The notes beneath the pieces were generated by a model. It ran no database searches. It was not told where the DNA came from and saw only the letters and a list, made by a program, of their open reading frames with translations. Positions 1 to 64,000 of a stretch of 64,000 nucleotides of DNA are shown here, one piece after another. Made by a program: the position numbers and the translations under genes. Source of the DNA: Ulvibacter sp. MAR_2010_11 (GTDB taxonomy: Bacteria > Bacteroidota > Bacteroidia > Flavobacteriales > Flavobacteriaceae); the NCBI RefSeq assembly GCF_002813135.1, contig NZ_PHTY01000001.1:491501-555500 (forward strand), given 5' to 3'. The stretch's first letter is position 1. Each line of letters begins with the position of its first letter.

Positions 1-2029
1 AACGCAATTCGATATCGTCATCGTCATCGGTATTCACCGAAGTGCGGGACAAATTGGTGTCGCTCTTTTTGGTATCGTCCAAATCAATTCCCATCCGCTT
101 GTACGCAGGTTGCTTTTCTATATCTTCAATCTTGGACGCACTGTTTCTAAACTTGTAATTAAAGTCCTTCATGGTCTTTTTACGCTCCTCACTGCGATCG
201 CGTAATATTTTAGAAATCGGTGCATTCAACGGATCGGCAGGTTCGTTCGAGTCGGTTTCGGGCGCTGCAGGTGCATCGATGGTCTTCTTCTCAAAAACGA
301 TCTCCTCATCGGCTATTTCCTCCGTTTTCTTAACAGGCTTTGCCGCATTCAACATGGATTCCATTTCCTGGTAATCGTCCAGGCTGTATCTCTTAATGCC
401 TTCCCCCGAAACTTCAGTAATTGGAACAACCTCTACATGATCTTTTACCTCAATTTCCTCAATGCGGGAAGTCATAATTTCCGGTTCCTCTTGCTTTTGC
501 TCTTGCTGTTGTTTTGGCTGTGGTTTCTTTTCTGAAGGCGCGTGCAACGGTAAATCGAACATCAAAATCTGATCGTCGTTATCCTGAACTATTTCCGAAG
601 CAGTTTCCTCTTCTTCCGAATCTTCCTCTTCGGCTTCAAAAGCTACTTCTTTGATCACAAAATCTGCTTCTTTTTTTGGTTCCGACTTCGGTTTTAAAAT
701 CACAAACTCGTTTACATCGATCTCGTTGATGAAAACCTGCTCGAATTCGGCCAAATGCAAAATATCGATCACCTCGTATTTTACATCCAGATTTTTAATA
801 AGCTGGGAGGTTTCTATATAGCCTTCAAAAGGAAATTCCTTTTGAGGTGCCGGTTCTTCCTCTTCAAACAAAGTATGCTTTATAACCGGAGCCGGTGTAG
901 CCGCCTTTACTTCAGGCTTTGCCTTTGCAGGCAGTTCCACCGGACTTGCAGTAGCCTTGGCGGTTAAAACCTGCTCGGCACGTTGTTCGTCTTCGAGGGT
1001 ATGAATGATCTTTTTAGATTCGGTATTTACAATTTCATTCTGTTGCTCGGCATTGAAACCGGTAGCGATTACCGTAATAGCAATAGCCGCTTCCAAAGAT
1101 TCGTCTTCGCCAACTCCCATGATGATATTGGCACTGTGACCCGCCTCATCCTGAATGTAATCACTAATTTCACCAATCTCATCGATGGTAATCTCTTCAC
1201 TTCCCGAAACAATTAATAACAACACATTTTTCGCCCCCCGAATCTTGTTGTCGTTTAACAATGGTGAGTCCAAAGCCTTACTAATGGCCTCCTGAGCTCT
1301 GTTACCTCCTGTTGCATTGGCGCTTCCCATAATGGCGGTACCACTATTGGACAACACCGTTTTTGCATCCCGAAGGTCAATATTTTGTGTGTAGTGATGT
1401 GTAATTACTTCTGCAATACCACGCGCCGCTGTTGCCAACACCTCATCGGCCTTTGAGAATCCTGCTTTAAAGCCAAGATTTCCGTATACCTCGCGTAGTT
1501 TGTTGTTATTTATCACTACCAATGAATCTACATTCTGGCGCAGGTTTTCAACCCCAATATGCGCCTGGTCGTTTCGTAATTTTCCTTCAAACTGAAACGG
1601 AATCGTAACAATTCCCACGGTAAGAATGTCCATCTCCTTCGCCATCTTAGCAATGATAGGCGCAGCTCCCGTTCCGGTTCCACCTCCCATACCGGCCGTG
1701 ATAAAAATCATTTTGGTATTTGAGGTAAGCATGTTTTTAATTTCTTCCAAACTCTCCACGGCAGATTGCTCCCCAATCTTTGGGTTTGCTCCTGCTCCCA
1801 ATCCCTCAGTTAGCGAAACGCCTAACTGTATTTTAATCGGTACCGGGCTGTTCTCCAGGGCCTGGGCATCGGTGTTGCAAATAACAAAATCTACACCTTT
1901 TATGCCCTGACTAAACATATGGTTTATAGCATTGCTTCCGCCTCCCCCAACACCAATGACCTTGATCACATTGGATTGATTTTTTGGCAGATCGAAAGAA
2001 ATGTTGTCAAATTCTGTGTTGCTGCTCAT
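1..2029 (-). CDS. ftsZ: Cell division protein FtsZ (3' end outside window)
   Basis: Tubulin-like GTPase that polymerises into the cytokinetic Z ring. Translating the minus strand from the ATG at 2029 gives an N-terminus beginning MSSNTEFDNI, a glycine-rich nucleotide site (VIGVGGGGSNAINHM) near residues 24-38 and the tubulin signature GGGTGTG near 115-121. The conserved core ends near residue 330. A long acidic and Pro/Lys/Gln-rich linker of over 300 residues follows, with runs such as EEEDSEEEE, as in flavobacterial FtsZ. About 676 codons are visible. The frame is still open at base 1, so only the last few residues, including the FtsA-binding tail, should be missing. It follows ftsA by 59 bp and is the last visible gene of the dcw cluster. 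Confidence 0.97.
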   Translation of the reverse strand, partial: MSSNTEFDNISFDLPKNQSNVIKVIGVGGGGSNAINHMFSQGIKGVDFVICNTDAQALENSPVPIKIQLGVSLTEGLGAGANPKIGEQSAVESLEEIKNMLTSNTKMIFITAGMGGGTGTGAAPIIAKMAKEMDILTVGIVTIPFQFEGKLRNDQAHIGVENLRQNVDSLVVINNNKLREVYGNLGFKAGFSKADEVLATAARGIAEVITHHYTQNIDLRDAKTVLSNSGTAIMGSANATGGNRAQEAISKALDSPLLNDNKIRGAKNVLLLIVSGSEEITIDEIGEISDYIQDEAGHSANIIMGVGEDESLEAAIAITVIATGFNAEQQNEIVNTESKKIIHTLEDEQRAEQVLTAKATASPVELPAKAKPEVKAATPAPVIKHTLFEEEEPAPQKEFPFEGYIETSQLIKNLDVKYEVIDILHLAEFEQVFINEIDVNEFVILKPKSEPKKEADFVIKEVAFEAEEEDSEEEETASEIVQDNDDQILMFDLPLHAPSEKKPQPKQQQEQKQEEPEIMTSRIEEIEVKDHVEVVPITEVSGEGIKRYSLDDYQEMESMLNAAKPVKKTEEIADEEIVFEKKTIDAPAAPETDSNEPADPLNAPISKILRDRSEERKKTMKDFNYKFRNSASKIEDIEKQPAYKRMGIDLDDTKKSDTNLSRTSVNTDDDDDIELR

Positions 2030-2088
2030 ATTGTTGTTTTTGTGAGGTTTTATAATTTATTTTTTTCAATCTTCGGTTGTCCCGAATG

Positions 2089-3423
2089 CTACTCCGCGTT
2101 GTCTAAAAATTCTTTAAACTTCTCGGCCCATTTGTCAAAAAAGCGTCTTCGCTCTTTTGGAGTATCGTCTGTTTCTTCGTCTTCAGTTTGGGCAACTGTT
2201 GTATCCTTATCATCTTTCGAGGCTTCCATTTCGGCAAACGACTTGGGTTGTGGTGTTTTCGATTTACTTTGTAAACTGTTTAACACCAATCCTACCGCCG
2301 TTGCAAACATCGGGCTGGTGGTTTCGGTATTGGTATCGCCCGCCAAATGCTCGTTGGGATACCCAATACGCGTATCCATTCCCGTAATGTATTCGGTCAA
2401 TTGCTTGATGTGTTGTAACTGAGCGCCACCGCCTGTTAACACAATCCCTGCAATCAGTTTCTTTTTTTGCTCCTCGTGACCGTAATTTTTTATTTCCAAA
2501 TACACCTGTTCGATGATCTCCACGACGCGTGCGTGAATAATTTTCGACAAATTCTTCAGTGTAATCTCCTTCGGTTCTCTTCCACGTAAACCCGGAATTG
2601 AAACGATTTCGTTGTCTTTATTTTCTCCCGGCCATGCCGAACCGAATTTTATTTTTAGCAACTCGGCCTGCTTTTCAATAATGGAACAGCCTTCCTTGAT
2701 GTCTTCTGTAATTACATTTCCACCGAAAGGAATCACAGCCGTATGCCGTATAATTCCGTCTTTAAAAATGGCGAGATCTGTGGTTCCCCCTCCTATATCG
2801 ATCAACGCCACTCCTGCCTCTTTTTCCTCCTGACTCAAAACCGCATTCGCCGAAGCCAAAGGCTCCAACGTAATTCCGGAAAGCTCCAGTCCCGAACTTT
2901 TTACACATCTTCCAATGTTTCGGATAGACGAAACCTGTCCTACCACTACGTGAAAATTTGCCTCCAGTCTTCCGCCGTACATTCCGATAGGCTCTTTAAT
3001 TTCAGCCTGCCCATCCACTTTAAAATCCTGTGGCAACACATGAATTATTTCTTCCCCCGGAAGCATCACCAGCTTATGCACCTGATTACACAGTCGGTCT
3101 ATATCTTCTTCGTCGATCACCTCGTCGCTGTTGCTGCGGGTGATATAATCGCTGTGCTGAAGGCTTCGTATATGCTGACCTGCAATCCCTACCACCACAT
3201 CCTGGATTTTCATCCCTGAAGAGGTTTCGGCATCCTGCACAGCCTGCTGTATAGACTGAATGGTTTGTGTAATATTATTAACAACACCCCGATGCACCCC
3301 CAGACTTTTGGATTTACCAATGCCCAAAATCTCGACCTTCCCGTACTCATTCTTCTTGCCGATCATGGCAACGATCTTTGTGGTTCCAATGTCTAATCCT
3401 ACAGCAATGTTGTCTTTTTCCAT
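2089..3423 (-). CDS. ftsA: Cell division protein FtsA
   Basis: Actin-like ATPase that tethers FtsZ filaments to the inner membrane and recruits the divisome. The 444-residue product opens with the phosphate-1 motif (GLDIGTTKIVAMIG, residues 9-22) and has the phosphate-2 motif DIGGGTTDLAIF in mid protein. A second glycine motif (VLTGGGAQL) binds adenosine. The C-terminus is a basic, aromatic helix (RRRFFDKWAEKFKEFL) after an acidic linker, fitting the membrane-targeting amphipathic helix of the family. ATG at 3423 follows the ftsQ stop by 3 bp, so the two are translationally close. Length is usual for the family. Confidence 0.97.
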   Translation of the reverse strand: MEKDNIAVGLDIGTTKIVAMIGKKNEYGKVEILGIGKSKSLGVHRGVVNNITQTIQSIQQAVQDAETSSGMKIQDVVVGIAGQHIRSLQHSDYITRSNSDEVIDEEDIDRLCNQVHKLVMLPGEEIIHVLPQDFKVDGQAEIKEPIGMYGGRLEANFHVVVGQVSSIRNIGRCVKSSGLELSGITLEPLASANAVLSQEEKEAGVALIDIGGGTTDLAIFKDGIIRHTAVIPFGGNVITEDIKEGCSIIEKQAELLKIKFGSAWPGENKDNEIVSIPGLRGREPKEITLKNLSKIIHARVVEIIEQVYLEIKNYGHEEQKKKLIAGIVLTGGGAQLQHIKQLTEYITGMDTRIGYPNEHLAGDTNTETTSPMFATAVGLVLNSLQSKSKTPQPKSFAEMEASKDDKDTTVAQTEDEETDDTPKERRRFFDKWAEKFKEFLDNAE

Positions 3424-3426
3424 TCC

Positions 3427-4143
3427 TTATTTTTTTGTAGCTACTACCTGATTTTCAAACTCCAAATTCACAAAACTGTAAATTGTGAGTGTACTGTCTT
3501 CCTTTGTTTTCTTATAAAAGGCCTTAAAATTCTGAAACTTCTTCTCCATGTTTTCAGGTTTGCCAAATTGTACTAACAAATCGTGTTTTCTCAATTTCAA
3601 ATCGATGGTTCCATCCCGTTTTACATGCAATCCCACCACACTGTTTTTCATAAAGGGATCCTTGTTAATTTTTAAAAGTAGGGGCGTTACTTCTTCAAAA
3701 TTGGAATTGGATGTTCCTGTAATTAATGGCACTCTTGCCGAATAAACCCACGACAATGGCATCTTTTTGCCATCGGCGTCTAAATAATAATTAGGCGAAG
3801 CAGCGACGCGTCCAATTGGTTTACGTTGCTCTATTTTTGCACCTAAGGCGCCATCAACCGTTACAAACACTTCAGCATCACGGATCATAGGGTTTTTTAA
3901 GAGCCTATCCTCCATCTCTTTCAAAACTAAAGTTTCTTTATCGATACTGGTAGCGCTATCAGTATTTTGTATTAACAATTTATTAACCGTGCTAACCGTG
4001 ATAAACGGGTCGCTTTCATCGATAAATTCAACCTCAATTTTCGTGATTTTCCGGATGTCATTTCGGCGTTTTGTAAAGCTGAAAAGAAACACGATAAATC
4101 CGCTTAGCACCAAAAATTTTATGAGTCCCCAATTAATCTTCAT
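3427..4143 (-). CDS. ftsQ: Cell division protein FtsQ (POTRA domain)
   Basis: Bitopic divisome protein that links early and late division proteins. The 238-residue product has a short cytoplasmic start, one membrane segment near residues 9-24 (FLVLSGFIVFLFSF) and a basic stretch. A periplasmic POTRA-like region follows (ITKIEVEFIDESDPFITVSTV), then the beta-domain with the conserved IRDAEVFV and YYLDADGKKMPL elements. Sequence identity to proteobacterial FtsQ is low, so the call rests on the POTRA pattern, topology and position between murC and ftsA. The start overlaps the murC end by 11 bp. Confidence 0.92.
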   Translation of the reverse strand: MKINWGLIKFLVLSGFIVFLFSFTKRRNDIRKITKIEVEFIDESDPFITVSTVNKLLIQNTDSATSIDKETLVLKEMEDRLLKNPMIRDAEVFVTVDGALGAKIEQRKPIGRVAASPNYYLDADGKKMPLSWVYSARVPLITGTSNSNFEEVTPLLLKINKDPFMKNSVVGLHVKRDGTIDLKLRKHDLLVQFGKPENMEKKFQNFKAFYKKTKEDSTLTIYSFVNLEFENQVVATKK

Positions 4144-5488
4144 CGCTCAATTTTTTAGTTATTTTTTGCACTTCTGCACCAATATCGCCCGCGCCTACCA
4201 ACAATTGAATGCGGGCGCCCGATGCCTTCATTTTTTGCACTAATGCTTCTTTTGAAATCAAAGCCTTACTTTCCCGGGAAACCTGATCTAACAACCACTT
4301 GGAAGTGATTCCTTGAATTGGTTCTTCGCGTGCCGGATAAATTTCCAATAACAGCACCTCGTCAAACTGCGACAGACTTCGGGCAAAACCGCTTCCAAAG
4401 TCTCTGGTTCTGCTGAACAAATGCGGCTGAAAAACAATTAATTTCTTGTCGTTGGGATACATTTCACTCACCGCCTGATACAGGGCGTCAATCTCGGTAG
4501 GATGGTGCGCGTAATCGTCTATCACCACCAAATCATCGGTTTTAATTCGATAGGAGAATCTACGTTGCACTCCCTTAAAATTTTGTAAAGCTTCGGGCAG
4601 ACCGGGTGTTGGGATACCGGAAAGAATGGCCATGCCCAAAGCTGTTACCGCATTATGTAGGTTGTGATGTCCGGGGAGATTAAAAACAAGGTCTTTTATG
4701 GTTTCATGAGGTGTTTTCAAATCAAAAATATAGCTGCCGTCATGGATTCGGACATTCCGTGCTTCGAAATCGGCTTCCTCATCCACAGCCACTGTTTGTC
4801 CTTCTAAAGGCAATCCCTTTTTAAAGAGTAAATGCTGTTTATTGGGCAATAAATTTGCAAAACTTCTAAAGGCGTCTTCAATAGTAGCAGAGTCTCCGTA
4901 AATGTCCAAATGATCTGCATCCATGGAGGTCACACAGGCAATATCCGGGCGAAGTGTTAAGAACGATCTGTCAAATTCATCTGCTTCCACTACAGTAATT
5001 TCGGTGCCTTTACTTATAAAATTTGAATTGTAATTTTCGGCGATTCCACCTAAAAATGCTGTTACCGGCATATTACAGGCCGCCATAAGGTGTCCCAGAA
5101 TTGCCGAAGTAGTTGTTTTGCCGTGTGTTCCTGCAACCGCCAAACACAACGTATTTCGGGTTACTTCTCCTAACAGCGCCGCTCTTTTTACTACGGAATA
5201 GTTTTCGGTCTGAAAATGAGTCAGAATACTACTTGCTCTGGGAATGGCAGGTGTATACACGATTAACGATTTTTCTTTATTCCGGAATAATTCAGGAATT
5301 TCCGAAACCGAATCTGTAAACGTAACCCCAATCCCCTCTTGCTGCAAGGCATCGGTTAGTTCACTGGGTGTTTTGTCGTATCCGAAAACATCCTTCCCCA
5401 ACAGCTTGCAATAGCGTGCCAGAGCGCTCATGCCAATGCCGCCAATGCCTACAAAGTAAAAAGATTGTATGTCCCGGATTTCTTTCAT
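4133..5488 (-). CDS. murC: UDP-N-acetylmuramate--L-alanine ligase MurC
   Basis: ATP-dependent cytoplasmic ligase that adds L-Ala to UDP-MurNAc, the first amino acid of the peptidoglycan stem peptide. The 451-residue protein carries the N-terminal UDP-binding glycine motif (FVGIGGIGMSALA, residues 12-24), the Mur ligase P-loop GTHGKTTTSA near 120, the central EADEFDRSF motif and the C-terminal DDYAHHPTEI motif specific to MurC. ATG at 5488 shares a base with the murG stop; the 3' end overlaps ftsQ by 11 bp. Both overlaps suggest coupled translation within the dcw operon. Confidence 0.98.
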   Translation of the reverse strand: MKEIRDIQSFYFVGIGGIGMSALARYCKLLGKDVFGYDKTPSELTDALQQEGIGVTFTDSVSEIPELFRNKEKSLIVYTPAIPRASSILTHFQTENYSVVKRAALLGEVTRNTLCLAVAGTHGKTTTSAILGHLMAACNMPVTAFLGGIAENYNSNFISKGTEITVVEADEFDRSFLTLRPDIACVTSMDADHLDIYGDSATIEDAFRSFANLLPNKQHLLFKKGLPLEGQTVAVDEEADFEARNVRIHDGSYIFDLKTPHETIKDLVFNLPGHHNLHNAVTALGMAILSGIPTPGLPEALQNFKGVQRRFSYRIKTDDLVVIDDYAHHPTEIDALYQAVSEMYPNDKKLIVFQPHLFSRTRDFGSGFARSLSQFDEVLLLEIYPAREEPIQGITSKWLLDQVSRESKALISKEALVQKMKASGARIQLLVGAGDIGAEVQKITKKLSDED

Positions 5489-6594
5489 TAATTCGATTTC
5501 AATAATTTTTCAATTTCGGCTACGATGGCTTTGGTAGCGTTGGGTCGTGCCAGTTTTTTGATATTTTCTGAAAGGGTTTTTTGTTGTTCTTCTGAAGCCA
5601 ATAAGGCAGAGAACTCAGTTTCAAACCTGCTTTCCAATTCGCTTTCCTTTAATAATAACGCTGCATTTTTTTCTGAAATTGCCATGGCGTTCTTGGTTTG
5701 GTGGTCTTCGGCCACATTGGGCGACGGAATAAACAGTACCGGTTTCCCTACCAAACAAAGTTCAGAAACCGACAAGGCACCGGCTCTGGAGATGATAAAG
5801 TCGGCTGCAGCATAGGCCAAATCCATTCTATTTAAAAACGTATGTACCTGTACGCTATCACTTCCTTTCCCGGAATACTCCGCCTCATAATATTTCCCGC
5901 ATTGCCATATCACCTGAACCTCTTTTCCTTCAAAAAACGGTAATGACTTTTCAATTAGTTCATTTATTTTTTTTGCGCCCAGACTTCCGCCCAATACCAA
6001 AAGGGTCTTCTTATTCGCCTTCAGATTGAAAAATTGAATTGCTTCAGCTCGCTTAGTAGTCACGTCCAATAAATCTTGCCGCACCGGATTTCCGGTTAGC
6101 ACCACTTTTTCAGAAGGGAAAAACCGTTCCATTCCTTCGTAAGCCACGCAGATTTTCTTCACGTTCCCTGCCAACCATTTATTGGTAATGCCCGCATGAC
6201 TGTTCTGCTCCTGAATGAGACATGGAACATTTTGCTTTGAAGCAACACGTAGCAAAGGCGCACTCGCATATCCGCCGGTTCCTATGGCTACATCGGGTTT
6301 AAATTTTTTAAGAATTGCTTTCGACTTTAACAAACTGGAAACAAGTTTTAACGGAAAGGCTAAATTTTTAAGCGAAAGCTTTCGCTGCAATCCGGAAATC
6401 CAAAGTCCTTCGATCGCATATCCGGCCTGAGGCACCTTTTCCATTTCCATTCGGTCCTGAGCCCCAACAAACAAAAAAGCAGCATCGGGATAGCGCACTT
6501 TTAATTCGTTCGCAATCGCGACCGCCGGGTAGATATGACCTCCGGTTCCTCCTCCGCTTATTATGAATTTGTATGTCCTCTGTAAATTTTTCAT
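5488..6594 (-). CDS. murG: Lipid II synthase MurG (N-acetylglucosaminyltransferase)
   Basis: Membrane-associated GT28 transferase that adds GlcNAc from UDP-GlcNAc to lipid I, making lipid II on the inner leaflet. The 368-residue product starts with the G-loop [22 protein letters not shown] (residues 11-31). The second G-loop LVLGGSLGA lies in the C-terminal half, and the donor-site segment [13 protein letters not shown] is followed by [14 protein letters not shown]. This is the first gene after the only loose joint in the cluster: 172 bp separate it from ftsW, holding a heptamer repeat and a 33-codon ORF. Confidence 0.98.
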
Positions 6595-6601
6595 TTCTTA
6601 G

Positions 6602-6703
6602 TTAAATATCACTATTAAGAAAAAAGACCGTTCCACTGCTAGAAAAAAGAAGTAAGACCGACTCCAGTAATTCCAAATAGTTTTTATATTTCATATCCTC
6701 CAT
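6602..6703 (-). CDS. Possible 33-residue ORF between ftsW and murG
   Basis: An ATG at 6703 follows directly on a purine-rich heptamer repeat. It opens a 33-codon frame that stops 7 bp before the murG start. The product begins MEDMKYKNYLELLES and ends in a hydrophobic, Ser/Thr-rich stretch (VLLLFSSSGTVFFLNSDI). I recognise no family. The DNA holds two imperfect copies of a pyrimidine-rich stretch (GGTCTTACTTCTTTTTTCT and GGTCTTTTTTCTT), so this may be repeat-derived sequence or the tail of a decayed insertion and not a gene. The position fits a translatable operon joint, but nothing proves expression. Confidence 0.25.
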   Translation of the reverse strand: MEDMKYKNYLELLESVLLLFSSSGTVFFLNSDI

Positions 6704-6708
6704 TTTTT

Positions 6709-6771
6709 CTCTTTTCTCTTTTCTCTTTTCTCTTTTCTCTTTTCTCTATTCTCTTTTATCTATTCTCTAAA
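6709..6771. repeat. Heptanucleotide tandem repeat (CTCTTTT)n
   Basis: About nine consecutive 7-bp units of CTCTTTT on the plus strand (AAAAGAG on the coding strand). The first five are exact; the later ones drift (CTCTATT, CTCTTTT, ATCTATT, CTCTAAA). The last unit includes the ftsW stop codon at 6767-6769. A 7-bp unit is not a multiple of three, so copy-number changes shift any reading frame through it and alter ftsW-murG spacing. Confidence 0.9.
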
Positions 6772-7957
6772 TAGCCTCACTTAATACATCTAAAGGGTTT
6801 TGTTCTTTTTCTTCAGCTATTACAACCTCTCTTTTGGCGCTAACGCTTAAAATCATTCCCAGCGCCAAACAGGTCATCCAAATGGCACTACCTCCACTAC
6901 TAATTAACGGCAAGGTTTTTCCGGTTACCGGAAACAATTCCACCGCCACTCCCATATTAATGAGCGCCTGAAACACTATGGGTAGACCTACGCCAATTAC
7001 CAGTAATTTTCCAAACATGGAAGTTGCTTTATAGGCAACAATGACCAGACGAAATAACAACAAGAGGTATAGGAATAGTAAAAACAAGCCGCCCAGCATC
7101 CCGAATTCTTCCACGATAATGGCGTAGATAAAATCGGATGACGATTGCGGCAGGAAATTCTTCTGAATACTTTTTCCCGGGCCCAGACCTGTAATTCCGC
7201 CGGAAGCGATCGCTATTTTTGCCTTTTCAATCTGATAATCGGCTTCGGTGTCTTCTCCGTTTGAGAAATTCTCAATCCTACTCATCCAGGTATCTACCCT
7301 GTTCGGAAAAACTCCCGGAAAAGCCTTGGCTGTAAGCACGAACATTGTTAGTAAAAGCAGTCCCGCTCCCAACACAATCAAGAGGTATTTAAAAGGATAG
7401 CCCCCTATAAATACCAATACTACCACCATGGTAAAAATGATAGCCGTTGTCGATAAATTCGCAGGTAAAATTAATGCCAAGACCAAAAACACCGGTAACC
7501 ACAAGGGCAATAGGGTCTCTTTAAAAGTGACCGTTTTATCCTTTATTCTGGAAAGATATCGGGCTACATAGGTTAATAAAACAACACCTGCGAGATTAGA
7601 AGTTTGAAAAGTCACGCCCACAAAAGGAACCCGTATCCAACGACTGGCGTTGGCACCGTCTATGGTGGTTCCCTCGGCCAAAGTGATAATCAACAACAAA
7701 ACGACTACCGGCAGTGCGATAATGGACAGACCCCTAAAATAATGATAGGGAATTTTATGTACTCCGTATAAAATGGTGAAGCCCAATAATAAGTGTGCAA
7801 AATGTTTCAGCAAGAAAGGCAATGTGCTTCCGTCCCCGTACAAATAGGCCAGATTACTACTGGCGCTGTAGACGGGTAAAAAGGAAAACAAGGCGAGCAG
7901 GCCTACTACCGCCCAAATGGTTTTATCACCTTGTATATGCTTAAATATTTGCTGCAT
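6767..7957 (-). CDS. ftsW: Lipid II-polymerising SEDS glycosyltransferase FtsW
   Basis: Polytopic SEDS-family protein of the divisome that polymerises lipid II into septal glycan together with its cognate PBP (FtsI, in the same cluster). The 396 residues contain about ten hydrophobic segments. The family loop GLGPGKSIQKNFLPQSSSDFIYAIIVEEFG lies near 255-285, with the C-terminal signature LPLISSGGSAIW near 350. In E. coli the corresponding region of the SEDS fold holds the catalytic Asp. ATG at 7957 lies 14 bp after murD. The dcw position favours FtsW over RodA. Confidence 0.95.
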   Translation of the reverse strand: MQQIFKHIQGDKTIWAVVGLLALFSFLPVYSASSNLAYLYGDGSTLPFLLKHFAHLLLGFTILYGVHKIPYHYFRGLSIIALPVVVLLLIITLAEGTTIDGANASRWIRVPFVGVTFQTSNLAGVVLLTYVARYLSRIKDKTVTFKETLLPLWLPVFLVLALILPANLSTTAIIFTMVVVLVFIGGYPFKYLLIVLGAGLLLLTMFVLTAKAFPGVFPNRVDTWMSRIENFSNGEDTEADYQIEKAKIAIASGGITGLGPGKSIQKNFLPQSSSDFIYAIIVEEFGMLGGLFLLFLYLLLLFRLVIVAYKATSMFGKLLVIGVGLPIVFQALINMGVAVELFPVTGKTLPLISSGGSAIWMTCLALGMILSVSAKREVVIAEEKEQNPLDVLSEAI

Positions 7958-7971
7958 GAATCATTTCATTT

Positions 7972-9309
7972 TTATAAATTCCGAACGGCATCTTTAAATT
8001 GACGTCCGCGATCTTCGTAGTTTTCAAAAAGATCAAAACTTGCACAAGCCGGAGACAACAGCACAGTTTCTCCTCGACTTGCCATTCTATATGCCACCTG
8101 AACAGCATCTTGCATCGATTGGGTTTCCACCATAATGTCGACTACATTACCAAAGGCATTTATAATTTTTTGATTGTCGACCCCCAGACAAATAATGGCC
8201 TTTACCTTTTCGTTTACCAACGGCAACAACTCACTATAATCGTTACCCTTGTCTTCGCCTCCAACAATCCAAACTGTTGGAGTTTCCATGCTGTCTAAGG
8301 CATAAAACGTCGCATTGACATTGGTTGCCTTGGAATCGTTTATATAAAGCACTTTGTTAATTTTAAGCACTCTTTCCAAGCGATGCTCTACACCTTGGAA
8401 GCTTTCCATGCATTCCCTGATGGTGGTTTTCCTGATTTTTAGCAGGGTGGCTACCGTCGAGGCGGCCATTGCGTTCTTTAAATTGTGCTGTCCTTGTAAT
8501 CCTAGTGTTGCGATTGGCATAGTGAGATTTGTATTATCTATTGTTAGTATTATGTTGTTGTCTTTTATAAATGCTCCTTTTTTCAGTTCCTTTTTTAATG
8601 AAAAAGGGAGTAATTGTGATTGTATGGGATGCTGCTGAAGCCATTTGTTTATTTCCGCATCGTCTGCGTCGTAAATGAAATAATCCTCGGGCGTCTGATT
8701 CATTGCAATCCGGAATTTTGAAGCGATATAATTCTCATAATTGTAATCGTATCGATCCAAATGGTCCGGGCTTAAATTGGTTAATACTGCTATGTGCGGT
8801 CTAAAAGTTTCGATGCCGTCCAGCTGAAAGCTGCTCAATTCCAGTACGAAATTTTCGTACACGTCTTCGGCGACTTCTTCGGCAAAACTCTTTCCTATAT
8901 TTCCGCCCAAAGCCACATTCAATCCGCCTTGTCGAAGCAATTCGTACGTAAGTGTTGCTGTGGTGGTTTTTCCATTGCTTCCCGTAATCCCTACTATGAT
9001 TGCCTTTGTATATTTTGAAGCAAATTCAATTTCAGAAATTACAGGAATACCTTTCGCCTTCAGCTTAACAACCATTGCAGCCGTATCTTTAATTCCGGGG
9101 CTTTTCATAACTATAGTTGCTGAAAGCACCTTCGCTTCGGTATGACCGCCTTCTTCCCATTCAATCTCATTATGTATAAGAACTTGTTTGTAATGCTCTT
9201 TTACTTTTCCGAAGTCTGACACAAACACTTCAAACCCCTTCTTTTTTCCTAGAATGGCCGTTCCCACTCCGCTTTCCCCCGCGCCCAATATGACCAGTCG
9301 TTCTGCCAC
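7972..9309 (-). CDS. murD: UDP-N-acetylmuramoylalanine--D-glutamate ligase MurD
   Basis: Cytoplasmic ATP-dependent ligase that adds D-Glu to UDP-MurNAc-L-Ala. The N-terminal UDP-binding motif (RLVILGAGESGVGTA) lies at residues 4-18, followed by the P-loop GITGSNGKTTTATL, NLSPDHLDRY, the EHRLE motif and the C-terminal SPACASFDLFENYEDRG signature. I start it at the GTG at 9309, which codes just before the UDP-binding motif and lies 2 bp beyond the mraY stop. A longer frame to 9369 would need a TTG start and would overlap mraY by 58 bp. From the GTG the product is 445 residues, normal for the family. Confidence 0.96.
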   Translation of the reverse strand: MAERLVILGAGESGVGTAILGKKKGFEVFVSDFGKVKEHYKQVLIHNEIEWEEGGHTEAKVLSATIVMKSPGIKDTAAMVVKLKAKGIPVISEIEFASKYTKAIIVGITGSNGKTTTATLTYELLRQGGLNVALGGNIGKSFAEEVAEDVYENFVLELSSFQLDGIETFRPHIAVLTNLSPDHLDRYDYNYENYIASKFRIAMNQTPEDYFIYDADDAEINKWLQQHPIQSQLLPFSLKKELKKGAFIKDNNIILTIDNTNLTMPIATLGLQGQHNLKNAMAASTVATLLKIRKTTIRECMESFQGVEHRLERVLKINKVLYINDSKATNVNATFYALDSMETPTVWIVGGEDKGNDYSELLPLVNEKVKAIICLGVDNQKIINAFGNVVDIMVETQSMQDAVQVAYRMASRGETVLLSPACASFDLFENYEDRGRQFKDAVRNL

Positions 9310-9311
9310 TT

Positions 9312-10544
9312 CTATCTTATTTTTAGAGTGACTATTGTTAAAATCGCGAGAAAAATTCCCACGATCCAAAACCGTGTTACTATCTTACTTTCGTGAAATC
9401 CTTTTATTTGATAGTGATGGTGCAAGGGTGACATTCTGAAAATCCTTCGGCCTTCCCCAAATTTCTTTTTGGTGTATTTAAACCAGCTTACCTGCATCAC
9501 GACCGAGAGGTTTTCCATAAGGAAAATTCCGCAGAGAATAGGGATAAGCCATTCCTTCCGAATCGCAATTGCGATCACGGCTATGATACCTCCAATAGTC
9601 AAACTCCCTGTATCGCCCATAAATACCTGTGCCGGAAAGGCATTGTACCATAGAAATCCGATGAGCGCTCCCACAAAGGCTGTTATAAAAATGGTCATCT
9701 CGCCCGTGTTGGGGATGTACATAATATTGAGATAGTCTGAAAACACCACATTCCCCGAAACCCATGCGAAGATGGCGAGTGTAATCGCAATAATCGCCGA
9801 AGTTCCTGCAGCCAGACCATCGATACCATCGGTTAGATTGGCACCATTAGAAACCGCCGTAATAATAAAGATGACAATGGGAATGAAAATAAGCCAGGCA
9901 TATTTTTTATAATCATCACCTGCCCAGGCTATTAATCGTTCGTAATTAAATTCGTTTTCCTTGACAAAAGGAATGGTTGTTAATAATGTTTTTTCTTCGG
10001 GATAGAATTCTCTTGGTGAACTTTGGGTGATTAATTCGGAATCGTGCTTCGGATTTACTTTTTCACGTTTTACCGTAATATCCGGATGAAAAAACATGGT
10101 TGCACCCACTATAATTCCCAACCCCACCTGACCAATCACTTTAAACTTACCCGGCAATCCCGCCTTATCGTTTTTAAACTTCTTTAAATAATCGTCTATA
10201 AACCCGATAGTACCCATCCACAGCGTGGTTACCAAAAGTAAAATCACATAAATGTTTTCCAACTTTGCAAAGAGCAAGACCGGGATAATTGTGGCAAGAA
10301 TGATAATAATTCCGCCCATGGTGGGAGTTCCGGCCTTTTCGTTCTGCCCCTCAAGTCCTAAATCTCTAATGGTTTCTCCAAGTTGTTTTCTTTGCAGGTA
10401 TTTAATTATTTTCTTTCCGTAAACCGTTGCAATAATTAGAGACAAGATTACTGCCAATGACGCTCTGAAAGTGATAAACTGAAACAGACTCGCCCCCGGC
10501 AATTGATACGTTTTCTCTAGATATTCGAACAAATAATACAGCAT
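9312..10544 (-). CDS. mraY: Phospho-N-acetylmuramoyl-pentapeptide-transferase MraY
   Basis: Integral membrane enzyme that transfers phospho-MurNAc-pentapeptide to undecaprenyl phosphate, giving lipid I. The 410-residue product has about ten hydrophobic segments, the acidic motif [21 protein letters not shown] near 115-135, [15 protein letters not shown] near 235, the FMGDTGSL motif and the histidine signature [19 protein letters not shown] near the end. An insertion between the acidic and NLTDG motifs (about residues 165-215) makes it longer than the 360-residue E. coli enzyme, which I take to be usual in Bacteroidota. ATG at 10544 lies 3 bp after the murE stop. Confidence 0.97.
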
Positions 10545-10547
10545 ATA

Positions 10548-12011
10548 CTATTTATTTAGGGCGTTAATTAGTTGGTTTACAATTTTAAAATCATCAAAGT
10601 CGAAGCGCTCTCCTTTTATTTCCTGATAGGTTTCATGACCTTTCCCGGCCACCAAAATGATATCTCCTCCTGAAGCCATCTGACAGGCAGTTTTTATGGC
10701 TTGTTTTCTATCGGCTATGGAAAGGGTTTTCTTAAAATGCTCTGCCGGAACACCGGCCTCGATTTGTTCTATGATGGTGTTGGGGTCTTCACTTCTGGGG
10801 TTGTCGCTGGTAAAAATCACTTTCGTGCTAAGACTCGCAGCAATGTTGCCCATTTTAGGTCGCTTGGTGGTGTCTCTGTCGCCACCACAGCCAACCACCG
10901 TGATCAATTCCTCGTTCCCGGTGCGAATACTATTGATAGTTTCCAACACATTTTTTAAGGCATCGGGCGTATGTGCGTAATCAACTATGGCGGTTATATT
11001 TTTTTCTGAAACTGAATATTGAAATCTCCCATCCACACTCTCCAAAACACTCATTAACTGAAGCACTTCCAAGGTTTCCAACCCGAGTAATTCGGCGGTA
11101 GCATAAATTGCCAAAAGGTTATAGGCATTGAAATTTCCGATTAGTTTTACCCATAATTCCTGATTGTTAATTTTCAGCAACAAACCCGTAAACTGATTTT
11201 CAAGAATCTGCGCCTTGTAATCGGCATACGATTTCAAAGCGTAGGTGTATTTTTTAGCCTGCGTATTCTGAAGCATCACTACGCCGTTCTTATCGTCTGT
11301 ATTCACAAGTGCAAAAGCCGTTTTCGGCAAACGGTCGAAGAATAATTTTTTTACATCCCGGTACTCTGCAAAATCTTTGTGATAATCTAAATGATCGTGT
11401 GACAGGTTGGTGAAAATTCCACCCGCAAAATGCAAGCCTTCGGTACGCTTTTGATGGATTCCGTGAGAACTCACTTCCATAAAACAAAAACTCACACCGG
11501 TATCAACCATTTCGCGTAAATACCTGTTAATAGTTAGCGAATCGGGAGTAGTATGTGTAGCGGCATATTGTGTGTCTCCCACCATTATCTTTACGGTGGA
11601 AAGCAAGCCTGCTTCGTATCCGGCCGACTTAAATAAACTATACAACAAGGAAGTGACTGTAGTTTTTCCGTTGGTGCCTGTAACACCTACCAACTTAAGT
11701 GCTTCGGAAGGGTTCTCGTAGTAATTGGCTGCCATAATTGCCAGGGCACGATGTGAGTCCTCTACCTGCACGTAGGTAATCCCGTTGATAATAGCATCGG
11801 GAAGTGTTTCACAAATAATGGCGATGGCACCTTGATCTGCAGCCTTTTTTATAAAGTCGTGTCCGTCTGAAACTGTTCCGTGAATTGCGATAAAGACATC
11901 GTCCAGACTTACTTTTCTGGAATCGAATTCTATATTCCGAATTGCCACAGAAGTATTTCCTATCACCTTTTCGATAGTTACCTTGTACAGTATGTCTTTT
12001 AATACTATCAT
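10548..12011 (-). CDS. murE: UDP-MurNAc-tripeptide synthetase MurE
   Basis: ATP-dependent ligase that adds the third residue of the stem peptide. The 487 residues include the P-loop GVTGTNGKTTVTSL near 109-122, the HTTPDS segment, NLSHDHLDYH near 202-211 and the DNPR motif at 403-406. DNPR is the known meso-diaminopimelate selectivity motif, so the cell wall is inferred to be mDAP-type, as in other Gram-negatives. ATG at 12011 overlaps the ftsI stop by 4 bp (ATGA), indicating coupled translation. Confidence 0.97.
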   Translation of the reverse strand: MIVLKDILYKVTIEKVIGNTSVAIRNIEFDSRKVSLDDVFIAIHGTVSDGHDFIKKAADQGAIAIICETLPDAIINGITYVQVEDSHRALAIMAANYYENPSEALKLVGVTGTNGKTTVTSLLYSLFKSAGYEAGLLSTVKIMVGDTQYAATHTTPDSLTINRYLREMVDTGVSFCFMEVSSHGIHQKRTEGLHFAGGIFTNLSHDHLDYHKDFAEYRDVKKLFFDRLPKTAFALVNTDDKNGVVMLQNTQAKKYTYALKSYADYKAQILENQFTGLLLKINNQELWVKLIGNFNAYNLLAIYATAELLGLETLEVLQLMSVLESVDGRFQYSVSEKNITAIVDYAHTPDALKNVLETINSIRTGNEELITVVGCGGDRDTTKRPKMGNIAASLSTKVIFTSDNPRSEDPNTIIEQIEAGVPAEHFKKTLSIADRKQAIKTACQMASGGDIILVAGKGHETYQEIKGERFDFDDFKIVNQLINALNK

Positions 12012-14008
12012 GATAATTGTAATACTATTTGTGAGCCCTTTTTAATAGGTTCTCCCGATGGAATAGATTGAGATGTAACACTGCCGTTTCCAACAATTTT
12101 CACTTTTAAACCTAAATTTTCCAGGAGGGAGACTGCGTCCATTCCTGCCATTCCGGCAACATTGGGCATTTTTTGAAAGCGGGTTTGTGCTTTGGCATAA
12201 TAGCCATCAAAATCCTTTTTCATTGAGGGGTCTTCGGCATCTACGTTGGCAACTTCAATTAGTAGAGGTGCATCCGTAAATATTTTTTGCGCGATTCTTT
12301 TAAAAACAGGACCCGAAACATCTGCTCCGTAATAGCCTTTTTTAATACTGGGTTTATGTATTACCACAATACAGGAGTACTTGGGGTTATCGGCAGGAAA
12401 ATACCCCGCAAACGACGAAACATAGCGTCGGTTCGACGCCCAGTCGGCCATCCAATATTCGGTTTGAGCCGTTCCTGTTTTTCCCGCCATGGAGAAATCT
12501 GGTGAATACAACGATTTTCCGGTGCCACGTTGTACTACATTCTTTAAGATTTCCTGTATTTCCTTTATGGTTTTATCGGAGCAGATCCTCGGATTGGTAA
12601 CCTCTGTATCGTACACGTCCACTTTTTTATTCATCGCCCTTACTTCTTTTATAAATCTGGGCTTCACCATCACCCCATCATTGGCAATGGCATTGTAAAA
12701 ATTGAGAGTTTGAAGCGGTGTAAGTCTCAGGTTATAGCCATAGGCCATGGACGGTAAGGCATTTTTACTCCATTTTGAATGTCCGGGCTCGGGAATAAAA
12801 GGAACTCCTTCGCCTTTAATGGCCACTCCGGTTTGTTCGGTGAGATGCCAGCTTTTTAGACGGTCAATTAATTTATTCGGATTTTTCGAATAGTTTTCAT
12901 CGATCAGCGTAGCCAAGCCAATGTTGGAAGAAACTTCCAATGCTTTAGCCGCCGAAATCTTTCCGAAACCACCCCGATGCGAATCATAAATCTTACGTTT
13001 GTAAAATACTTTTACGCCTTTTCCGGTGTCTACCACCGTGCTGGTGTCGATAACCTTGTCTTCCAAAGCAGCCATCAACGCCATAACCTTAAAGGTTGAT
13101 CCGGGCTCGTGGGATTCGCCAATGGCGTAGTTTAATTTCTCGTAATACGTCCCGTCACTTGTACGCCCCAAATTGGAAACAGCCTTAATTTCACCGGTGG
13201 CTACTTCCATCACAATTACGGTCCCGTGTTCGGCCTCGTAGTACTCCAATTGCTTTAACAAAGCATGATGGGCAATATCCTGAATGTTTACATTGATGGT
13301 AGAAACAATGTCGTAACCGTCCAGGGGTTCAATTTCGTTGTCGTCGTATACGGGCTTCCACTGTCCTTTTGCAATTTTTTGTTTCAGTCTACGCCCCTCC
13401 TTGCCTCTTAAAAATTCGTCGAAAGCACCTTCCAGTCCGACCGAATAGTACCCGGGCTTGTCCTTTCGCTGATTCCCAACAGTCCTTTCAGCTATTTTCC
13501 CCATGGGGTGCTCTCTTACAGTGCGCTGTTCGACTATGATTCCGCCTTTATAAGGCCCTAGCTTGAAAAGTGGCATGTTTTTCACTTTTATATAATCTGA
13601 ATAGCCTAAATTTTTCACAACCGACATATAGCGGTCTTTATTGGCGCGAGCTTTTCTGAAACTATTCTGATAATACGAACTGGGTTTGCCGAAGGCTTTA
13701 GACAAAGCATTGGAAAGCGGGACTAAATTTTCTTTAAAGTTTTCGGAAGAAACCGTCACAGCGTCAAATCGGATATCGTATTTGGGCACTGAAGTTGCCA
13801 AAAGACTTCCGTCATCGGCGTAGACATTCCCTCTGTTTGCGGGAATTACAAAGTTCTTGGTTGTATTTTTTAACGCGAGCTCCCTGTATTTATCGCCGTC
13901 AACAAACTGAATATTTACCAGTTTCACGGTAATGGCTATCGCAAAGATGAACATACATCCGGCGACAAAATACAGGCGGTTTAATATGTTCTTTTCTTCT
14001 ACTGCCAC
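12008..14008 (-). CDS. ftsI: Septal transpeptidase FtsI (PBP3-like) with C-terminal PASTA domain
   Basis: Bitopic class B penicillin-binding protein that cross-links septal peptidoglycan. One membrane segment (residues 12-30) precedes the pedestal domain. The acyl-transferase domain has S304-T-F-K307, S360-S-N362 and K510-T-G. A PASTA domain (MPNVAGMAGMDAVSLLENLG and following) ends the 666-residue product. PASTA on FtsI is unlike E. coli but common in Bacteroidota and Gram-positives. The start is a GTG at 14008, 4 bp beyond the ftsL stop; no in-frame ATG occurs before the membrane segment. The 3' end overlaps murE by 4 bp. Confidence 0.96.
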   Translation of the reverse strand: MAVEEKNILNRLYFVAGCMFIFAIAITVKLVNIQFVDGDKYRELALKNTTKNFVIPANRGNVYADDGSLLATSVPKYDIRFDAVTVSSENFKENLVPLSNALSKAFGKPSSYYQNSFRKARANKDRYMSVVKNLGYSDYIKVKNMPLFKLGPYKGGIIVEQRTVREHPMGKIAERTVGNQRKDKPGYYSVGLEGAFDEFLRGKEGRRLKQKIAKGQWKPVYDDNEIEPLDGYDIVSTINVNIQDIAHHALLKQLEYYEAEHGTVIVMEVATGEIKAVSNLGRTSDGTYYEKLNYAIGESHEPGSTFKVMALMAALEDKVIDTSTVVDTGKGVKVFYKRKIYDSHRGGFGKISAAKALEVSSNIGLATLIDENYSKNPNKLIDRLKSWHLTEQTGVAIKGEGVPFIPEPGHSKWSKNALPSMAYGYNLRLTPLQTLNFYNAIANDGVMVKPRFIKEVRAMNKKVDVYDTEVTNPRICSDKTIKEIQEILKNVVQRGTGKSLYSPDFSMAGKTGTAQTEYWMADWASNRRYVSSFAGYFPADNPKYSCIVVIHKPSIKKGYYGADVSGPVFKRIAQKIFTDAPLLIEVANVDAEDPSMKKDFDGYYAKAQTRFQKMPNVAGMAGMDAVSLLENLGLKVKIVGNGSVTSQSIPSGEPIKKGSQIVLQLS

Positions 14009-14012
14009 CGCG

Positions 14013-14330
14013 TTACTTTTTTGTTGTGATTTTGATTTTTTGAGGCGGCGTGACCGATATTTCTAATCCTCGTTTCGCCATTGCCGCAATTATTTTGCTT
14101 TCCATTTTGGTTTGCATGAGCTGCATTCGTATATCTACATACTCGCTCTTTAACTCTTTCACCTCGTTGTTCAACTGCGCAATGCGATGTACTTTTTTAT
14201 CGGCACTGTGTGAACTTGCTATCATAATCAAGGCGAGCACCGACAAGAAAATAATGAGACGCCAGTTTTTAAAAGCGTCGTCGCTCACCAAAAATTTACC
14301 TTTTATGAGGTTGTAAAAATTCTTCTTCAT
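14013..14330 (-). CDS. ftsL: FtsL-like division protein
   Basis: Small bitopic protein of 105 residues from the ATG at 14330. It has a cytoplasmic N-terminus rich in Lys and Phe, one membrane segment (LIIFLSVLALIMIASS, about residues 23-38) and a periplasmic coiled coil (VHRIAQLNNEVKELKSEYVDI) ending in a basic tail. Sequence alone is weak for this fast-evolving family. The topology and position between rsmH and ftsI fit FtsL, which activates FtsWI. An upstream alternative start at 14354 would add eight residues, but the homologous-looking MKKNFYNL start is preferred. Confidence 0.88.
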   Translation of the reverse strand: MKKNFYNLIKGKFLVSDDAFKNWRLIIFLSVLALIMIASSHSADKKVHRIAQLNNEVKELKSEYVDIRMQLMQTKMESKIIAAMAKRGLEISVTPPQKIKITTKK

Positions 14331-14388
14331 TTTTATCGTTTCGGCTCCGCTCAACTACTATTTGTGGAGCGCAGATTCGAATTATTTA

Positions 14389-15285
14389 CTATAATTTTTC
14401 GGCAATTCGCAGCTTTGCACTGCGAGCCCTGCTATTTTCTTTAATTTCTTTTTCTGAAGGAATTATAAACTTCCCAACGGGTTTAAACGGAACTTCAGCC
14501 CTTCCAAAAACATCTTTTTCGACCTCCCCTTCAAACAAACCGTTGCGCATAAATCGCTTTACCAAACGATCTTCCAAAGAGTGATACGAGATCAAACTAA
14601 GTCTACCTCCGGGTCGAAGCACGTCTTCAGTTTGAATTAAAAATTCCTTTAATGCTTCCAATTCCTGATTCACTTCAATACGAATAGCCTGATAGATTTG
14701 CGCCAGAATTTTATTCTCTCTGTGCTTCGGAAGAAATCTTCCCAATGCTTTTTTTAATTGATCACTGGATTTGATGGGCTCCTGCGCACGAGCATCAACA
14801 ATTACTCTGGCCATTCCCGCAGCAGCACGTAATTCGCCGTACTGAAACAACACACCTCGCAGTTGAGCTTCTTCGTATTTATTCACCACATCGTAGGCTG
14901 AAAAAGCACTACCCTGATTCATACGCATGTCTAAATCTGCTTCAAAACGCGTTGAAAATCCGCGTTCGGCGATATCGAATTGATGTGAAGAAACACCAAA
15001 GTCGCCTAAAATTCCGTCTACAAGCTTGTGTCCGTAAAAACGTAAGAAGCGCTTAAGAAATCTGAAGTTTTCATTAACCAATAAAAACCTATTGTCGTCG
15101 ATAACATTCCTAAGCGCATCTTTGTCTTGATCGAATGCAATTAATTTCCCTTTTTCACTAAGTCTGTTTAATATTTCTTTCGAGTGACCCCCGCCGCCAA
15201 AAGTGACATCCACATAAACCCCATCGGGGTGGATGTTAAGGCCATCAACCGTTTCTTCCAATAATACCGGTCTATGATATTCCAT
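14389..15285 (-). CDS. rsmH: 16S rRNA (cytosine-1402-N4)-methyltransferase RsmH
   Basis: SAM-dependent methyltransferase (formerly MraW) that methylates C1402 in the ribosomal P site. From ATG 15285 (MEYHRPVLLEETVDGL) the 298-residue product carries the SAM-binding VDVTFGGGGHSKEIL, the family motif GILGDFGVSSHQFD, and the C-terminal ISYHSLEDRLVKRFM and RSAKLRIAEKL signatures. The start lies inside the mraZ end with a 14-bp overlap, the usual arrangement at the head of dcw clusters. Confidence 0.98.
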   Translation of the reverse strand: MEYHRPVLLEETVDGLNIHPDGVYVDVTFGGGGHSKEILNRLSEKGKLIAFDQDKDALRNVIDDNRFLLVNENFRFLKRFLRFYGHKLVDGILGDFGVSSHQFDIAERGFSTRFEADLDMRMNQGSAFSAYDVVNKYEEAQLRGVLFQYGELRAAAGMARVIVDARAQEPIKSSDQLKKALGRFLPKHRENKILAQIYQAIRIEVNQELEALKEFLIQTEDVLRPGGRLSLISYHSLEDRLVKRFMRNGLFEGEVEKDVFGRAEVPFKPVGKFIIPSEKEIKENSRARSAKLRIAEKL

Positions 15286-15745
15286 TAGCAGCATCACTTG
15301 CGTCTCCCATTACTTCTTCAGCCAAATCTGCAAAATCGTTTGCAGCATCATTTATTGCTTGTTCGTATTTATTTTTATCCCAAATCTCTACGATATTTAT
15401 GGCCGAAGAGATTACAATTTCTTTAGATATACCCGCGAAAGACAAGAGGTCCTTTGGGATTAGTAATCTACCTGTTGCATCCAACTCCACCGTTTTTAAG
15501 CCTGCCGTAAAACGTCTTATAAAATCGTTGTTCTTGCGATTGAAACGATTGAGCTGCCCCATTTTCTGCATTAAAGCATTCCACTCGTCCATAGGATACA
15601 TTTCCAAACACGGCTGAAATACGGCGCGTTTTATCACAAAGCCGTCTGCCATAACCGGAGTAAGTTGCTTCTTAAGAGGAGCGGGCATCATGAGCCTTCC
15701 TTTTACATCTGCTTTGCACTCGTATGTCCCTATTAGGTTGAGCAT
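15272..15745 (-). CDS. mraZ: Transcriptional regulator MraZ
   Basis: DNA-binding repressor of the dcw operon, made of two SpoVT/AbrB-like half domains. The 157-residue product from ATG 15745 shows the first half (GTYECKADVKGRLMMPAPLKK) and the second half (VELDATGRLLIPKDLLSFA), each with the family D-x-K/T-G-R-L-x-x-P pattern. An upstream extension to 15808 runs into the promoter and operator and is rejected. It is the first gene of the cluster and is probably autoregulated through the boxes at 15791-15840. Confidence 0.96.
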   Translation of the reverse strand: MLNLIGTYECKADVKGRLMMPAPLKKQLTPVMADGFVIKRAVFQPCLEMYPMDEWNALMQKMGQLNRFNRKNNDFIRRFTAGLKTVELDATGRLLIPKDLLSFAGISKEIVISSAINIVEIWDKNKYEQAINDAANDFADLAEEVMGDASDAANGIS

Positions 15746-15775
15746 TAAGGGTGTTGTTTTGGTAAATTTTAAATT

Positions 15776-15783
15776 CAAATATA
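15776..15783 (-). promoter_or_regulatory. -7 promoter element of mraZ/dcw operon
   Basis: The minus strand reads TATATTTG here, an exact match to the Bacteroidota TAnnTTTG element, 31 bp upstream of the mraZ ATG. The -33 region falls inside the adjacent MraZ repeats and shows no clear TTTG, which suits a promoter that is occluded by its repressor. Confidence 0.75.
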
Positions 15784-15790
15784 GAGAACT

Positions 15791-15840
15791 TTTCCCACAT
15801 TTTACCACATTTTACCACATTGTTGATAAGTTTTACCACC
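15791..15840 (-). promoter_or_regulatory. MraZ operator: GTGG direct repeats at 10-bp period
   Basis: On the minus strand three consecutive decamers read TGTGGTAAAA, TGTGGTAAAA and TGTGGGAAAA (15791-15820). A fourth related copy (TGGTAAAA) lies at 15832-15839 after an 11-bp break. Known MraZ operators are short G-rich boxes repeated once per helical turn (TGGG plus about 5-6 nt in E. coli; AAAGTGG with 3-nt spacers in Mycoplasma). The repeats overlap the -33 region of the mraZ promoter, so autorepression of the dcw cluster is inferred. Confidence 0.8.
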
Positions 15841-15889
15841 CACTAAACGTATGAGATTGTATTTGCAATTTTTTGAAGCCCATTTAAAA

Positions 15890-15921
15890 TTGAATCAGTG
15901 AAATAAATTTGTTTACTTTTG
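15890..15921 (+). promoter_or_regulatory. Promoter of hydrolase-engB operon
   Basis: TTG at 15890-15892 and TACTTTTG at 15914-15921, separated by 21 bp, match the Bacteroidota -33/-7 pattern. The -7 element ends 24 bp before the ATG of the hydrolase and overlaps a TTG codon that would otherwise be an alternative start. Confidence 0.6.
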
Positions 15922-15945
15922 CCTTTGTTAACAGCATTAACCGGA

Positions 15946-16710
15946 ATGACGAATAAATTAAAGAAAGAAGGTAAATTCAGCTACGTAGAATTAGGGGAAG
16001 GTACCCCAATAATTGTGTTACACGGACTTATGGGAGGTCTGAGTAATTTTGACGGAGTGACCGGTTTTTTTCCACCTAAAGGCTATAAAGTTGTAATCCC
16101 TGAATTGCCTATCTACAAGATGTCTTTGCTAAAAACCAATGTAAAGAACTTTGCAAAATACGTTTCAGAATTTATTGATCACATAGGCTATAAAGATGTT
16201 ATTTTGTTGGGAAATTCATTGGGAGGACACATTGGCCTGCTTTGCACAAAATTGTACCCTGAAAAAATAAAAGCACTTGTTATTACGGGAAGTTCGGGTC
16301 TGTATGAGAGCGCCATGGGTGAAAGTTATCCGAAGCGCGGAGATTACGATTATATTCAGAAAAAGGCAGAAAATGTTTTTTACGACCCAAAAATAGCAAC
16401 CAAAGAAATTGTCGATGAAGTGTACGCCACTGTCAACGACAGAACCAAATTAATTAGAACTCTTGCCATTGCCAAAAGTGCCATTCGACACAATATGTCG
16501 AAGGATCTTCCTCATATGAATACCCCTACCTGTATTATTTGGGGAGAAGACGATAATGTTACACCTCCGGCCGTTGCCAAAGAATTTCATGAATTACTAC
16601 CCGATTCCGATTTATTCTGGATTGCCAAATGCGGGCATGCAGCAATGATGGAACATCCTAACGAATTTAACGATTTGCTTTACGCCTGGCTGCAAGAGCG
16701 AAAGTTTTAA
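15946..16710 (+). CDS. Alpha/beta-fold hydrolase
   Basis: Cytoplasmic alpha/beta hydrolase of 254 residues; the substrate is unknown. It shows the oxyanion HG motif (VLHGLMGG), the nucleophile elbow LLGNSLGGH (Ser near residue 98), an acid residue in WGEDDNVTP and the catalytic His in KCGHAAMMEHP. The start is the ATG at 15946; the upstream TTG lies inside the -7 promoter element. It is divergent from mraZ and reads into engB after 9 bp. The order hydrolase-engB-gldC-gldB is, from memory, conserved in flavobacteria. Confidence 0.9.
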   Translation: MTNKLKKEGKFSYVELGEGTPIIVLHGLMGGLSNFDGVTGFFPPKGYKVVIPELPIYKMSLLKTNVKNFAKYVSEFIDHIGYKDVILLGNSLGGHIGLLCTKLYPEKIKALVITGSSGLYESAMGESYPKRGDYDYIQKKAENVFYDPKIATKEIVDEVYATVNDRTKLIRTLAIAKSAIRHNMSKDLPHMNTPTCIIWGEDDNVTPPAVAKEFHELLPDSDLFWIAKCGHAAMMEHPNEFNDLLYAWLQERKF

Positions 16711-16719
16711 TTATTTACC

Positions 16720-17325
16720 ATGCAAATCAAATCGGCAGAATTTATCATGAGCAACAGCGATGTTGCCAAATGCCCCAAAGACAGATTCCCAGAATATGCC
16801 TTTATTGGGCGCTCTAACGTTGGAAAATCTTCGCTCATCAATATGTTGATGCAACGCAAAAATCTGGCTAAAACCAGTGGACGCCCCGGAAAAACACAGT
16901 TAATAAATCATTTTTTGGTAAATAAAAACTGGTATCTGGTCGATTTACCGGGTTATGGCTATGCCAGAGTATCCAAAAGTGCCAAGAAAACCTTCCAGAA
17001 ATTTATAACCGATTATTTCAATAAAAGAGAACAAATGGTGCTGGCTTTTGTCCTGGTAGATTGTCGCCACGAACCTCAGCCTATCGATTTGGAATTTATG
17101 CAGTGGATGGGAGAAAATCAGGTGCCGTTTTCCATTGTTTTCACCAAAGCCGACAAATTAAAACCCAATGCCTTGCTTCGGAATATCGAAGCGTATGCTC
17201 AGAAAATGCTGGAAACCTGGGAAGAAATGCCTTCCTATTTTGTGACTTCGGCAAGTAGCAGTGAAGGCCGAGATGAATTGCTTCAATACATAGACAGCGT
17301 TAATCAGGATTTAAACGCTTCGTAA
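16720..17325 (+). CDS. engB: Ribosome biogenesis GTP-binding protein EngB (YihA/YsxC)
   Basis: Essential small GTPase that helps assemble the 50S subunit. The 201-residue product has G1 [12 protein letters not shown] (about residues 31-42), the G2 threonine region ([12 protein letters not shown]), G3 DLPGYGYA, G4 TKADK and G5 TSAS. Its length fits the family of about 200 residues. It probably shares a transcript with the upstream hydrolase and converges on gldC. Confidence 0.97.
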
Positions 17326-17370
17326 AAGTTGCTGCCGGTGCTTCAGAAAGAGTAAATAACCCCTACTTCA

Positions 17371-17703
17371 CTATTTTTTCAGCTCCAATTTTTCAGCAAA
17401 ATAATCACAAAAATCGCGCATGGTAGCGCTCATTTTATCATCGTTTGTAGCACGTTGAAAAGTATCGGCCATCGCACTAAGTGTTTGATGAAAGAAGATT
17501 TTCATCTCGTCCAGCGGCATGTCTTTGGTCCAAAGATCAATACGCAGTGCCTCCTTACTATTGTGATCCCAAACCGATAAGAAAACGGCTTTGGCTTCTT
17601 CATTGGCTACGCCGCCATCCTTGGCAGACCATTGCAGTTTTTCAGGAATTTTATTCGCGTCGAGCGCTACTTTGATATTAATTTCGGAAGTATGTTCGGC
17701 CAT
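17371..17703 (-). CDS. gldC: Gliding motility protein GldC
   Basis: Small cytoplasmic protein of 110 residues with the family features INIKVALDANKIPEKLQWSA and SVWDHNSKEALRIDLWTKDMPLDEMKIFFHQTL. In Flavobacterium johnsoniae GldC improves but is not strictly required for gliding. The start ATG shares one base with the gldB stop (TAATG), so the two genes are translationally coupled. The biochemical role is not established. Confidence 0.93.
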   Translation of the reverse strand: MAEHTSEINIKVALDANKIPEKLQWSAKDGGVANEEAKAVFLSVWDHNSKEALRIDLWTKDMPLDEMKIFFHQTLSAMADTFQRATNDDKMSATMRDFCDYFAEKLELKK

Positions 17704-18659
17704 TATTTCTTTGGTTTGTATTTTGAATTTTTAAATATTTCGTCTGCGTCCAACATCATCAACTGTTGCACACTCACAGTATTATTTTCCATATAGGAAC
17801 GCACTATCTGCCACCCCAGGAAGCGCCCGGTCATTCCGGGAGATTCGTTGTCAATTTCGAGATAAAATTTGGAAAACGGTGCCGGATTAATAAATCTGGG
17901 AGGTAATTTGGTATCGGTGCTGTATAAAAGTTCGTTCTCCACAAAATAACGCCACATGTCCAGTGAATTGTCCTGCGCCCAAAGATATTCCGCTTCGGTG
18001 AAACCTATCTTATCGGCATCACTGGTTTCGGGCAACCAAAGATCTTTGAGATATAATTCTTTTCCATAGTAGATCATTTGCGCTAAAAGCGTTCTATCTG
18101 CAGGCTTTGAAACGAGACGTCTTGCATATTCCGAAGCTACGTCCGGCATAATTTGCGATGCATTCATCGTCTTAACTGTATAGTTTTGAATACCATCGTA
18201 AAAGGGATGTTCGGAACCTAAATAAGTATCTAATGCAATGACCAGTTTATTGTCGCTCAGCAGCACTTTGTTCCTATAATCCACATCGGAAGTTGTGGTA
18301 TATACAATAGGTGTGGTAAAAAGCGGAAAGTAGAATTTTATATGTTTAAACAGGGAGGTAAGCCCATCTTCAAGCTGCGAATTATCGGGAAATTGTTTTA
18401 CCACTTCCGCATGCAACTCTTTTTGCAAAGTATCCTGAAGTCTAGCTATCCAAAGACTGTCGGGATATTGCGCCGGGAAAAATACAGGATATTGTTGTTT
18501 TAATTCCTGCAAGTTTTCAACAGATGCCGCACCAAAAACTTTGTCGAAACGATCTATTGTTACTTCCATGGGAATGGCTTCGATTTCTTTTTCGACATCC
18601 GATTTCGAATCACATGACAATAGCAACAGACTTACGAGCAGTACAAGGTAGATTTTCAT
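17703..18659 (-). CDS. gldB: Gliding motility lipoprotein GldB
   Basis: Envelope lipoprotein required for gliding in F. johnsoniae. From ATG 18659 the 318-residue product starts MKIYLVLLVSLLLLSCDSKSD, a lipoprotein signal peptide with lipobox LLSC (Cys near residue 16). The longer frame to 18692 adds a non-signal-like stretch and is rejected. The rest is a soluble alpha/beta domain with motifs such as IALDTYLGSEHPFY and ARRLVSKPADRTLLAQMIYYGKELY. It is transcribed with gldC and divergently from nadE. Confidence 0.94.
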   Translation of the reverse strand: MKIYLVLLVSLLLLSCDSKSDVEKEIEAIPMEVTIDRFDKVFGAASVENLQELKQQYPVFFPAQYPDSLWIARLQDTLQKELHAEVVKQFPDNSQLEDGLTSLFKHIKFYFPLFTTPIVYTTTSDVDYRNKVLLSDNKLVIALDTYLGSEHPFYDGIQNYTVKTMNASQIMPDVASEYARRLVSKPADRTLLAQMIYYGKELYLKDLWLPETSDADKIGFTEAEYLWAQDNSLDMWRYFVENELLYSTDTKLPPRFINPAPFSKFYLEIDNESPGMTGRFLGWQIVRSYMENNTVSVQQLMMLDADEIFKNSKYKPKK

Positions 18660-18767
18660 CACAACAGTGGTTTGGCTAGTGTTTAACGTCATTCCCTTTT
18701 TTAAATTTTACTTTTAGCTTACTTTTGCGATGCAAAGGTATTATTATTATCGTTTAAACGTAGCAAA

Positions 18768-19559
18768 ATGCAAACCGAAAAAGTAGCAAATCACATTGTC
18801 AATTGGTTAAAAGAGTATGCTGTAAAAGCCAATATGGATGGTTTTGTGGTTGGTGTGAGCGGCGGAATTGATTCGGCTGTGACATCTTTTCTATGTGCTA
18901 AAACGGGAATGAGAACGCTTTGTGTCGAAATGCCAATACATCAGGCCGAAAGTCAGGTGACACGTGGCCGAGAACATATTGCACTATTAAAAAAACAATT
19001 CGCCAACGTAAGTGATGTGTGTGTGGATCTCACCCCGGTTTTTGAAGAATTCAAAAAACAAGCTCCTTCTACCGAAGACGATCGGTTTTTAGACTTAAGT
19101 TTGGCCAATACACGAGCGAGATTACGTATGACAACCTTGTACTACTTCGCCGGGCTTCACAGATATTTGGTTGCCGGAACCGGGAATAAAGTTGAAGATT
19201 TCGGGGTGGGCTTTTTTACAAAATACGGCGATGGCGGTGTGGATCTTAGCCCAATCGCTTCTCTGCTAAAAAGTGAAGTCTATGAAATTGGACGTTTTTT
19301 GAAGGTGCCTGCATCTATTTTAAAAGCGGCACCAACCGACGGACTTTTTGGTGATAGCAGGACCGATGAAGATCAAATTGGTGCCAGCTACGATGAGTTG
19401 GAATGGGCCATGCAAATGCAAGCAGAAGGAAAATCGAATAATGACTTTTCCGGGCGCAAAAGAACGGTTTTTGACCTCTATTTAAAGCTCAATAAAGCCA
19501 ACCAACATAAAATGGTACCCATTCCTGTATGTGAAATCCCTCCTGCATTCAGAGAATAA
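18768..19559 (+). CDS. nadE: NH3-dependent NAD+ synthetase
   Basis: Amidates nicotinic acid adenine dinucleotide to NAD+. The 263-residue protein has the PP-loop GVSGGIDSAVTSFL near 28-41, RARLRMTTLYYFA, the GTGNKVEDFGVGFFTKYGDGGVDL segment and the C-terminal region that closes the substrate site. No glutaminase domain is present, so it should use free ammonia. Its proximity to gldB/gldC matches the flavobacterial gene order I recall. Confidence 0.96.
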   Translation: MQTEKVANHIVNWLKEYAVKANMDGFVVGVSGGIDSAVTSFLCAKTGMRTLCVEMPIHQAESQVTRGREHIALLKKQFANVSDVCVDLTPVFEEFKKQAPSTEDDRFLDLSLANTRARLRMTTLYYFAGLHRYLVAGTGNKVEDFGVGFFTKYGDGGVDLSPIASLLKSEVYEIGRFLKVPASILKAAPTDGLFGDSRTDEDQIGASYDELEWAMQMQAEGKSNNDFSGRKRTVFDLYLKLNKANQHKMVPIPVCEIPPAFRE

Positions 19560-19715
19560 CAGTTATTTAACGAGTTTTCTTGAAGTTGAACGAATTTAAT
19601 CTTAAGTGATTTATCTTTTTTTTAGATTTGATTTGTAGTATAAATATTACAAAAACCTCACACTTTTAGCATTGGAGTTGTTTTAAGTGTCTTTCGCATA
19701 GTAAAAGACTATAAA

Positions 19716-20348
19716 ATGAAGAAAATCTTTATTGCAGATCATCACCCGGTTACGCGCAAAGGTATTGCGTGTATGCTGAAGAAAAACGCCAACTACACCA
19801 TTATTGGTAAGGCAAATAATGGCGACGAATTATATAAATGTTTAGAAGAGAGCGAACCCGATATCCTTATCATGGAAATCGATATGCCGCACATAAACGG
19901 AATTAATGCGCTTCGAAGTATTAAAACCGAATTTCCTAAAATGAGGGTGCTTATATTTTCTACCCATCCTGAAGAAATTTACGCTCTGCGTTCTATCAAA
20001 TCGGGAGCCGCAGGATATGTGCCCAAAACGGCATCAACCAAAGTTTTCTTAAAAGCATTAAAACAAATCTCCAAAGGAGGCATTTTCTTAAACGAAGAAT
20101 TGACTTCTACTTTCACCAGCAGGAATGTGGGTGAGACCAGCGCTATTAGCCGATATAAAAAATTATCTTCACGCGAAATTGAGGTATTGAATTTGCTTTC
20201 CAGCGGAAAACGCAATAAAGACATTGCAAATGCACTTAACATTAACGAAAAAACGGTAAGTACGTATAAAACTCGTTTGCTGAAAAAATTGAAAGTGGAT
20301 AATCTGGCCGATTTAATACATCAGTCAAGAATGTTTCAATTCGGGTAA
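19716..20348 (+). CDS. LuxR/NarL-type response regulator with Glu in place of the phosphoacceptor Asp
   Basis: A 210-residue regulator with a receiver domain (residues 1-120) and a LuxR-type helix-turn-helix (LSSREIEVLNLLSSGKRNKDIANALNINEKTVSTYKTRL). The receiver is atypical. The position that reads M-D-I-x-M-P in relatives is M-E54-I-D-M-P here, and the N-terminal acidic pair reads D8-H9 instead of D-D. The switch Thr/Ser (FSTHP) and Lys (VPKTAS) are kept. Glu at this site often mimics phospho-Asp, so it may be constitutively active or controlled by other means. No kinase gene adjoins it. Its stop abuts the convergent dnaG stop with no gap. Confidence 0.9.
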   Translation: MKKIFIADHHPVTRKGIACMLKKNANYTIIGKANNGDELYKCLEESEPDILIMEIDMPHINGINALRSIKTEFPKMRVLIFSTHPEEIYALRSIKSGAAGYVPKTASTKVFLKALKQISKGGIFLNEELTSTFTSRNVGETSAISRYKKLSSREIEVLNLLSSGKRNKDIANALNINEKTVSTYKTRLLKKLKVDNLADLIHQSRMFQFG

Positions 20349-22310
20349 TTAGAGCACCCTGTTTAATTTTTCTGAAAGTACTGTGCGTAGGGTATTGTAA
20401 TCTCTTATATTTTCAAGCACCGTACTCTTCTCTTCTGTAGTGTCATCCTTCAGCTCGACTGCCAGTTCCATAATTTTTTGAGACACCAGATGTCTTCTTA
20501 AATTCAAAATTGTTTCACTAACAATTTGGGGTATGGTTTGATTCTTTTCCTTTACATATATTTCCTTCCCCTCCCAGTTGTGTAACTGATATTTTTCTTC
20601 CTCCATTAATATGTCTGAAATTGTTTCAGCCACTGAGGCATCCAATTCGTTTATAAGGGTATTGATTTGAAAGTCGGAATCCTGATTTAATTTATTGATA
20701 ATTTCAAAATAGACCTCCTTAAAACTTTCATTTGCAAATTCAATTTCATCTTCTTGCAGGTCCAAATAAATCTTTTCGAAGACCTTTGCTTTTACAATTT
20801 CAGGTTTAAAGGCAATTCCACCTTTTTCATCGGCCTCGAGTATTAAATCTTCAAAATCTTCTTCAACCGTACCATACAACAACAGTAATTCGATGATTTT
20901 TCGCTCCAATTCGTATTGCACATCAACCTTCTCGGAAGTATGTTTTTCCGATGGAATTACTTCAAACTCCTGTCTAGTGGTTTGCGGTTTCTTGGAGGCA
21001 TCTCTTTTTTCCTTCTGAAGTATTTGCGCCAGCGTGTTAAACAACACTTCTTCACTTATGTCCATAATCCGGGAACACTCCTGAATATAAACTTCTCGTT
21101 TAATCACATCCGGGATTTTAGAAATACTCACTACCATATCCCGAATGGTATCCGCCTTCTTTACCGGATCATTCTTAGCCTCCGAAGCCAATAGCGAAGC
21201 CTTAAAGTTGATAAAGTCCCCGGAGTTTTCTTCCAGATACACAGTGATCTCTTCCAGCGAATTGTTTTTCGCGAAACTATCCGGATCCTCGCCTGCAGGG
21301 AAGGTGCAAATCTTGACATTCATCCCTTGCTCCAGAATAAGATCTACTCCACGCAAGGAAGCCCTTACTCCGGCCGCATCGCCGTCAAATAATAAGGTAA
21401 TGTTCTTGGTAAGACGGTTAATTAAGCGAATCTGTTCGGGCGTTAACGCTGTCCCCGAAGAGGAAACCACATTGTGAATTCCGGCCTGGTACATTTGTAT
21501 TACGTCTGTATATCCTTCCACCAGATAACAGTTGTCTTCTTTTGCAATGCTTTGTTTGGCATGAAAAATACCGTACAACACCTTGCTCTTATGATAGATA
21601 TCACTTTCGGGCGAATTAAGGTATTTTGCCGCTTTTTTATCGCTCGTTAAAATTCGACCTCCAAAACCCAACGTCCTACCGCTTAAACTCACAATAGGAA
21701 ACATCACCCGTCCTTTAAATCGGTCAAACTGCTTTTCTTCCTTTACAATGGTGAGCCCCGTTTTTTCGAGATAATCGAGCGTATAGCCCTTTTTTACCGC
21801 ATGACCGGTAAAGGCATCCCAGGCATTGGGGGAATAGCCCAACTCGAACTTTTTGATAATTTCATCGGTAAAACCTCGCTCTTTAAAATAGCTGAGCCCA
21901 ATGGCTTTGCCTTCTTCAGTTTTTAAAAGTGTATTGTGAAAATAGTCTTTGGCAAATTCGCTTACCAAATAATGACTCTCCCGTTCGTTGGCCAGTTCCT
22001 TTTGTTCGGTCGATTGCTCTGTTTCTTCAATCTCGACACCGTACTTTTTCGCCAAGTATTTTATGGCTTCAGGGTAGGTAAAATGTTCGTGCTCCATTAA
22101 GAAAGCCACCACATTCCCTCCTTTTCCGCTGGAAAAATCCTTCCAAATTTGCTTTACGGGCGAAACCATAAAACTGGGAGTGCGTTCGTCACTAAAAGGG
22201 CTGAGACCTTTGTAGTTGCTACCCGATTTTTTAAGATGTACAAAATCCCCAATAACCTCCTCTACTCGGGCAGTTTCGAACACATTATCTATGGTGGTTT
22301 TTGAAATCAA
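20349..22310 (-). CDS. dnaG: DNA primase DnaG with degenerate zinc-finger ligands
   Basis: Synthesises RNA primers at the replication fork. The 653-residue product has an N-terminal CHC2-like domain, a TOPRIM core (VEGYTDVIQMYQAG and LFDGDAAGVRAS motifs) and a C-terminal helicase-binding region. The usual ligands CPFH and CFGC read S37-P-F-S40 and D58-F-S-S61, so the four zinc-binding residues are absent while the surrounding fold residues (ERTPSF, SGKGGNVVAFLM) remain. The frame has no ATG at the N-terminus; the start at 22310 is TTG, and the encoded MISKTTIDNV-type beginning fits homologues. Confidence 0.95.
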   Translation of the reverse strand: MISKTTIDNVFETARVEEVIGDFVHLKKSGSNYKGLSPFSDERTPSFMVSPVKQIWKDFSSGKGGNVVAFLMEHEHFTYPEAIKYLAKKYGVEIEETEQSTEQKELANERESHYLVSEFAKDYFHNTLLKTEEGKAIGLSYFKERGFTDEIIKKFELGYSPNAWDAFTGHAVKKGYTLDYLEKTGLTIVKEEKQFDRFKGRVMFPIVSLSGRTLGFGGRILTSDKKAAKYLNSPESDIYHKSKVLYGIFHAKQSIAKEDNCYLVEGYTDVIQMYQAGIHNVVSSSGTALTPEQIRLINRLTKNITLLFDGDAAGVRASLRGVDLILEQGMNVKICTFPAGEDPDSFAKNNSLEEITVYLEENSGDFINFKASLLASEAKNDPVKKADTIRDMVVSISKIPDVIKREVYIQECSRIMDISEEVLFNTLAQILQKEKRDASKKPQTTRQEFEVIPSEKHTSEKVDVQYELERKIIELLLLYGTVEEDFEDLILEADEKGGIAFKPEIVKAKVFEKIYLDLQEDEIEFANESFKEVYFEIINKLNQDSDFQINTLINELDASVAETISDILMEEEKYQLHNWEGKEIYVKEKNQTIPQIVSETILNLRRHLVSQKIMELAVELKDDTTEEKSTVLENIRDYNTLRTVLSEKLNRVL

Positions 22311-22370
22311 TCGGAATTTTTTTCAGAAAAAAAAGATACACAAATTTAAGGGTTTCACTCTTCAGAAAAC

Positions 22371-22402
22371 AAAAAAAGGCCTCATAACTTGAAACCTTTT
22401 TT
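22371..22402 (-). terminator. Terminator-like inverted repeat after the barrel protein gene
   Basis: On the minus strand AAAAAAGG, a partly paired loop (TTTCAAGTTATGAGG) and CCTTTTTTT form an A/T-flanked hairpin 22 bp after the stop at 22424. The stem is weak in G-C. Confidence 0.55.
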
Positions 22403-22423
22403 ACTATCATTATACAGGGAGTG

Positions 22424-23470
22424 TTAGTCCATGTCGAAACGCAGTCCCAGCGAAATATTGCGCATATCTACCGGATTGTCCTTAAAAATAGGATTTAAAT
22501 CATACTTTACATACAAAGCGGTTTCGCGCCATCCAATATAACCACTCACCCCGTATACAAATTTGTTTACGTTGTAATCGGCTTTCAACTTTTGTTTCAC
22601 ATCTTCTCCGTCTTCTGTAAATTTAAGTTTCTGTCGGGCTCCCAGGTTAAAACCGGCATATCCTCCCAGTCCAACCTTAATTTGATTATAGGTGGAATAT
22701 CGAAAATAATCCTTTTGTTCCATCTTTCTGGAAGGTCCAAATTCGAAATGCACGGGAAATACCAGATTGTCCATTCTAAACTTCGATTTGTCCAGATCCA
22801 GAGGATATTCCATCAATTGGGTTTGAGCTCCGGTATCCACAAAATAACGATTGTCCGTTGGCTTTAATCCGTTAAACTGAAACGAGAAACCATACTTTAT
22901 ACGCAGCCAATTGCTTTCCTTAAAAACGCGGGTTTTCCAGGCCCAGCCAATTTCGGCAAAACGACTTCCACCAATTTTAAAGTCGGAATCTCCCAACGAT
23001 TCCCCTTGAGTAATCACATTGTTTAATCCAACAGCAAATACAAAGTCGCTGTAGGTACGTCGGTCGTAATTTACCTTGTCATCGTCGTAGTTTATGTCCA
23101 GAATATTACCTTTTCCAAAGATGGAAATGGTTAGTTTATCATTATTTTCAGCCAAAGAATCGTTGGCATTGCGTTCCAAAAGCGCCACTTTATTATCGAT
23201 AATCGCCAGACGATTTTCGATGTTTAACGCACGTTTTTCGGCGGCTTCCTGTTTTAACCTTTCGGCTTCGACAATGGTAATCTCATTGTTTTCCAGGCGT
23301 AGGTTAATTGTTTCCACCTCCCGCTTAAGTGCATCCTTTTCTTCGTTTACAATGCTTTCCTTTGCGTTTTTTAATACTTCAATTTCGCCGGTGGAGGTCT
23401 CCTGTGCCATCGAATAAGACATAGCAAGTGCCCAGAGCACCGCAGCGATGCAAAATGTAACTAATTTCAT
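22424..23470 (-). CDS. Predicted outer-membrane beta-barrel protein with coiled-coil N-terminus
   Basis: A 348-residue exported protein of unknown function. A signal peptide (MKLVTFCIAAVLWALAMSYSMAQ) is followed by a charged coiled coil of roughly 80 residues (KREVETINLRLENNEITIVEAERLKQ region). A beta-rich C-terminal half has alternating aromatic strands (DFVFAVGLNNV, WLRIKYGFSFQF, YGVSGYIGWRETALYVKYDL) and ends SLGLRFDMD, like a barrel's last strand. It is third in an operon with an ECF sigma factor and a membrane protein, so it may be an envelope output or partner of that system. Confidence 0.75.
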   Translation of the reverse strand: MKLVTFCIAAVLWALAMSYSMAQETSTGEIEVLKNAKESIVNEEKDALKREVETINLRLENNEITIVEAERLKQEAAEKRALNIENRLAIIDNKVALLERNANDSLAENNDKLTISIFGKGNILDINYDDDKVNYDRRTYSDFVFAVGLNNVITQGESLGDSDFKIGGSRFAEIGWAWKTRVFKESNWLRIKYGFSFQFNGLKPTDNRYFVDTGAQTQLMEYPLDLDKSKFRMDNLVFPVHFEFGPSRKMEQKDYFRYSTYNQIKVGLGGYAGFNLGARQKLKFTEDGEDVKQKLKADYNVNKFVYGVSGYIGWRETALYVKYDLNPIFKDNPVDMRNISLGLRFDMD

Positions 23471-23526
23471 AATGTTAGTGATTTTTAGGTTCCCGGGATT
23501 CGGGAACAGATTGATGAATGAATAAA

Positions 23527-24291
23527 TTAATTGTTTCTTTCGGTTACAGCGGTGCGTATTTTTTGAAATCCGTCACCCAGCACATCAAATACCTTGTCTC
23601 TGAAACTACGCTCTAACTCCAGTTCTACATCCAGTAATAATGCAGTCGCATCTACTTTTTGTGTACCGGCAGTAAGGATTCGTTGGTTTTGAATTTCGCG
23701 TTGTGCTACGGCCAAAAGTGCATCCACTTCTCCGACTGTAATGGTTTGATTTGTTTTTTGAATTTCCTTCAACTTTGCGACAACTTCTTCTACTTTACTG
23801 TCTTCAAAAGAGATTCCTTGCTGTTTCTCAATAGCTGTATTTGCCACTTCAGCTTTTTGTTTAAGAGGTGTATTTACAGCTATGTCTTCTTTATACTTAG
23901 TTTGTTGTTTTTTCTGAACTTGTTGTATTTCGGTAGGGACCTTTTTATCTGAAACCGTTGCTTCAGAGGTATCTTCTTCCAAGGCAATTGCTTCGGAAGG
24001 AATTTCCTGAGGACTAGTTTCAGGATTTGTCTGTGATTCTGCTTCTTCCGAAATATTTTCGGTAGCGATTACTTCGTTCGATTCAATTTCGGAAGGACTA
24101 AAAACCAACGCTCCAATGATTAACAGTGCCGCAATACTCGCCGCGATGGCATACCACATCACTTTACTGCCTCCCTTTGTTTCTTCACCATCCAATCTGT
24201 TCTGCAAGGTGTTCCACGCTCCTTTTGAAGGTTGTAACTCCCGTTCCTGCAGCTTTTCTCTAATATTTTCTTCTAACTTAATGGGTGCCAT
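23527..24291 (-). CDS. Membrane protein encoded with ECF sigma factor (putative anti-sigma-like)
   Basis: A 254-residue single-pass protein. The cytoplasmic N-terminus (about 45 residues, with ENIREKLQERELQPSKGAWNTLQNRLDG) precedes one membrane segment (MWYAIAASIAALLIIGALVF, about 46-65). A long, low-complexity Glu/Thr/Gln-rich periplasmic region and a C-terminal helical domain follow. It overlaps the sigma factor gene by 14 bp, the classic place for an anti-sigma factor. No zinc-binding HxxxCxxC motif is present, so the anti-sigma role is inferred from gene order and topology only. Confidence 0.65.
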   Translation of the reverse strand: MAPIKLEENIREKLQERELQPSKGAWNTLQNRLDGEETKGGSKVMWYAIAASIAALLIIGALVFSPSEIESNEVIATENISEEAESQTNPETSPQEIPSEAIALEEDTSEATVSDKKVPTEIQQVQKKQQTKYKEDIAVNTPLKQKAEVANTAIEKQQGISFEDSKVEEVVAKLKEIQKTNQTITVGEVDALLAVAQREIQNQRILTAGTQKVDATALLLDVELELERSFRDKVFDVLGDGFQKIRTAVTERNN

Positions 24292-24847
24292 AACTTATAT
24301 TATTTTGTTTCACTTTCGCCTGAAGCATTTTTCGGGCTTTAAACAACTGCGATTTGGACGTGCTCTCACTTATTTGGAGCAATTCGGCTATCTCACTGTG
24401 CTTGTATCCCTCAACGGCATACAGCACAAAAACTGTTTTGTAGCCATCGGGAAGGGAATCGATCATTTTCTGAATTTCTTCCACCTCCAATTCGGTTTCG
24501 ATATAAGCCACGTGCTCAATGGAATTCTCAATTTCGGCTTCGTCCTTAAAGTCGAATTTCTTATTCCTCCGCAATTCCGAAATCGACTCGTTCACCATAA
24601 TTCTTCTAATCCAGCCTTCAAAACTGCCTTGCGCCTTATACGAATGCAGGTAGGTGAATACTTTTAAAAATCCGGTGAGCATCACCTCTTCAGCAATATC
24701 ATTACTCTTTACATACTGTCTGCAAACACTTAGCATCTTTGGTGAAAACAGTTCGAACAACTCCTGTTGTGCACGTCTGTTCCCTTTTCCCGCCTTGGCA
24801 ATAAGTTTCGTATAGTTTTTATGTAACGATATAATTTTCAAATGCAC
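24278..24847 (-). CDS. ECF-family RNA polymerase sigma factor
   Basis: A 189-residue sigma-70 family protein with region 2 (AQQELFELFSPKMLSVCRQYVKSNDIAEEVMLTGFLKVFTYLHSY) and region 4 (IDSLPDGYKTVFVLYAVEGYKHSEIAELLQISESTSKSQLFKARKML). It is typical of the many ECF factors of Bacteroidota. There is no ATG at the start: either the GTG at 24847 or the TTG at 24841 begins translation. The downstream overlapping membrane protein is the probable regulator. Confidence 0.9.
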   Translation of the reverse strand: MHLKIISLHKNYTKLIAKAGKGNRRAQQELFELFSPKMLSVCRQYVKSNDIAEEVMLTGFLKVFTYLHSYKAQGSFEGWIRRIMVNESISELRRNKKFDFKDEAEIENSIEHVAYIETELEVEEIQKMIDSLPDGYKTVFVLYAVEGYKHSEIAELLQISESTSKSQLFKARKMLQAKVKQNNISYGTH

Positions 24848-24948
24848 TTCGCTTTACACATGCTTCCATTTCTATAGACGCAGCTTGTTATAAAATAGTT
24901 GCCTGAAGGTAAAAAAGTTTTGGGGTTGTTTTTTCTGAAAAGGTCTCT

Positions 24949-25926
24949 TTATTTTTTTCGGTCGATCACATAATTTACCATCAACTCTAAAGAATCTTTG
25001 TAGGTTGAGGGCGGATACGACTGAAGCAACTGCAATGCCTCTTCCTGATAGGATTTCATTTTGGTCACCGCGTATTCGAGTCCGCCGGTTTTCTTCACAA
25101 AATCTATTACTTCCTGCACTCGTTTTTTATCCCTATTGTAGTTTTTGACAGAATTTATAAGCCAGGATTTCTCTTTGGCCGAAGCGTGATTGAGCGCATA
25201 AATTAACGGAAGCGTCATTTTTTGCTCCTTGATATCGATTCCCGTTGGCTTGCCAATTTTTTCCTTTCCATAATCGAAAAGGTCATCTTTAATCTGAAAA
25301 GCAATGCCTATCAATTCTCCAAATCTTCGCAAGTTTTCAACTTCTTCTTTTGAAGCATTTACCGATTGTGCCCCCATGGCACAACAGGCAGCGATTAAAG
25401 TAGCGGTTTTCTTCTGTATGATTTCAAAGTAGACTTCTTCGGTGATATCGAGTTTTCGGGCCTTTTCAATTTGAAGCAATTCACCTTCACTCATCTCACG
25501 CACTGCCACCGAAATAATTTTTAGCAAATCGAAATCGCCGTTATCGATGGAAAGTAGCAACCCTCTCGAAAGCAAATAGTCGCCCACCAACACCGCAATT
25601 TTATTTTTCCAAAGAGCGTTGATACTGAAAAAGCCCCGCCTCCGATTGCTGTCGTCAACTACATCATCGTGTACGAGGGTGGCAGTATGTATTAACTCAA
25701 TCACTGAAGCTCCGCGATAGGTGCGGTCATTTACTTCTCCGTGATTGGTCATTTTGGCGATAAGGAACACAAACATGGGCCGCATTTGTTTTCCTTTTCG
25801 GTTTACAACATAATGCGTTATACGGTTGAGGAGGGAAACTTTGGAAGACATGGAAACGGTAAACTTTTTCTCGAAAAGTTCCATTTCGTACTCTATGGGT
25901 AATTTTATTTGTGAGACTATTTTCAT
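24949..25926 (-). CDS. Polyprenyl diphosphate synthase
   Basis: All-trans prenyltransferase that chains isopentenyl diphosphate onto an allylic primer. The 325 residues include the first Asp-rich motif (LVHDDVVDDSNRRRG), GDYLLSRG, and the second motif (QIKDDLFDYGKEKIGKPTGIDIKEQKMTLPLIYAL). These fit octaprenyl or heptaprenyl synthases that feed menaquinone side chains, the only quinone expected in this family. Chain length cannot be read from the sequence with certainty. The gene is transcribed alone, divergently from the T9SS cargo gene at 26033. Confidence 0.93.
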   Translation of the reverse strand: MKIVSQIKLPIEYEMELFEKKFTVSMSSKVSLLNRITHYVVNRKGKQMRPMFVFLIAKMTNHGEVNDRTYRGASVIELIHTATLVHDDVVDDSNRRRGFFSINALWKNKIAVLVGDYLLSRGLLLSIDNGDFDLLKIISVAVREMSEGELLQIEKARKLDITEEVYFEIIQKKTATLIAACCAMGAQSVNASKEEVENLRRFGELIGIAFQIKDDLFDYGKEKIGKPTGIDIKEQKMTLPLIYALNHASAKEKSWLINSVKNYNRDKKRVQEVIDFVKKTGGLEYAVTKMKSYQEEALQLLQSYPPSTYKDSLELMVNYVIDRKK

Positions 25927-26032
25927 GTAATTCCCAAAATTAACTTAAAACCGTAAATAAATAATGATTTTTAGTTCTCATTCTTTAAATTCGCTTCTTG
26001 TAAATTTTAAATTATTAATCTTAAAAAAAACT

Positions 26033-26911
26033 ATGAAAAAAATTACTTTATTGGCAGCCTTCTTTGCTGCTTTTGCTATGAATTCGCAAGTAACTGTTTG
26101 GGAAGACAGTTTTGAATCCTATTCCGATTTTGAAATTGCCGCTATCGGGACATGGTCACAAATTGATAACGATGCTTCGCCAACGTATGGCTCAACAAAT
26201 TATGACTTTACTAATGAAGCTTATGTAGGTACTGCAATTGTCTTTAATCCATCAATGACAACACCGGATGCTTCGGGAGATACAGCCTGGCAGGTACGTA
26301 CAGGAGAAAAAGGATTATACATGTTTGCAGCGACAAGTCTATTGAATGACGATTATATAATTACTCCACAAATCGATCTTAGTGGGGCAGCCGGATCTTC
26401 TTTTACGTTCTATGCAAAATCGCTAACAGCGGATTTTGGTTTAGAAAGATTTGAGGTGTTATTATCTACTACCGGTACTGCTGAAGGAGATTTTACAGTT
26501 AATCTTAGTGGAGGAGAACTTCAGGCACCAGTTGATGTGTATACTGAGTATACTTACGACCTTTCTGCGTATGATGGAATGCCTATTTATATTGCGATAC
26601 ATTATGTAGCTCAGGACTCATTTGTATTTCAAATGGATGACTTCATTGTAGAAGCAACTACATTGGGTGTAAATGACAATGTATTTAAAGGATTTACTTA
26701 TTTTGTAGATGCCAACAATCAATTAAACCTAAGAGCGAACCTTCCAATGGATGGTGTTCAGTTATACAATGTTCTTGGGCAACAAGTTCTTTCAAGAAAA
26801 TTGAGCGGTACTACTGAAGCTGTAAATATCTCGGCACTTACAAGTGGTGTTTATATTGCGAGTGTTATAATTGACGGACAAAAGCGATCTTACAAAATTG
26901 TAAAGAAGTAA
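26033..26911 (+). CDS. Secreted protein with cleaved-adhesin/choice-of-anchor domain and T9SS sorting domain
   Basis: A 292-residue exported protein from ATG 26033 (MKKITLLAAFFAAFAMNSQ signal peptide). The middle is a jelly-roll-like 'choice-of-anchor J' or cleaved-adhesin domain (VWEDSFESYSDFEIA, WQVRTGEKGLYMFAA, PIYIAIHYVAQDSFVFQMDDFIVE). The last 75 residues form a type A T9SS C-terminal domain (VQLYNVLGQQVLSRKLSG, GVYIASVIIDGQKRSYKIVKK). The protein should be moved across the outer membrane by the gliding-linked T9SS and anchored or released; the ligand is unknown. An upstream in-frame start at 25964 lacks signal features. Confidence 0.85.
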   Translation: MKKITLLAAFFAAFAMNSQVTVWEDSFESYSDFEIAAIGTWSQIDNDASPTYGSTNYDFTNEAYVGTAIVFNPSMTTPDASGDTAWQVRTGEKGLYMFAATSLLNDDYIITPQIDLSGAAGSSFTFYAKSLTADFGLERFEVLLSTTGTAEGDFTVNLSGGELQAPVDVYTEYTYDLSAYDGMPIYIAIHYVAQDSFVFQMDDFIVEATTLGVNDNVFKGFTYFVDANNQLNLRANLPMDGVQLYNVLGQQVLSRKLSGTTEAVNISALTSGVYIASVIIDGQKRSYKIVKK

Positions 26912-26932
26912 TAAGTTTCTTACTCTATAAAT

Positions 26933-26961
26933 TAAAAGCGGCTACTAGCCGCTTTTTTTTT
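26933..26961. terminator. Bidirectional intrinsic terminator
   Basis: AAAAGCGGC TACTA GCCGCTTTTTTTTT gives a G-C-rich 6-bp core stem extended by A-T pairs, with T-tracts in both directions. It lies between the convergent T9SS cargo gene and rlmN. Confidence 0.9.
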
Positions 26962-28000
26962 AGTGTTTGTTGGCTAACTGTCCACAGGCTGCATCAATGT
27001 CCTTACCTCTGCTTCTGCGAACTGTCACAGGGGTTCTGTTTTTTTCCAGAGCAGTGATGTAATTTTGAATGGCATAGTTGGATGCTTGCTGAAACTGTCC
27101 GTCATCGATGGGATTGTACTCTATAATATTGACCTTACAGGGTATATAGTTGCAAAACCGCACCAGGGCATCGATATCCTCTTTACTGTCGTTGATACCT
27201 TCCCATACCACATATTCGTAAGTAATCTTGCGGTTGGTCTTTTCGTACCAATATTCCAACGACTCTTGTAAGTCTGTAAGATGAAAACTTTTTGCAAACG
27301 GCATGATTTGTTCCCGTTTTTCCTGAATGGCCGAATGCAAGGAAACCGCCAGATTGAATTTCACCGCATCGTCGGCCAACTTCTTTATCATTTTGGGCAC
27401 CCCCGATGTGGATACGGTAATTCTCTTGGAAGACATCCCCAGTCCTTCATCTGAAGTTATTTTATCGATAGCTTCAAGAACGTTCTTGTAATTCATAAGC
27501 GGCTCACCCATTCCCATAAACACAATATTTGAAAGCGGGCGACTGTGATAAAGTCTGCTTTCTTTGTCGATGGCTACAACCTGATCGTAGATCTCGTCCG
27601 GATTTAAATTCCGCATTCGCTTCAATCGCGCCGTGGCGCAAAATTTACAATCCAAACTGCAACCAACCTGAGAAGATACGCAGGCCGTGGTTCTCTTTTT
27701 CGTGGGAATTAAGACCGATTCAACAATGAGTCCGTCGTGCAGCTTAACAGCGTTCTTTACTGTCCCGTCGCTGCTCTTTTGCAAGCTGTCTACTTCAATA
27801 TGATTTATCACAAAGTTGGCCTCCAAATGCGCGCGGGTTTGCTTCGAAATGTTGGTCATTTCCTCGAACGTGTGCAAGCCTTTGCTCCAAAGCCATTCAT
27901 AAACCTGATTTCCTCTAAAAGGTTTGTCGCCAATAGATTCGAAGAAAGTGCGTAGTTCTTCTTTGGATAATGCCCGTATGTCTTTTTTTTCTGAAATCAT
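26960..28000 (-). CDS. rlmN: Dual-specificity 23S rRNA/tRNA adenine-C2 methyltransferase RlmN
   Basis: Radical-SAM enzyme that methylates A2503 of 23S rRNA and A37 of some tRNAs. The 346-residue product has the radical-SAM CxxxCxxC motif (CSLDCKFCATA, Cys near 112, 116, 119). It also carries the SAM-binding VFMGMGEPLMNYKNV, HSAIQEKREQIMP, and the catalytic Cys near the end (DAACGQL). Length and motifs are typical. It lies downstream of, and apart from, the queA group. Confidence 0.97.
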   Translation of the reverse strand: MISEKKDIRALSKEELRTFFESIGDKPFRGNQVYEWLWSKGLHTFEEMTNISKQTRAHLEANFVINHIEVDSLQKSSDGTVKNAVKLHDGLIVESVLIPTKKRTTACVSSQVGCSLDCKFCATARLKRMRNLNPDEIYDQVVAIDKESRLYHSRPLSNIVFMGMGEPLMNYKNVLEAIDKITSDEGLGMSSKRITVSTSGVPKMIKKLADDAVKFNLAVSLHSAIQEKREQIMPFAKSFHLTDLQESLEYWYEKTNRKITYEYVVWEGINDSKEDIDALVRFCNYIPCKVNIIEYNPIDDGQFQQASNYAIQNYITALEKNRTPVTVRRSRGKDIDAACGQLANKH

Positions 28001-28084
28001 TTCAGTGCAAAAATACAGTTTCCTTTGCAGTAGCCCATAGAGCTTAACAGTTTTTATTTTTTCTGAAAAAGGAAAGGAAATTGA

Positions 28085-29755
28085 CTAGCGGTCGATAATA
28101 ATCTTTTTGGTAATTTCAGATTGCGTTTCTTCGTCAACAAGGCGTAAGAAGTAAATTCCTTTAGAATAACGATCCACCATGATTGTATTCATAGTGTTGG
28201 AAACAGATCCGGACATTAATTGTTGCCCTACCAAGTTATAAAGGCTATAGGAAAGGTTAGGGTATCTGCTATTCATAACAGTAATATAGGTGCTCGCCGG
28301 ATTAGGGAAAATATCCAAAGTACCGTTAATTTCAATATCGGGAATGTTCAATATGTTTTGGAGGGTTCCTACTGTGGTTTGCCCTGTATTTATAGGATCT
28401 AACCAATCTTTTAAGCGGGTTTCGGGAGTTGTGCCGGCATTCCATGAAACACCAAATCTGCCGTAAATATCGTAATCGCCATTGTTGCTTGTACCGTTGC
28501 AAGTAGATTGTCCGGCGTACAACTGACCAATAATTTTACCGTCTTCATTAAAAAGTGGAGAGCCTGAAGAACCGCTTTCGGTAGTTCCAATTTCCCACCC
28601 ATTTCCAGTTCCTATTGAAACTCCGCCAATAAGCCAAACATCAACATCTCCGGCTGTTTCTTTTACAGCGCCTGAGTCATCACGACAAATTTTCATGATA
28701 TCCCCATTAGGGTGGTGTATGCCCACTTCAAATTCTGGTAAGGCATCGGAGTTATCCCAACCGGCAAAGGCGATGTCCCACGACTCGGGGATACTATTAA
28801 ATAATTCTACCAATGCAAAGTCACTTTTTGCATTGTTCGCTCTTAATTGAGCCCCACTCATGGTGAAATTTGTTTGTAAATCGGCACTGTCCTCTCCGGT
28901 CCCACAAACAGGGGTCGGACTAATCCAATTAAAACGAATAGACCACAATGCAGGATCGCTATTTTCCAGGCAATGGTTAGCGGTAAGCAGATAAGGTTTT
29001 TTATCCCCCGCAGTGTTATTCACCAGCGAAGCGGAACACAGATACCCATTCCCCAGATTGAGAATGTTCACTGCCTTTTTAAGCACGTCTTTCATCTCGT
29101 CGAAATCGGGACCAATAGAGCAATTTACATCGTAGTTACAAGCTCCGGAATCGTTCATTCCTCTTGTTTCGGAACCCCCTGTCACAATATCATTTACTAA
29201 ATTCATTCTGTAGCCGTGAATAATAGTTCCTACTACCAATTCAACCTGCTCTGCTGTATAAAGGGGTTCATAATATTCGAGCCAGATATAATCTCCGGTT
29301 ACAAACCATGAGCCCAATTGTTTGTTTGCACGATTACTGCTGTGTGTATAAGGTTTTGAAATATCTGTACGATCGTTATTGTAGAGGAATAACCTTCCTC
29401 CCGAAGGCAAATAAAAATCGTCAAAATTGACACTTATGTTTATGGCGTCTGAAGATTTGATGGCCGCTCTCCATATTCTACCCCGATTATTCGGCAGGTT
29501 GGTCCAAACTCCTTCTTCCTGTAAGTTTACCGTAAGAGGTCTGGCAATTCCGTATCGCCATGGGATACTCTTGTCCAAATCGTTAATGCTATCTTGCACG
29601 TGAATGGCTTCCAAGTCTAAGGGTGGTAGTACAATAGGATCTATATTAGCAGAAAGATTCAATTCCCAACTAAAAGGAATATCACCATTTACGCCCTGTG
29701 AAAAGGACACAAATGATAGCAGGAATAAAAAAGAGAAAAGTAGTGTTCTTTTCAT
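28085..29755 (-). CDS. Secreted trypsin-like serine endopeptidase with T9SS sorting domain
   Basis: A 556-residue exported protease. It has a signal peptide (MKRTLLFSFLFLLSFVSFSQ) and a propeptide-like beta domain. The catalytic region has His in LLTANHCLEN, Asp in AKSDFALVELFN and Ser in SGSSGSPLFNEDGKIIGQLYAG, resembling the lysyl endopeptidase group (S1 family). A type A T9SS domain ends it (DIFPNPASTYITV, SLYNLVGQQLMSG, KGIYFLRLVDEETQSEITKKIIIDR). Cleavage specificity is not certain. A queA terminator lies just upstream, so it has its own promoter. Confidence 0.88.
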   Translation of the reverse strand: MKRTLLFSFLFLLSFVSFSQGVNGDIPFSWELNLSANIDPIVLPPLDLEAIHVQDSINDLDKSIPWRYGIARPLTVNLQEEGVWTNLPNNRGRIWRAAIKSSDAINISVNFDDFYLPSGGRLFLYNNDRTDISKPYTHSSNRANKQLGSWFVTGDYIWLEYYEPLYTAEQVELVVGTIIHGYRMNLVNDIVTGGSETRGMNDSGACNYDVNCSIGPDFDEMKDVLKKAVNILNLGNGYLCSASLVNNTAGDKKPYLLTANHCLENSDPALWSIRFNWISPTPVCGTGEDSADLQTNFTMSGAQLRANNAKSDFALVELFNSIPESWDIAFAGWDNSDALPEFEVGIHHPNGDIMKICRDDSGAVKETAGDVDVWLIGGVSIGTGNGWEIGTTESGSSGSPLFNEDGKIIGQLYAGQSTCNGTSNNGDYDIYGRFGVSWNAGTTPETRLKDWLDPINTGQTTVGTLQNILNIPDIEINGTLDIFPNPASTYITVMNSRYPNLSYSLYNLVGQQLMSGSVSNTMNTIMVDRYSKGIYFLRLVDEETQSEITKKIIIDR

Positions 29756-29837
29756 GCTATAACCCAGTTAGTTAGACAATAAGCATACTAAAATACTCCT
29801 TTATTTTGATATTATAAAACCAAATGAGAAGAAAAGA

Positions 29838-29866
29838 AAAAATCCTGATAAAATATCAGGATTTTT
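29838..29866 (-). terminator. Intrinsic terminator of the queA transcript
   Basis: ATCCTGATA AAA TATCAGGAT forms a 9-bp stem. On the minus strand it is followed by TTTTTTCTTTT. It lies 28 bp after the queA stop. Confidence 0.85.
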
Positions 29867-29894
29867 GAATGGTAATGGGGTTATAAGACTGCTG

Positions 29895-30944
29895 TTAAAT
29901 GATTAACATCGCATCGCCATAAGTATAAAAGCGATACTTTTCTTTGATGGCCTCGGCATAGGCTTCCTTTATAAATTCGTGTCCCGCAAAAGCAGCCACC
30001 ATCATTAGCAAGGTCGATTTTGGAGTGTGAAAATTAGTCACCATTGTATTGGCGATACTAAAATCGTAGGGAGGAAAAATAAATTTATTAGTCCACCCCG
30101 AATATGCATTAAGTGTATGATCTGAAGACACCGAACTTTCCAGAGCACGCATCACGGTAGTTCCTACCGCACAAACGCGTCTTTTCTTGGCAATTCCGTT
30201 GTTGATTACGCCAACGGCATCTTCCCCGATGATAATTTCTTCCGAATCCATTTTGTGTTTGGACAAATCTTCAACCTCAACAGGGCTAAAAGTTCCCAAA
30301 CCTACATGCAAAGTGACTTCGGCAAAGTTTATGCCTTTAATTTCTAGACGCTTTAATAAATGTTTTGAAAAATGCAATCCTGCAGTTGGAGCAGCAACCG
30401 CCCCTTCGGTTTTGGCGAAGATGGTCTGGTAACGCTCTGCATCTTCAGGCTCTACTTCTCTTTTAATGTATTTAGGAAGGGGTGTTTCCCCTAGTTCGGT
30501 TAATTTACTTCTGAATTCTTCATACGACCCGTCGAACAAAAAACGAAGGGTTCTTCCTCTGGAAGTTGTATTGTCTATTACTTCGGCTACCAACGATTCG
30601 TCATCCCCGAAATAAAGTTTATTCCCAATTCTAATTTTACGTGCAGGATCTACTAAAACGTCCCATAACCTGGTTTCGGAATTTAATTCCCGCAATAAAA
30701 AAACTTCAATTCGGGCGCCTGTTTTTTCCTTATTCCCGAACAATCTCGCAGGAAATACTTTAGTGTTGTTCAACACCAAAACATCATCTTCATTAAAATA
30801 ATTGATAAGATCCTTAAACATTTTATGTTCAATGGTTTTTTCCTTTCGGTTGAGTACCATTAAACGAGATTCGTCTCTGTTTGGTGCCGGATATTCGGCC
30901 AGTAATTCAGGTGGTAAATTAAAACTAAAATTGGATAACTTCAT
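29895..30944 (-). CDS. queA: S-adenosylmethionine:tRNA ribosyltransferase-isomerase QueA
   Basis: Transfers and isomerises the ribosyl group of SAM onto preQ1-tRNA, giving epoxyqueuosine. From ATG 30944 ([19 protein letters not shown]) the product is 349 residues. Family motifs visible are [60 protein letters not shown] and [16 protein letters not shown]. In-frame Met codons further upstream add residues not expected for the family. It follows aroA by 83 bp on the same strand and ends at a strong terminator. Confidence 0.97.
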
Positions 30945-31027
30945 TCCCATAGCAGCAGTGGTTTTGTCTTTAAAAAGTGGCAAATATACAACCTCGGGAT
31001 AGGGGTTGTCAAGTAAAAGCGTATTTA

Positions 31028-32260
31028 TTATTGATAATCTACTGAAATGCCAACTTTAGCGAGGGCATCCCAAAACTTTGGAAACGATTTTGTTACCACG
31101 TTGGGATCTTGAATTGTGATAGGAATTTTCATCGCCAAGGGGGCGAAAGCCATTGCCATGCGATGATCGTCATAGGTATCGACGGTGATATGTTCCTTTA
31201 TTTTGGCTGAAACTGAAATCGACAAGGAATCTTCGGTACTATGTACTTTGGCTCCCAATTTTTCCAATTCCGTTTTTAAGGCGGCAATTCTATCGGTTTC
31301 CTTAATTTTTAGGGTATGAAGCCCGGTTAGCTCACATGAAATACCCAATGCGAAACAGGTAACGGCAATGGTTTGGGCAATATCGGGTGAATTTGATAAG
31401 TTTAATTTCAGTTCTTTAGGAAACTTGACCGATTTCTTTGAAAGGGTAATTGAAGCTTCGGACGGATTAAAAGAAGTATTCACGCCCAGTGATTCATACA
31501 AAGTAGCCACTACCGAATCTCCCTGAAGGCTGTTACTGTGGTAGCTTTTCAGGGTTACGGAAAGCCCTTCAGATAACGCAACCAGACTGTAAAAATAGGA
31601 TGCCGAACTCCAATCTGATTCTATTATTACGGTCGTATCCTCAATCGTTTCAGTAGGTTCAACTTTGATGGTATTTTCAGAAAAAGTAGTCGCTATACCA
31701 AGGTTGTTCAACAAATCTAATGTCATGGTAATGTATGGGACCGATGTAATTTCTCCTTCCAAAGATAGCGTGAGTCCTTTTGGTAATGACGGTGCAATTA
31801 AAAGTAGTGCCGAAATATACTGACTACTTATATTGGCCATAATCTCGACCGAAGCCTTACTTAGTTTTTTTCCAACAATTTTAAGCGGTGGAAAACCTTC
31901 GTTTTCGGTGTAGGTGATATCGGCTCCTAAACTTTGCAATGCATCTACCAGAACTGCAATAGGGCGTTCCTGCATGCGTTCGCTTCCGGTAAGTGTGACT
32001 CCGCTTCCTTCTTTACTCGTAAAATAGGCCGTTAAAAAGCGCATAGCGGTACCTGCATGCAGGATGTCGATTATCCCCTCTTTTTGGGCCAGCCCGTTAC
32101 GGAGCACATGGGTGTCGTCACTCTCCGAGAGATTAACAAGCCGTAAATTGGGGTACAAGGCTTGAAGTACCAATAAGCGATTGGATTCGCTTTTTGAACC
32201 CGTGATGGTGATAGTAGGGTGTGCGACCGATTTGTTAGTTTGTCCTAATAAAACCCTCAT
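31028..32260 (-). CDS. aroA: 3-phosphoshikimate 1-carboxyvinyltransferase (EPSP synthase)
   Basis: Sixth step of the shikimate pathway, joining PEP and shikimate-3-phosphate. The 410-residue product from ATG 32260 ([11 protein letters not shown]) has [15 protein letters not shown], the substrate loop [32 protein letters not shown], and the C-terminal [18 protein letters not shown] and [13 protein letters not shown] motifs. The alternative start at 32320 would overlap the preceding gene by 59 bp and is rejected; ATG 32260 lies 1 bp past that gene's stop. Confidence 0.97.
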
Positions 32261-32261
32261 T

Positions 32262-32498
32262 TTAAAGGTTTTTATTTTTGATTTTTGATTGAAACTTTCC
32301 GAAGGAAACGATAAAACCATACGCTAATCCCGCAACCAAAGATCCACCTAACAAGTACCATGGATCTCTTTCAGTAAAAAAGGCGATCTCAAAACCCTCA
32401 AAGGCCCATTTTATAAGAATAAAAACACATACAAAGGCCAGACCCAAAGTAAAAACCGATTTCCAAAATCCCTTATGGGAAACAACTTGTTTAAACAT
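32262..32498 (-). CDS. Small two-helix membrane protein of unknown function
   Basis: A 78-residue protein with two hydrophobic segments (about residues 13-30, SVFTLGLAFVCVFILIKWA, and 45-64, PWYLLGGSLVAGLAYGFIV) and a basic C-terminal tail (GKFQSKIKNKN). I recognise no family. It is tightly embedded: its ATG shares one base with the mazG-like stop (TAATG) and its stop is 1 bp from the aroA ATG. That spacing argues strongly that it is translated. Confidence 0.85.
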   Translation of the reverse strand: MFKQVVSHKGFWKSVFTLGLAFVCVFILIKWAFEGFEIAFFTERDPWYLLGGSLVAGLAYGFIVSFGKFQSKIKNKNL

Positions 32499-32824
32499 TA
32501 TTTCAGTTTTTTATTTGTGTGATGCCTATCGTGATCCCGCTTTGTTTTTGCGGCTAATTTTTTGGCAAAAGCCTCTTCCAAGTTTACGCCTGTCTGATTG
32601 GCAAGACACAACACCACAAAAACCACATCTGCCAACTCTTCTCCAAGATCTTTGTTTTTATCGCTTTCCTTTTCGCTTTGCTCTCCGTAGCGTCTTGCAA
32701 TGATACGAGCCACTTCCCCAACCTCTTCCGTAAGCTGCGCCATGTTGGTTAGCTCGTTAAAATAACGTACGCCATGTTCTTGTATCCATGTATCTACAGC
32801 GGCTTGAGCATTTTGAATGTTCAT
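32498..32824 (-). CDS. MazG-like nucleotide pyrophosphohydrolase
   Basis: A 108-residue all-alpha NTP pyrophosphohydrolase. The metal-binding pattern is visible as LTEEVGEVARIIARRYGE followed by KDLGEELADVVFVVLCLANQTG (E-E-x-x-E, then E-x-x-D). Such single-domain MazG proteins hydrolyse (d)NTPs to monophosphates and are thought to clear non-canonical nucleotides; the substrate here is unknown. It is first of a coupled run with the small membrane protein and aroA, separated from dtd by 212 bp. Confidence 0.9.
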   Translation of the reverse strand: MNIQNAQAAVDTWIQEHGVRYFNELTNMAQLTEEVGEVARIIARRYGEQSEKESDKNKDLGEELADVVFVVLCLANQTGVNLEEAFAKKLAAKTKRDHDRHHTNKKLK

Positions 32825-33036
32825 GATTTATATTTTTGGGAAATTTCCGACTTCAATTTCTACAATTTTTAATTTCAGCTTATTTTTACCAAACGCTTGT
32901 GCTGTCAAGGACTCGGCTGATAAGTAGTATGAATTATTTACTATATCCACTATGGCTGATTTCAATTAAGTAAAGATAGAACTTATGCATGTATTCTTCC
33001 GTTTCAAAATAAAAAAATGAACGATTCCGTAGAACT

Positions 33037-33489
33037 TTATTCTCTATTTTTTGAATCAATACAAATTGTTACGGGACCGTCATTTATTAAGACAACATCC
33101 ATCATGGCTCCAAAGACGCCGGTTTGCACCTTTTTTTGAAGCTCATTTTCAAGCTGAAGCACAAATGCTTCGTATAACGGTATCGCAGTTTCGGGACGGG
33201 CTGCTTTTATAAAGGAAGGCCTGTTTCCCTTCCTGGTGCCGGCGTGCAGTGTAAACTGACTTACCACAATAATATCTCCGTGTATATCTAAAATAGAAAG
33301 ATTCATGGCATCATTTTCATCCGAAAAAATACGAAGTCGAGCAATTTTTCCTGCCAACCACTCAATATCTTCTCGAGAATCTTCGTTTTCAATGCCCAAC
33401 AGAATTAGAAGTCCTTGTTGTATGGCTGAAACGACTTTCCCTTCAACTAGCACCGAAGCTTCTTTTACACGTTGTAATACTACTCTCAT
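33037..33489 (-). CDS. dtd: D-aminoacyl-tRNA deacylase Dtd
   Basis: Removes D-amino acids and mischarged glycine from tRNA. The 150-residue product begins [21 protein letters not shown] and has the two active-site motifs: [17 protein letters not shown], and NDGPVT near the C-terminus (GPVT being the cross-subunit cis-proline motif). Length is standard. Its ATG overlaps the rsgA stop by 4 bp, so it is coupled to rsgA. Confidence 0.96.
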
Positions 33490-34433
33490 GTATTGTGAAT
33501 ATCCTTTCTGTAATTTTCTTCCTCTCCTTCCAAAATCTGAAGGTAACTCTTATAGCGCGACCATGCAATTTCTCCCTGTTCCAAGGCTTCCTTAACAGCA
33601 CATTGAGGTTCCTCCAAATGCAAACAGTTATTAAATTTACATTGATCCTTTATGTCAAAAAACTCGGGAAAGTAATCTCCTAACTCTTCCTTTTCCATTT
33701 CCACGACCCCAAAACCCTTTATCCCGGGAGTGTCTATAATTTGTGCTCCAAAAGCCAGGTCGTACATTTCGGCAAAGGTTGTGGTGTGCTGTCCCTGTTG
33801 GTGCTGTTCCGAAATTTCTGAAGTCTTCAAATTTAAATCGGGTTCTATGACATTGATTAGCGTCGATTTTCCAACTCCGCTATGCCCCGAAAACATAGAT
33901 ACTTTATTTTCCATCAAGGTTTTAACCTTGTCGATATTCTTTCCTGTTTTTGCCGAAATACCTATACATTCATACCCAATATTTCGGTACAATGCGGCCA
34001 AGAATTTTATTTCCAGCAGCTCATCATCGTTATAGGTGTCTATTTTATTGAAAAGGAGGATCGCTTTGATATGATACGCTTCGGCAGTGACTAAAAACCG
34101 ATCGATAAAGGTTGTAAAAGTTGGCGGATTGGTAAGGGTTATCAATAAAAAAGCAATGTCGATATTAGCAGCAATGATATGAGTTTGCTTTGAAAGGTTG
34201 ACCGATTTGCGAATAATGTAGTTTTCGCGCTTTTCAATTTTTGAAATGATTCCAACGGTCTCATCCCCTTTTGTTTCAACATCGAACACCACAAGATCCC
34301 CAACTGCCACCGGATTGGTACTTTTGATACCCTGCATCCGAAACTTTCCTTTGATACGACAATCGTAAAAATCGCCTTGTAACGATTTTACGGTATACCA
34401 ACTTCCGGTAGACTTATAAACAACTCCTTTCAT
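33486..34433 (-). CDS. rsgA: Small-subunit ribosome biogenesis GTPase RsgA
   Basis: Circularly permuted GTPase that acts late in 30S maturation. From ATG 34433 ([15 protein letters not shown]) the 315-residue product has an N-terminal OB fold and then the permuted G motifs: G4 LFNKID, G5 ISAKTGKN, G1 [13 protein letters not shown]2 TTTFAEMY and G3 DTPGIKGFG. The C-terminal zinc region [16 protein letters not shown] follows. It precedes dtd with a 4-bp overlap and is divergent from the secreted protein gene at 34516. Confidence 0.96.
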
Positions 34434-34479
34434 AGGGTGCAAAATTCTGAAAATTAAAACAAACAACACCATAATTAAT

Positions 34480-34487
34480 TATATTTG
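34480..34487 (+). promoter_or_regulatory. -7 promoter element of the 34516 gene
   Basis: TATATTTG is an exact TAnnTTTG match 28 bp before the ATG at 34516. No clear TTTG is seen at the -33 position. Confidence 0.55.
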
Positions 34488-34515
34488 CGGCGAAAAATCA
34501 ATAAATCCTAATTGT

Positions 34516-34971
34516 ATGAAGAAAATTGTTGCCTTAGCAAGTTTTGTACTGCTATTTACTTTGACCGTTGCCGCACAACAATATGAAGTTAAAGTCATTA
34601 CAAGTGTCGAATCGATTGTGCCAAGTGGTTTGGGGAGATCCCGAATTATTTCGGCAAATGCCGAAAGAGACTACAAAGAATTTACCTCAACCCAAACCGA
34701 AGACGATAATTCCAGAAACAAATCGGATCGCTCCGAAATACGAGTGAAAGACTTCGACGAAACCAAATTGTTGAATTTTTACAATTTAGGTGGAATTCGT
34801 TTTCAAAACATTGCAGCCAACGATGCTGTAATTACTTCAAAAATTAACGCCATGATTGCTGAGGGTTGGGATCTGGCATTTGTATCCAGCGCTGTAGAGA
34901 GTGATGCAGGACAAGACGACGGACAAGGTATTTTTATTACCCGTTATATTTTCAAGAGACAAAAGCAATAG
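34516..34971 (+). CDS. Secreted protein of unknown function
   Basis: A 151-residue product with a clear signal peptide (MKKIVALASFVLLFTLTVAAQQ) and a compact mature domain. A Ser/Arg/Asp-rich middle (NSRNKSDRSEIRVKDFDETK) is followed by LLNFYNLGGIRFQNIAANDAVITSKINAMIAEGWDLAFVSSAVES and a basic end. I recognise no named family. The FYNLGG and INAMIAEGWDLAFVSS segments look well structured. It is monocistronic, between a divergent promoter and a bidirectional terminator. Confidence 0.8.
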   Translation: MKKIVALASFVLLFTLTVAAQQYEVKVITSVESIVPSGLGRSRIISANAERDYKEFTSTQTEDDNSRNKSDRSEIRVKDFDETKLLNFYNLGGIRFQNIAANDAVITSKINAMIAEGWDLAFVSSAVESDAGQDDGQGIFITRYIFKRQKQ

Positions 34972-34987
34972 CCTCATTCCGAGTTCA

Positions 34988-35017
34988 TAAAAAAAGCCGC
35001 AATCAGCGGCTTTTTTT
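34988..35017. terminator. Bidirectional intrinsic terminator
   Basis: AAAAAAAGCCGC AATCA GCGGCTTTTTTT forms a 6-bp G-C-rich stem with A-T extension and T-tracts both ways. It serves the gene at 34516 and the convergent pheA-aroG operon, whose stop codon touches it. Confidence 0.92.
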
Positions 35018-36101
35018 ATTTAGCATTCATTACATTTTTTTGATGGTTAATAGATTCCTGATGAATTGCTTTAAAGATTTTTAAGATGAATTCTTCACTG
35101 AGACTATTTTCTTCACCTTCCAAAATCATCTTGCCTAAAATTTCATTCCATCGCTTTGTTTGTAAGATGGCCACGTTGTTTTGCTTTTTCAAGCCTCCAA
35201 TCTCATCAGATATTTTCATACGTTTCCCTAGAATTTCGAGTAGTTTATGATCCATGACATCGATTTTGGTACGCAATGTTGCCAGCTTATTTTTAAACTC
35301 AATCGCGTCGCCTTCTTCCTTTCTAATACGAAGGTCAATGGTCATTTGATGTAAGGTTGCGGGAGTTATTTGCTGTTCTGCGTCGCTCCAGGCATTGTCC
35401 GGATCGAAATGGGTTTCGACCATCAGTCCGTCGTAATTTAGATCCAATGCCGTCTGACATAGATCGAAGATAATATCCCGTCTTCCGGCGATATGCGAAG
35501 GATCCAGAATAAGTGGTAAATCGGGAAAACGATTTTGCAAATCGATTGGAATTTGCCACTCGGGGTTGTTGCGATATCGTGTTTTTTCGTAGGTAGAAAA
35601 TCCTCTGTGGATCACTCCCAGATTTTGTACGCCCGCTTCGTAAAAACGCTCTACGGCGCCCAACCATAAAGCCAAATCGGGGTTTACAGGGTTTTTGATG
35701 AGGACAGTCTTGGAAGTACCTCTTAAGGCTTCCGCAATTTCCTGAACAATAAATGGGGAAACAGTGGTTCGTGCTCCCACCCATAGAATATCAATATCGT
35801 GCTGTAATGCCAAATCCACATGATTGGCATTGGCTACTTCGGTGGTTGTTAACAGACCTGTTTCTTCCTTGGCTCTTTGCATCCACTTGAGGCCTAACGC
35901 TCCTACCCCTTCAAAATTTCCGGGCCGAGTTCTGGGTTTCCAAATTCCGGCGCGCAATACTGTAGTATCCGTTTCCTTTAATTGATGTGCAATTTTCAAT
36001 ACCTGCGCTTCGGTTTCGGCACTACAAGGTCCGGCAATTACCAATGGGTGTTTCAAACCAAATGCATCCAACCAATTTCTGAGGTTTTTACTATTTTCCA
36101 T
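35016..36101 (-). CDS. Bifunctional DAHP synthase / chorismate mutase
   Basis: A 361-residue fusion. The N-terminal KdsA-like DAHP synthase domain (about residues 1-260) has VIAGPCSAET, LRAGIWKPRTRPGNFEGVG, ILWVGARTTVSPFIVQEIAE, VLIKNPVNPDL, LDPSHIAGRRD and the LMVETHFDP metal-binding motif. The C-terminal AroQ-type chorismate mutase (KLATLRTKIDVMDHKLLEILGKRMKISDEIGGLKK) covers about 268-355. It catalyses the entry step of the shikimate pathway and the chorismate-to-prephenate step. Fused mutase domains in this group commonly give feedback control. The start overlaps pheA by 11 bp; the operon is preceded by an attenuator. Confidence 0.94.
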   Translation of the reverse strand: MENSKNLRNWLDAFGLKHPLVIAGPCSAETEAQVLKIAHQLKETDTTVLRAGIWKPRTRPGNFEGVGALGLKWMQRAKEETGLLTTTEVANANHVDLALQHDIDILWVGARTTVSPFIVQEIAEALRGTSKTVLIKNPVNPDLALWLGAVERFYEAGVQNLGVIHRGFSTYEKTRYRNNPEWQIPIDLQNRFPDLPLILDPSHIAGRRDIIFDLCQTALDLNYDGLMVETHFDPDNAWSDAEQQITPATLHQMTIDLRIRKEEGDAIEFKNKLATLRTKIDVMDHKLLEILGKRMKISDEIGGLKKQNNVAILQTKRWNEILGKMILEGEENSLSEEFILKIFKAIHQESINHQKNVMNAK

Positions 36102-36957
36102 CGAGCGCGATATGTGTTAGATGACTGGGATTACTTTCAAGATTTTGTTTGTACATTCCTAATATTTTTAATTCTTTGACCGCTTTTTCCATCATAATAA
36201 TTACTTCAGAAAATAGTATATAATCTGAAAACAATACATCCACAAAAAAGGCATATTGCCACGGACGACCTGTAATTGGCAAGGATTGTATTTTCGTTAA
36301 ATTAATGTCAAAGGTACTCAACATTTGCAATACATTGGACAAGCTGCCTACCTTATGGTTGAGCACAAATTTTAGGGTAGCTTTGTTGGCGTCCGTTACA
36401 CCTGTATCGATTTTTCTGCGAATGACAATAAAACGGGTTTGGTTTTCTTTGATATTCTGAATTTTACTATCCAGAATTTTTAGACCGAATTTTTCGGCTA
36501 CCTGTTTCCCGGCTATAGCAGCCACACCTTTAAGATTGTTTTCCTTGATTCGTCTTGCTTCTGAAGCGGTATCCTTGCCTTCAATTATTTTACAATGAGG
36601 CGGAAAACGCTGTAAATAATCCTTGCATTGTTGCAATGCCACAGGGTGTGAATGAATTTCTTCAATATCGTGTATGCTTTCACTTTCCAATGCCATGACA
36701 TACATATCAATATTTAAAAAAATCTCTTCCACTATTTGAAAATCTCCCGAATCGATTAGGTTGTAATTGGGCAGAATAGATCCTGCAATTGTATTTTCAA
36801 TGGCGAGCACCCCAAAGTCGGCATTAAAATTTGACACTTCCCGGCTCACTTGATCGAACGAATTGCAAGGCACCAATTGAATCTTCCTATTTGGAAAGAG
36901 CTTTTGCGCCGCCATGTCGTGGAATGAACTTTCTATTCCTTGTATTGCTATTTTCAT
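36091..36957 (-). CDS. pheA: Prephenate dehydratase with ACT domain
   Basis: Converts prephenate to phenylpyruvate, the committed step to phenylalanine. The 288-residue product has the dehydratase domain (IAIQGIESSFHDMAAQ, VLAIENTIAGSILPNYNLI, SHPVALQQC, and the catalytic N-Q-T-R-F motif near 180). A C-terminal ACT domain follows (FVLNHKVGSLSNVLQMLSTFDINLTKIQSLPI), which binds Phe in relatives. No chorismate mutase domain is attached; that activity is supplied by the next gene. It is the first structural gene after the aromatic leader peptide and terminator. Confidence 0.95.
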   Translation of the reverse strand: MKIAIQGIESSFHDMAAQKLFPNRKIQLVPCNSFDQVSREVSNFNADFGVLAIENTIAGSILPNYNLIDSGDFQIVEEIFLNIDMYVMALESESIHDIEEIHSHPVALQQCKDYLQRFPPHCKIIEGKDTASEARRIKENNLKGVAAIAGKQVAEKFGLKILDSKIQNIKENQTRFIVIRRKIDTGVTDANKATLKFVLNHKVGSLSNVLQMLSTFDINLTKIQSLPITGRPWQYAFFVDVLFSDYILFSEVIIMMEKAVKELKILGMYKQNLESNPSHLTHIALDGK

Positions 36958-36984
36958 AAGCGTGTATTTTTCGGATTATTGCAT

Positions 36985-37014
36985 AAAAAAAAGTCCCGGA
37001 ATTTTTCCGAGACT
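36985..37014 (-). terminator. Attenuator terminator in the pheA leader
   Basis: On the minus strand AGTCTCGGAA AAA TTCCGGGACT gives ten uninterrupted pairs (one G-U) followed by a run of eight T. It lies 28 bp after the pheA leader peptide and 28 bp before the pheA ATG, so it interrupts the operon's own leader and does not end a gene. Its 5' arm is complementary to the end of the leader peptide coding region. Confidence 0.92.
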
Positions 37015-37066
37015 TTCATTATAATTAATATGTTAATTAACTACACAGCAATCTCGGATCTTTCCG
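37005..37066 (-). promoter_or_regulatory. Antiterminator pairing regions of the phe attenuator
   Basis: Three mutually exclusive pairings are visible on the minus strand. Region 1 (CGGA, 37063-37066) can pair with the start of region 2 (TCCGAGATT, 37050-37058) as a short protector hairpin. Region 2 can pair with nine bases of the terminator 5' arm (AGTCTCGGA, region 3, about 37006-37014; eight Watson-Crick plus one G-U). Region 3 pairs with region 4 in the terminator. Region 2 lies in codons 19-21 of the leader peptide, downstream of the aromatic codon cluster: a ribosome stalled on that cluster leaves it free, while one at the stop codon covers it. Confidence 0.85.
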
Positions 37067-37112
37067 TAAAATAGAAAAACCAAAAATTGAAATATGTATG
37101 TAATGCGTTCAT
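37041..37112 (-). CDS. Aromatic-rich leader peptide of the pheA-aroG operon
   Basis: A 23-codon ORF from ATG 37112 to TAG 37041. Codons 7-15 read YFNFWFFYF, so the 23 residues hold five Phe, two Tyr and one Trp, far above chance. The stop lies 26 bp before a strong terminator hairpin. The design matches E. coli pheL and other leader peptides whose translation rate senses charged tRNA. The controlling amino acids would be Phe and perhaps Tyr and Trp, which fits an operon encoding DAHP synthase, chorismate mutase and prephenate dehydratase. No strong Shine-Dalgarno is present, as usual in Bacteroidota. Confidence 0.88.
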   Translation of the reverse strand: MNALHTYFNFWFFYFTERSEIAV

Positions 37113-37129
37113 GCTTCGTTTGTATCTTG

Positions 37130-37160
37130 CTAAAGTAAATAAAACTTTTAGACAACAAAA
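37130..37160 (-). promoter_or_regulatory. Probable promoter of the phe leader
   Basis: On the minus strand TTTTG (about 37156-37160) and TACTTTAG (about 37130-37137), spaced by 18 bp, approximate the Bacteroidota -33/-7 pattern (TTTG, TAnnTTTG). Transcription would then start a few bases before the leader peptide ATG at 37112. It lies back to back with the gldA promoter. Confidence 0.5.
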
Positions 37161-37185
37161 TGTTTCGACAACTTTTTTATTTATG

Positions 37186-37193
37186 TAGCTTTG
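37186..37193 (+). promoter_or_regulatory. -7 promoter element of gldA
   Basis: TAGCTTTG matches TAnnTTTG 13 bp before the gldA ATG. A TTTCG about 19 bp upstream may serve as the -33 element. The 5' untranslated region would be very short. Confidence 0.6.
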
Positions 37194-37206
37194 AAAAACA
37201 AAAATA

Positions 37207-38115
37207 ATGTCCATACAGGTTTCACATATCACTAAGGAATACGGCGTGCAGAAAGCATTGGATGATGTCACTTTTTCAATCGAAAAAGGAGAAATTGTAG
37301 GCTTTTTAGGACCAAATGGCGCGGGGAAATCTACCCTGATGAAGATTCTTACCACTTATTTGAAACCTACCGAAGGAACTGCAGCTGTTAATAATTTTAC
37401 TGTTTCTGAAGATGATCTTAATGTGCAAAAAAGTGTAGGCTATCTCCCCGAGCACAATCCCTTGTATTTAGATATGTACGTTCGGGAATACCTAATGTTC
37501 AATGCCGAAATTTATAAAATTCCAAAGGAGGAAGTCGAAAAAATTATAGAACGCACCGGACTTACACCCGAAGCGCATAAAAAAATTGAGCAGCTTTCAA
37601 AAGGGTATCGACAAAGAGTGGGGCTTGCCAATGCACTTTTACACAATCCGGAAGTTTTAATACTCGATGAGCCTACAACAGGTTTGGATCCCAATCAGTT
37701 AATTGAAATACGAGAGCTCATAAAAAACATCGGTAAAGACAAGGATGGAAAAACTGTTTTGCTTTCAACACATATAATGCAAGAAGTGGAAGCCATTTGC
37801 GATCGAGTGATTATTATTAATAAAGGTCGGATTGTATTAGACAAGAAACTCAAGGAACTATCCAATAGCAAAGAGCAAATTATAGAGGTAGAATTTGATT
37901 ACAGGGTAGAAACGGAAGCCCTACAGCAGTTAAAAAAAGTATCGAAGGTGGAGAATCCTTCAGGGTTTGTATACAATATTTATTTCGCAACCGACAGTGA
38001 TATGAGAGCTTCGGTCTTTGATTTTGCCCATGACAACGGTTTGAAAATACTTCAGCTACATCAAAAAAACACTTCGTTGGAAAAGTTATTTATAGAATTG
38101 ACTACTCAAAAATAA
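37207..38115 (+). CDS. gldA: Gliding motility ABC transporter ATP-binding protein GldA
   Basis: Cytoplasmic ATPase subunit of the GldA-GldF-GldG transporter needed for gliding in F. johnsoniae. The 302-residue product has Walker A GPNGAGKST (residues 36-44), the ABC signature with flanks (EQLSKGYRQRVGLANALL), Walker B VLILDEPTTGLDPNQ and the switch His (LLSTHIMQEVEAICD). A C-terminal GldA-type regulatory region follows. Full length and motif set favour GldA over other ABC-2 ATPases, but assignment of partners is inference because gldF and gldG are not in the window. The 3' end overlaps the convergent lipoprotein gene by 14 bp. Confidence 0.88.
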   Translation: MSIQVSHITKEYGVQKALDDVTFSIEKGEIVGFLGPNGAGKSTLMKILTTYLKPTEGTAAVNNFTVSEDDLNVQKSVGYLPEHNPLYLDMYVREYLMFNAEIYKIPKEEVEKIIERTGLTPEAHKKIEQLSKGYRQRVGLANALLHNPEVLILDEPTTGLDPNQLIEIRELIKNIGKDKDGKTVLLSTHIMQEVEAICDRVIIINKGRIVLDKKLKELSNSKEQIIEVEFDYRVETEALQQLKKVSKVENPSGFVYNIYFATDSDMRASVFDFAHDNGLKILQLHQKNTSLEKLFIELTTQK

Positions 38116-38851
38116 GTCTTCCTGTATATAATTCTTCTACTTCTACAACTCGAGGCCGGTTTTTGGAAATAACGTTACCCAAACTACGAATTTCACCTCT
38201 TATAATATCTTGAGGATTTACTATCATTTTATTCGTGCTTCTATGAAATACGTATAAACGTTCCACTTCCAATTCTGCAGCTTCAATTCGTACATCCCCA
38301 TCGAACAACCCAAAGAAACCAGAATAAATTTTACCTCTCAAGTAGAATTTAGAAAGTCCATTTGCATTGATATTCAAATTACCCACATCCAAATCCAGAT
38401 TAAAATCTCCATCAGTATGATATACACCTTCAGCAGTTATATCTTCCGATATCAATTTTAATCTTCTAAATCTAAGAATTCCTCTGCTTTCAACTGTAAG
38501 ACCAGAACTATTTCGTATTTCTGTAATATTGGGTGTAGTTACGTAGACTTTTGTTATACCATATTCCCGGACCCAATTACAGCTGTTTCGATCGCTAATT
38601 GTAAGTATACTATCCTTAACAACAACTTGAATTTCATTCATTAAATTTTCGCCTGTCTCCACACGAACACTCTGAAAATCTCCCTGACTGACAATAAGCT
38701 GAACTCGTTCCCAAACCTGTATTTTTTTGAATTGACGAACATTAAATTCTCTTTCTATGATAGGCCCTGACTCCTGCACACAATCCCACGCAAATTCGGA
38801 AGTGCAGCTAGTTAGAACAATCAAACTCAGTATGTATCCTAATTTTTTCAT
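38102..38851 (-). CDS. GIN-domain (DUF2807-like) lipoprotein
   Basis: A 249-residue predicted lipoprotein (MKKLGYILSLIVLTSC, lipobox LTSC). The mature part is a right-handed beta-helix-like domain typical of 'putative auto-transporter adhesin, head GIN domain' proteins: FNVRQFKKIQVWERVQLIVSQ, VRVETGENLMNEIQVVVKD, TVESRGILRFRRLKLISEDITAEG. Function is unknown; proteins of this group are abundant in Bacteroidota envelopes. It lies 6 bp after the lipid A deacylase-like gene, so both are probably one transcript. Confidence 0.85.
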   Translation of the reverse strand: MKKLGYILSLIVLTSCTSEFAWDCVQESGPIIEREFNVRQFKKIQVWERVQLIVSQGDFQSVRVETGENLMNEIQVVVKDSILTISDRNSCNWVREYGITKVYVTTPNITEIRNSSGLTVESRGILRFRRLKLISEDITAEGVYHTDGDFNLDLDVGNLNINANGLSKFYLRGKIYSGFFGLFDGDVRIEAAELEVERLYVFHRSTNKMIVNPQDIIRGEIRSLGNVISKNRPRVVEVEELYTGRLIFE

Positions 38852-38857
38852 ATCTAT

Positions 38858-39967
38858 TTACAATCTCACTCCTATACTAAATTCCACCGCCTCCGCCTTT
38901 GCATAATGTGCCTTTACTGTTACGCTTCCAAAAAGTTTATCCCGGTAAAAATAACGTTTAATTCCCAATCGGTTATAGACTCTATTTTCAAATTCATATG
39001 GCCAGTAGACATAATACCCTAATTGAGAAACAAATGCTACTTTATGAAATCGCAATTCATGGCCTACAAAGATTCCAATTCTCCTATAATCTTCATCGCC
39101 TGTTAAACCATCTTCCGGAAACGCAATTGAACGATAGCGAATCAATTCGATTAAAAAATCGGAAAAATACACATCTACCCCTGCCTGAAGTGTGCTCTTA
39201 TAATTGAGTCGTTTGTCTGCAAAAACGGAAAATGTATAAAATGGAAATTGTCCAAGGCCATTCACATCTGCCTCATTAATACCGGTTCTAAAAGCAAAAT
39301 TATACTTGATTCGCTCCGCATAGTTTGAACTTCTCCAGGAAGTTTCGGGTATGTAGGTTGGAAAACTTAACGGATCCAGTTGGTAACTCAATCCCGCATT
39401 AAAATACAAGGTATTGGTACTGTTATTCGGAGCCTTGAAGTTGGCATTCGAATAATGTATTACTCCAAATCCCGCCTGAAACCCTAATCCCTCAAAAAGG
39501 TTTTCTTTGATGAAATTGGCTCTCAATATGGTCGAACTCAAAAACCGACTCCCATAAGCATTATTCTGAAAATTTGTTTCAGGATCATAGGGATTATTGG
39601 CATAAGCAACGCCCTGGCCAATCCCAACGGTTAAATTCCTGTTTAAAAAGTAAAAATTAAAATGCCCGTACAACGAATAGTTCTCTCCTAAAAAGGGGTT
39701 TTTTAAGTCCTGATAGATAAAGGTAACGCCCCAATCCGGATAATTATAACGCGCCTCTACCTCCTCAAAACCATAGGTTTTTCTATTGTAACTTAGAATA
39801 AGACCGGTAGGATGTCCCGTAATTAAATGTGAAATATCGGGATTGTGCTCCATAATCGTCCCCGTGAAATAATTGGCCTCAAAAGAGTGGAATTTTATTT
39901 CATTCTGTTGTGCAGAAACAAGCTGAGAGCAAAGAATTACGATTAATAAGCAAAAAATTCGGTTCAT
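38858..39967 (-). CDS. PagL-like lipid A deacylase / acyloxyacyl hydrolase
   Basis: A 369-residue outer-membrane protein with a signal peptide (MNRIFCLLIVILCSQLVSAQ). The PagL family active-site pattern is visible as GFGVIHYSNANFKAPNNSTN, where His and Ser of H-x-S-N form the catalytic pair. Alternating beta strands fill the rest, ending in EAVEFSIGVRL. Such enzymes remove the 3-O acyl chain from lipid A. It is longer than Pseudomonas PagL (about 150-170 residues), with a C-terminal extension that may form more strands, so the exact activity is inferred. Confidence 0.8.
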   Translation of the reverse strand: MNRIFCLLIVILCSQLVSAQQNEIKFHSFEANYFTGTIMEHNPDISHLITGHPTGLILSYNRKTYGFEEVEARYNYPDWGVTFIYQDLKNPFLGENYSLYGHFNFYFLNRNLTVGIGQGVAYANNPYDPETNFQNNAYGSRFLSSTILRANFIKENLFEGLGFQAGFGVIHYSNANFKAPNNSTNTLYFNAGLSYQLDPLSFPTYIPETSWRSSNYAERIKYNFAFRTGINEADVNGLGQFPFYTFSVFADKRLNYKSTLQAGVDVYFSDFLIELIRYRSIAFPEDGLTGDEDYRRIGIFVGHELRFHKVAFVSQLGYYVYWPYEFENRVYNRLGIKRYFYRDKLFGSVTVKAHYAKAEAVEFSIGVRL

Positions 39968-40029
39968 GTCTTTTTAAGAGGCGTAAAGATACACTAATCC
40001 TAAAAACACAAGGAAATTTAACATGTAAT

Positions 40030-40977
40030 TTAGCGCCCAAAAGGCAACTGTAAAAGATCTACATTTCCGCCGGAAAGAATGACGCCAATTTGCTTGTTTT
40101 TGAATTTATTTTTCTCTTTAAAAAGACCGGCGACAGCTACTGCACTGGAGGGTTCAATAACTATTTTCATACGCTCCCAAATATATCGCATTGCCGAAAT
40201 GATTTCTGACTCTTCCACCCGTATTATCTCATCCACCAATTTCGTTATAATTGGAAAATTTATATCTCCTAAATTTGTTTTGAGTCCGTCGGCAATTGTA
40301 TTGGCAGTATTGTTTGTTTCAATCCGACCACTTTGTAACGATCTAAATGCATCGTCTGCTTCCATTGGTTCGGCACCAATTGTTTTGCAATTTTTTCCAA
40401 AATAATAAGAAGCCAGGGAAGTGCCGGCCAGAAGACCTCCTCCCCCAACAGGGGCGATAATGAAGTTAAGGTTTGGTTGCATGTTGCACAACTCTAAGGC
40501 GGCGGTTGCGTTCCCCAAAATAACATCTGTGTTGTTGGAAGGATGTAAAAATGTGGCTCCGGTTTGTTGTATAATTTTTTCTGAAGCAGCTTCACGAGCG
40601 GCTATAGTCGACTCAGATTCGGAAATAATCCCGTCATATCCCTTCACGGCATCTTTCTTCACTTGAGGTGCATTGGAAGGCATCACAATATAGGCTTTCA
40701 CTCCCAGGTTTCGGGCAGCCAAAGCTACTGCCTGACCAAAATTTCCTGAAGAATGGGTCACAACTCCTGCTTGCTTTTGCTTTTCTGAAAGTTGTAAAAT
40801 AGCATTTACTGCGCCTCGCATTTTAAAGGCACCCATTTTCTGAAAGTTCTCACATTTAAAAAATACTTCAGCTCCTATTGTTTTATTCAGGGAACTTGAA
40901 AAAAGTACGGGAGTATTGTGAACATGCGCCTGTATTCGAAGGTAGGCAGCTTCTATTTCATTTTTCTTCGGAATCAT
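40030..40977 (-). CDS. PLP-dependent threonine/serine dehydratase (serine racemase-like)
   Basis: A 315-residue fold-type II PLP enzyme. The Schiff-base Lys lies in GAFKMRGAVNAI (about residue 53), SSGNFGQAVALAA binds the cofactor phosphate region, and the glycine-rich phosphate loop is PVGGGGLLAG. It lacks the C-terminal ACT/regulatory domain of biosynthetic IlvA, so a catabolic threonine/serine ammonia-lyase or serine racemase is more likely. It starts 3 bp after the rrf2 gene and is probably the last gene of the methionine-operon transcript or of an rrf2 pair. Confidence 0.85.
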   Translation of the reverse strand: MIPKKNEIEAAYLRIQAHVHNTPVLFSSSLNKTIGAEVFFKCENFQKMGAFKMRGAVNAILQLSEKQKQAGVVTHSSGNFGQAVALAARNLGVKAYIVMPSNAPQVKKDAVKGYDGIISESESTIAAREAASEKIIQQTGATFLHPSNNTDVILGNATAALELCNMQPNLNFIIAPVGGGGLLAGTSLASYYFGKNCKTIGAEPMEADDAFRSLQSGRIETNNTANTIADGLKTNLGDINFPIITKLVDEIIRVEESEIISAMRYIWERMKIVIEPSSAVAVAGLFKEKNKFKNKQIGVILSGGNVDLLQLPFGR

Positions 40978-40980
40978 AGC

Positions 40981-41406
40981 CTATTCAAAAGCACTGTCAT
41001 TAATAAGATCGGCCAGGGAGGTATTCTCGAAAATGGTAAGTGTATTATCCCGCACCTGAATCATCAAATTGTGGACACTGCATTGTGCCTCATCGGGACA
41101 ATCGTCACATTTTTCGTAAAAGTTTAAACTCACACAGGGAATCATTGCAATTGGACCTTCCAAAATCCTGAATACGCCCGCTATTGGAATATCTTTAGCT
41201 TCTTTTAGCAAGTAATAGCCGCCTCCTTTTCCTTTTTTAGATTCTAAGAATCCGGCTTTTCGCAATGAGAGTAGTATACTCTCAAGAAATTTTTGAGAGA
41301 TGTTTTCTGCTTCCGAAATAACAGATATTTGTACAGGGTTGTTATCCTTATTTCTAGCCAAATAAGTAAGCGCTTTGAGTCCGTATTTTGTTTTTCGCGA
41401 TAACAT
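40981..41406 (-). CDS. Rrf2-family transcriptional regulator
   Basis: A 141-residue winged-helix regulator. The N-terminal DNA-binding part (MLSRKTKYGLKALTYLARN, ENISQKFLESILLSLRKAGFLESKKGKGGGYYL) is followed by a cysteine cluster (IPCVSL, KCDDCPDEAQCSVHNL). The spacing resembles the Fe-S ligands of IscR/Rrf2 proteins, so iron-sulfur or cysteine-redox sensing is likely. It sits 36 bp after metF on the same strand, which hints at control of sulfur metabolism. Confidence 0.9.
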   Translation of the reverse strand: MLSRKTKYGLKALTYLARNKDNNPVQISVISEAENISQKFLESILLSLRKAGFLESKKGKGGGYYLLKEAKDIPIAGVFRILEGPIAMIPCVSLNFYEKCDDCPDEAQCSVHNLMIQVRDNTLTIFENTSLADLINDSAFE

Positions 41407-41442
41407 CTAATCTTAAAATTATATCATTAAACTTACAATAAA

Positions 41443-42399
41443 TTAAAATAATTGCGAAGCAATTGCCTTTATATTGTCACTCTTTCCCATGGAATAATAA
41501 TGTAAAAACGGGATGTCGTGTTGCATCAATTCTTTGCTTTGCGCAGTACACCAATCTATCCCTACTTGTCTCACATCGTCATTATTGTTACATTTTAAAA
41601 CCTCTTTTATGAGGGTCTCCGGCAAATTGGCATTAAATCGCTGCGGAATTAAATTGAGCTGCTTTTTGGAAGCCAAAGGCTTTAAGCCGGGTATAATGGG
41701 TACGGTAATTCCTGCGTCACGGCATTTTTGAACGAAACTGAAGAACTTTTCATTGTCAAAAAACATCTGAGTTACTATGTAAGAAGCGCCATTGGTTATC
41801 TTCTTTTTTAAAAAGTGAATATCGCTTTCCATATTGGGAGCTTCCATATGCTTTTCGGGATAGCCTGCAACCCCAATACAAAAATTGGTCTGCGCCTGAT
41901 TGAGAATTTCGGCGTCAAGATACTCTCCGTTGTTTAAGGATCTAATCTGTTTTACCAATTCTTCGGCATAGGCATGTCCCTTTTTTTCGGGCGTGAAATA
42001 GGTTTCAGTTTTCACTGCATCGCCGCGAAGTGCCATCACATTGTCAATCCCCAAAAAATCTAAATCGATTAAAAAATTCTCGGTATCCTCCTTGGTAAAG
42101 CCCCCGCACAAAATATGCGGAATGGCATCTACTTCATAGCGGTTTTGGATTGCCGCACAAATTCCCACCGTTCCGGGCCTTTTGCGAACTACCTTTTTTT
42201 CCAGAAAGCCGTTTTCCAGTTCCTTATACACATATTCTTCCCGGTGATAGGTTACATCTATAAAAGGAGGTTTAAATTCCATCAACGGATCGATACTGTC
42301 AAAAATAGATTGTATGTTTTGCCCTTTCAAGGGGGGTAAAATTTCGAATGAGAACTGTGTTTTTCCGTTTCCGTTTTGTATATGTTCCAGTACTTTCAT
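41443..42399 (-). CDS. metF: 5,10-methylenetetrahydrofolate reductase MetF
   Basis: Flavoenzyme that makes 5-methyltetrahydrofolate for methionine synthase. The 318-residue TIM-barrel protein shows FSFEILPPLKG with the catalytic Glu, FIDVTYHRE, VMALRGDA, AGYPEKH and ASYIVTQMFFDNEKFFSFVQKC. It abuts the metH stop with no gap, so folate reduction and methyl transfer are encoded together in the SAM-I-controlled operon. Confidence 0.97.
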   Translation of the reverse strand: MKVLEHIQNGNGKTQFSFEILPPLKGQNIQSIFDSIDPLMEFKPPFIDVTYHREEYVYKELENGFLEKKVVRKRPGTVGICAAIQNRYEVDAIPHILCGGFTKEDTENFLIDLDFLGIDNVMALRGDAVKTETYFTPEKKGHAYAEELVKQIRSLNNGEYLDAEILNQAQTNFCIGVAGYPEKHMEAPNMESDIHFLKKKITNGASYIVTQMFFDNEKFFSFVQKCRDAGITVPIIPGLKPLASKKQLNLIPQRFNANLPETLIKEVLKCNNNDDVRQVGIDWCTAQSKELMQHDIPFLHYYSMGKSDNIKAIASQLF

Positions 42400-45096
42400 T
42401 TAGTCTGCAATGTTTGTTTTTAACCACTTTTCGGCATAATCGTAATCGATTCCTTTGCGCTTTGCAAAATCTGCCACCTGATCTTCTTTTATTTTTCCCA
42501 CTCCAAAATAACGAGCCTCCGGATTTCCAAAATAATACCCCGAAACCGAAGCCGCAGGCCACATGGCCAGGCTCTCTGTAAGCTCAACTCCTATTCGTTC
42601 TTTTACTTGCAACAACTCCCAAAGTGTTTGCTTTTCGAGGTGGTCCGGACAGGCAGGATAGCCGGGCGCCGGACGAATTCCTTTATAACTTTCTTTGATT
42701 AAATCTTCGTTCGATAATTTTTCATCGCTGGCATAGCCCCAATGATCCTTTCTTACCTGCTCGTGTAAATATTCGGCAAAGGCCTCCGCCAATCGATCTG
42801 CCAATGCCTTTACCAATATTGCATTGTAATCGTCCAGGTTTTTTACATAGGCTTCGGCTATTTCCTGAGTCCCAAATCCCGCTGAAACACAAAAACATCC
42901 TACATAATCCTGTATCCCCGAAGCTTTCGGCGCAACAAAATCGGAAAGGGCAATATTGGGTCTTCCTTCAGCCTTTTTGCTTTGTTGCCGCAGTGTTCTA
43001 AAATATGTCTTATCTGAATTTTTCTCTGAATTTGTTACCTCTATATCATCATCATTTACGGTATTGGCTTCAAATAGGCCGAAGACCGCTCTTGCAGTTA
43101 CCTTTTTTTCAGAAATTAGTTGCCGCAGCATTTCCTGTGCATCTTTAAATAATTCGGTCGCCTGTTCGCCTACTACGCTATCTGTTAAAATATCGGGATA
43201 ACGCCCGTGCAATTCCCAGCTTCGGAAAAACGGACTCCAATCGATATAGTCTTTCAGCAATTCCAAATCAAAATTATCGATAACCTGAATCCCCAAGGTT
43301 TTGGGTTTTACAATTTCTGAAGCATCCCAATCTATTTTCAGTTTATTTTTTCTGGCCTCTTCAATCGAAATGTAGGTTTTCACCTTTTGTCGCTTTAGGA
43401 AATTGTCCCGGAAATCGGCATAATCCAATTTTAAATTGTTTTTAAAAGCAACCGAGGTTTCTTTTTGCAACAAATCGCCTACAATAGTCACTGCTCTGGA
43501 GGCATCGTTAACATGTACCACCGCGTTTTCGTATTGGGGATCTATTTTCACTGCGGTATGGGCCTTGCTCGTAGTGGCTCCACCAATTAACAAGGGTACT
43601 TTAAAATCTTGTCGTTGCATTTCCTGCGCTAAAAAGACCATTTCATCCAGGGAAGGAGTGATTAGTCCGCTCAAACCAATAACATCTACCCGGTGCAGTT
43701 TTGCTTCAGAAATTATTTTCTCCGGCGCTACCATAACCCCCAAATCGATAATCTCGTAATTGTTACACGCCAGCACTACCCCAACAATATTTTTCCCGAT
43801 ATCATGCACATCTCCTTTTACGGTGGCCATCAAGATTTTTCCGTTGGACGAGGCGACCCCGTTCTTTTCGGCTTCAATAAAAGGCAACAAATAGGCAACG
43901 GCTTTTTTCATCACCCGTGCCGATTTCACCACTTGTGGCAGGAACATTTTTCCGCTTCCGAAGAGATCTCCCACCACGTTCATTCCAATCATTAAATGGC
44001 CTTCAATCACTTCTATAGGTCTTGCAACCTGTTGTCGGGCTTCTTCCACATCGTCCACAATAAAAGCATCAATTCCTTTTACCAGAGCTCGCGTAATTCT
44101 GTCCTGCAAAGGTTCATCCCGCCAAGCTGTATCGGCGACCTTCTCTTTACTGGTTTGCACGACCGATTCGGCGAAATCTAAAAGTCGTTCGGTGGCATCG
44201 TCTCTTCTGTCCAACATGACATCTTCCACATACTCGAGCAAGTCTTTAGGGATATCGTCGTACACTTCCAGCATCGTCGGATTTACAATTCCTATATTCA
44301 TCCCTGCCTGAATCGCATGGTATAAAAAAACTGAATGCATGGCTTCACGGACGGTATCATTCCCTCTAAAACTAAAAGACACATTACTCACACCGCCACT
44401 TACGCTGCAATGGGGTAAATTTGTTCTTACCCAACGTGTCGCTTCAATAAAATCGATGGCATTTCTACGATGCTCGTCCATCCCGGTTGCTACCGGAAAA
44501 ATGTTAAGATCGAAGATGATGTCTTCAGGGTTAAAGCCAACAGTATTCACCAAAATAGTATAGCTGCGTTGTGCAATTTCGATGCGGCGTTCGTAATTAT
44601 CGGCCTGTCCCACCTCATCGAAAGCCATAACGATTACGGCTGCTCCGTAACGTCTTATTAGTTTTGCTTGCCGAATGAATTCGGTTTCGCCTTCCTTCAA
44701 ACTTATGGAATTTACTACGCATTTCCCTTGCACCACTTGTAATCCGGCTTCAATAATTTCCCACTTAGAGCTATCTATCATGATGGGAACGCGCGAAATA
44801 TCGGGTTCGGCAATGACCAGATTCAGAAACTTGACCATGGCTTCCTTTCCATCTATTAAACCATCGTCCATATTGATGTCGATAATCTGTGCCCCGCCTT
44901 CCACCTGATGCCTAGCAATAGATAAGGCTTCCTCGAAATTCCCGTCTTTTATGAGTCGGAGGAATTTTCGTGAACCCGCAACGTTGGTTCGTTCGCCTAC
45001 ATTGATAAAATTGCTTTCGGGAGTGACAACCAAGGGTTCTAAGCCCGACAATTTCAGGTATCTCTTTTGTTTTATTTCGGTTGCTGATTCTATCAT
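42400..45096 (-). CDS. metH: Cobalamin-dependent methionine synthase, folate/cobalamin/activation subunit
   Basis: The 898-residue C-terminal half of MetH as a separate protein. Domains in order are: pterin-binding ([29 protein letters not shown], about 20-290), cobalamin cap, B12-binding ([17 protein letters not shown], DxHxxG supplying the lower-axial His), and the SAM-dependent reactivation domain ([13 protein letters not shown] near 820). The homocysteine domain is encoded by the next gene upstream, 5 bp away. The 3' end abuts metF. B12 dependence is implied; no B12-independent metE is seen. Confidence 0.96.
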
Positions 45097-45101
45097 AAAT
45101 T

Positions 45102-46115
45102 TTATGCGGTTACACTTTTTTTATAATGAAAAGGTCTTGGTTTATACGCTGAAGCTAACTCTGCGATCGCCTTTATATGCTCCGGTGTTGTTCCGCAGCA
45201 TCCCCCAATAATGTTGATTAAATTCTTGTCTAAATATTCCTTTATCTGCAAGGCCATTTGTTGCGGACTTTCATCGTATTCTCCAAACGCATTAGGCAAA
45301 CCTGCGTTGGGGTAAGCCGAAATCGCCAATTGGGTTCTTCTCGCAATAGCTTCCAGATGGGGTGTCAATTGTTTTGCACCCAAGGCACAATTAAATCCGA
45401 CGCTTAAGAGCGGAATATGTGATACTGAAATTAAAAAAGCTTCGGCAGTTTGACCCGACAATGTTCTCCCTGAAGCATCGGTAATGGTACCGCTAATCAT
45501 CACCGGAATGTCCAGGTTTCGTTCTTCCTTAATCTCTTCAATAGCAAACAAAGCCGCCTTCGCATTTAGAGTATCGAAAACTGTTTCTACTAGCAACATA
45601 TCTACACCTCCGTCAATGAGTGCTTCGGCTTGCTGCTTGTAGGCAACACGCAATTCTTCAAAAGAAATAGCTCTAAATCCGGGATCGTTCACATTGGGCG
45701 ACATACTTGCCGTTTTGTTTGTGGGTCCGATAGCTCCGGCAACGAATCTGGGTTTGGCAGGGTTCTTTTCAGTAAAACTAATAGCGACCTCTTTGGCAAT
45801 CTTTGCCGACTCATAATTTAATTCATAGACAAGGTCTTCCATGTTGTAATCGGCCATCGCAATGGTGGTCCCTGAAAAGGTATTGGTTTCTACAATATCT
45901 GCTCCGGCTTCAAAGTATTTGAAATGTACTTCAGCAATCGCTTTAGGTTGGGTCAAAGACAACAAATCGTTGTTTCCTTTTACCGATTTATGGAAATTTT
46001 TAAAACGCTCTCCTCTAAAATCCTCTTCCGAAAATTTATAGCGCTGCAACATGGTTCCCATAGCTCCATCGAGGATGAGAATTCGTTCTTGCAAGGCTTT
46101 TTCTAACTCACTCAT
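45102..46115 (-). CDS. Homocysteine-binding subunit of split methionine synthase
   Basis: A 337-residue homocysteine S-methyltransferase domain that corresponds to the N-terminus of MetH. The start [24 protein letters not shown] (ATG 46115) overlaps the osmC-like stop by 4 bp. Zinc ligands are visible in [13 protein letters not shown] and [29 protein letters not shown] and [11 protein letters not shown] are also typical. Together with the next gene it rebuilds a full MetH. The split is at a natural domain boundary with both genes intact, so this is not a frameshift. Confidence 0.95.
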
Positions 46116-46531
46116 ATTGTTTCTCCGTTTACAATTATAGAATAGGTGATGTGTACACACCCCGTCAAGGTTAGTGAAACCGAACAATACTTTTCGAAGC
46201 TTAAGGCAGCTGCTTTTTTTGCTTTTTCGGGATCGACTGTTCCGTTCAGATGAACCGTTAGATGTATAGAATCAAATGGCCTGGCCTGCTTCACTTCTTT
46301 TCGTGTTCCTTCTACATCTATCGAATAGGAAGTTACCTCCTGGCGTTGTTTTTTTAAGATCGAAATTATATCGATCGCATTACAACCTCCTACCGCCATA
46401 AGCACCAACTCCATCGGACTTGCACCCTTTACCACATCATTGGTTTTATTGTCGATTAGCACAGGCACATCGTTTGCGCCTATAGCTTCAAAAAGATAAT
46501 CGTCATTTATACGGTTAAGCGTTACTTTCAT
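46112..46531 (-). CDS. OsmC/Ohr family protein
   Basis: A 139-residue OsmC-fold protein: ASPMELVLMAVGGCNAIDIISIL contains one conserved Cys, and SLTLTGCVHITYSI a second. The pair resembles the peroxidatic thiols of Ohr/OsmC enzymes. Its place between hom and metH inside the methionine operon suggests a role linked to sulfur amino-acid or thiol handling, but no substrate can be named. The stop overlaps the metH N-terminal gene by 4 bp. Confidence 0.88.
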   Translation of the reverse strand: MKVTLNRINDDYLFEAIGANDVPVLIDNKTNDVVKGASPMELVLMAVGGCNAIDIISILKKQRQEVTSYSIDVEGTRKEVKQARPFDSIHLTVHLNGTVDPEKAKKAAALSFEKYCSVSLTLTGCVHITYSIIVNGETI

Positions 46532-46547
46532 ATTTTATTTTCACGTT

Positions 46548-47690
46548 TTAATTTAATTTATCGCTAAGTCTCAGGATATCTCCAAAAACACCTCTGGCAG
46601 TGACCGTGGCACCGGCACCCGCTCCTTGAATTACAATAGGATTATTGCCGTAGCTTTCGGTGTAAATTTCGAAGATAGAGTCACTTCCCTTCAACTGACC
46701 TAACATACTGTTTTTAGGCACGGAAACCAATTTTACTTCCAAAATTGCTCCATCCTCTCTTGACAAATCGCCATGTAGGTCACCTACATAGCGCAACACA
46801 TGATCGGGAAGTTGATTGTTTCGCTTGATGTGAAACGGAACGTCAAAATCCTTCAAATGTTCTAAAAATGTTTCCTTCGGAAGTGTTCTAAGGGCCTTTG
46901 GAATTAGGTTTTGAATTTTTACATCCTCAAACTCAGTATGCAAATCTAATTCGCGAGCCAGAATCAATAGTTTTCTAGCTACATCTTTTCCGCATAAATC
47001 CTCACGAGGATCCGGTTCGGTATACCCTTTTGAAATGGCCTGCTTTAATATTGTGCTGAAGAGTTCGTCTTTTTCAGAAAAATGATTAAAAATATAACTC
47101 AGAGATCCGGAGAATACACCTTTTATTCGGGTGATATTCTCTCCCGAAAGATGCAATAATTTAATGGTATCTACCAAAGGCAATCCTGCTCCTACGTTGG
47201 TTTCGTATAAATATTCCTTGTTGTTTTCTGAAAGTAATTCGCGCAATTCTTTGTAAAAATCAAGTCCCAAAGTGTTCCCTATTTTATTGGAAGACACCAA
47301 ACTGAAGCCTTCTTCCACCAAAGTTTTATAGTGCTTTACAAATTCTTCATTTGCGGTATTGTCGATAGCAATCAGGTTTTCCAAATTATTGGATTGTGCA
47401 AAGCTAATAATATCCCGAACGCAATAGGAAGTTCCCTTTTCTCTTTTTGCTTCCTGCCAATTTCCGGAAATGCCTTTTTCCTCCAAAAGCAGCGAGCTCG
47501 AATTTGCCACCGCAAAAATGTTCAGGTCTAAATTTCTACGTTTTGAAATTCCTTTGCCGGATGCAATAATCTGATCGATCAATATACTTCCCACGTTTCC
47601 GTGTCCAAAAATAGCGAGATTTACTTTTTTTCGTTTTATCTGTTCCAAATCGATCAACGCTTTGGGTTGTTCAATAATTTCAGTGCTCAT
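46548..47690 (-). CDS. hom: Homoserine dehydrogenase
   Basis: Reduces aspartate semialdehyde to homoserine, the branch point to Met and Thr. From ATG 47690 the product is 380 residues, with the NAD(P)-binding AIFGHGNVGSILIDQI, SSNKIGNTLGLDFYKEL, YETNVGAGLPLVDTIKLL, GVFSGSLSYIFNHF, YTEPDPREDLCGKDVARKLLILAREL and a C-terminal AGAGATVTARGVFGDIL. No aspartokinase domain is attached. An upstream start at 47732 would overlap metB; ATG 47690 leaves a 10-bp gap. Confidence 0.95.
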   Translation of the reverse strand: MSTEIIEQPKALIDLEQIKRKKVNLAIFGHGNVGSILIDQIIASGKGISKRRNLDLNIFAVANSSSLLLEEKGISGNWQEAKREKGTSYCVRDIISFAQSNNLENLIAIDNTANEEFVKHYKTLVEEGFSLVSSNKIGNTLGLDFYKELRELLSENNKEYLYETNVGAGLPLVDTIKLLHLSGENITRIKGVFSGSLSYIFNHFSEKDELFSTILKQAISKGYTEPDPREDLCGKDVARKLLILARELDLHTEFEDVKIQNLIPKALRTLPKETFLEHLKDFDVPFHIKRNNQLPDHVLRYVGDLHGDLSREDGAILEVKLVSVPKNSMLGQLKGSDSIFEIYTESYGNNPIVIQGAGAGATVTARGVFGDILRLSDKLN

Positions 47691-47700
47691 AGTGGTTGTT

Positions 47701-48870
47701 TTATACAAAGAGTACTTCTTTGGCGGTTGCACTTACTTTTAAGGTTTCAGATAAATCGGTTATCAAATCTTCGGCATCTTCTATTCCGCAGGAAAGTCTA
47801 ATTAGCGAATCTTTAATTCCCGCTTTTAATCGAATCTCTCTTGGGATGGAAGCATGCGTCATCTGCGCCGGATGGCATAATAAACTTTTAACACCGCCCA
47901 GACTTTCGGCAAGTTTAAAATAGTTGGTTGATGTCACAAATTGATTGGCTGCATCCTGAGTATCTTCTTTTAAAGTAAAAGACACAATTCCACCAAAGAG
48001 TCCGTTTTGTTGATCTTTAGCAATCTCGTGATTTTTATGAGTCGTTAATCCCGGATAGAAAACATCCTGAACTGCTTCCTGCTCTTGTAAGAACAACGCC
48101 ACTTTAAATGCATTTTCGCACTGCTTTTTATACCGAATGTCTAAGGTTTCAATGCCGCGAATGGTTAAAAAGCAATCCCATGGCCCCAGGATTCCTCCCG
48201 AAGCATTTTGAATGAATTTAATTTTTTCTGAAAGCGTTTCGGTCTTTGTCACTACCAACCCCGCAACCAAATCGGAGTGACCTCCAATGTACTTGGTGCC
48301 ACTGTGAATTACGATATCTGCTCCCAGTTCAATGGGACGTTGCGCAATAGGCGAGGCAAATGTATTGTCGACAACTAACAAGGCATTAACCCCTTTGGCG
48401 ATTTTTGAAATTGCCTCAATATCTGAAACTTTCAATGTAGGGTTGGTAGGAGATTCGATCCAGATGAGCTTTGTTTTTTCTGAAACTGCCTCAGAAACAT
48501 TGGAAACATCGGTAGTATCTACATAATTTACGGTGATACCCAGTTTTTCATAGACATGGGTAAAAAGCCGATAAGCGCCTCCGTAAATGTCGTCGACGGC
48601 AATGATTTCGTCGCCCGATTTCAATAGTTTCAACACTGCATCGATAGCGGCAAGACCTGTTGCAAAGGCAAAAGCCGAATGTCCGTTTTCCAATTGCGCG
48701 ACTACGTCTTCAAGAACTTTTCGCGTTGGATTGTTACTTCTTGCATAATCGAAACCCTTGTTTACACCCGGAGCTTCCTGGATAAAGGTTGATGTTTGGT
48801 ACACCGGTACCGAAATGGCCCCCGTGAGCGGATCACTGGGAATTGAATGAATAATTTTTGTTGCACTCAT
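47701..48870 (-). CDS. Cys/Met metabolism PLP enzyme (cystathionine gamma-synthase or O-acylhomoserine sulfhydrylase)
   Basis: A 389-residue PLP enzyme. Visible motifs are VPVYQTSTFIQ, YARSNNPTRKVLEDVVAQLENG, FATGLAAIDAVL, VVDNTFASPIAQRP and the PLP-Lys (near 193) in IHSGTKYIGGHSDLV, then LGGVKSLLCHPAQMTHASIP. It condenses an activated homoserine with cysteine or sulfide; sequence alone does not decide which. The ATG at 48870 is preferred over a frame extending to 48921. It is the first gene after the SAM-I riboswitch, with a 127-bp gap that holds the expression platform. Confidence 0.92.
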   Translation of the reverse strand: MSATKIIHSIPSDPLTGAISVPVYQTSTFIQEAPGVNKGFDYARSNNPTRKVLEDVVAQLENGHSAFAFATGLAAIDAVLKLLKSGDEIIAVDDIYGGAYRLFTHVYEKLGITVNYVDTTDVSNVSEAVSEKTKLIWIESPTNPTLKVSDIEAISKIAKGVNALLVVDNTFASPIAQRPIELGADIVIHSGTKYIGGHSDLVAGLVVTKTETLSEKIKFIQNASGGILGPWDCFLTIRGIETLDIRYKKQCENAFKVALFLQEQEAVQDVFYPGLTTHKNHEIAKDQQNGLFGGIVSFTLKEDTQDAANQFVTSTNYFKLAESLGGVKSLLCHPAQMTHASIPREIRLKAGIKDSLIRLSCGIEDAEDLITDLSETLKVSATAKEVLFV

Positions 48871-48997
48871 TTTTCTTTCTTTTTGAGTTAATAAATGATT
48901 AAACCAAAAGTCAAAATGCATCTGCCTGCGGCCGATGTACTTTACCAGAAAAATGTTATTAAGAATGAGTTGGCAATTTTAAAAAAATTGTCGTGTC

Positions 48998-49114
48998 GTT
49001 ATCTATCGCCAATTTCCGCTTATTGGGAAATTATTGTAGAATGTAGCACCTTCTTTCCAGAGAAAGGGTTGCTAAGGCTTCATAGGGTCTAATCCCTCCG
49101 CCTTTCTTGATAAC
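48998..49114 (-). ncRNA. SAM-I (S-box) riboswitch
   Basis: On the minus strand P1 is formed by GTTATC (49109-49114) and GATAAC (48998-49003). Inside lie all S-box landmarks: AAGAAAGGCGGAGGGA, the kink-turn region, TATGAAGCCTTAGCAACCC, and AAGGTGCTACATTC. The element precedes metB-hom-osmC-metH-metF, a classic SAM-I target set. No intrinsic terminator is visible between it and the ATG. Instead AAATGTTAT, which overlaps the P1 5' arm (49110-49118), is exactly complementary to ATAACATTT at 48951-48959, giving a possible anti-P1 helix. Confidence 0.93.
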
Positions 49115-49144
49115 ATTTCAATAAAGATTTGAACTTTGTATGCG

Positions 49145-49152
49145 CAAATATT
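49145..49152 (-). promoter_or_regulatory. -7 element before the SAM-I riboswitch
   Basis: The minus strand reads AATATTTG, one mismatch from TAnnTTTG, with a TTTG 21 bp upstream. It would start the transcript shortly before the riboswitch. Confidence 0.45.
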
Positions 49153-49225
49153 CAGTTAGAAAAAGTTAGTATCCAAATTTTTTCGTAAAAAAATATAAAT
49201 AAAATTCCTATTCACTTTATTTTTT

Positions 49226-49233
49226 TACTTTTG
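49226..49233 (+). promoter_or_regulatory. -7 promoter element of metK
   Basis: TACTTTTG matches TAnnTTTG exactly and ends 13 bp before the first base-paired nucleotide of the SAM-II-type element, so the RNA would begin at the riboswitch. Confidence 0.65.
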
Positions 49234-49245
49234 CAGCAGAAAAAC

Positions 49246-49343
49246 AAAGAGGAAAGATTTGACTGATTGCAACCTCTTTCAAACGCAGTAATTCTGAGTT
49301 TGAGGCTCCGCAATAAATGCGAAGAAAAAATGCTAAAGGCAGT
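49246..49343 (+). ncRNA. SAM-II-type riboswitch upstream of metK, with inserted hairpins
   Basis: P1 is AAAGAGG (49246-49252) with CCTCTTT (49273-49279). It closes a 20-nt loop containing GATTTGACTGATTGCAA, close to the SAM-II loop consensus (GAUUUAACnGnAUUGCAA). A downstream tail TGCTAAAGG (49331-49339) matches the SAM-II 3' segment. CAGT at 49340-49343 can pair with ACTG in the loop as the pseudoknot. Known SAM-II RNAs have only a few nt between P1 and tail; here 51 nt carry two hairpins (49280-49302 and 49309-49321). The gene behind it is metK. An 11-nt perfect complement to the loop lies at 49366-49376. Confidence 0.8.
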
Positions 49344-49406
49344 GAAAACTCCCTTCGACGCGTTCGTCAAATCTTTATAATTTATTATATAATTTAAAAC
49401 CATTTT

Positions 49407-50660
49407 ATGGCTTACTTATTTACATCTGAAAGTGTTTCTGAAGGGCATCCCGATAAAGTTTCCGATCAGATTAGCGACGCCTTATTAGATCACTTTTTAG
49501 CCTTCGACCCCGACTCTAAAGTAGCATGTGAAACACTTGTAACAACAGGCCAGGTTGTACTTGCCGGGGAAGTGAAAAGCGCAACCTATCTCGATGTTCA
49601 AACCATTGCCAGAGATGTTATTAATAAAATAGGTTACACCAAAGGTGCTTATCAATTTAGTGGAGATTCCTGTGGTGTAATTTCATTAATTCACGAACAA
49701 TCTCAGGATATCAATCAGGGTGTGGATCGTGAAAATAAAGAAGAACAGGGTGCAGGAGATCAAGGGATGATGTTTGGTTATGCTACCAAAGAAACAGCGA
49801 ATTATATGCCTTTGGCCTTGGACATTTCACATAAAATATTAATCGAATTGGCTGCCTTACGTAGAGAAGGAAAGCAAATTCCGTATTTACGTCCCGATTC
49901 CAAGAGTCAGGTGACCATAGAATACAGCGATGACAACGTACCTCAACGAATTGTAGCCATTGTAGTTTCTACACAGCATGACGATTTTGATGAAGACGAG
50001 ATCATGCTTGCTAAAATTAAGAAGGATATCATTGAGATTTTGATGCCCAGAGTAAAGGCACAGCTTCCTAAATATGTTCAGGATTTATTTAATGATGCTA
50101 TAGTATATCATATAAATCCAACAGGAAAATTTGTAATTGGCGGACCGCATGGAGATACCGGACTTACGGGCCGAAAAATAATTGTGGATACTTACGGGGG
50201 AAAAGGAGCACACGGAGGTGGAGCTTTTAGCGGAAAAGACCCTAGTAAAGTAGACAGAAGTGCGGCATACGCTGCGCGACACATTGCCAAAAATCTTGTT
50301 GCCGCCGGTGTGGCCGATGAAGTATTGGTGCAGGTATCTTATGCCATTGGTGTAGTAGAGCCCACTTCAATTTTGGTGAATACACACGGTACATCTCATG
50401 TTGGAATAACCGATGGTGAAATCGCCTTGCTAACTGCCAAAATATTCGATATGCGCCCTGCCGCCATCGAAACCCGGTTAAAGCTTCGCAATCCAATTTA
50501 TTTGGAAACCGCTGCATACGGACATATGGGTAGAACTCCTAAAATTGTTACCAAGGTGTTTGAAAGCCCATACAACGGACGTATAGAAAGAGAGGTAGAA
50601 TTGTTTACCTGGGAAAAGTTGGATTATGTGGACAAGGTTAAAACAGCGTTCGGGTTGTAA
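49407..50660 (+). CDS. metK: S-adenosylmethionine synthase MetK
   Basis: Makes SAM from methionine and ATP. The 417-residue protein has [90 protein letters not shown] and a normal C-terminus. ATG at 49407 lies 64 bp after the SAM-II-type element, so its own product should repress it. It is divergent from the methionine operon and ends before an interspersed repeat and a strong terminator. Confidence 0.98.
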
Positions 50661-50670
50661 AATTTGCCAT

Positions 50671-50707
50671 TCTGAACCTGCCTGCCGGCAGGCAGGTTTA
50701 ATTCAGA
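50671..50707. repeat. REP-like palindrome with CCTGCCTGCCGGCAGGCAGG core
   Basis: A 24-bp perfect palindrome (AACCTGCCTGCC with its complement) is nested in a weaker inverted repeat TCTGAA...TTCAGA. The core is more G-C-rich than its surroundings. It has no T-tract, so it is not a standard terminator. The layout looks like a mobile palindrome inserted into a common intergenic TTCTGAA...TTCAGAA repeat. Confidence 0.8.
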
Positions 50708-50735
50708 ATCCAATTTAGTTGTCGACACCAATTAG

Positions 50736-50756
50736 AAACTGAATCAAGTTCAGTTT
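50736..50756. repeat. Short inverted repeat AAACTGAA/TTCAGTTT
   Basis: Eight-bp perfect arms around a 5-nt loop, 29 bp after the palindromic element. It is probably part of the same intergenic repeat unit; no function can be assigned. Confidence 0.55.
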
Positions 50757-50777
50757 GACAAAAGATTTTAAGACCAT

Positions 50778-50817
50778 AAAAAAATGCCCTCTAAAATACT
50801 CTTAGAGGGCATTTTTT
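50778..50817. terminator. Bidirectional intrinsic terminator
   Basis: TGCCCTCTAA AATACTC TTAGAGGGCA forms a 10-bp stem flanked by A- and T-tracts. It separates the convergent metK and M28 peptidase genes. Confidence 0.92.
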
Positions 50818-50819
50818 AT

Positions 50820-52370
50820 TTAATCAATTCCCCCTTTACGCTGTGGAGAACGAGGCTCCGGCCAGGTGCGTTGCTCGCCTGTTCTTGGATTGATAGGTAA
50901 CACTATTTTCTCGGTAGAACTTCGATTAGGATCTTCGCACGCCATATAGACCAAAATAGCCGTAAGTATTGCATTACTTCTCACATCATCGAAAATTATT
51001 TTATCGTAGGTATCTCTATTGGTATGCCAGGTATAATCCCAATACGACCAGTTAAGGGAACTTAAATTAAACGCAGGAGCTCCCGCTGCCAAAAAAGACG
51101 CATTGTCCGATCCCCCGCCACTTGGAGAACCCGGAAAGTTGGTTTCAATTTGATCTGAAATTTCTTTAGGAACAGCATGCAGCCAATTGCTTAGGTACTC
51201 GTAGGAGTGTAAAAATCCGGCGCCTGAAAGATTTACAACTCTTCCGGTTCCGTTATCCTGATTAAAAACCGCCTGTATATTTTTTACAATTTCGGGATGG
51301 TCCTCCACAAAGGCTCTGGAACCATTCAATCCTTGTTCCTCACTTCCCCAATGTCCTACCAAAATCGTGCGCTTCGGATTAGGATATACCTTCTTCAAAA
51401 TACGCATGGCTTCCATCATTACCAAGGTTCCGGTTCCATTATCGGTTGCGCCTGTTCCCCCGTCCCAGGAGTCGAAATGCGCCGAAAGGATAACATATTC
51501 TTCGGGTTTTTCAACACCTTTCATTTCGCCAATGGTATTCAATGTGGGAACCAAGCCTAATTCTTTGGATTCGGCTACAATTTTAATTTGTGGTTTGTCA
51601 CCGTATTCCACCATTCGATACAACATGGTATAGTCTTCCAATTCCAGATCTACAGAGGGTATTTTTTTGGTTCGTGCACTAAAGATCTTGTTTACACCAA
51701 ACCCTTCCGACCAATTTGAGGATACAATCCCAACGGCACCTGCATTTTCTAAGGCTTCGTTGATGGTTCTGCTGTTATAGCCCATACGACGCATATTATC
51801 ACGCCATGCCGTTTCCTGAGCTTCCCGGTCTTTCTTCATCTTTTCGAAGGACTTTTCAGTAGCAAATTCCTTCCAATTATAATCCGGCCGACCTGTAGGT
51901 TGGTTCATAGAAACCATTACAAATTTCCCCTTTACATTGGGTAACCATCTCTGAAATGCCATAGAATCCTGCACCTCAGGCAACACAACCAATTCGGCCG
52001 TTACACCTTTGCTCGATGTTCCGGGATTCCAGGCCAATTGTGTACCATCCAGAGATTGAATTCTGGGGTAGATCATATCAATATGGGTAATTCCGCGTTC
52101 CCATCCGCGCCATTCTCCCCAGGTTTCGTTCTTGGCGCTGATTCCCCAGGATTTATATTTACTCACCGCCCAATCGTTTGCCTTTTTCATTTGCGGAGTT
52201 CCCACCAATCTGGGTCCAATTACATCCATGAGTTCGTGCGCCAACAACTCCAACTGAGAGTTTTCATTGGCTTCTTTTATTATGTTGTCGACTATAGGAT
52301 TGGAATCCTGAGAAAAAGTATTGGTTGAAATTAAGAGAGTGGCAAGAAGTAGAAAATAGATTTTTTTCAT
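50820..52370 (-). CDS. Secreted M28-family zinc aminopeptidase
   Basis: A 516-residue exported metallopeptidase (signal peptide MKKIYFLLLATLLISTNTFSQ). A PA-like insert domain is followed by the di-zinc peptidase core: LSAHFDSWDGGTGATDNGTGT (first His and bridging Asp), HWGSEEQGLNGSRAF (catalytic and ligand Glu), FNQDNGTGR, and TWHTNRDTYDKI (last His ligand). It should cleave N-terminal residues in the periplasm or outside. No T9SS domain is visible at the C-terminus (ends RSPQRKGGID). Monocistronic. Confidence 0.92.
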   Translation of the reverse strand: MKKIYFLLLATLLISTNTFSQDSNPIVDNIIKEANENSQLELLAHELMDVIGPRLVGTPQMKKANDWAVSKYKSWGISAKNETWGEWRGWERGITHIDMIYPRIQSLDGTQLAWNPGTSSKGVTAELVVLPEVQDSMAFQRWLPNVKGKFVMVSMNQPTGRPDYNWKEFATEKSFEKMKKDREAQETAWRDNMRRMGYNSRTINEALENAGAVGIVSSNWSEGFGVNKIFSARTKKIPSVDLELEDYTMLYRMVEYGDKPQIKIVAESKELGLVPTLNTIGEMKGVEKPEEYVILSAHFDSWDGGTGATDNGTGTLVMMEAMRILKKVYPNPKRTILVGHWGSEEQGLNGSRAFVEDHPEIVKNIQAVFNQDNGTGRVVNLSGAGFLHSYEYLSNWLHAVPKEISDQIETNFPGSPSGGGSDNASFLAAGAPAFNLSSLNWSYWDYTWHTNRDTYDKIIFDDVRSNAILTAILVYMACEDPNRSSTEKIVLPINPRTGEQRTWPEPRSPQRKGGID

Positions 52371-52533
52371 GGTTTGGTGAGTTAGTTGTTGCTAAAGCTT
52401 TTAAAATTACAATTATTTTAGAAAGAAATTGCACAACCAGACAAATCTGTAATTAACTATAAACAAAATTCTTTTTAGAAACCTGCTTCAATAATGAGAG
52501 CGGTTCTTTACATTTATATAAAATAAGATTCTA

Positions 52534-54195
52534 ATGAAAGCTTTTTTACGATTTACAGTACTCTTATTAGCCCTCCTAATGCTGTCTTGCCATCAGCCAC
52601 ATGAAAAGAATGAGCCTCCCGTTCTTTGGGAGTCTTATGATGAATTCCAAGAAATTGCAGACCAGCAATCACATGAGTTGCCGCGAATGCAATTTAAATT
52701 AATTCAATCGAAGCTTTTGGACAAGAATGAGGTTTTTCGCCCATTATATAATGATGTTAGTGCATTTTCGGAGTCGCGTTATTTAGAGATCTATCCCTTA
52801 ATAATGGAGCAGGATATTCCCACAATTCAGTTGCATATTTCTAAGGGTAAATTCACTTATGAAGAACTGACTTTATTTTTCTTAAAGCGAATTTATAAAT
52901 ACGAGTTGGACCCTGCTTTTTCTCTACACACCATTATTGCACTAAATAGGAATGTTTTAGAGCAGGCAAGGGCCAGAGATAAAAATAAACTTGAAAACTC
53001 GCATCCTATTTACGGGATGCCTATTTTGCTGAAAGATAACATCAACACCCGGGGTATTAATGCAAGCGCGGGAGCTGCAATTTTAAAAGAGTCTACAGCC
53101 GGAAAAGAAGCCTTTCTGGTAACCGAATTAGAAAAAAAAGGGGCTCTTATTCTAGGAAAAGTTAATTTGAGCGAATGGGCCTATTATTTTTGCACAGGTT
53201 GTCCTTTGGGTTATAGTGCAGTGGGTGGCCAGACCTTAAATCCGTATGGCAGAAAAGTCTTTGAAACAGGAGGAAGCAGTGCAGGCAGCGGGACTTCTGT
53301 AGCCGCCAACTATGCTGTAGCAGCGGTGGGAACAGAAACGTCCGGTTCAATAATCTCTCCCTCAAGTCAGAACTCGGTTGTAGGTCTAAAACCCACTATT
53401 GGAGTTATAAGTCGATCGGGTTTGGTTCCCATATCACATACCTTAGATACTCCCGGTCCAATGACCAAAAATGTTATAGACAATGCCATTTTGCTGGACG
53501 CTATGGCAGGGAAAGATACAAAGGACACCATCACTGTTGTTAAAAGGCAATCTTATCTTATAGCCCGAGTAAATTCCGGATTAAAAGGAAAACGATTAGG
53601 GGTGATGAAGAGTTTGCTGAAGGATTCAATTTATGCAACTACAGTTAAAAAACTGGAAAAAGAGGGTGCAATACTCATCGAATATAATCCGCCGGAAATT
53701 TCACTCGACGGATTTTTAAGTGTTCTTAATCTGGAAATGAAAGCGGATCTTCCCATTTACTTAGCGGCATATACTACTATTAACGATTCCATCAAAACCT
53801 TATCGGATGTGATGGCCTATAACGCTAAAGATAGTTTGATAAGAATGCCTTATCATCAAGGGGTTTTTGACCGAATTATGATCGATAGTACCAGCTCTGA
53901 GCAGCTCACTGAAATTCGAGCGAATTTATTAAAAAACGGCACTGCATTTTTTCAACAACCAATGGTCGAATATAAGCTGGACGCCATACTTTCCATAAAT
54001 AATTATCATTCGGCAGCGGCCGCAGTTGGCCTTCATCCATGTCTAACTGTGCCAATGGGATATAAACCATCCGGAGAACCCATTAGCCTTACATTAATAG
54101 GATCACCTTTTAGTGAACAATCGCTGTTAAGCATGGGATACTCGATCGAAAAAAGTTTGAATGCCCGAAGGATTCCAGAAGCTTATAAAGATTAG
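52534..54195 (+). CDS. Amidase-signature family lipoprotein
   Basis: A 553-residue predicted lipoprotein (MKAFLRFTVLLLALLMLSC, lipobox MLSC). An N-terminal extension of about 100 residues precedes the amidase signature domain. The Ser-cisSer-Lys triad is visible: Lys in MPILLKDNINTRG, cis-Ser in GGSSAGSGTSVAANY and nucleophile Ser in GTETSGSIISPSSQNSVVGLKPT. Substrates of such enzymes are diverse amides, so none is assigned. The envelope location is unusual compared with GatA-type cytoplasmic members. The stop overlaps the convergent response regulator gene by 4 bp. Confidence 0.88.
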   Translation: MKAFLRFTVLLLALLMLSCHQPHEKNEPPVLWESYDEFQEIADQQSHELPRMQFKLIQSKLLDKNEVFRPLYNDVSAFSESRYLEIYPLIMEQDIPTIQLHISKGKFTYEELTLFFLKRIYKYELDPAFSLHTIIALNRNVLEQARARDKNKLENSHPIYGMPILLKDNINTRGINASAGAAILKESTAGKEAFLVTELEKKGALILGKVNLSEWAYYFCTGCPLGYSAVGGQTLNPYGRKVFETGGSSAGSGTSVAANYAVAAVGTETSGSIISPSSQNSVVGLKPTIGVISRSGLVPISHTLDTPGPMTKNVIDNAILLDAMAGKDTKDTITVVKRQSYLIARVNSGLKGKRLGVMKSLLKDSIYATTVKKLEKEGAILIEYNPPEISLDGFLSVLNLEMKADLPIYLAAYTTINDSIKTLSDVMAYNAKDSLIRMPYHQGVFDRIMIDSTSSEQLTEIRANLLKNGTAFFQQPMVEYKLDAILSINNYHSAAAAVGLHPCLTVPMGYKPSGEPISLTLIGSPFSEQSLLSMGYSIEKSLNARRIPEAYKD

Positions 54196-54842
54196 ATAAT
54201 GTTGTGATTTTTCGCCTTTTGTACCGCTTCAATTTTACTGTGCACCTGTAATTTTTTGTAAATATTTTCAATGTGTTTACGAACAGTACTTGGAGACAGA
54301 AACAAATTTTCGGCAATCAAAGTATAACTCAAACCCTTACTCAACTGTTCCAAAACTTCCACTTCTCGCTTGGACAACGAAATTTCTTCCTGATCATTCA
54401 CGTTTTGAATGTCGATAGGGTTTCGCAATAATTTCAGTGTTTTTAGGGCAATAGACGGATTCATGGCCGCGCCTCCGTTAAGCGTATCGAGAATTCCGTT
54501 GTGTAAGTCTTCCGGATTTATTTCCTTCAACAAATACCCATCGGCTCCCGCCTTTATGGCATTAAAAATGTTTTCATCGTTGTCGAAGGCTGTAAGCATA
54601 ATGATCTTAATCTGCGGATACTTTTGCTTTACCATCTGGGTGGTTTCAATACCGTTTAACACCGGCATTTCGATGTCCATAAGGATAAGATCTATATTAT
54701 GATTGTCCTGGAGTTTGGTCAATAATTCACTTCCATTTAAGGAAGTATGTTTTACCGAAATGTCTTCAAAAAAAGAAAGCTTTTCTTTAATCGCATGGAT
54801 TAGGAAGCTATTGTCATCAACAATGGCAATTTTAAGACTCAT
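54192..54842 (-). CDS. LuxR/NarL-type response regulator of the TPR-kinase cluster
   Basis: A 216-residue regulator with a canonical receiver: acidic pair D9-D10, phosphoacceptor D56 in LILMDIEMP, Thr in MLTAFDNDE and Lys in YLLKEINPED. A LuxR-type helix-turn-helix follows (LSKREVEVLEQLSKGLSYTLIAENLFLSPSTVRKHIENIYKKL). It lies just downstream of two histidine kinases but has its own promoter, with palindromic box A 66 bp before the ATG. It is the best candidate to bind the five shared boxes in this cluster, including its own. Confidence 0.93.
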   Translation of the reverse strand: MSLKIAIVDDNSFLIHAIKEKLSFFEDISVKHTSLNGSELLTKLQDNHNIDLILMDIEMPVLNGIETTQMVKQKYPQIKIIMLTAFDNDENIFNAIKAGADGYLLKEINPEDLHNGILDTLNGGAAMNPSIALKTLKLLRNPIDIQNVNDQEEISLSKREVEVLEQLSKGLSYTLIAENLFLSPSTVRKHIENIYKKLQVHSKIEAVQKAKNHNII

Positions 54843-54869
54843 ACTTGGTTAGTTAGCTTTAAATATACT

Positions 54870-54918
54870 TAAAAATACCTATTCTAACCGTGCAATAAAA
54901 TAAGGCAGTTGACGTATT
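54870..54918 (-). promoter_or_regulatory. Palindromic box A and promoter of the response regulator
   Basis: Box AATACGTCAACTGCCTTATT (minus strand, 54899-54918) is one base off the shared palindrome (TTATT for GTATT in one arm). The -7-like TATTTTTA lies at 54870-54877. The box centre is 31.5 bp upstream of the -7 edge, the same geometry as the other four boxes. The box abuts the stop codon of the upstream kinase gene. Confidence 0.75.
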
Positions 54919-56883
54919 CTAGCTTTTTTTGGAAAGTTCCAATTTTACCGTGGTACCTTCCGAAGGAATTGAATGCACAGTAAATGTTCCATCAATTTCA
55001 CGAGCTCTCTTCTTCATATTGGTAAGTCCGTTGCCTTCTTCCGCTTCCGAAGGAATAAATCCATTGCCATTGTCTTTTATCTCAATCTTGTACGTACTGT
55101 TTTTTTCTGAAATATGTACCGAAATTAAAGTAGCCTGGGCATATTTCATACTGTTGTTAACCGCCTCCTGAATAATGCGATAGATATTCATTCCTTCCAC
55201 CGAAGTAAACGTGTAACCTGCACTTATGCCTTTATCAATATGAAATTCGAAGGCCGTTTTTCCCGAAGCTATTTTCGCTTTTTCTATAAAATTGGTGATG
55301 CGGGTTTGCAGGTCTTCAAAACTGATGTCGTTCTTGTTCATCGCCCAAATAGTATCCCGCAATTCATAAATAGTCTGAGACGTAAAATTGCTTATGCCTG
55401 AAAGTTTATTCGTGAGTTTTTCGCCAATATCTTTAAATCCGAAGGGTATATTGTCCAGGCTCGAAATTATAAAGGTAAGTTGTGCGCCTATATTATCGTG
55501 AAGATCTCTCGAAATACGAAGCCGTTGTTCCTGCAGCTTATTTTGAGTTTCGATACGCGCCAAAGCCGTTTTTAATTCGTTTTCCTTTTGCAACTGATTG
55601 TTCTTGAGCTTTTGCTGATTGTACAAAAGATATCCTAATAATCCGAGGACAAGAGCGAGAGAGAATCCACCGTACACCAGGGTATTTTTCCGGCGTACCT
55701 GTAAATCTTTTTCTGCCAGTTGGGCGCGTTGTTTCAAGATCTCGTTTTCCTTCTTTTCGGTTTCGTATTTGGCTTCGGCTTCGGTGATTATTTGTGCATT
55801 TTTTTCATTGAGAATGGAGTCTTTCACTGCAATAAACTTGTACAGGTACTCATTCGCGGTTTTATAGTCCTTTTCCTGTTCGGCCAATTCGGAAAGGCTT
55901 GCATAGCCTTCTTTCGCCGAAAGTTTTATATGGTGCTTTTCGGCAATTTCCAGCCCTTTTTGGAGATAGAATTTTGCCTTCTGAAATTGTTTCCGGCTCT
56001 TAAAACTTTCCCCAAAACCCAGATAGGTATTCGCGAGTCCGTTAAAGTCTTTTACCTCTTCCCGAAGCATTATCGACTGGTTGAAATAAGCTTCTGCATT
56101 TAAATAATCCCGCTTTTTTGAATAGGCTAAAGCAATGTTCGACAGGTTGGACGCCTGTTCTTTTTTATCGCCAATTTGCAGGCTTATTTCATACGCCTTT
56201 TGGTAAGAACCTATGGCTTCGTCATACTTTTCCTGATGATCGTAAATAGCGCCCACATTGTTGTAGCCGTTTTGCAATCCTGCAAAATTCCCCAATCGCT
56301 CCTGAATTTCTAAAGCTTTGGTGAGGTACTCTGTGGTTTTATCGAAATCCTGCATATAATAATATACAATCCCAATATTATTATAAGATTGAGCAATTCC
56401 GTTTTCATTATTGAGCGTTTCTTCGGCCTTCAAGGCATCAAATAACAAGGGGATGGCTTTTTGATACTCCGCTTTTCGAATGTACACCGTGGCGATATTG
56501 TTGTAAACAATGGCATATCCTTTGGTGCTGTTTGTAGCCTTGGCAATTTCCAACGCCTTGTTGTAGTAGCGCAACGAATTGTTGTAATCGGTTTTTCTTT
56601 CGAAGTAATTCCCCAACGCATTCAGGTTGATAATTTTTCCAAAGTTAAAATTCAGTTTTTCAGCTAAGGCAACGCCACTCTCAGCAAAGGCCTTGGCACT
56701 GTCCAAATGAGTTACGTTGTAATGCCCTGCAATTTTCTGATATAAATAGACCTTGGTGGAATCCTCGGGAGCTCTTTTTAAAGCAAGAAGGAGACTGTCT
56801 ATATTTTTTTGAGTCTCTTGAGAAAATGAAAGGGTGAAGCTAAAAAGAAGGAGAATTGTGAAGCGGAGGTTTTTGGTCGGCAT
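54919..56883 (-). CDS. TPR-repeat sensor histidine kinase (HisKA_3), kinase 2
   Basis: A 654-residue kinase. Signal peptide (LRFTILLLFSFTLSFS), then about seven TPR repeats in the periplasm (for example NALGNYFERKTDYNNSLRYY, NNIGIVYYYMQDFDKTTEYL), a coiled coil, and one membrane segment (VYGGFSLALVLGLLGYLLY, about 400-420). HisKA_3 with the phosphorylated His (RISRDLHDNIGAQLTF) and HATPase (N-box IQEAVNNSMKYA, G1 IKDNGNGF, G2 EEGNGLTNMKKRA) complete it. It pairs naturally with a LuxR-type regulator, encoded 76 bp downstream. It lies 23 bp after the 81-residue gene, probably in one transcript. Confidence 0.93.
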   Translation of the reverse strand: MPTKNLRFTILLLFSFTLSFSQETQKNIDSLLLALKRAPEDSTKVYLYQKIAGHYNVTHLDSAKAFAESGVALAEKLNFNFGKIINLNALGNYFERKTDYNNSLRYYNKALEIAKATNSTKGYAIVYNNIATVYIRKAEYQKAIPLLFDALKAEETLNNENGIAQSYNNIGIVYYYMQDFDKTTEYLTKALEIQERLGNFAGLQNGYNNVGAIYDHQEKYDEAIGSYQKAYEISLQIGDKKEQASNLSNIALAYSKKRDYLNAEAYFNQSIMLREEVKDFNGLANTYLGFGESFKSRKQFQKAKFYLQKGLEIAEKHHIKLSAKEGYASLSELAEQEKDYKTANEYLYKFIAVKDSILNEKNAQIITEAEAKYETEKKENEILKQRAQLAEKDLQVRRKNTLVYGGFSLALVLGLLGYLLYNQQKLKNNQLQKENELKTALARIETQNKLQEQRLRISRDLHDNIGAQLTFIISSLDNIPFGFKDIGEKLTNKLSGISNFTSQTIYELRDTIWAMNKNDISFEDLQTRITNFIEKAKIASGKTAFEFHIDKGISAGYTFTSVEGMNIYRIIQEAVNNSMKYAQATLISVHISEKNSTYKIEIKDNGNGFIPSEAEEGNGLTNMKKRAREIDGTFTVHSIPSEGTTVKLELSKKS

Positions 56884-56906
56884 TTAAATTTTTTATTAAA
56901 AATAAT

Positions 56907-57152
56907 CTAAATTTTGATATCGGGTTGAACTACCAATGCTTCCTCCAGATTGTATTTTAAAAAGTGATAGGTGTCCAATCCATTTGACCTAAATTTTATG
57001 TGCTTTTGGTGCTGTGTTACTTCATGTTCTAACGCCCTAATATGTTGCAGATGGAGGGTTGTTATTTTTTTGTTTTTCTGAAAAAAATAAAAGGAAATTG
57101 CTCCAATTGATAGAATTGTAGCAATTATGACGCTAAAAGGAGTAATAATCAT
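56907..57152 (-). CDS. Small single-pass membrane protein upstream of kinase 2
   Basis: An 81-residue protein with one N-terminal membrane segment (FSVIIATILSIGAISFYFF, about 6-24). A basic spacer and a coiled-coil-like cytoplasmic stretch (ITTLHLQHIRALEHEVTQHQKHI) follow, then a tail ending PDIKI. I recognise no family. It has box B and a promoter in front and kinase 2 23 bp behind, so it is probably a regulated partner or modulator of the kinase; that role is inference from position. Confidence 0.7.
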   Translation of the reverse strand: MIITPFSVIIATILSIGAISFYFFQKNKKITTLHLQHIRALEHEVTQHQKHIKFRSNGLDTYHFLKYNLEEALVVQPDIKI

Positions 57153-57170
57153 GAGGTAGTAACTAGGCCT

Positions 57171-57219
57171 TAAAGGTACTGTGAGATGTTTACTTTTGGT
57201 ATACGGCAGTTGACGTATT
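57171..57219 (-). promoter_or_regulatory. Palindromic box B and promoter of the 81-aa/kinase 2 pair
   Basis: AATACGTCAACTGCCGTATA (minus strand, 57200-57219) and a -7-like TACCTTTA (57171-57178); centre-to--7 distance 31.5 bp. The box starts 4 bp after the kinase 1 stop. Confidence 0.8.
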
Positions 57220-57223
57220 TCAA

Positions 57224-59104
57224 TCAGGCTTTAAATTGAATTGAGACGGTAGTTCCCATACCGACTTCTGAATTAATTTCGGAGGTACCTCCCAATTCTT
57301 TGGCGCGTTTTTTTATGTTCTGTAACCCATGCCCGACTTCAATATTGGTAATACTAAAGCCCTTTCCGTTATCTTTAATGGTGATGTGATATGCCGAAGC
57401 GTTCTTGTCAATAGTTACTGAAACCTTGGTCGCATCTGCATATTTCAGGGTGTTGTTAAGTGCTTCCTGGATAATGCGATAGATATTCATCCCTTGAATG
57501 GAGGTAAATTTGGTATCCGCTACAACGCCCTGAGTCACTGAAAAATCGAAATCTATGGTATTTTGAGCCACGCCGGCTTTTTCAATAAAATTGGAAATTC
57601 TAGCCTGTAAATCTTCCCAGGTAATATCGTTTTTATTCATCGCCCAAATGGTATCCCGAAGCTCATAAATTGTATTGGAAGTAAAGGCACTAATATTCCC
57701 CAGTTTTTGTGTTACCACATCACCTGCATCCTTCAAACCGTATTTAAGACTGTCTATGGACGAAATTATAAAGGTAAGTTGGGAGCCAATATTATCATGC
57801 AAATCTCTCGATATTCGCAGGCGTTGTTCTTGTAGTTCATTCTGAGTTTCAATTCGAGCCAGCGCTGTTTTTAATTCACCTTCTTTCTGCAACTGCCGAT
57901 TCTTTAATTTTTGTTGACTGTAGAATAAATAGCCCAGCAGTCCTAAAATTACAGCCAGTCCTAAACTTCCAAAAATGAGAATGTTCTTTTGCTCAACGGC
58001 CAGTTCACTTTCGGCAAGATTGGCACGGGTTTCGGCCAGTTCTTGTGCAGTTTTTGCCGTTTCGTATTTGGTAGCCATTTCGGTAACTTTTGCTGCGCGT
58101 TCTTCGTTAAAGACCGAATCTCTCAAGACATAGAAAGCTTCCTGCCGTTCGAGTGCTTTTTCAAAATCTCCCGTTTTTTTATAGAACCAGGCCTCCTGTT
58201 GTACCACATCTCTAATCTTCTCGATGCTGCCACTTTTTTCGGCGTATAAATTGGCAAGGATAAAATATTCTTTAGCTTCTGCAAATTTGTTCTCTTCATA
58301 GGCTATAGTCGCGAGATTGGTGTAATTGGTCGCCAAATTATTATCTCGTTGTCGCATTTTATTAAGTTCCAGAGATCTTTTAATATACTTTTTGGCTTCG
58401 GCGAATCTCTTGTTTTTCAGCAGGGTATTGCCAATATTGTTGAATATAAATGCAAACCGTGCCGAATCTGAAACCTTGGCGATGTATTTCAGGTTTTTAT
58501 AATGATAAAAGAGCGCACTATCGGGTTTTTTCCAATCGTCGAAATTAATGGCAATTACATTGTTGGCGAAAATTAAATATTTGTAGTTGGTGCTGTCGTG
58601 ATCGTGTAGAATTTTAAAAGCTTTTTTTCCGAAAGCCACTCCTTTTTCATAATCTTCAAAGTCGTGATAGATGTTGGATTTATCGGATAAATGCAAGGAA
58701 ATCATAACGGTATCCTTCATTTTTTCGGCTACAGTTAACGCCTTTTGAATATAATCCAGCGCCAATTCATATTGCCCCAGATTTAATTCGAGATAATGTA
58801 ATTGTTCGTATACTTTCCGAAGTCTGTCTAGTGTATCCAACTTCTTAAAAAGCGGAATTACTTTTTCGGCGAAATAAATAGCACTATCCTTTTCGTTGTC
58901 GTTATGCTTTCGGTAAAATTGAAAATAATAATAATTGGCGGTGTCTGCTTTTTGCTTGAGTAATTTTTTCGACGCATTGAAATAGTAATCTGAAGAATCC
59001 TTGCTGCTATAAGCTTTTAATAGTAGATCATCCAATTTAGAATTGGTTTGAGCATGTAAAAAAGAAGTCAAAAGAATAAAGAGAAGGGAGTAGATGTTCT
59101 TCAT
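57224..59104 (-). CDS. TPR-repeat sensor histidine kinase (HisKA_3), kinase 1
   Basis: A 626-residue paralogue of kinase 2. Signal peptide (MKNIYSLLFILLTSFLHAQ), TPR-like helical periplasmic region, membrane segment (NILIFGSLGLAVILGLLGYLFY), HisKA_3 His motif (RISRDLHDNIGSQLTF) and HATPase (IQEALNNTLKYA, IKDNGKGF, VGHGLQNIKKRA). From the membrane segment to the end it closely resembles kinase 2, while the sensor parts differ much more: a local duplication with divergent input. ATG 59104 gives the signal peptide; the frame upstream uses TTG. No palindromic box lies before it. Confidence 0.92.
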   Translation of the reverse strand: MKNIYSLLFILLTSFLHAQTNSKLDDLLLKAYSSKDSSDYYFNASKKLLKQKADTANYYYFQFYRKHNDNEKDSAIYFAEKVIPLFKKLDTLDRLRKVYEQLHYLELNLGQYELALDYIQKALTVAEKMKDTVMISLHLSDKSNIYHDFEDYEKGVAFGKKAFKILHDHDSTNYKYLIFANNVIAINFDDWKKPDSALFYHYKNLKYIAKVSDSARFAFIFNNIGNTLLKNKRFAEAKKYIKRSLELNKMRQRDNNLATNYTNLATIAYEENKFAEAKEYFILANLYAEKSGSIEKIRDVVQQEAWFYKKTGDFEKALERQEAFYVLRDSVFNEERAAKVTEMATKYETAKTAQELAETRANLAESELAVEQKNILIFGSLGLAVILGLLGYLFYSQQKLKNRQLQKEGELKTALARIETQNELQEQRLRISRDLHDNIGSQLTFIISSIDSLKYGLKDAGDVVTQKLGNISAFTSNTIYELRDTIWAMNKNDITWEDLQARISNFIEKAGVAQNTIDFDFSVTQGVVADTKFTSIQGMNIYRIIQEALNNTLKYADATKVSVTIDKNASAYHITIKDNGKGFSITNIEVGHGLQNIKKRAKELGGTSEINSEVGMGTTVSIQFKA

Positions 59105-59143
59105 ACACAAAGCGATTGGCCGATTCTAAAATACACAAAAAAT

Positions 59144-59170
59144 AAAGAACACGACATAGTCGTGTTCTTT
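59144..59170 (-). terminator. Intrinsic terminator after the 59193 MORN gene
   Basis: AAAGAACACGAC, a 3-nt loop and GTCGTGTTCTTT form a perfect 12-bp stem, followed on the minus strand by ATTTTTTG. It lies between the MORN gene and kinase 1, so kinase 1 needs readthrough or its own promoter. Confidence 0.85.
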
Positions 59171-59192
59171 TCAAAAATTTTCGAAAATAATG

Positions 59193-59954
59193 CTATAATG
59201 CCTTCACAAAATTACCGTTAGACCAGGTTCCGATCTTATCTTCGGTAGAACTTTGACCCTGGTAATAACCTTTGCCATGGTACTTCCCGTTATACCATTC
59301 GCCGCCGTAGTAATTTCCACTTTCAAAGAAAAAACGGCCTTGCCCGTGATATTGATTACTACTGTTAAACTGTCCTGTATACTTATCGCCATTAGCGAAG
59401 AGATAGGTGCCTAAATACATGTTTCCGTTTTTAAAAAAGCCTGTAAACGCATCTCCGTTGCTCCATTTAAATCTACCGTATTTATTTTGACAGTCCCCTG
59501 CAGTACAACCACTGGTTACTCCGTTGTCATAAAAAGTATACGAATCGACCAACTGACTGCTGCTATATTTTCCTTGCTCCCATACTTCATCTTCTACTAT
59601 ATAGCCTAAACCTTGTATAAAGCCGTTTTGGTATTCCCCTACCATGTCTTTTTCTACGCCAAGATACACTCCGTATCCTGTCATGTCGTTATTTACCCAG
59701 AACCCTATATATTTTCCTGAGTCTTTCCAATCGAAAAGGCCATATCCGTTGCGTTTGCCGTTTTCCCAAAATCCTTCGTAATAACCGTGATCAAAGTTTT
59801 TCTTTCCCCATCCGTCCTCACAGTTACCGCTCACGCATCCAAGCGTAGTGGACGAGGTGGTTGCTGCCGTTGGAACACTTGGTGATTGTTGTGCAGTTGC
59901 AGTTATCCCAAGGACCATAAAGAATGAGAGTACAAATAATTTTACTGATTTCAT
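59193..59954 (-). CDS. Exported MORN-repeat protein (shorter)
   Basis: A 253-residue exported protein from ATG 59954 (MKSVKLFVLSFFMVLGITATAQQ). The mature part is a chain of about seven to nine MORN repeats (YYEGFWENGKRNGYGLFDW, GKYIGFWVNNDMTGYGVYL, DAFTGFFKNGNMYLGTYLF, DKYTGQFNSSNQYHGQGRFFF, NYYGGEWYNGKYHGKGYY). Two conserved Cys pairs appear, GCVSGNCEDGWGKK and GCTAGDCQNKYGRF. MORN repeats bind lipids or proteins in other systems; the role here is unknown. It is preceded by box C. Confidence 0.88.
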   Translation of the reverse strand: MKSVKLFVLSFFMVLGITATAQQSPSVPTAATTSSTTLGCVSGNCEDGWGKKNFDHGYYEGFWENGKRNGYGLFDWKDSGKYIGFWVNNDMTGYGVYLGVEKDMVGEYQNGFIQGLGYIVEDEVWEQGKYSSSQLVDSYTFYDNGVTSGCTAGDCQNKYGRFKWSNGDAFTGFFKNGNMYLGTYLFANGDKYTGQFNSSNQYHGQGRFFFESGNYYGGEWYNGKYHGKGYYQGQSSTEDKIGTWSNGNFVKAL

Positions 59955-59978
59955 AATGCTTTGGTTTTTAGTGTTATT

Positions 59979-60026
59979 CAAAGTTAGGAAAGATTTTTTC
60001 AAATAAAATACGACAGGTGTCGTATT
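59979..60026 (-). promoter_or_regulatory. Palindromic box C and promoter of the shorter MORN gene
   Basis: AATACGACACCTGTCGTATT (60007-60026) is the most symmetric copy: the two 9-bp arms are perfect complements. TAACTTTG at 59979-59986 is an exact TAnnTTTG -7 element. Centre to -7 edge is 30.5 bp; the ATG is 25 bp beyond. Confidence 0.88.
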
Positions 60027-60049
60027 TTACATATAAAGGCGGGATTAGC

Positions 60050-61459
60050 CTATTTAAATTTCTTATGGAGCGTTCCTGAAGACCATTCGCCAATTTGCTG
60101 GACCAAGTCCTTATTGTGATAATAGCCTCTTCCGTTGAATTTTCCATTAGTCCACTCTCCCCCGTAATAACCGCCATCTTCATAAAAATAACGCCCTATT
60201 CCGTTAAACTGATTCTCTTTGTTAAACATGCCACTGTATTTATCCCCATTGGCGAAGGTATAGGTTCCCATATACAATTTTCCATTCTTAAAGAATCCCA
60301 CGAAATAATCACCATTGCTCCATACCATTTTCCCATATTTATTCTCACAGTCACCGGCGGTACAACCTACTTCAACATTATTGGTATAAAAAGTATAGGG
60401 TGTTTTTAATTCGCCATTCACATAAATTCCCTGACTCCATTCGTCTCCAAATACAGTAAATCCCATACCATTTAACTTTCCATTGCTGTATTCACCAATA
60501 ATATTATCGTCGTTATCGGCAAGATAGGCACCGTAGCCACTCATTGAACCGTTTTCCCAATTACCAATATACTTTCCTACCCCTTCCCATTTATACAATC
60601 CATAGCCATTTCGTTTTGCATTACGCCAAAAACCGTCATAATAGGCATCCTCATATTGCCATTTTCCCCAACCATTTATACAGTCGCCTTCTACACAACC
60701 AACAGTGCCGGAGGCCACAGTTGTAGTAGTGGCTGTACTTCCCGCATATAATTTTACGGGCTTATACACAAAGGAGGCAATGGTGTAATAACCTTCTAAT
60801 ATGTATGTTTTTACGTTATTGATTTTCACAATGAGATTATTTCCATCCTTTTCGGTAGTCGCATTTGTATAATCTATTGGTTTTCCTTTCTTGAGTACCC
60901 CATACTGGTCTTTATCGGCATCTCTGTACCAATATGTGTTATCTGGGGCAGTAGCCATTTTAGTAATGTTCTTTGCTCCCCAGTTTTTAAAACTTCGCAC
61001 TCCATCCAAATAATAGGTCGCACCAACCCCATCGAGATAATCTATATAATTGCCTTGAATATTGCTGAATTCTCCTGCATAAGATTCGTCGTTAACGTAG
61101 GTAATAAAGGAATACGGATTGGTAAGATAAAAGTCTTTCCCAATATTGGAGGTCAAAACAGAAGCCTTCCCTACAGTGCCTATGGGTGCATCTTTAAAAT
61201 CTTCCAGCAAATAAATTACGCGTCCGGTTTTATCCAGAACGGCTAGCGTATCTGTCTTTAGGTACACCAAATCTTTTACATTAGTTACTGTGTTTCCCTT
61301 CCCATTTCGAAGTACAAAATCGACATTGTTGGTCTTTGTCCAGGAAGCACCGCTAATTTTTGCGGAACCGGTGCTAGACATTGGTGCGGGAGGCACTTGA
61401 GCAATTACATTATAAGAAAGACTCATAACGATTGCAACACATAGGATGAAATATCTCAT
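60050..61459 (-). CDS. Exported MORN-repeat protein (longer)
   Basis: A 469-residue exported protein from ATG 61459 (MRYFILCVAIVMSLSYNVIAQ). The N-terminal half (to about 240) has no recognised family but repeated phrases such as DLVYLKTDTLAVLDKTGRVIYLLEDF. The C-terminal half is a MORN array homologous to the neighbouring gene, with the same Cys motifs (GCVEGDCINGWGKW, GCTAGDCENKYGKM) and repeats (YYDGFWRNAKRNGYGLYKW, GKYIGNWENGSMSGYGAYL). Shared motif order suggests tandem duplication followed by gain or loss of the N-terminal domain. Preceded by box D. Confidence 0.87.
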   Translation of the reverse strand: MRYFILCVAIVMSLSYNVIAQVPPAPMSSTGSAKISGASWTKTNNVDFVLRNGKGNTVTNVKDLVYLKTDTLAVLDKTGRVIYLLEDFKDAPIGTVGKASVLTSNIGKDFYLTNPYSFITYVNDESYAGEFSNIQGNYIDYLDGVGATYYLDGVRSFKNWGAKNITKMATAPDNTYWYRDADKDQYGVLKKGKPIDYTNATTEKDGNNLIVKINNVKTYILEGYYTIASFVYKPVKLYAGSTATTTTVASGTVGCVEGDCINGWGKWQYEDAYYDGFWRNAKRNGYGLYKWEGVGKYIGNWENGSMSGYGAYLADNDDNIIGEYSNGKLNGMGFTVFGDEWSQGIYVNGELKTPYTFYTNNVEVGCTAGDCENKYGKMVWSNGDYFVGFFKNGKLYMGTYTFANGDKYSGMFNKENQFNGIGRYFYEDGGYYGGEWTNGKFNGRGYYHNKDLVQQIGEWSSGTLHKKFK

Positions 61460-61483
61460 AATTGATGGGTTTTTAGTGATAAA

Positions 61484-61532
61484 CAAATTACTCAAAAAAA
61501 TTCAAAAGTTGAAATACGTCATCTGCCGTATC
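61484..61532 (-). promoter_or_regulatory. Palindromic box D and promoter of the longer MORN gene
   Basis: GATACGGCAGATGACGTATT (minus strand, 61513-61532) with a -7-like TAATTTG at 61484-61490, one base shorter than consensus. Centre to -7 edge is about 31.5 bp. The box lies inside the 3' end of the short ORF at 61488-61652. Confidence 0.75.
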
Positions 61533-61652
61533 TTCCTTTTTTTCTGAAAATTCCTGATACTTGCGTTTCATTTCCAAGTAATGCTCATGTGAATTGGCAT
61601 ATTTTCTAGCCAATTTGTCGACAACCGAAGAATCCTTACTGATAGAAACCAT
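61488..61652 (-). CDS. Possible 54-residue soluble ORF
   Basis: From ATG 61652 (or GTG 61679) a charged, helix-prone peptide is encoded: MVSISKDSSVVDKLARKYAN, then a Glu/Lys-rich stretch ending FQLLNFFE. The composition is protein-like, but no family is recognised. Its 3' end carries box D and the -7 region of the MORN promoter, so overlap with regulation would be needed if it is real. Confidence 0.35.
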   Translation of the reverse strand: MVSISKDSSVVDKLARKYANSHEHYLEMKRKYQEFSEKKEDTADDVFQLLNFFE

Positions 61653-61771
61653 TGCAAGATCGTCCAAATTAAAAAGCACCAGAAAGAATAAAAACAGCGC
61701 ATTCCCTCAAACGAGGATATTACTTTTATTCGGATATAAAATCGTCTGAATCATACCTAAATTTATAAAAT

Positions 61772-61799
61772 AAAACCCCATATAGAACTATGGGGTTTT
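61772..61799 (-). terminator. Intrinsic terminator after the beta-propeller gene
   Basis: AAAACCCCATA, loop TAGAAC, TATGGGGTTTT gives an 11-bp stem; on the minus strand ATTTTATAAATTT follows. It lies 55 bp after the stop at 61854. Confidence 0.88.
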
Positions 61800-61853
61800 G
61801 AATAGTGCAGACACTCCTCAGCAATCTACAAACAATGTAACCTGGTTAGTTAG

Positions 61854-63722
61854 TTACTTCTTAAGATCGTACGCGAAAATTGAATTATTATCGGCTTTGT
61901 AATACAAGATGCCCCCAAAATCGTCAACAATATATTCGGGTTGTTTGTCTTTAAGCAGAATTTCTTTTTCTTTAGCTCCTGAGTCTTTGTTGATTTTTAC
62001 AAGTCCAACTCCTTCATCCAATTTTGTTAAAATAAACTGGGCGTTTTCGGTGGCAGCGGTTGCTTTAAATCGGCGTAACATTTCAGATACCGAGGCACCA
62101 CTCGCAGCGGCAAGACCTCCCGCTAATTCACTTTCACGGTCGGCTCTGCTATTATATCCTGCCAAGCGGTTTTGTACCGATGAATTTGCGGCAGCCACCG
62201 AGCCTGTCGCAGCAGCCACAGCTGTTACCCCGGCTAAAATAGCTCCCATTGCACTCTTGCCCGGTGCACGGTAGTACTCATGCCAGGACTTTCCACCCTT
62301 GTTATCCAAGAGCATTAGATTTTGGTCACTGGTAAGCAGCACGCCCCCATTTCTAATCTCTACATGTGTAGGAGCTTCTTTCCCATCGAACTTAGATTCG
62401 GCTAGCGTTGACACTTCTCCACTGTTGGCATCCACAGCAAACAATTCTTCATCCACACTTATTAAATAGCGGGTGTTCTTGCTGTCGAAGGTAGACGAAA
62501 CCGCATCGGCTCTTTTGTACTTTAACGGCTTGCTCCAAACCTGATCACCACTATTAAGGTTTACAATATTGGCATCTTCCGAAGTAATATAAATCAAGCC
62601 TTGCGGGGTATGTGCCATAGTTAAAATATTCTCTCCGGTTTTTAAGGGTTTTTTGAATAGCGTCTGACCATCGAAGGATATTTTGTTGATTCCCCCTTGG
62701 TAGATTCCAAAAAGGATTCCGTCTTCCATGATATAGAAATGCTGCACATACCCTTTCGTTTTTGGAGCTTTGTCCCAAAGATCTTCACCATTTGTTGCGC
62801 TTAGAAATCCTATTTCAGATTCATTCTTTGCGGCAAAGACACTATTGCTGCCCCCATCATCTTTATTGCTCACGATGGCAAGTCCTTGTGGAAGTATCTC
62901 AAAATTTACTACTTTTCCTTTCACTTTTGCAGGGTCTTTCCACAACTCTGCTCCATTGCTCCCTATTTTGTAAACTTTGGTATTGCTTCCGGTATCGGAC
63001 TGGTCAAAACCGTAAATGTCTTTTTCTTCGGCATCTGCAATAACCCAGCTAAGCCCTTTAATTTTTGTTTCCCAAAGCACTTCGCCGGTTTGCGCTTTTT
63101 TAGCTATTAAACCCTGTGCAGTTGGAATAATAAGTCTTTCTTTTAACAACAAAGGTCGTCCTGTTACGCTATAATCTTTGGCAATACCCACTCTATCCGG
63201 ATCACCTAAATTAAAGCGGTAATCTTCATTGCCGGTATTCAAGTCATAAACCGCAACCTGTGTCGCAAACTTTTCCTTGGAAGTGCGTTGCCCGCTCACC
63301 ACAAGTTTATTTTGTGGCATCATTACATCACAGGTGGTCACTATTTTCCAGCCGTTGCCCTCAGTATTGAATAGGGTCTTTCCGGAAATGTAATCGATAA
63401 CCGATTTCTTGGAAGTAATTCCTGCAAATCCGCCCTGAGAAACAATTACATAGGGGGCACCGGGAACAAAATATAGTTCCTCCGGCTTTACTCGTCCGTA
63501 TTCCGTGAAATTAAAAAGCAATTGATTGCTTCCGGGTTTAATACCTACAAGTCCGTCATTGGTTGCAACAACCATAGTACCTCCTTCTGTAAGTGTCATT
63601 TCATTGATTTTTGCTCCTGTATCGTAGCGAAAATCGGGTTCTTCGGCACGTTGTGCCATCAATGTCGATGCCAATAGTAAGCTTAGGCATGTAACTGTTT
63701 TTAAAAATGTTGAAGTTTTCAT
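61854..63722 (-). CDS. Exported PQQ-like beta-propeller protein
   Basis: A 622-residue exported protein from ATG 63722 (MKTSTFLKTVTCLSLLLASTLMAQ). Repeated blades carry the PQQ/quinoprotein-like pattern of 'tryptophan docking' strands: QTGEVLWETKIKGLSWV, NGEDLWDKAPKTKGYVQHFY, NLNSGDQVWSKPLKY, DANSGEVSTLAE. Residues about 475-550 interrupt the propeller with a small-residue, weakly hydrophobic stretch (MGAILAGVTAVAAATGSVAAANSS) and SRADRESELAGGLAAASG. No PQQ or enzyme active site is apparent, so a binding or scaffold role is more likely. Preceded by box E. Confidence 0.87.
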   Translation of the reverse strand: MKTSTFLKTVTCLSLLLASTLMAQRAEEPDFRYDTGAKINEMTLTEGGTMVVATNDGLVGIKPGSNQLLFNFTEYGRVKPEELYFVPGAPYVIVSQGGFAGITSKKSVIDYISGKTLFNTEGNGWKIVTTCDVMMPQNKLVVSGQRTSKEKFATQVAVYDLNTGNEDYRFNLGDPDRVGIAKDYSVTGRPLLLKERLIIPTAQGLIAKKAQTGEVLWETKIKGLSWVIADAEEKDIYGFDQSDTGSNTKVYKIGSNGAELWKDPAKVKGKVVNFEILPQGLAIVSNKDDGGSNSVFAAKNESEIGFLSATNGEDLWDKAPKTKGYVQHFYIMEDGILFGIYQGGINKISFDGQTLFKKPLKTGENILTMAHTPQGLIYITSEDANIVNLNSGDQVWSKPLKYKRADAVSSTFDSKNTRYLISVDEELFAVDANSGEVSTLAESKFDGKEAPTHVEIRNGGVLLTSDQNLMLLDNKGGKSWHEYYRAPGKSAMGAILAGVTAVAAATGSVAAANSSVQNRLAGYNSRADRESELAGGLAAASGASVSEMLRRFKATAATENAQFILTKLDEGVGLVKINKDSGAKEKEILLKDKQPEYIVDDFGGILYYKADNNSIFAYDLKK

Positions 63723-63749
63723 AATCGTGGTTTTAGTAATTTGATATTT

Positions 63750-63798
63750 CAAAGATGACGTATAATAAGACGCGTTTCAATACGGCAATTGTCGTATT
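63750..63798 (-). promoter_or_regulatory. Palindromic box E and promoter of the beta-propeller gene
   Basis: AATACGACAATTGCCGTATT (minus strand, 63779-63798) and a -7-like CATCTTTG (63750-63757); centre to -7 edge 31.5 bp. An extra half-site TACGTCA (minus strand, about 63757-63763) lies between box and -7. Confidence 0.82.
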
Positions 63799-63859
63799 CT
63801 TTTGTAGGGCAGTTATCTAACACATTCCTCTATTTGGTCTTTACGTTCGACGGAAGCCA

Positions 63860-63899
63860 TAAAAAAACCGGAAGAAGAACAAATCGTTCCGCTCCCGGT
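63860..63899 (-). terminator. Strong intrinsic terminator of the next upstream gene
   Basis: On the minus strand ACCGGGAGCGGAAC, loop GATTT, GTTCTTCTTCCGGT pairs at 13 of 14 positions (two of them G-U) and is followed by TTTTTTTAT. It ends the transcript of the gene cut by the right window edge. Confidence 0.85.
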
Positions 63900-63945
63900 C
63901 CACGTAAAAACCTCAACACTGAGATTTGCGTTTATAATGTACCAG

Positions 63946-64000
63946 CTATTGAAAATTTACATTGAAAGACCCTTCCGTGATGTCCTTAATAGATTGATCA
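63946..64000 (-). CDS. C-terminal fragment of a gene cut by the window edge
   Basis: On the minus strand an open frame enters at the right edge, ends DQSIKDITEGSFNVNFQ and stops with TAG at 63946, 47 bp before a strong terminator. The orientation matches the beta-propeller gene. Too little remains to name it. Confidence 0.5.
   Translation of the reverse strand, partial: DQSIKDITEGSFNVNFQ

Follow-up and report, generated by a model that had tools for sequence, protein, structure and literature searches.

The window is a 64,000-nucleotide stretch of the genome of Ulvibacter sp. MAR_2010_11 (C1:491501-555500 of a single 3.03-Mb contig), and its last part contains a two-component system together with genes of exported proteins, all encoded on the minus strand. 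The NarL/LuxR-type response regulator (RR, 54192..54842) has 216 aa and is composed of a receiver and a GerE helix-turn-helix, both of which score above the Pfam cutoffs (Response_reg 9.9e-26, GerE 6.7e-19), as is characteristic of the NarL/FixJ class. The phospho-acceptor D56 is invariant in the alignment of RR orthologues, and the best solved-structure match of the RR by sequence profile is VraR. Kinase 1 (54919..56883) and kinase 2 (57224..59110) are, according to their Pfam domains, HisKA_3 sensor histidine kinases with a periplasmic TPR domain: TPRs, HisKA_3 and HATPase were detected in kinase 1, and TPR, HisKA_3 and HATPase in kinase 2. The signal peptide and the single transmembrane helix of kinase 1 were judged by eye from the sequence. 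LiaS is among the model matches of the kinase. Kinase 1 forms an apparent operon with p81 (56907..57152), an 81-aa single-pass membrane protein with a charged, coiled-coil-like tail. A small same-strand open reading frame comparable to p81, in a few cases a kinase fragment or a longer frame, adjoins the kinase in 34 of 48 loci.

The remaining genes in the window encode a short MORN-repeat protein (59193..60002, Pfam MORN 4.2e-13), a long MORN-repeat protein (60050..61495, Pfam MORN 1.7e-8, probable ATG at 61459), and a PQQ/BamB-like beta-propeller protein (61854..63752, Pfam PQQ_2 5.8e-16). The MORN and propeller proteins start with signal-peptide-like stretches, and the proposal of the earlier note that the outputs of the system are exported thus holds at the level of predicted N termini. 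The predicted model of the long MORN protein matches eukaryotic MORN1 structures (1.1e-13), which, at a pLDDT of 70.6, is no more than a confirmation of the MORN repeats. Assignment of the propeller to BamB was rejected, with a score of 38.6 bits against a cutoff of 285.2, and the protein can be described only as a PQQ-type propeller.

The genes are preceded by copies of a 20-mer palindrome, located on the minus strand. The copy before the RR gene (54899..54918) reads AATACGTCAACTGCCTTATT and is followed by the -7 element TATTTTTA (~54870-54877). The copies before p81 and kinase 1 (57200..57219; -7 element TACCTTTA, ~57171-57178) and before the long MORN gene (61513..61532) also differ from the 20-mer by one mismatch, whereas those before the short MORN gene (60007..60026; TAACTTTG, ~59979-59986) and the propeller gene (63779..63798; CATCTTTG, ~63750-63757) match it exactly. 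All five palindromes described previously are therefore present; the site at 57200 is real, but the kinase paired with the 81-aa protein is that at 54919-56883 and not that at 57224-59110. No palindrome was found in the gap between kinase 2 and 59193, and kinase 2 is probably read from the short MORN promoter. Six matches with up to three mismatches occur in the window, compared to 0.27 expected from shuffled sequences. Across the genome, only six matches have at most one mismatch, and all of them lie within one 10-kb locus (C1:546399-556046), which extends from position 54899 of the window to about 0.5 kb beyond its end. The palindrome is thus not scattered over the genome, and the tally of sites is corrected from five to six. 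The sixth site, ~0.5 kb past the window end, precedes a gene encoding a DUF6252 lipoprotein, hereafter lipo192. A match with two mismatches at C1:971965, located 16 bp upstream of an hppD-like gene, was discarded because it fails the strict motif defined below and leaves no space for a promoter. Additional two-mismatch matches in a related genome (G001) and matches in G045 and G271 (L200, L203) are intragenic and were taken as chance occurrences.

The lipo192 protein scores 36.6 bits against the Pfam DUF6252 model (gathering score 27.2). Its full-length match to the Riean_0653 family of NCBIfam, at 53.1 bits, is just under the cutoff of 57, which makes it a near relative of this family. The lipobox is followed by KKDDD (CKKDDDG), and 92 of 100 lipo192 homologues have DD at positions +2 to +6 after the cysteine. 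An acidic motif after the lipobox cysteine, of the C-X-K-(D/E)2 or S-D-D type, exports lipoproteins of Bacteroidota to the cell surface (the LES rule, PMC5080379). Since lipo192 contains such a motif, it is predicted to be a surface lipoprotein. The all-beta model of lipo192 is confident (mean pLDDT 86.9), although a fold search with it gave no significant match. A relative of lipo192 from Riemerella has an effect on haemolysis but is not itself a haemolysin (PMC7881567), which is loosely compatible with a surface role of lipo192.

The position of the palindrome relative to the promoter was analysed in 130 oriented sites, in which the -7 element TANNTTTG was scored with up to one mismatch. The element starts at offset 32 from the palindrome centre in 89 sites and at offset 31 or 33 in 15 more, compared to about 1.6 expected per offset. 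The spacing of 30.5-31.5 bp given in the earlier note is correct for most sites, with the element beginning at offset 31 or 32. Offset 33 is occupied by A and offsets 36-38 by TTT in 85-96% of cases, and the distance from the palindrome centre to the start codon is mostly 53-71 bp. The -7 box of Bacteroidota spans positions -12 to -5 (PMC9723704), so that the centre of the palindrome falls at about -43.5 and its right half-site reaches into the -33 region. The centre had been put at about -45; this value shifts slightly, but the position remains a normal one for an activator. A 7-2-7 site at -44.5, adjacent to the -35 element, is used by NarL of E. coli for the activation of ogt (PMC7419079). 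The constant phasing of the palindrome to the -7 element favours activation over repression, as far as can be judged from site geometry.

Of the 299 Flavobacteriaceae genomes sampled, 76 have an RR orthologue (E 1e-60), so that the system is recognisable in about a quarter of them; the nearest named relative by RR is an Altibacter metagenome-assembled genome with 91% RR identity. The palindromes are kept before the same genes in the orthologous loci of three genomes of the same genus and of several other genera, and the site before the long MORN gene is conserved in G001, G002, and G003. The copies before p81/kinase 1 and the propeller gene are likewise conserved in relatives. Of the conditions that the earlier note had named as refuting its proposal, neither genome-wide scatter nor a lack of conservation before orthologous genes was observed, the sites being conserved across the family. 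The RR would also control its own gene, as previously suggested; the palindrome before it recurs before orthologous RR genes. No recognisable site was found before the RR in several lineages, including much of Flavobacterium. A PWM scan of 49 loci yielded 121 sites with a score of at least 14, compared to two in reversed sequence. At a threshold of 12, the genes downstream of the sites are lipo192 (30), RR (25), propeller (19), p81 (16), and MORN (13). In a separate comparison, sites precede 76 distinct lipo192 promoters. Among 30 RR-positive genomes, 29 contain the strict motif ATAVGNCANNTGNCBTAT, in two to seven copies each, and the reversed pattern gave a single match in the whole set. Only one of 20 RR-negative genomes has the motif (Fisher p 1.3e-11). 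The conserved core targets are the DUF6252 lipoprotein, the propeller, p81/kinase, and the RR. The MORN and propeller proteins had been proposed together as outputs; the propeller belongs to this core, but the MORN proteins are a lineage-specific addition of Altibacter-like bacteria.

The propeller was found in none of the 20 RR-negative genomes, in a search run without a positive control genome, and lipo192 in one of 20, where the sole, divergent relative has no palindrome. Because RR-negative genomes are devoid of the propeller and nearly always of lipo192, the whole unit appears to be gained or lost together. The linkage can be broken in genomes that contain the unit. In G223, contig 23 carries the RR gene, preceded by one site, and the gene of a papain-like exported protein, preceded by another, and the genes for lipo192, a 357-aa exported protein, and p81/kinase are on contig 8 with one site each; the RR has moved away, and the sites have remained with the target genes. 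The regulon extends to unlinked exported genes in other genomes, and copies outside the locus mostly precede genes of exported proteins: papain-like C1 peptidases (G015, G250), small predicted barrels (G001, G222, G250), and lipoproteins (G003, G210). Within the locus of G210, an OmpA/PD40 protein gene also has a site.

The palindrome is a 7-2-7 inverted repeat, the form of which is compatible with dimer binding by a regulator of the NarL/FixJ type. Where the RR has an SPST recognition helix, the CA..TG core of the sites is fixed and position 5 varies; where it has an xGT helix, TACG..CGTA is fixed and the core is relaxed (Fisher 1e-11 and 2e-8 at RR promoters, 5e-14 and 8e-11 at lipo192 promoters). 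In the phylogenetic tree, two changes of helix type suffice, and one clade carries the signal. The second GT clade, consisting of two Flavobacterium, has sites in one member only, with a strict core, and the pattern is not repeated there. Since the tree contains essentially one informative switch, we downgraded the correlation from strong to supporting evidence; the covariation, approximately a single evolutionary observation, supports the RR as the probable binder.

A different transcription factor could bind the palindrome, the RR being merely another target. The RR gene is itself preceded by sites, and NarL-type specificity is not provable from sequence alone. Loss of the RR is also accompanied by loss of the targets, so that the absence of sites from the same genomes cannot on its own identify the RR as the binding protein. 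However, the RR is the only DNA-binding gene that is constant in the loci alongside the targets, the motif has the 7-2-7 form of NarL-type sites, clades that differ in the RR recognition helix also differ in motif specificity, and the sites vanish from genomes without the RR, which makes a different binder very unlikely. Even less credible, to the point of being negligible, is a nature of the palindromes unrelated to promoters, be it as a mobile or terminator-like repeat or as a transcribed RNA hairpin. Such a reading could draw on the copy located directly after the stop codon of kinase 1 (54919), a place where a terminator could lie. It is contradicted by the occurrence of only two to seven copies per genome, by the location of the sites before predicted promoters, at fixed distances to -7 elements and start codons, and by the palindrome at 61513, which is retained although the adjacent DUF6498 gene has decayed.

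The remaining alternative concerns the direction of control: the same RR may bind the palindromes but repress, with the kinase relieving or enforcing the repression. A repressor could act at this location too, as the palindrome borders on the -33 region. Nevertheless, the exact helical phasing of the sites is a demand of an activator and not of a repressor, NarL activates from nearly the same position, and FimR, whose partner is a TPR kinase, acts as an activator. We thus consider repression improbable, though less so than the involvement of another binder.

The interpretation that the TPR kinases and the NarL-type RR control a regulon through the palindrome is well supported, and it is highly probable that they constitute a self-contained two-component regulon of Flavobacteriaceae. 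In the proposed mechanism, one or two histidine kinases would sense an envelope or extracellular cue by their periplasmic TPR domains, possibly assisted by p81, and, as their architecture suggests, phosphorylate the RR. Judging by site geometry and the fixed phasing, an RR dimer would bind TACGNCA-NN-TGNCGTA, which has its centre near -43.5 and borders on the -33 region, and would activate a sigma-A-type promoter (TAnnTTTG). The predicted targets are the RR itself, p81/kinase, and exported proteins, namely the DUF6252 lipoprotein with its surface-export-type N terminus, the beta-propeller, and, in some lineages, the MORN proteins; unlinked exported proteins may be further targets elsewhere.

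The closest characterised system is FimS/FimR of Porphyromonas gingivalis, which also includes a histidine kinase that has periplasmic TPRs as its sensor domain (PMC11053733). FimR binds a promoter and activates genes of surface structures, a role that the RR may share, and the FimR paper mentions no palindrome (PMC1974823). FimS is the NCBIfam kinase model closest to kinase 1 (NF053520); however, the scores of 112.6 bits for kinase 1 and 60.8 bits for kinase 2 are far under its cutoff of 600, and hence kinase 1 is not a FimS. Furthermore, p81 and the second kinase are extras of the locus described here, and no fimbrial families were found among the subset of targets scanned. The earlier note knew of no described system of this composition. 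This holds for the open-licence literature searched, in which we found no paper on the regulon, but FimS/FimR is related in architecture. NarX/NarL of E. coli (ogt, yeaR) has the same combination of a receiver and GerE regulator with a 7-2-7 inverted repeat. The consensus heptamer of NarL is TACYYMT, whereas that of the RR sites is TACGNCA, and the system described here has a Bacteroidota promoter, a TPR sensor instead of a nitrate sensor, and envelope targets. The similarity of the RR and kinase to VraR/LiaR-type envelope-stress systems is at the superfamily level, and those systems are Gram-positive, with other sensors and targets. A functional parallel is Rcs, in which a NarL-family regulator is coupled to a surface-exposed lipoprotein and envelope genes, but the kinases here have TPR sensors. 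It is conceivable, albeit rather unlikely, that the unit is a Bacteroidota-specific envelope surveillance loop, in which a p81-gated TPR kinase monitors the lipoprotein, propeller, and MORN proteins that it induces. Such a loop would provide homeostatic control in the manner of Rcs, but with sensing components that are unrelated; the DNA specificity of its RR would have changed a single time in the family, in step with the replacement of P-S by x-G where the recognition helix begins.

TPR-type sensor kinases and NarL-type regulators appear to be common in Bacteroidota as pairs, and to our knowledge, only a very small number of such pairs have established signals, binding sites, and sets of targets. 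For one of them, the analysis provides a precise candidate operator, the phasing of this operator to the promoter, and a core set of targets, and it places several DUF and hypothetical exported proteins under common predicted control. It thereby outlines a clear regulatory circuit that is amenable to testing in a little-studied group of marine bacteria, together with a natural example of specificity drifting apart in two clades. In a genome from another family (G037), the RR of which is 48% identical, two strong sites precede genes of exported proteins with the same 21-bp gap to the -7 element.

The predicted targets, the genes preceded by the 20-bp palindrome and presumed to be controlled by the response regulator, include a papain-like C1 peptidase in three genera (L042, L093, and L211). 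The peptidase gene adjoins that of the regulator in one genus and is unlinked in the other two, and both of the peptidases scanned contain a DUF4384 domain. A family of exported proteins of about 350 residues, encoded at L096, L114, L117, and L199, replaces the beta-propeller protein in several loci or stands alongside it. The palindrome precedes the gene in L117 and L199, and the two family members scanned had no Pfam match. Two unlinked predicted targets, at L204 and L207, encode exported proteins of 298 and 267 residues, respectively, which on inspection by eye appear to resemble YwqK/RHS-type repeat proteins and may take over the function of the MORN proteins.

In most of the loci compared, including that in the window (56907–57152), the TPR kinase has as its neighbour a small membrane protein, about 80–100 residues long, that spans the membrane once. 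Their sequences diverge strongly between loci, and they are possible modulators of the kinase.

The palindrome before the long MORN gene adjoins a remnant of a DUF6498 membrane-protein gene (61542–61754, minus strand), the intact form of which encodes 242 residues in three relatives from the same genus. The first 19 residues, interrupted by a stop codon, and the last 40 residues can still be read in the remnant; the middle is missing. The palindrome has been retained despite the decay of the gene.

Elsewhere in the genome, a palindrome with two mismatches is located immediately before an hppD-like gene (G000:C1:971965–971984), and is probably a chance occurrence or the site of another regulator.

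The −7 region of the long MORN promoter (palindrome 61513–61532), TAATTTGT, fits TAnnTTTG less closely than the SM5 box TAnnTTGY, an alternative box of Flavobacterium psychrophilum (PMC9723704).
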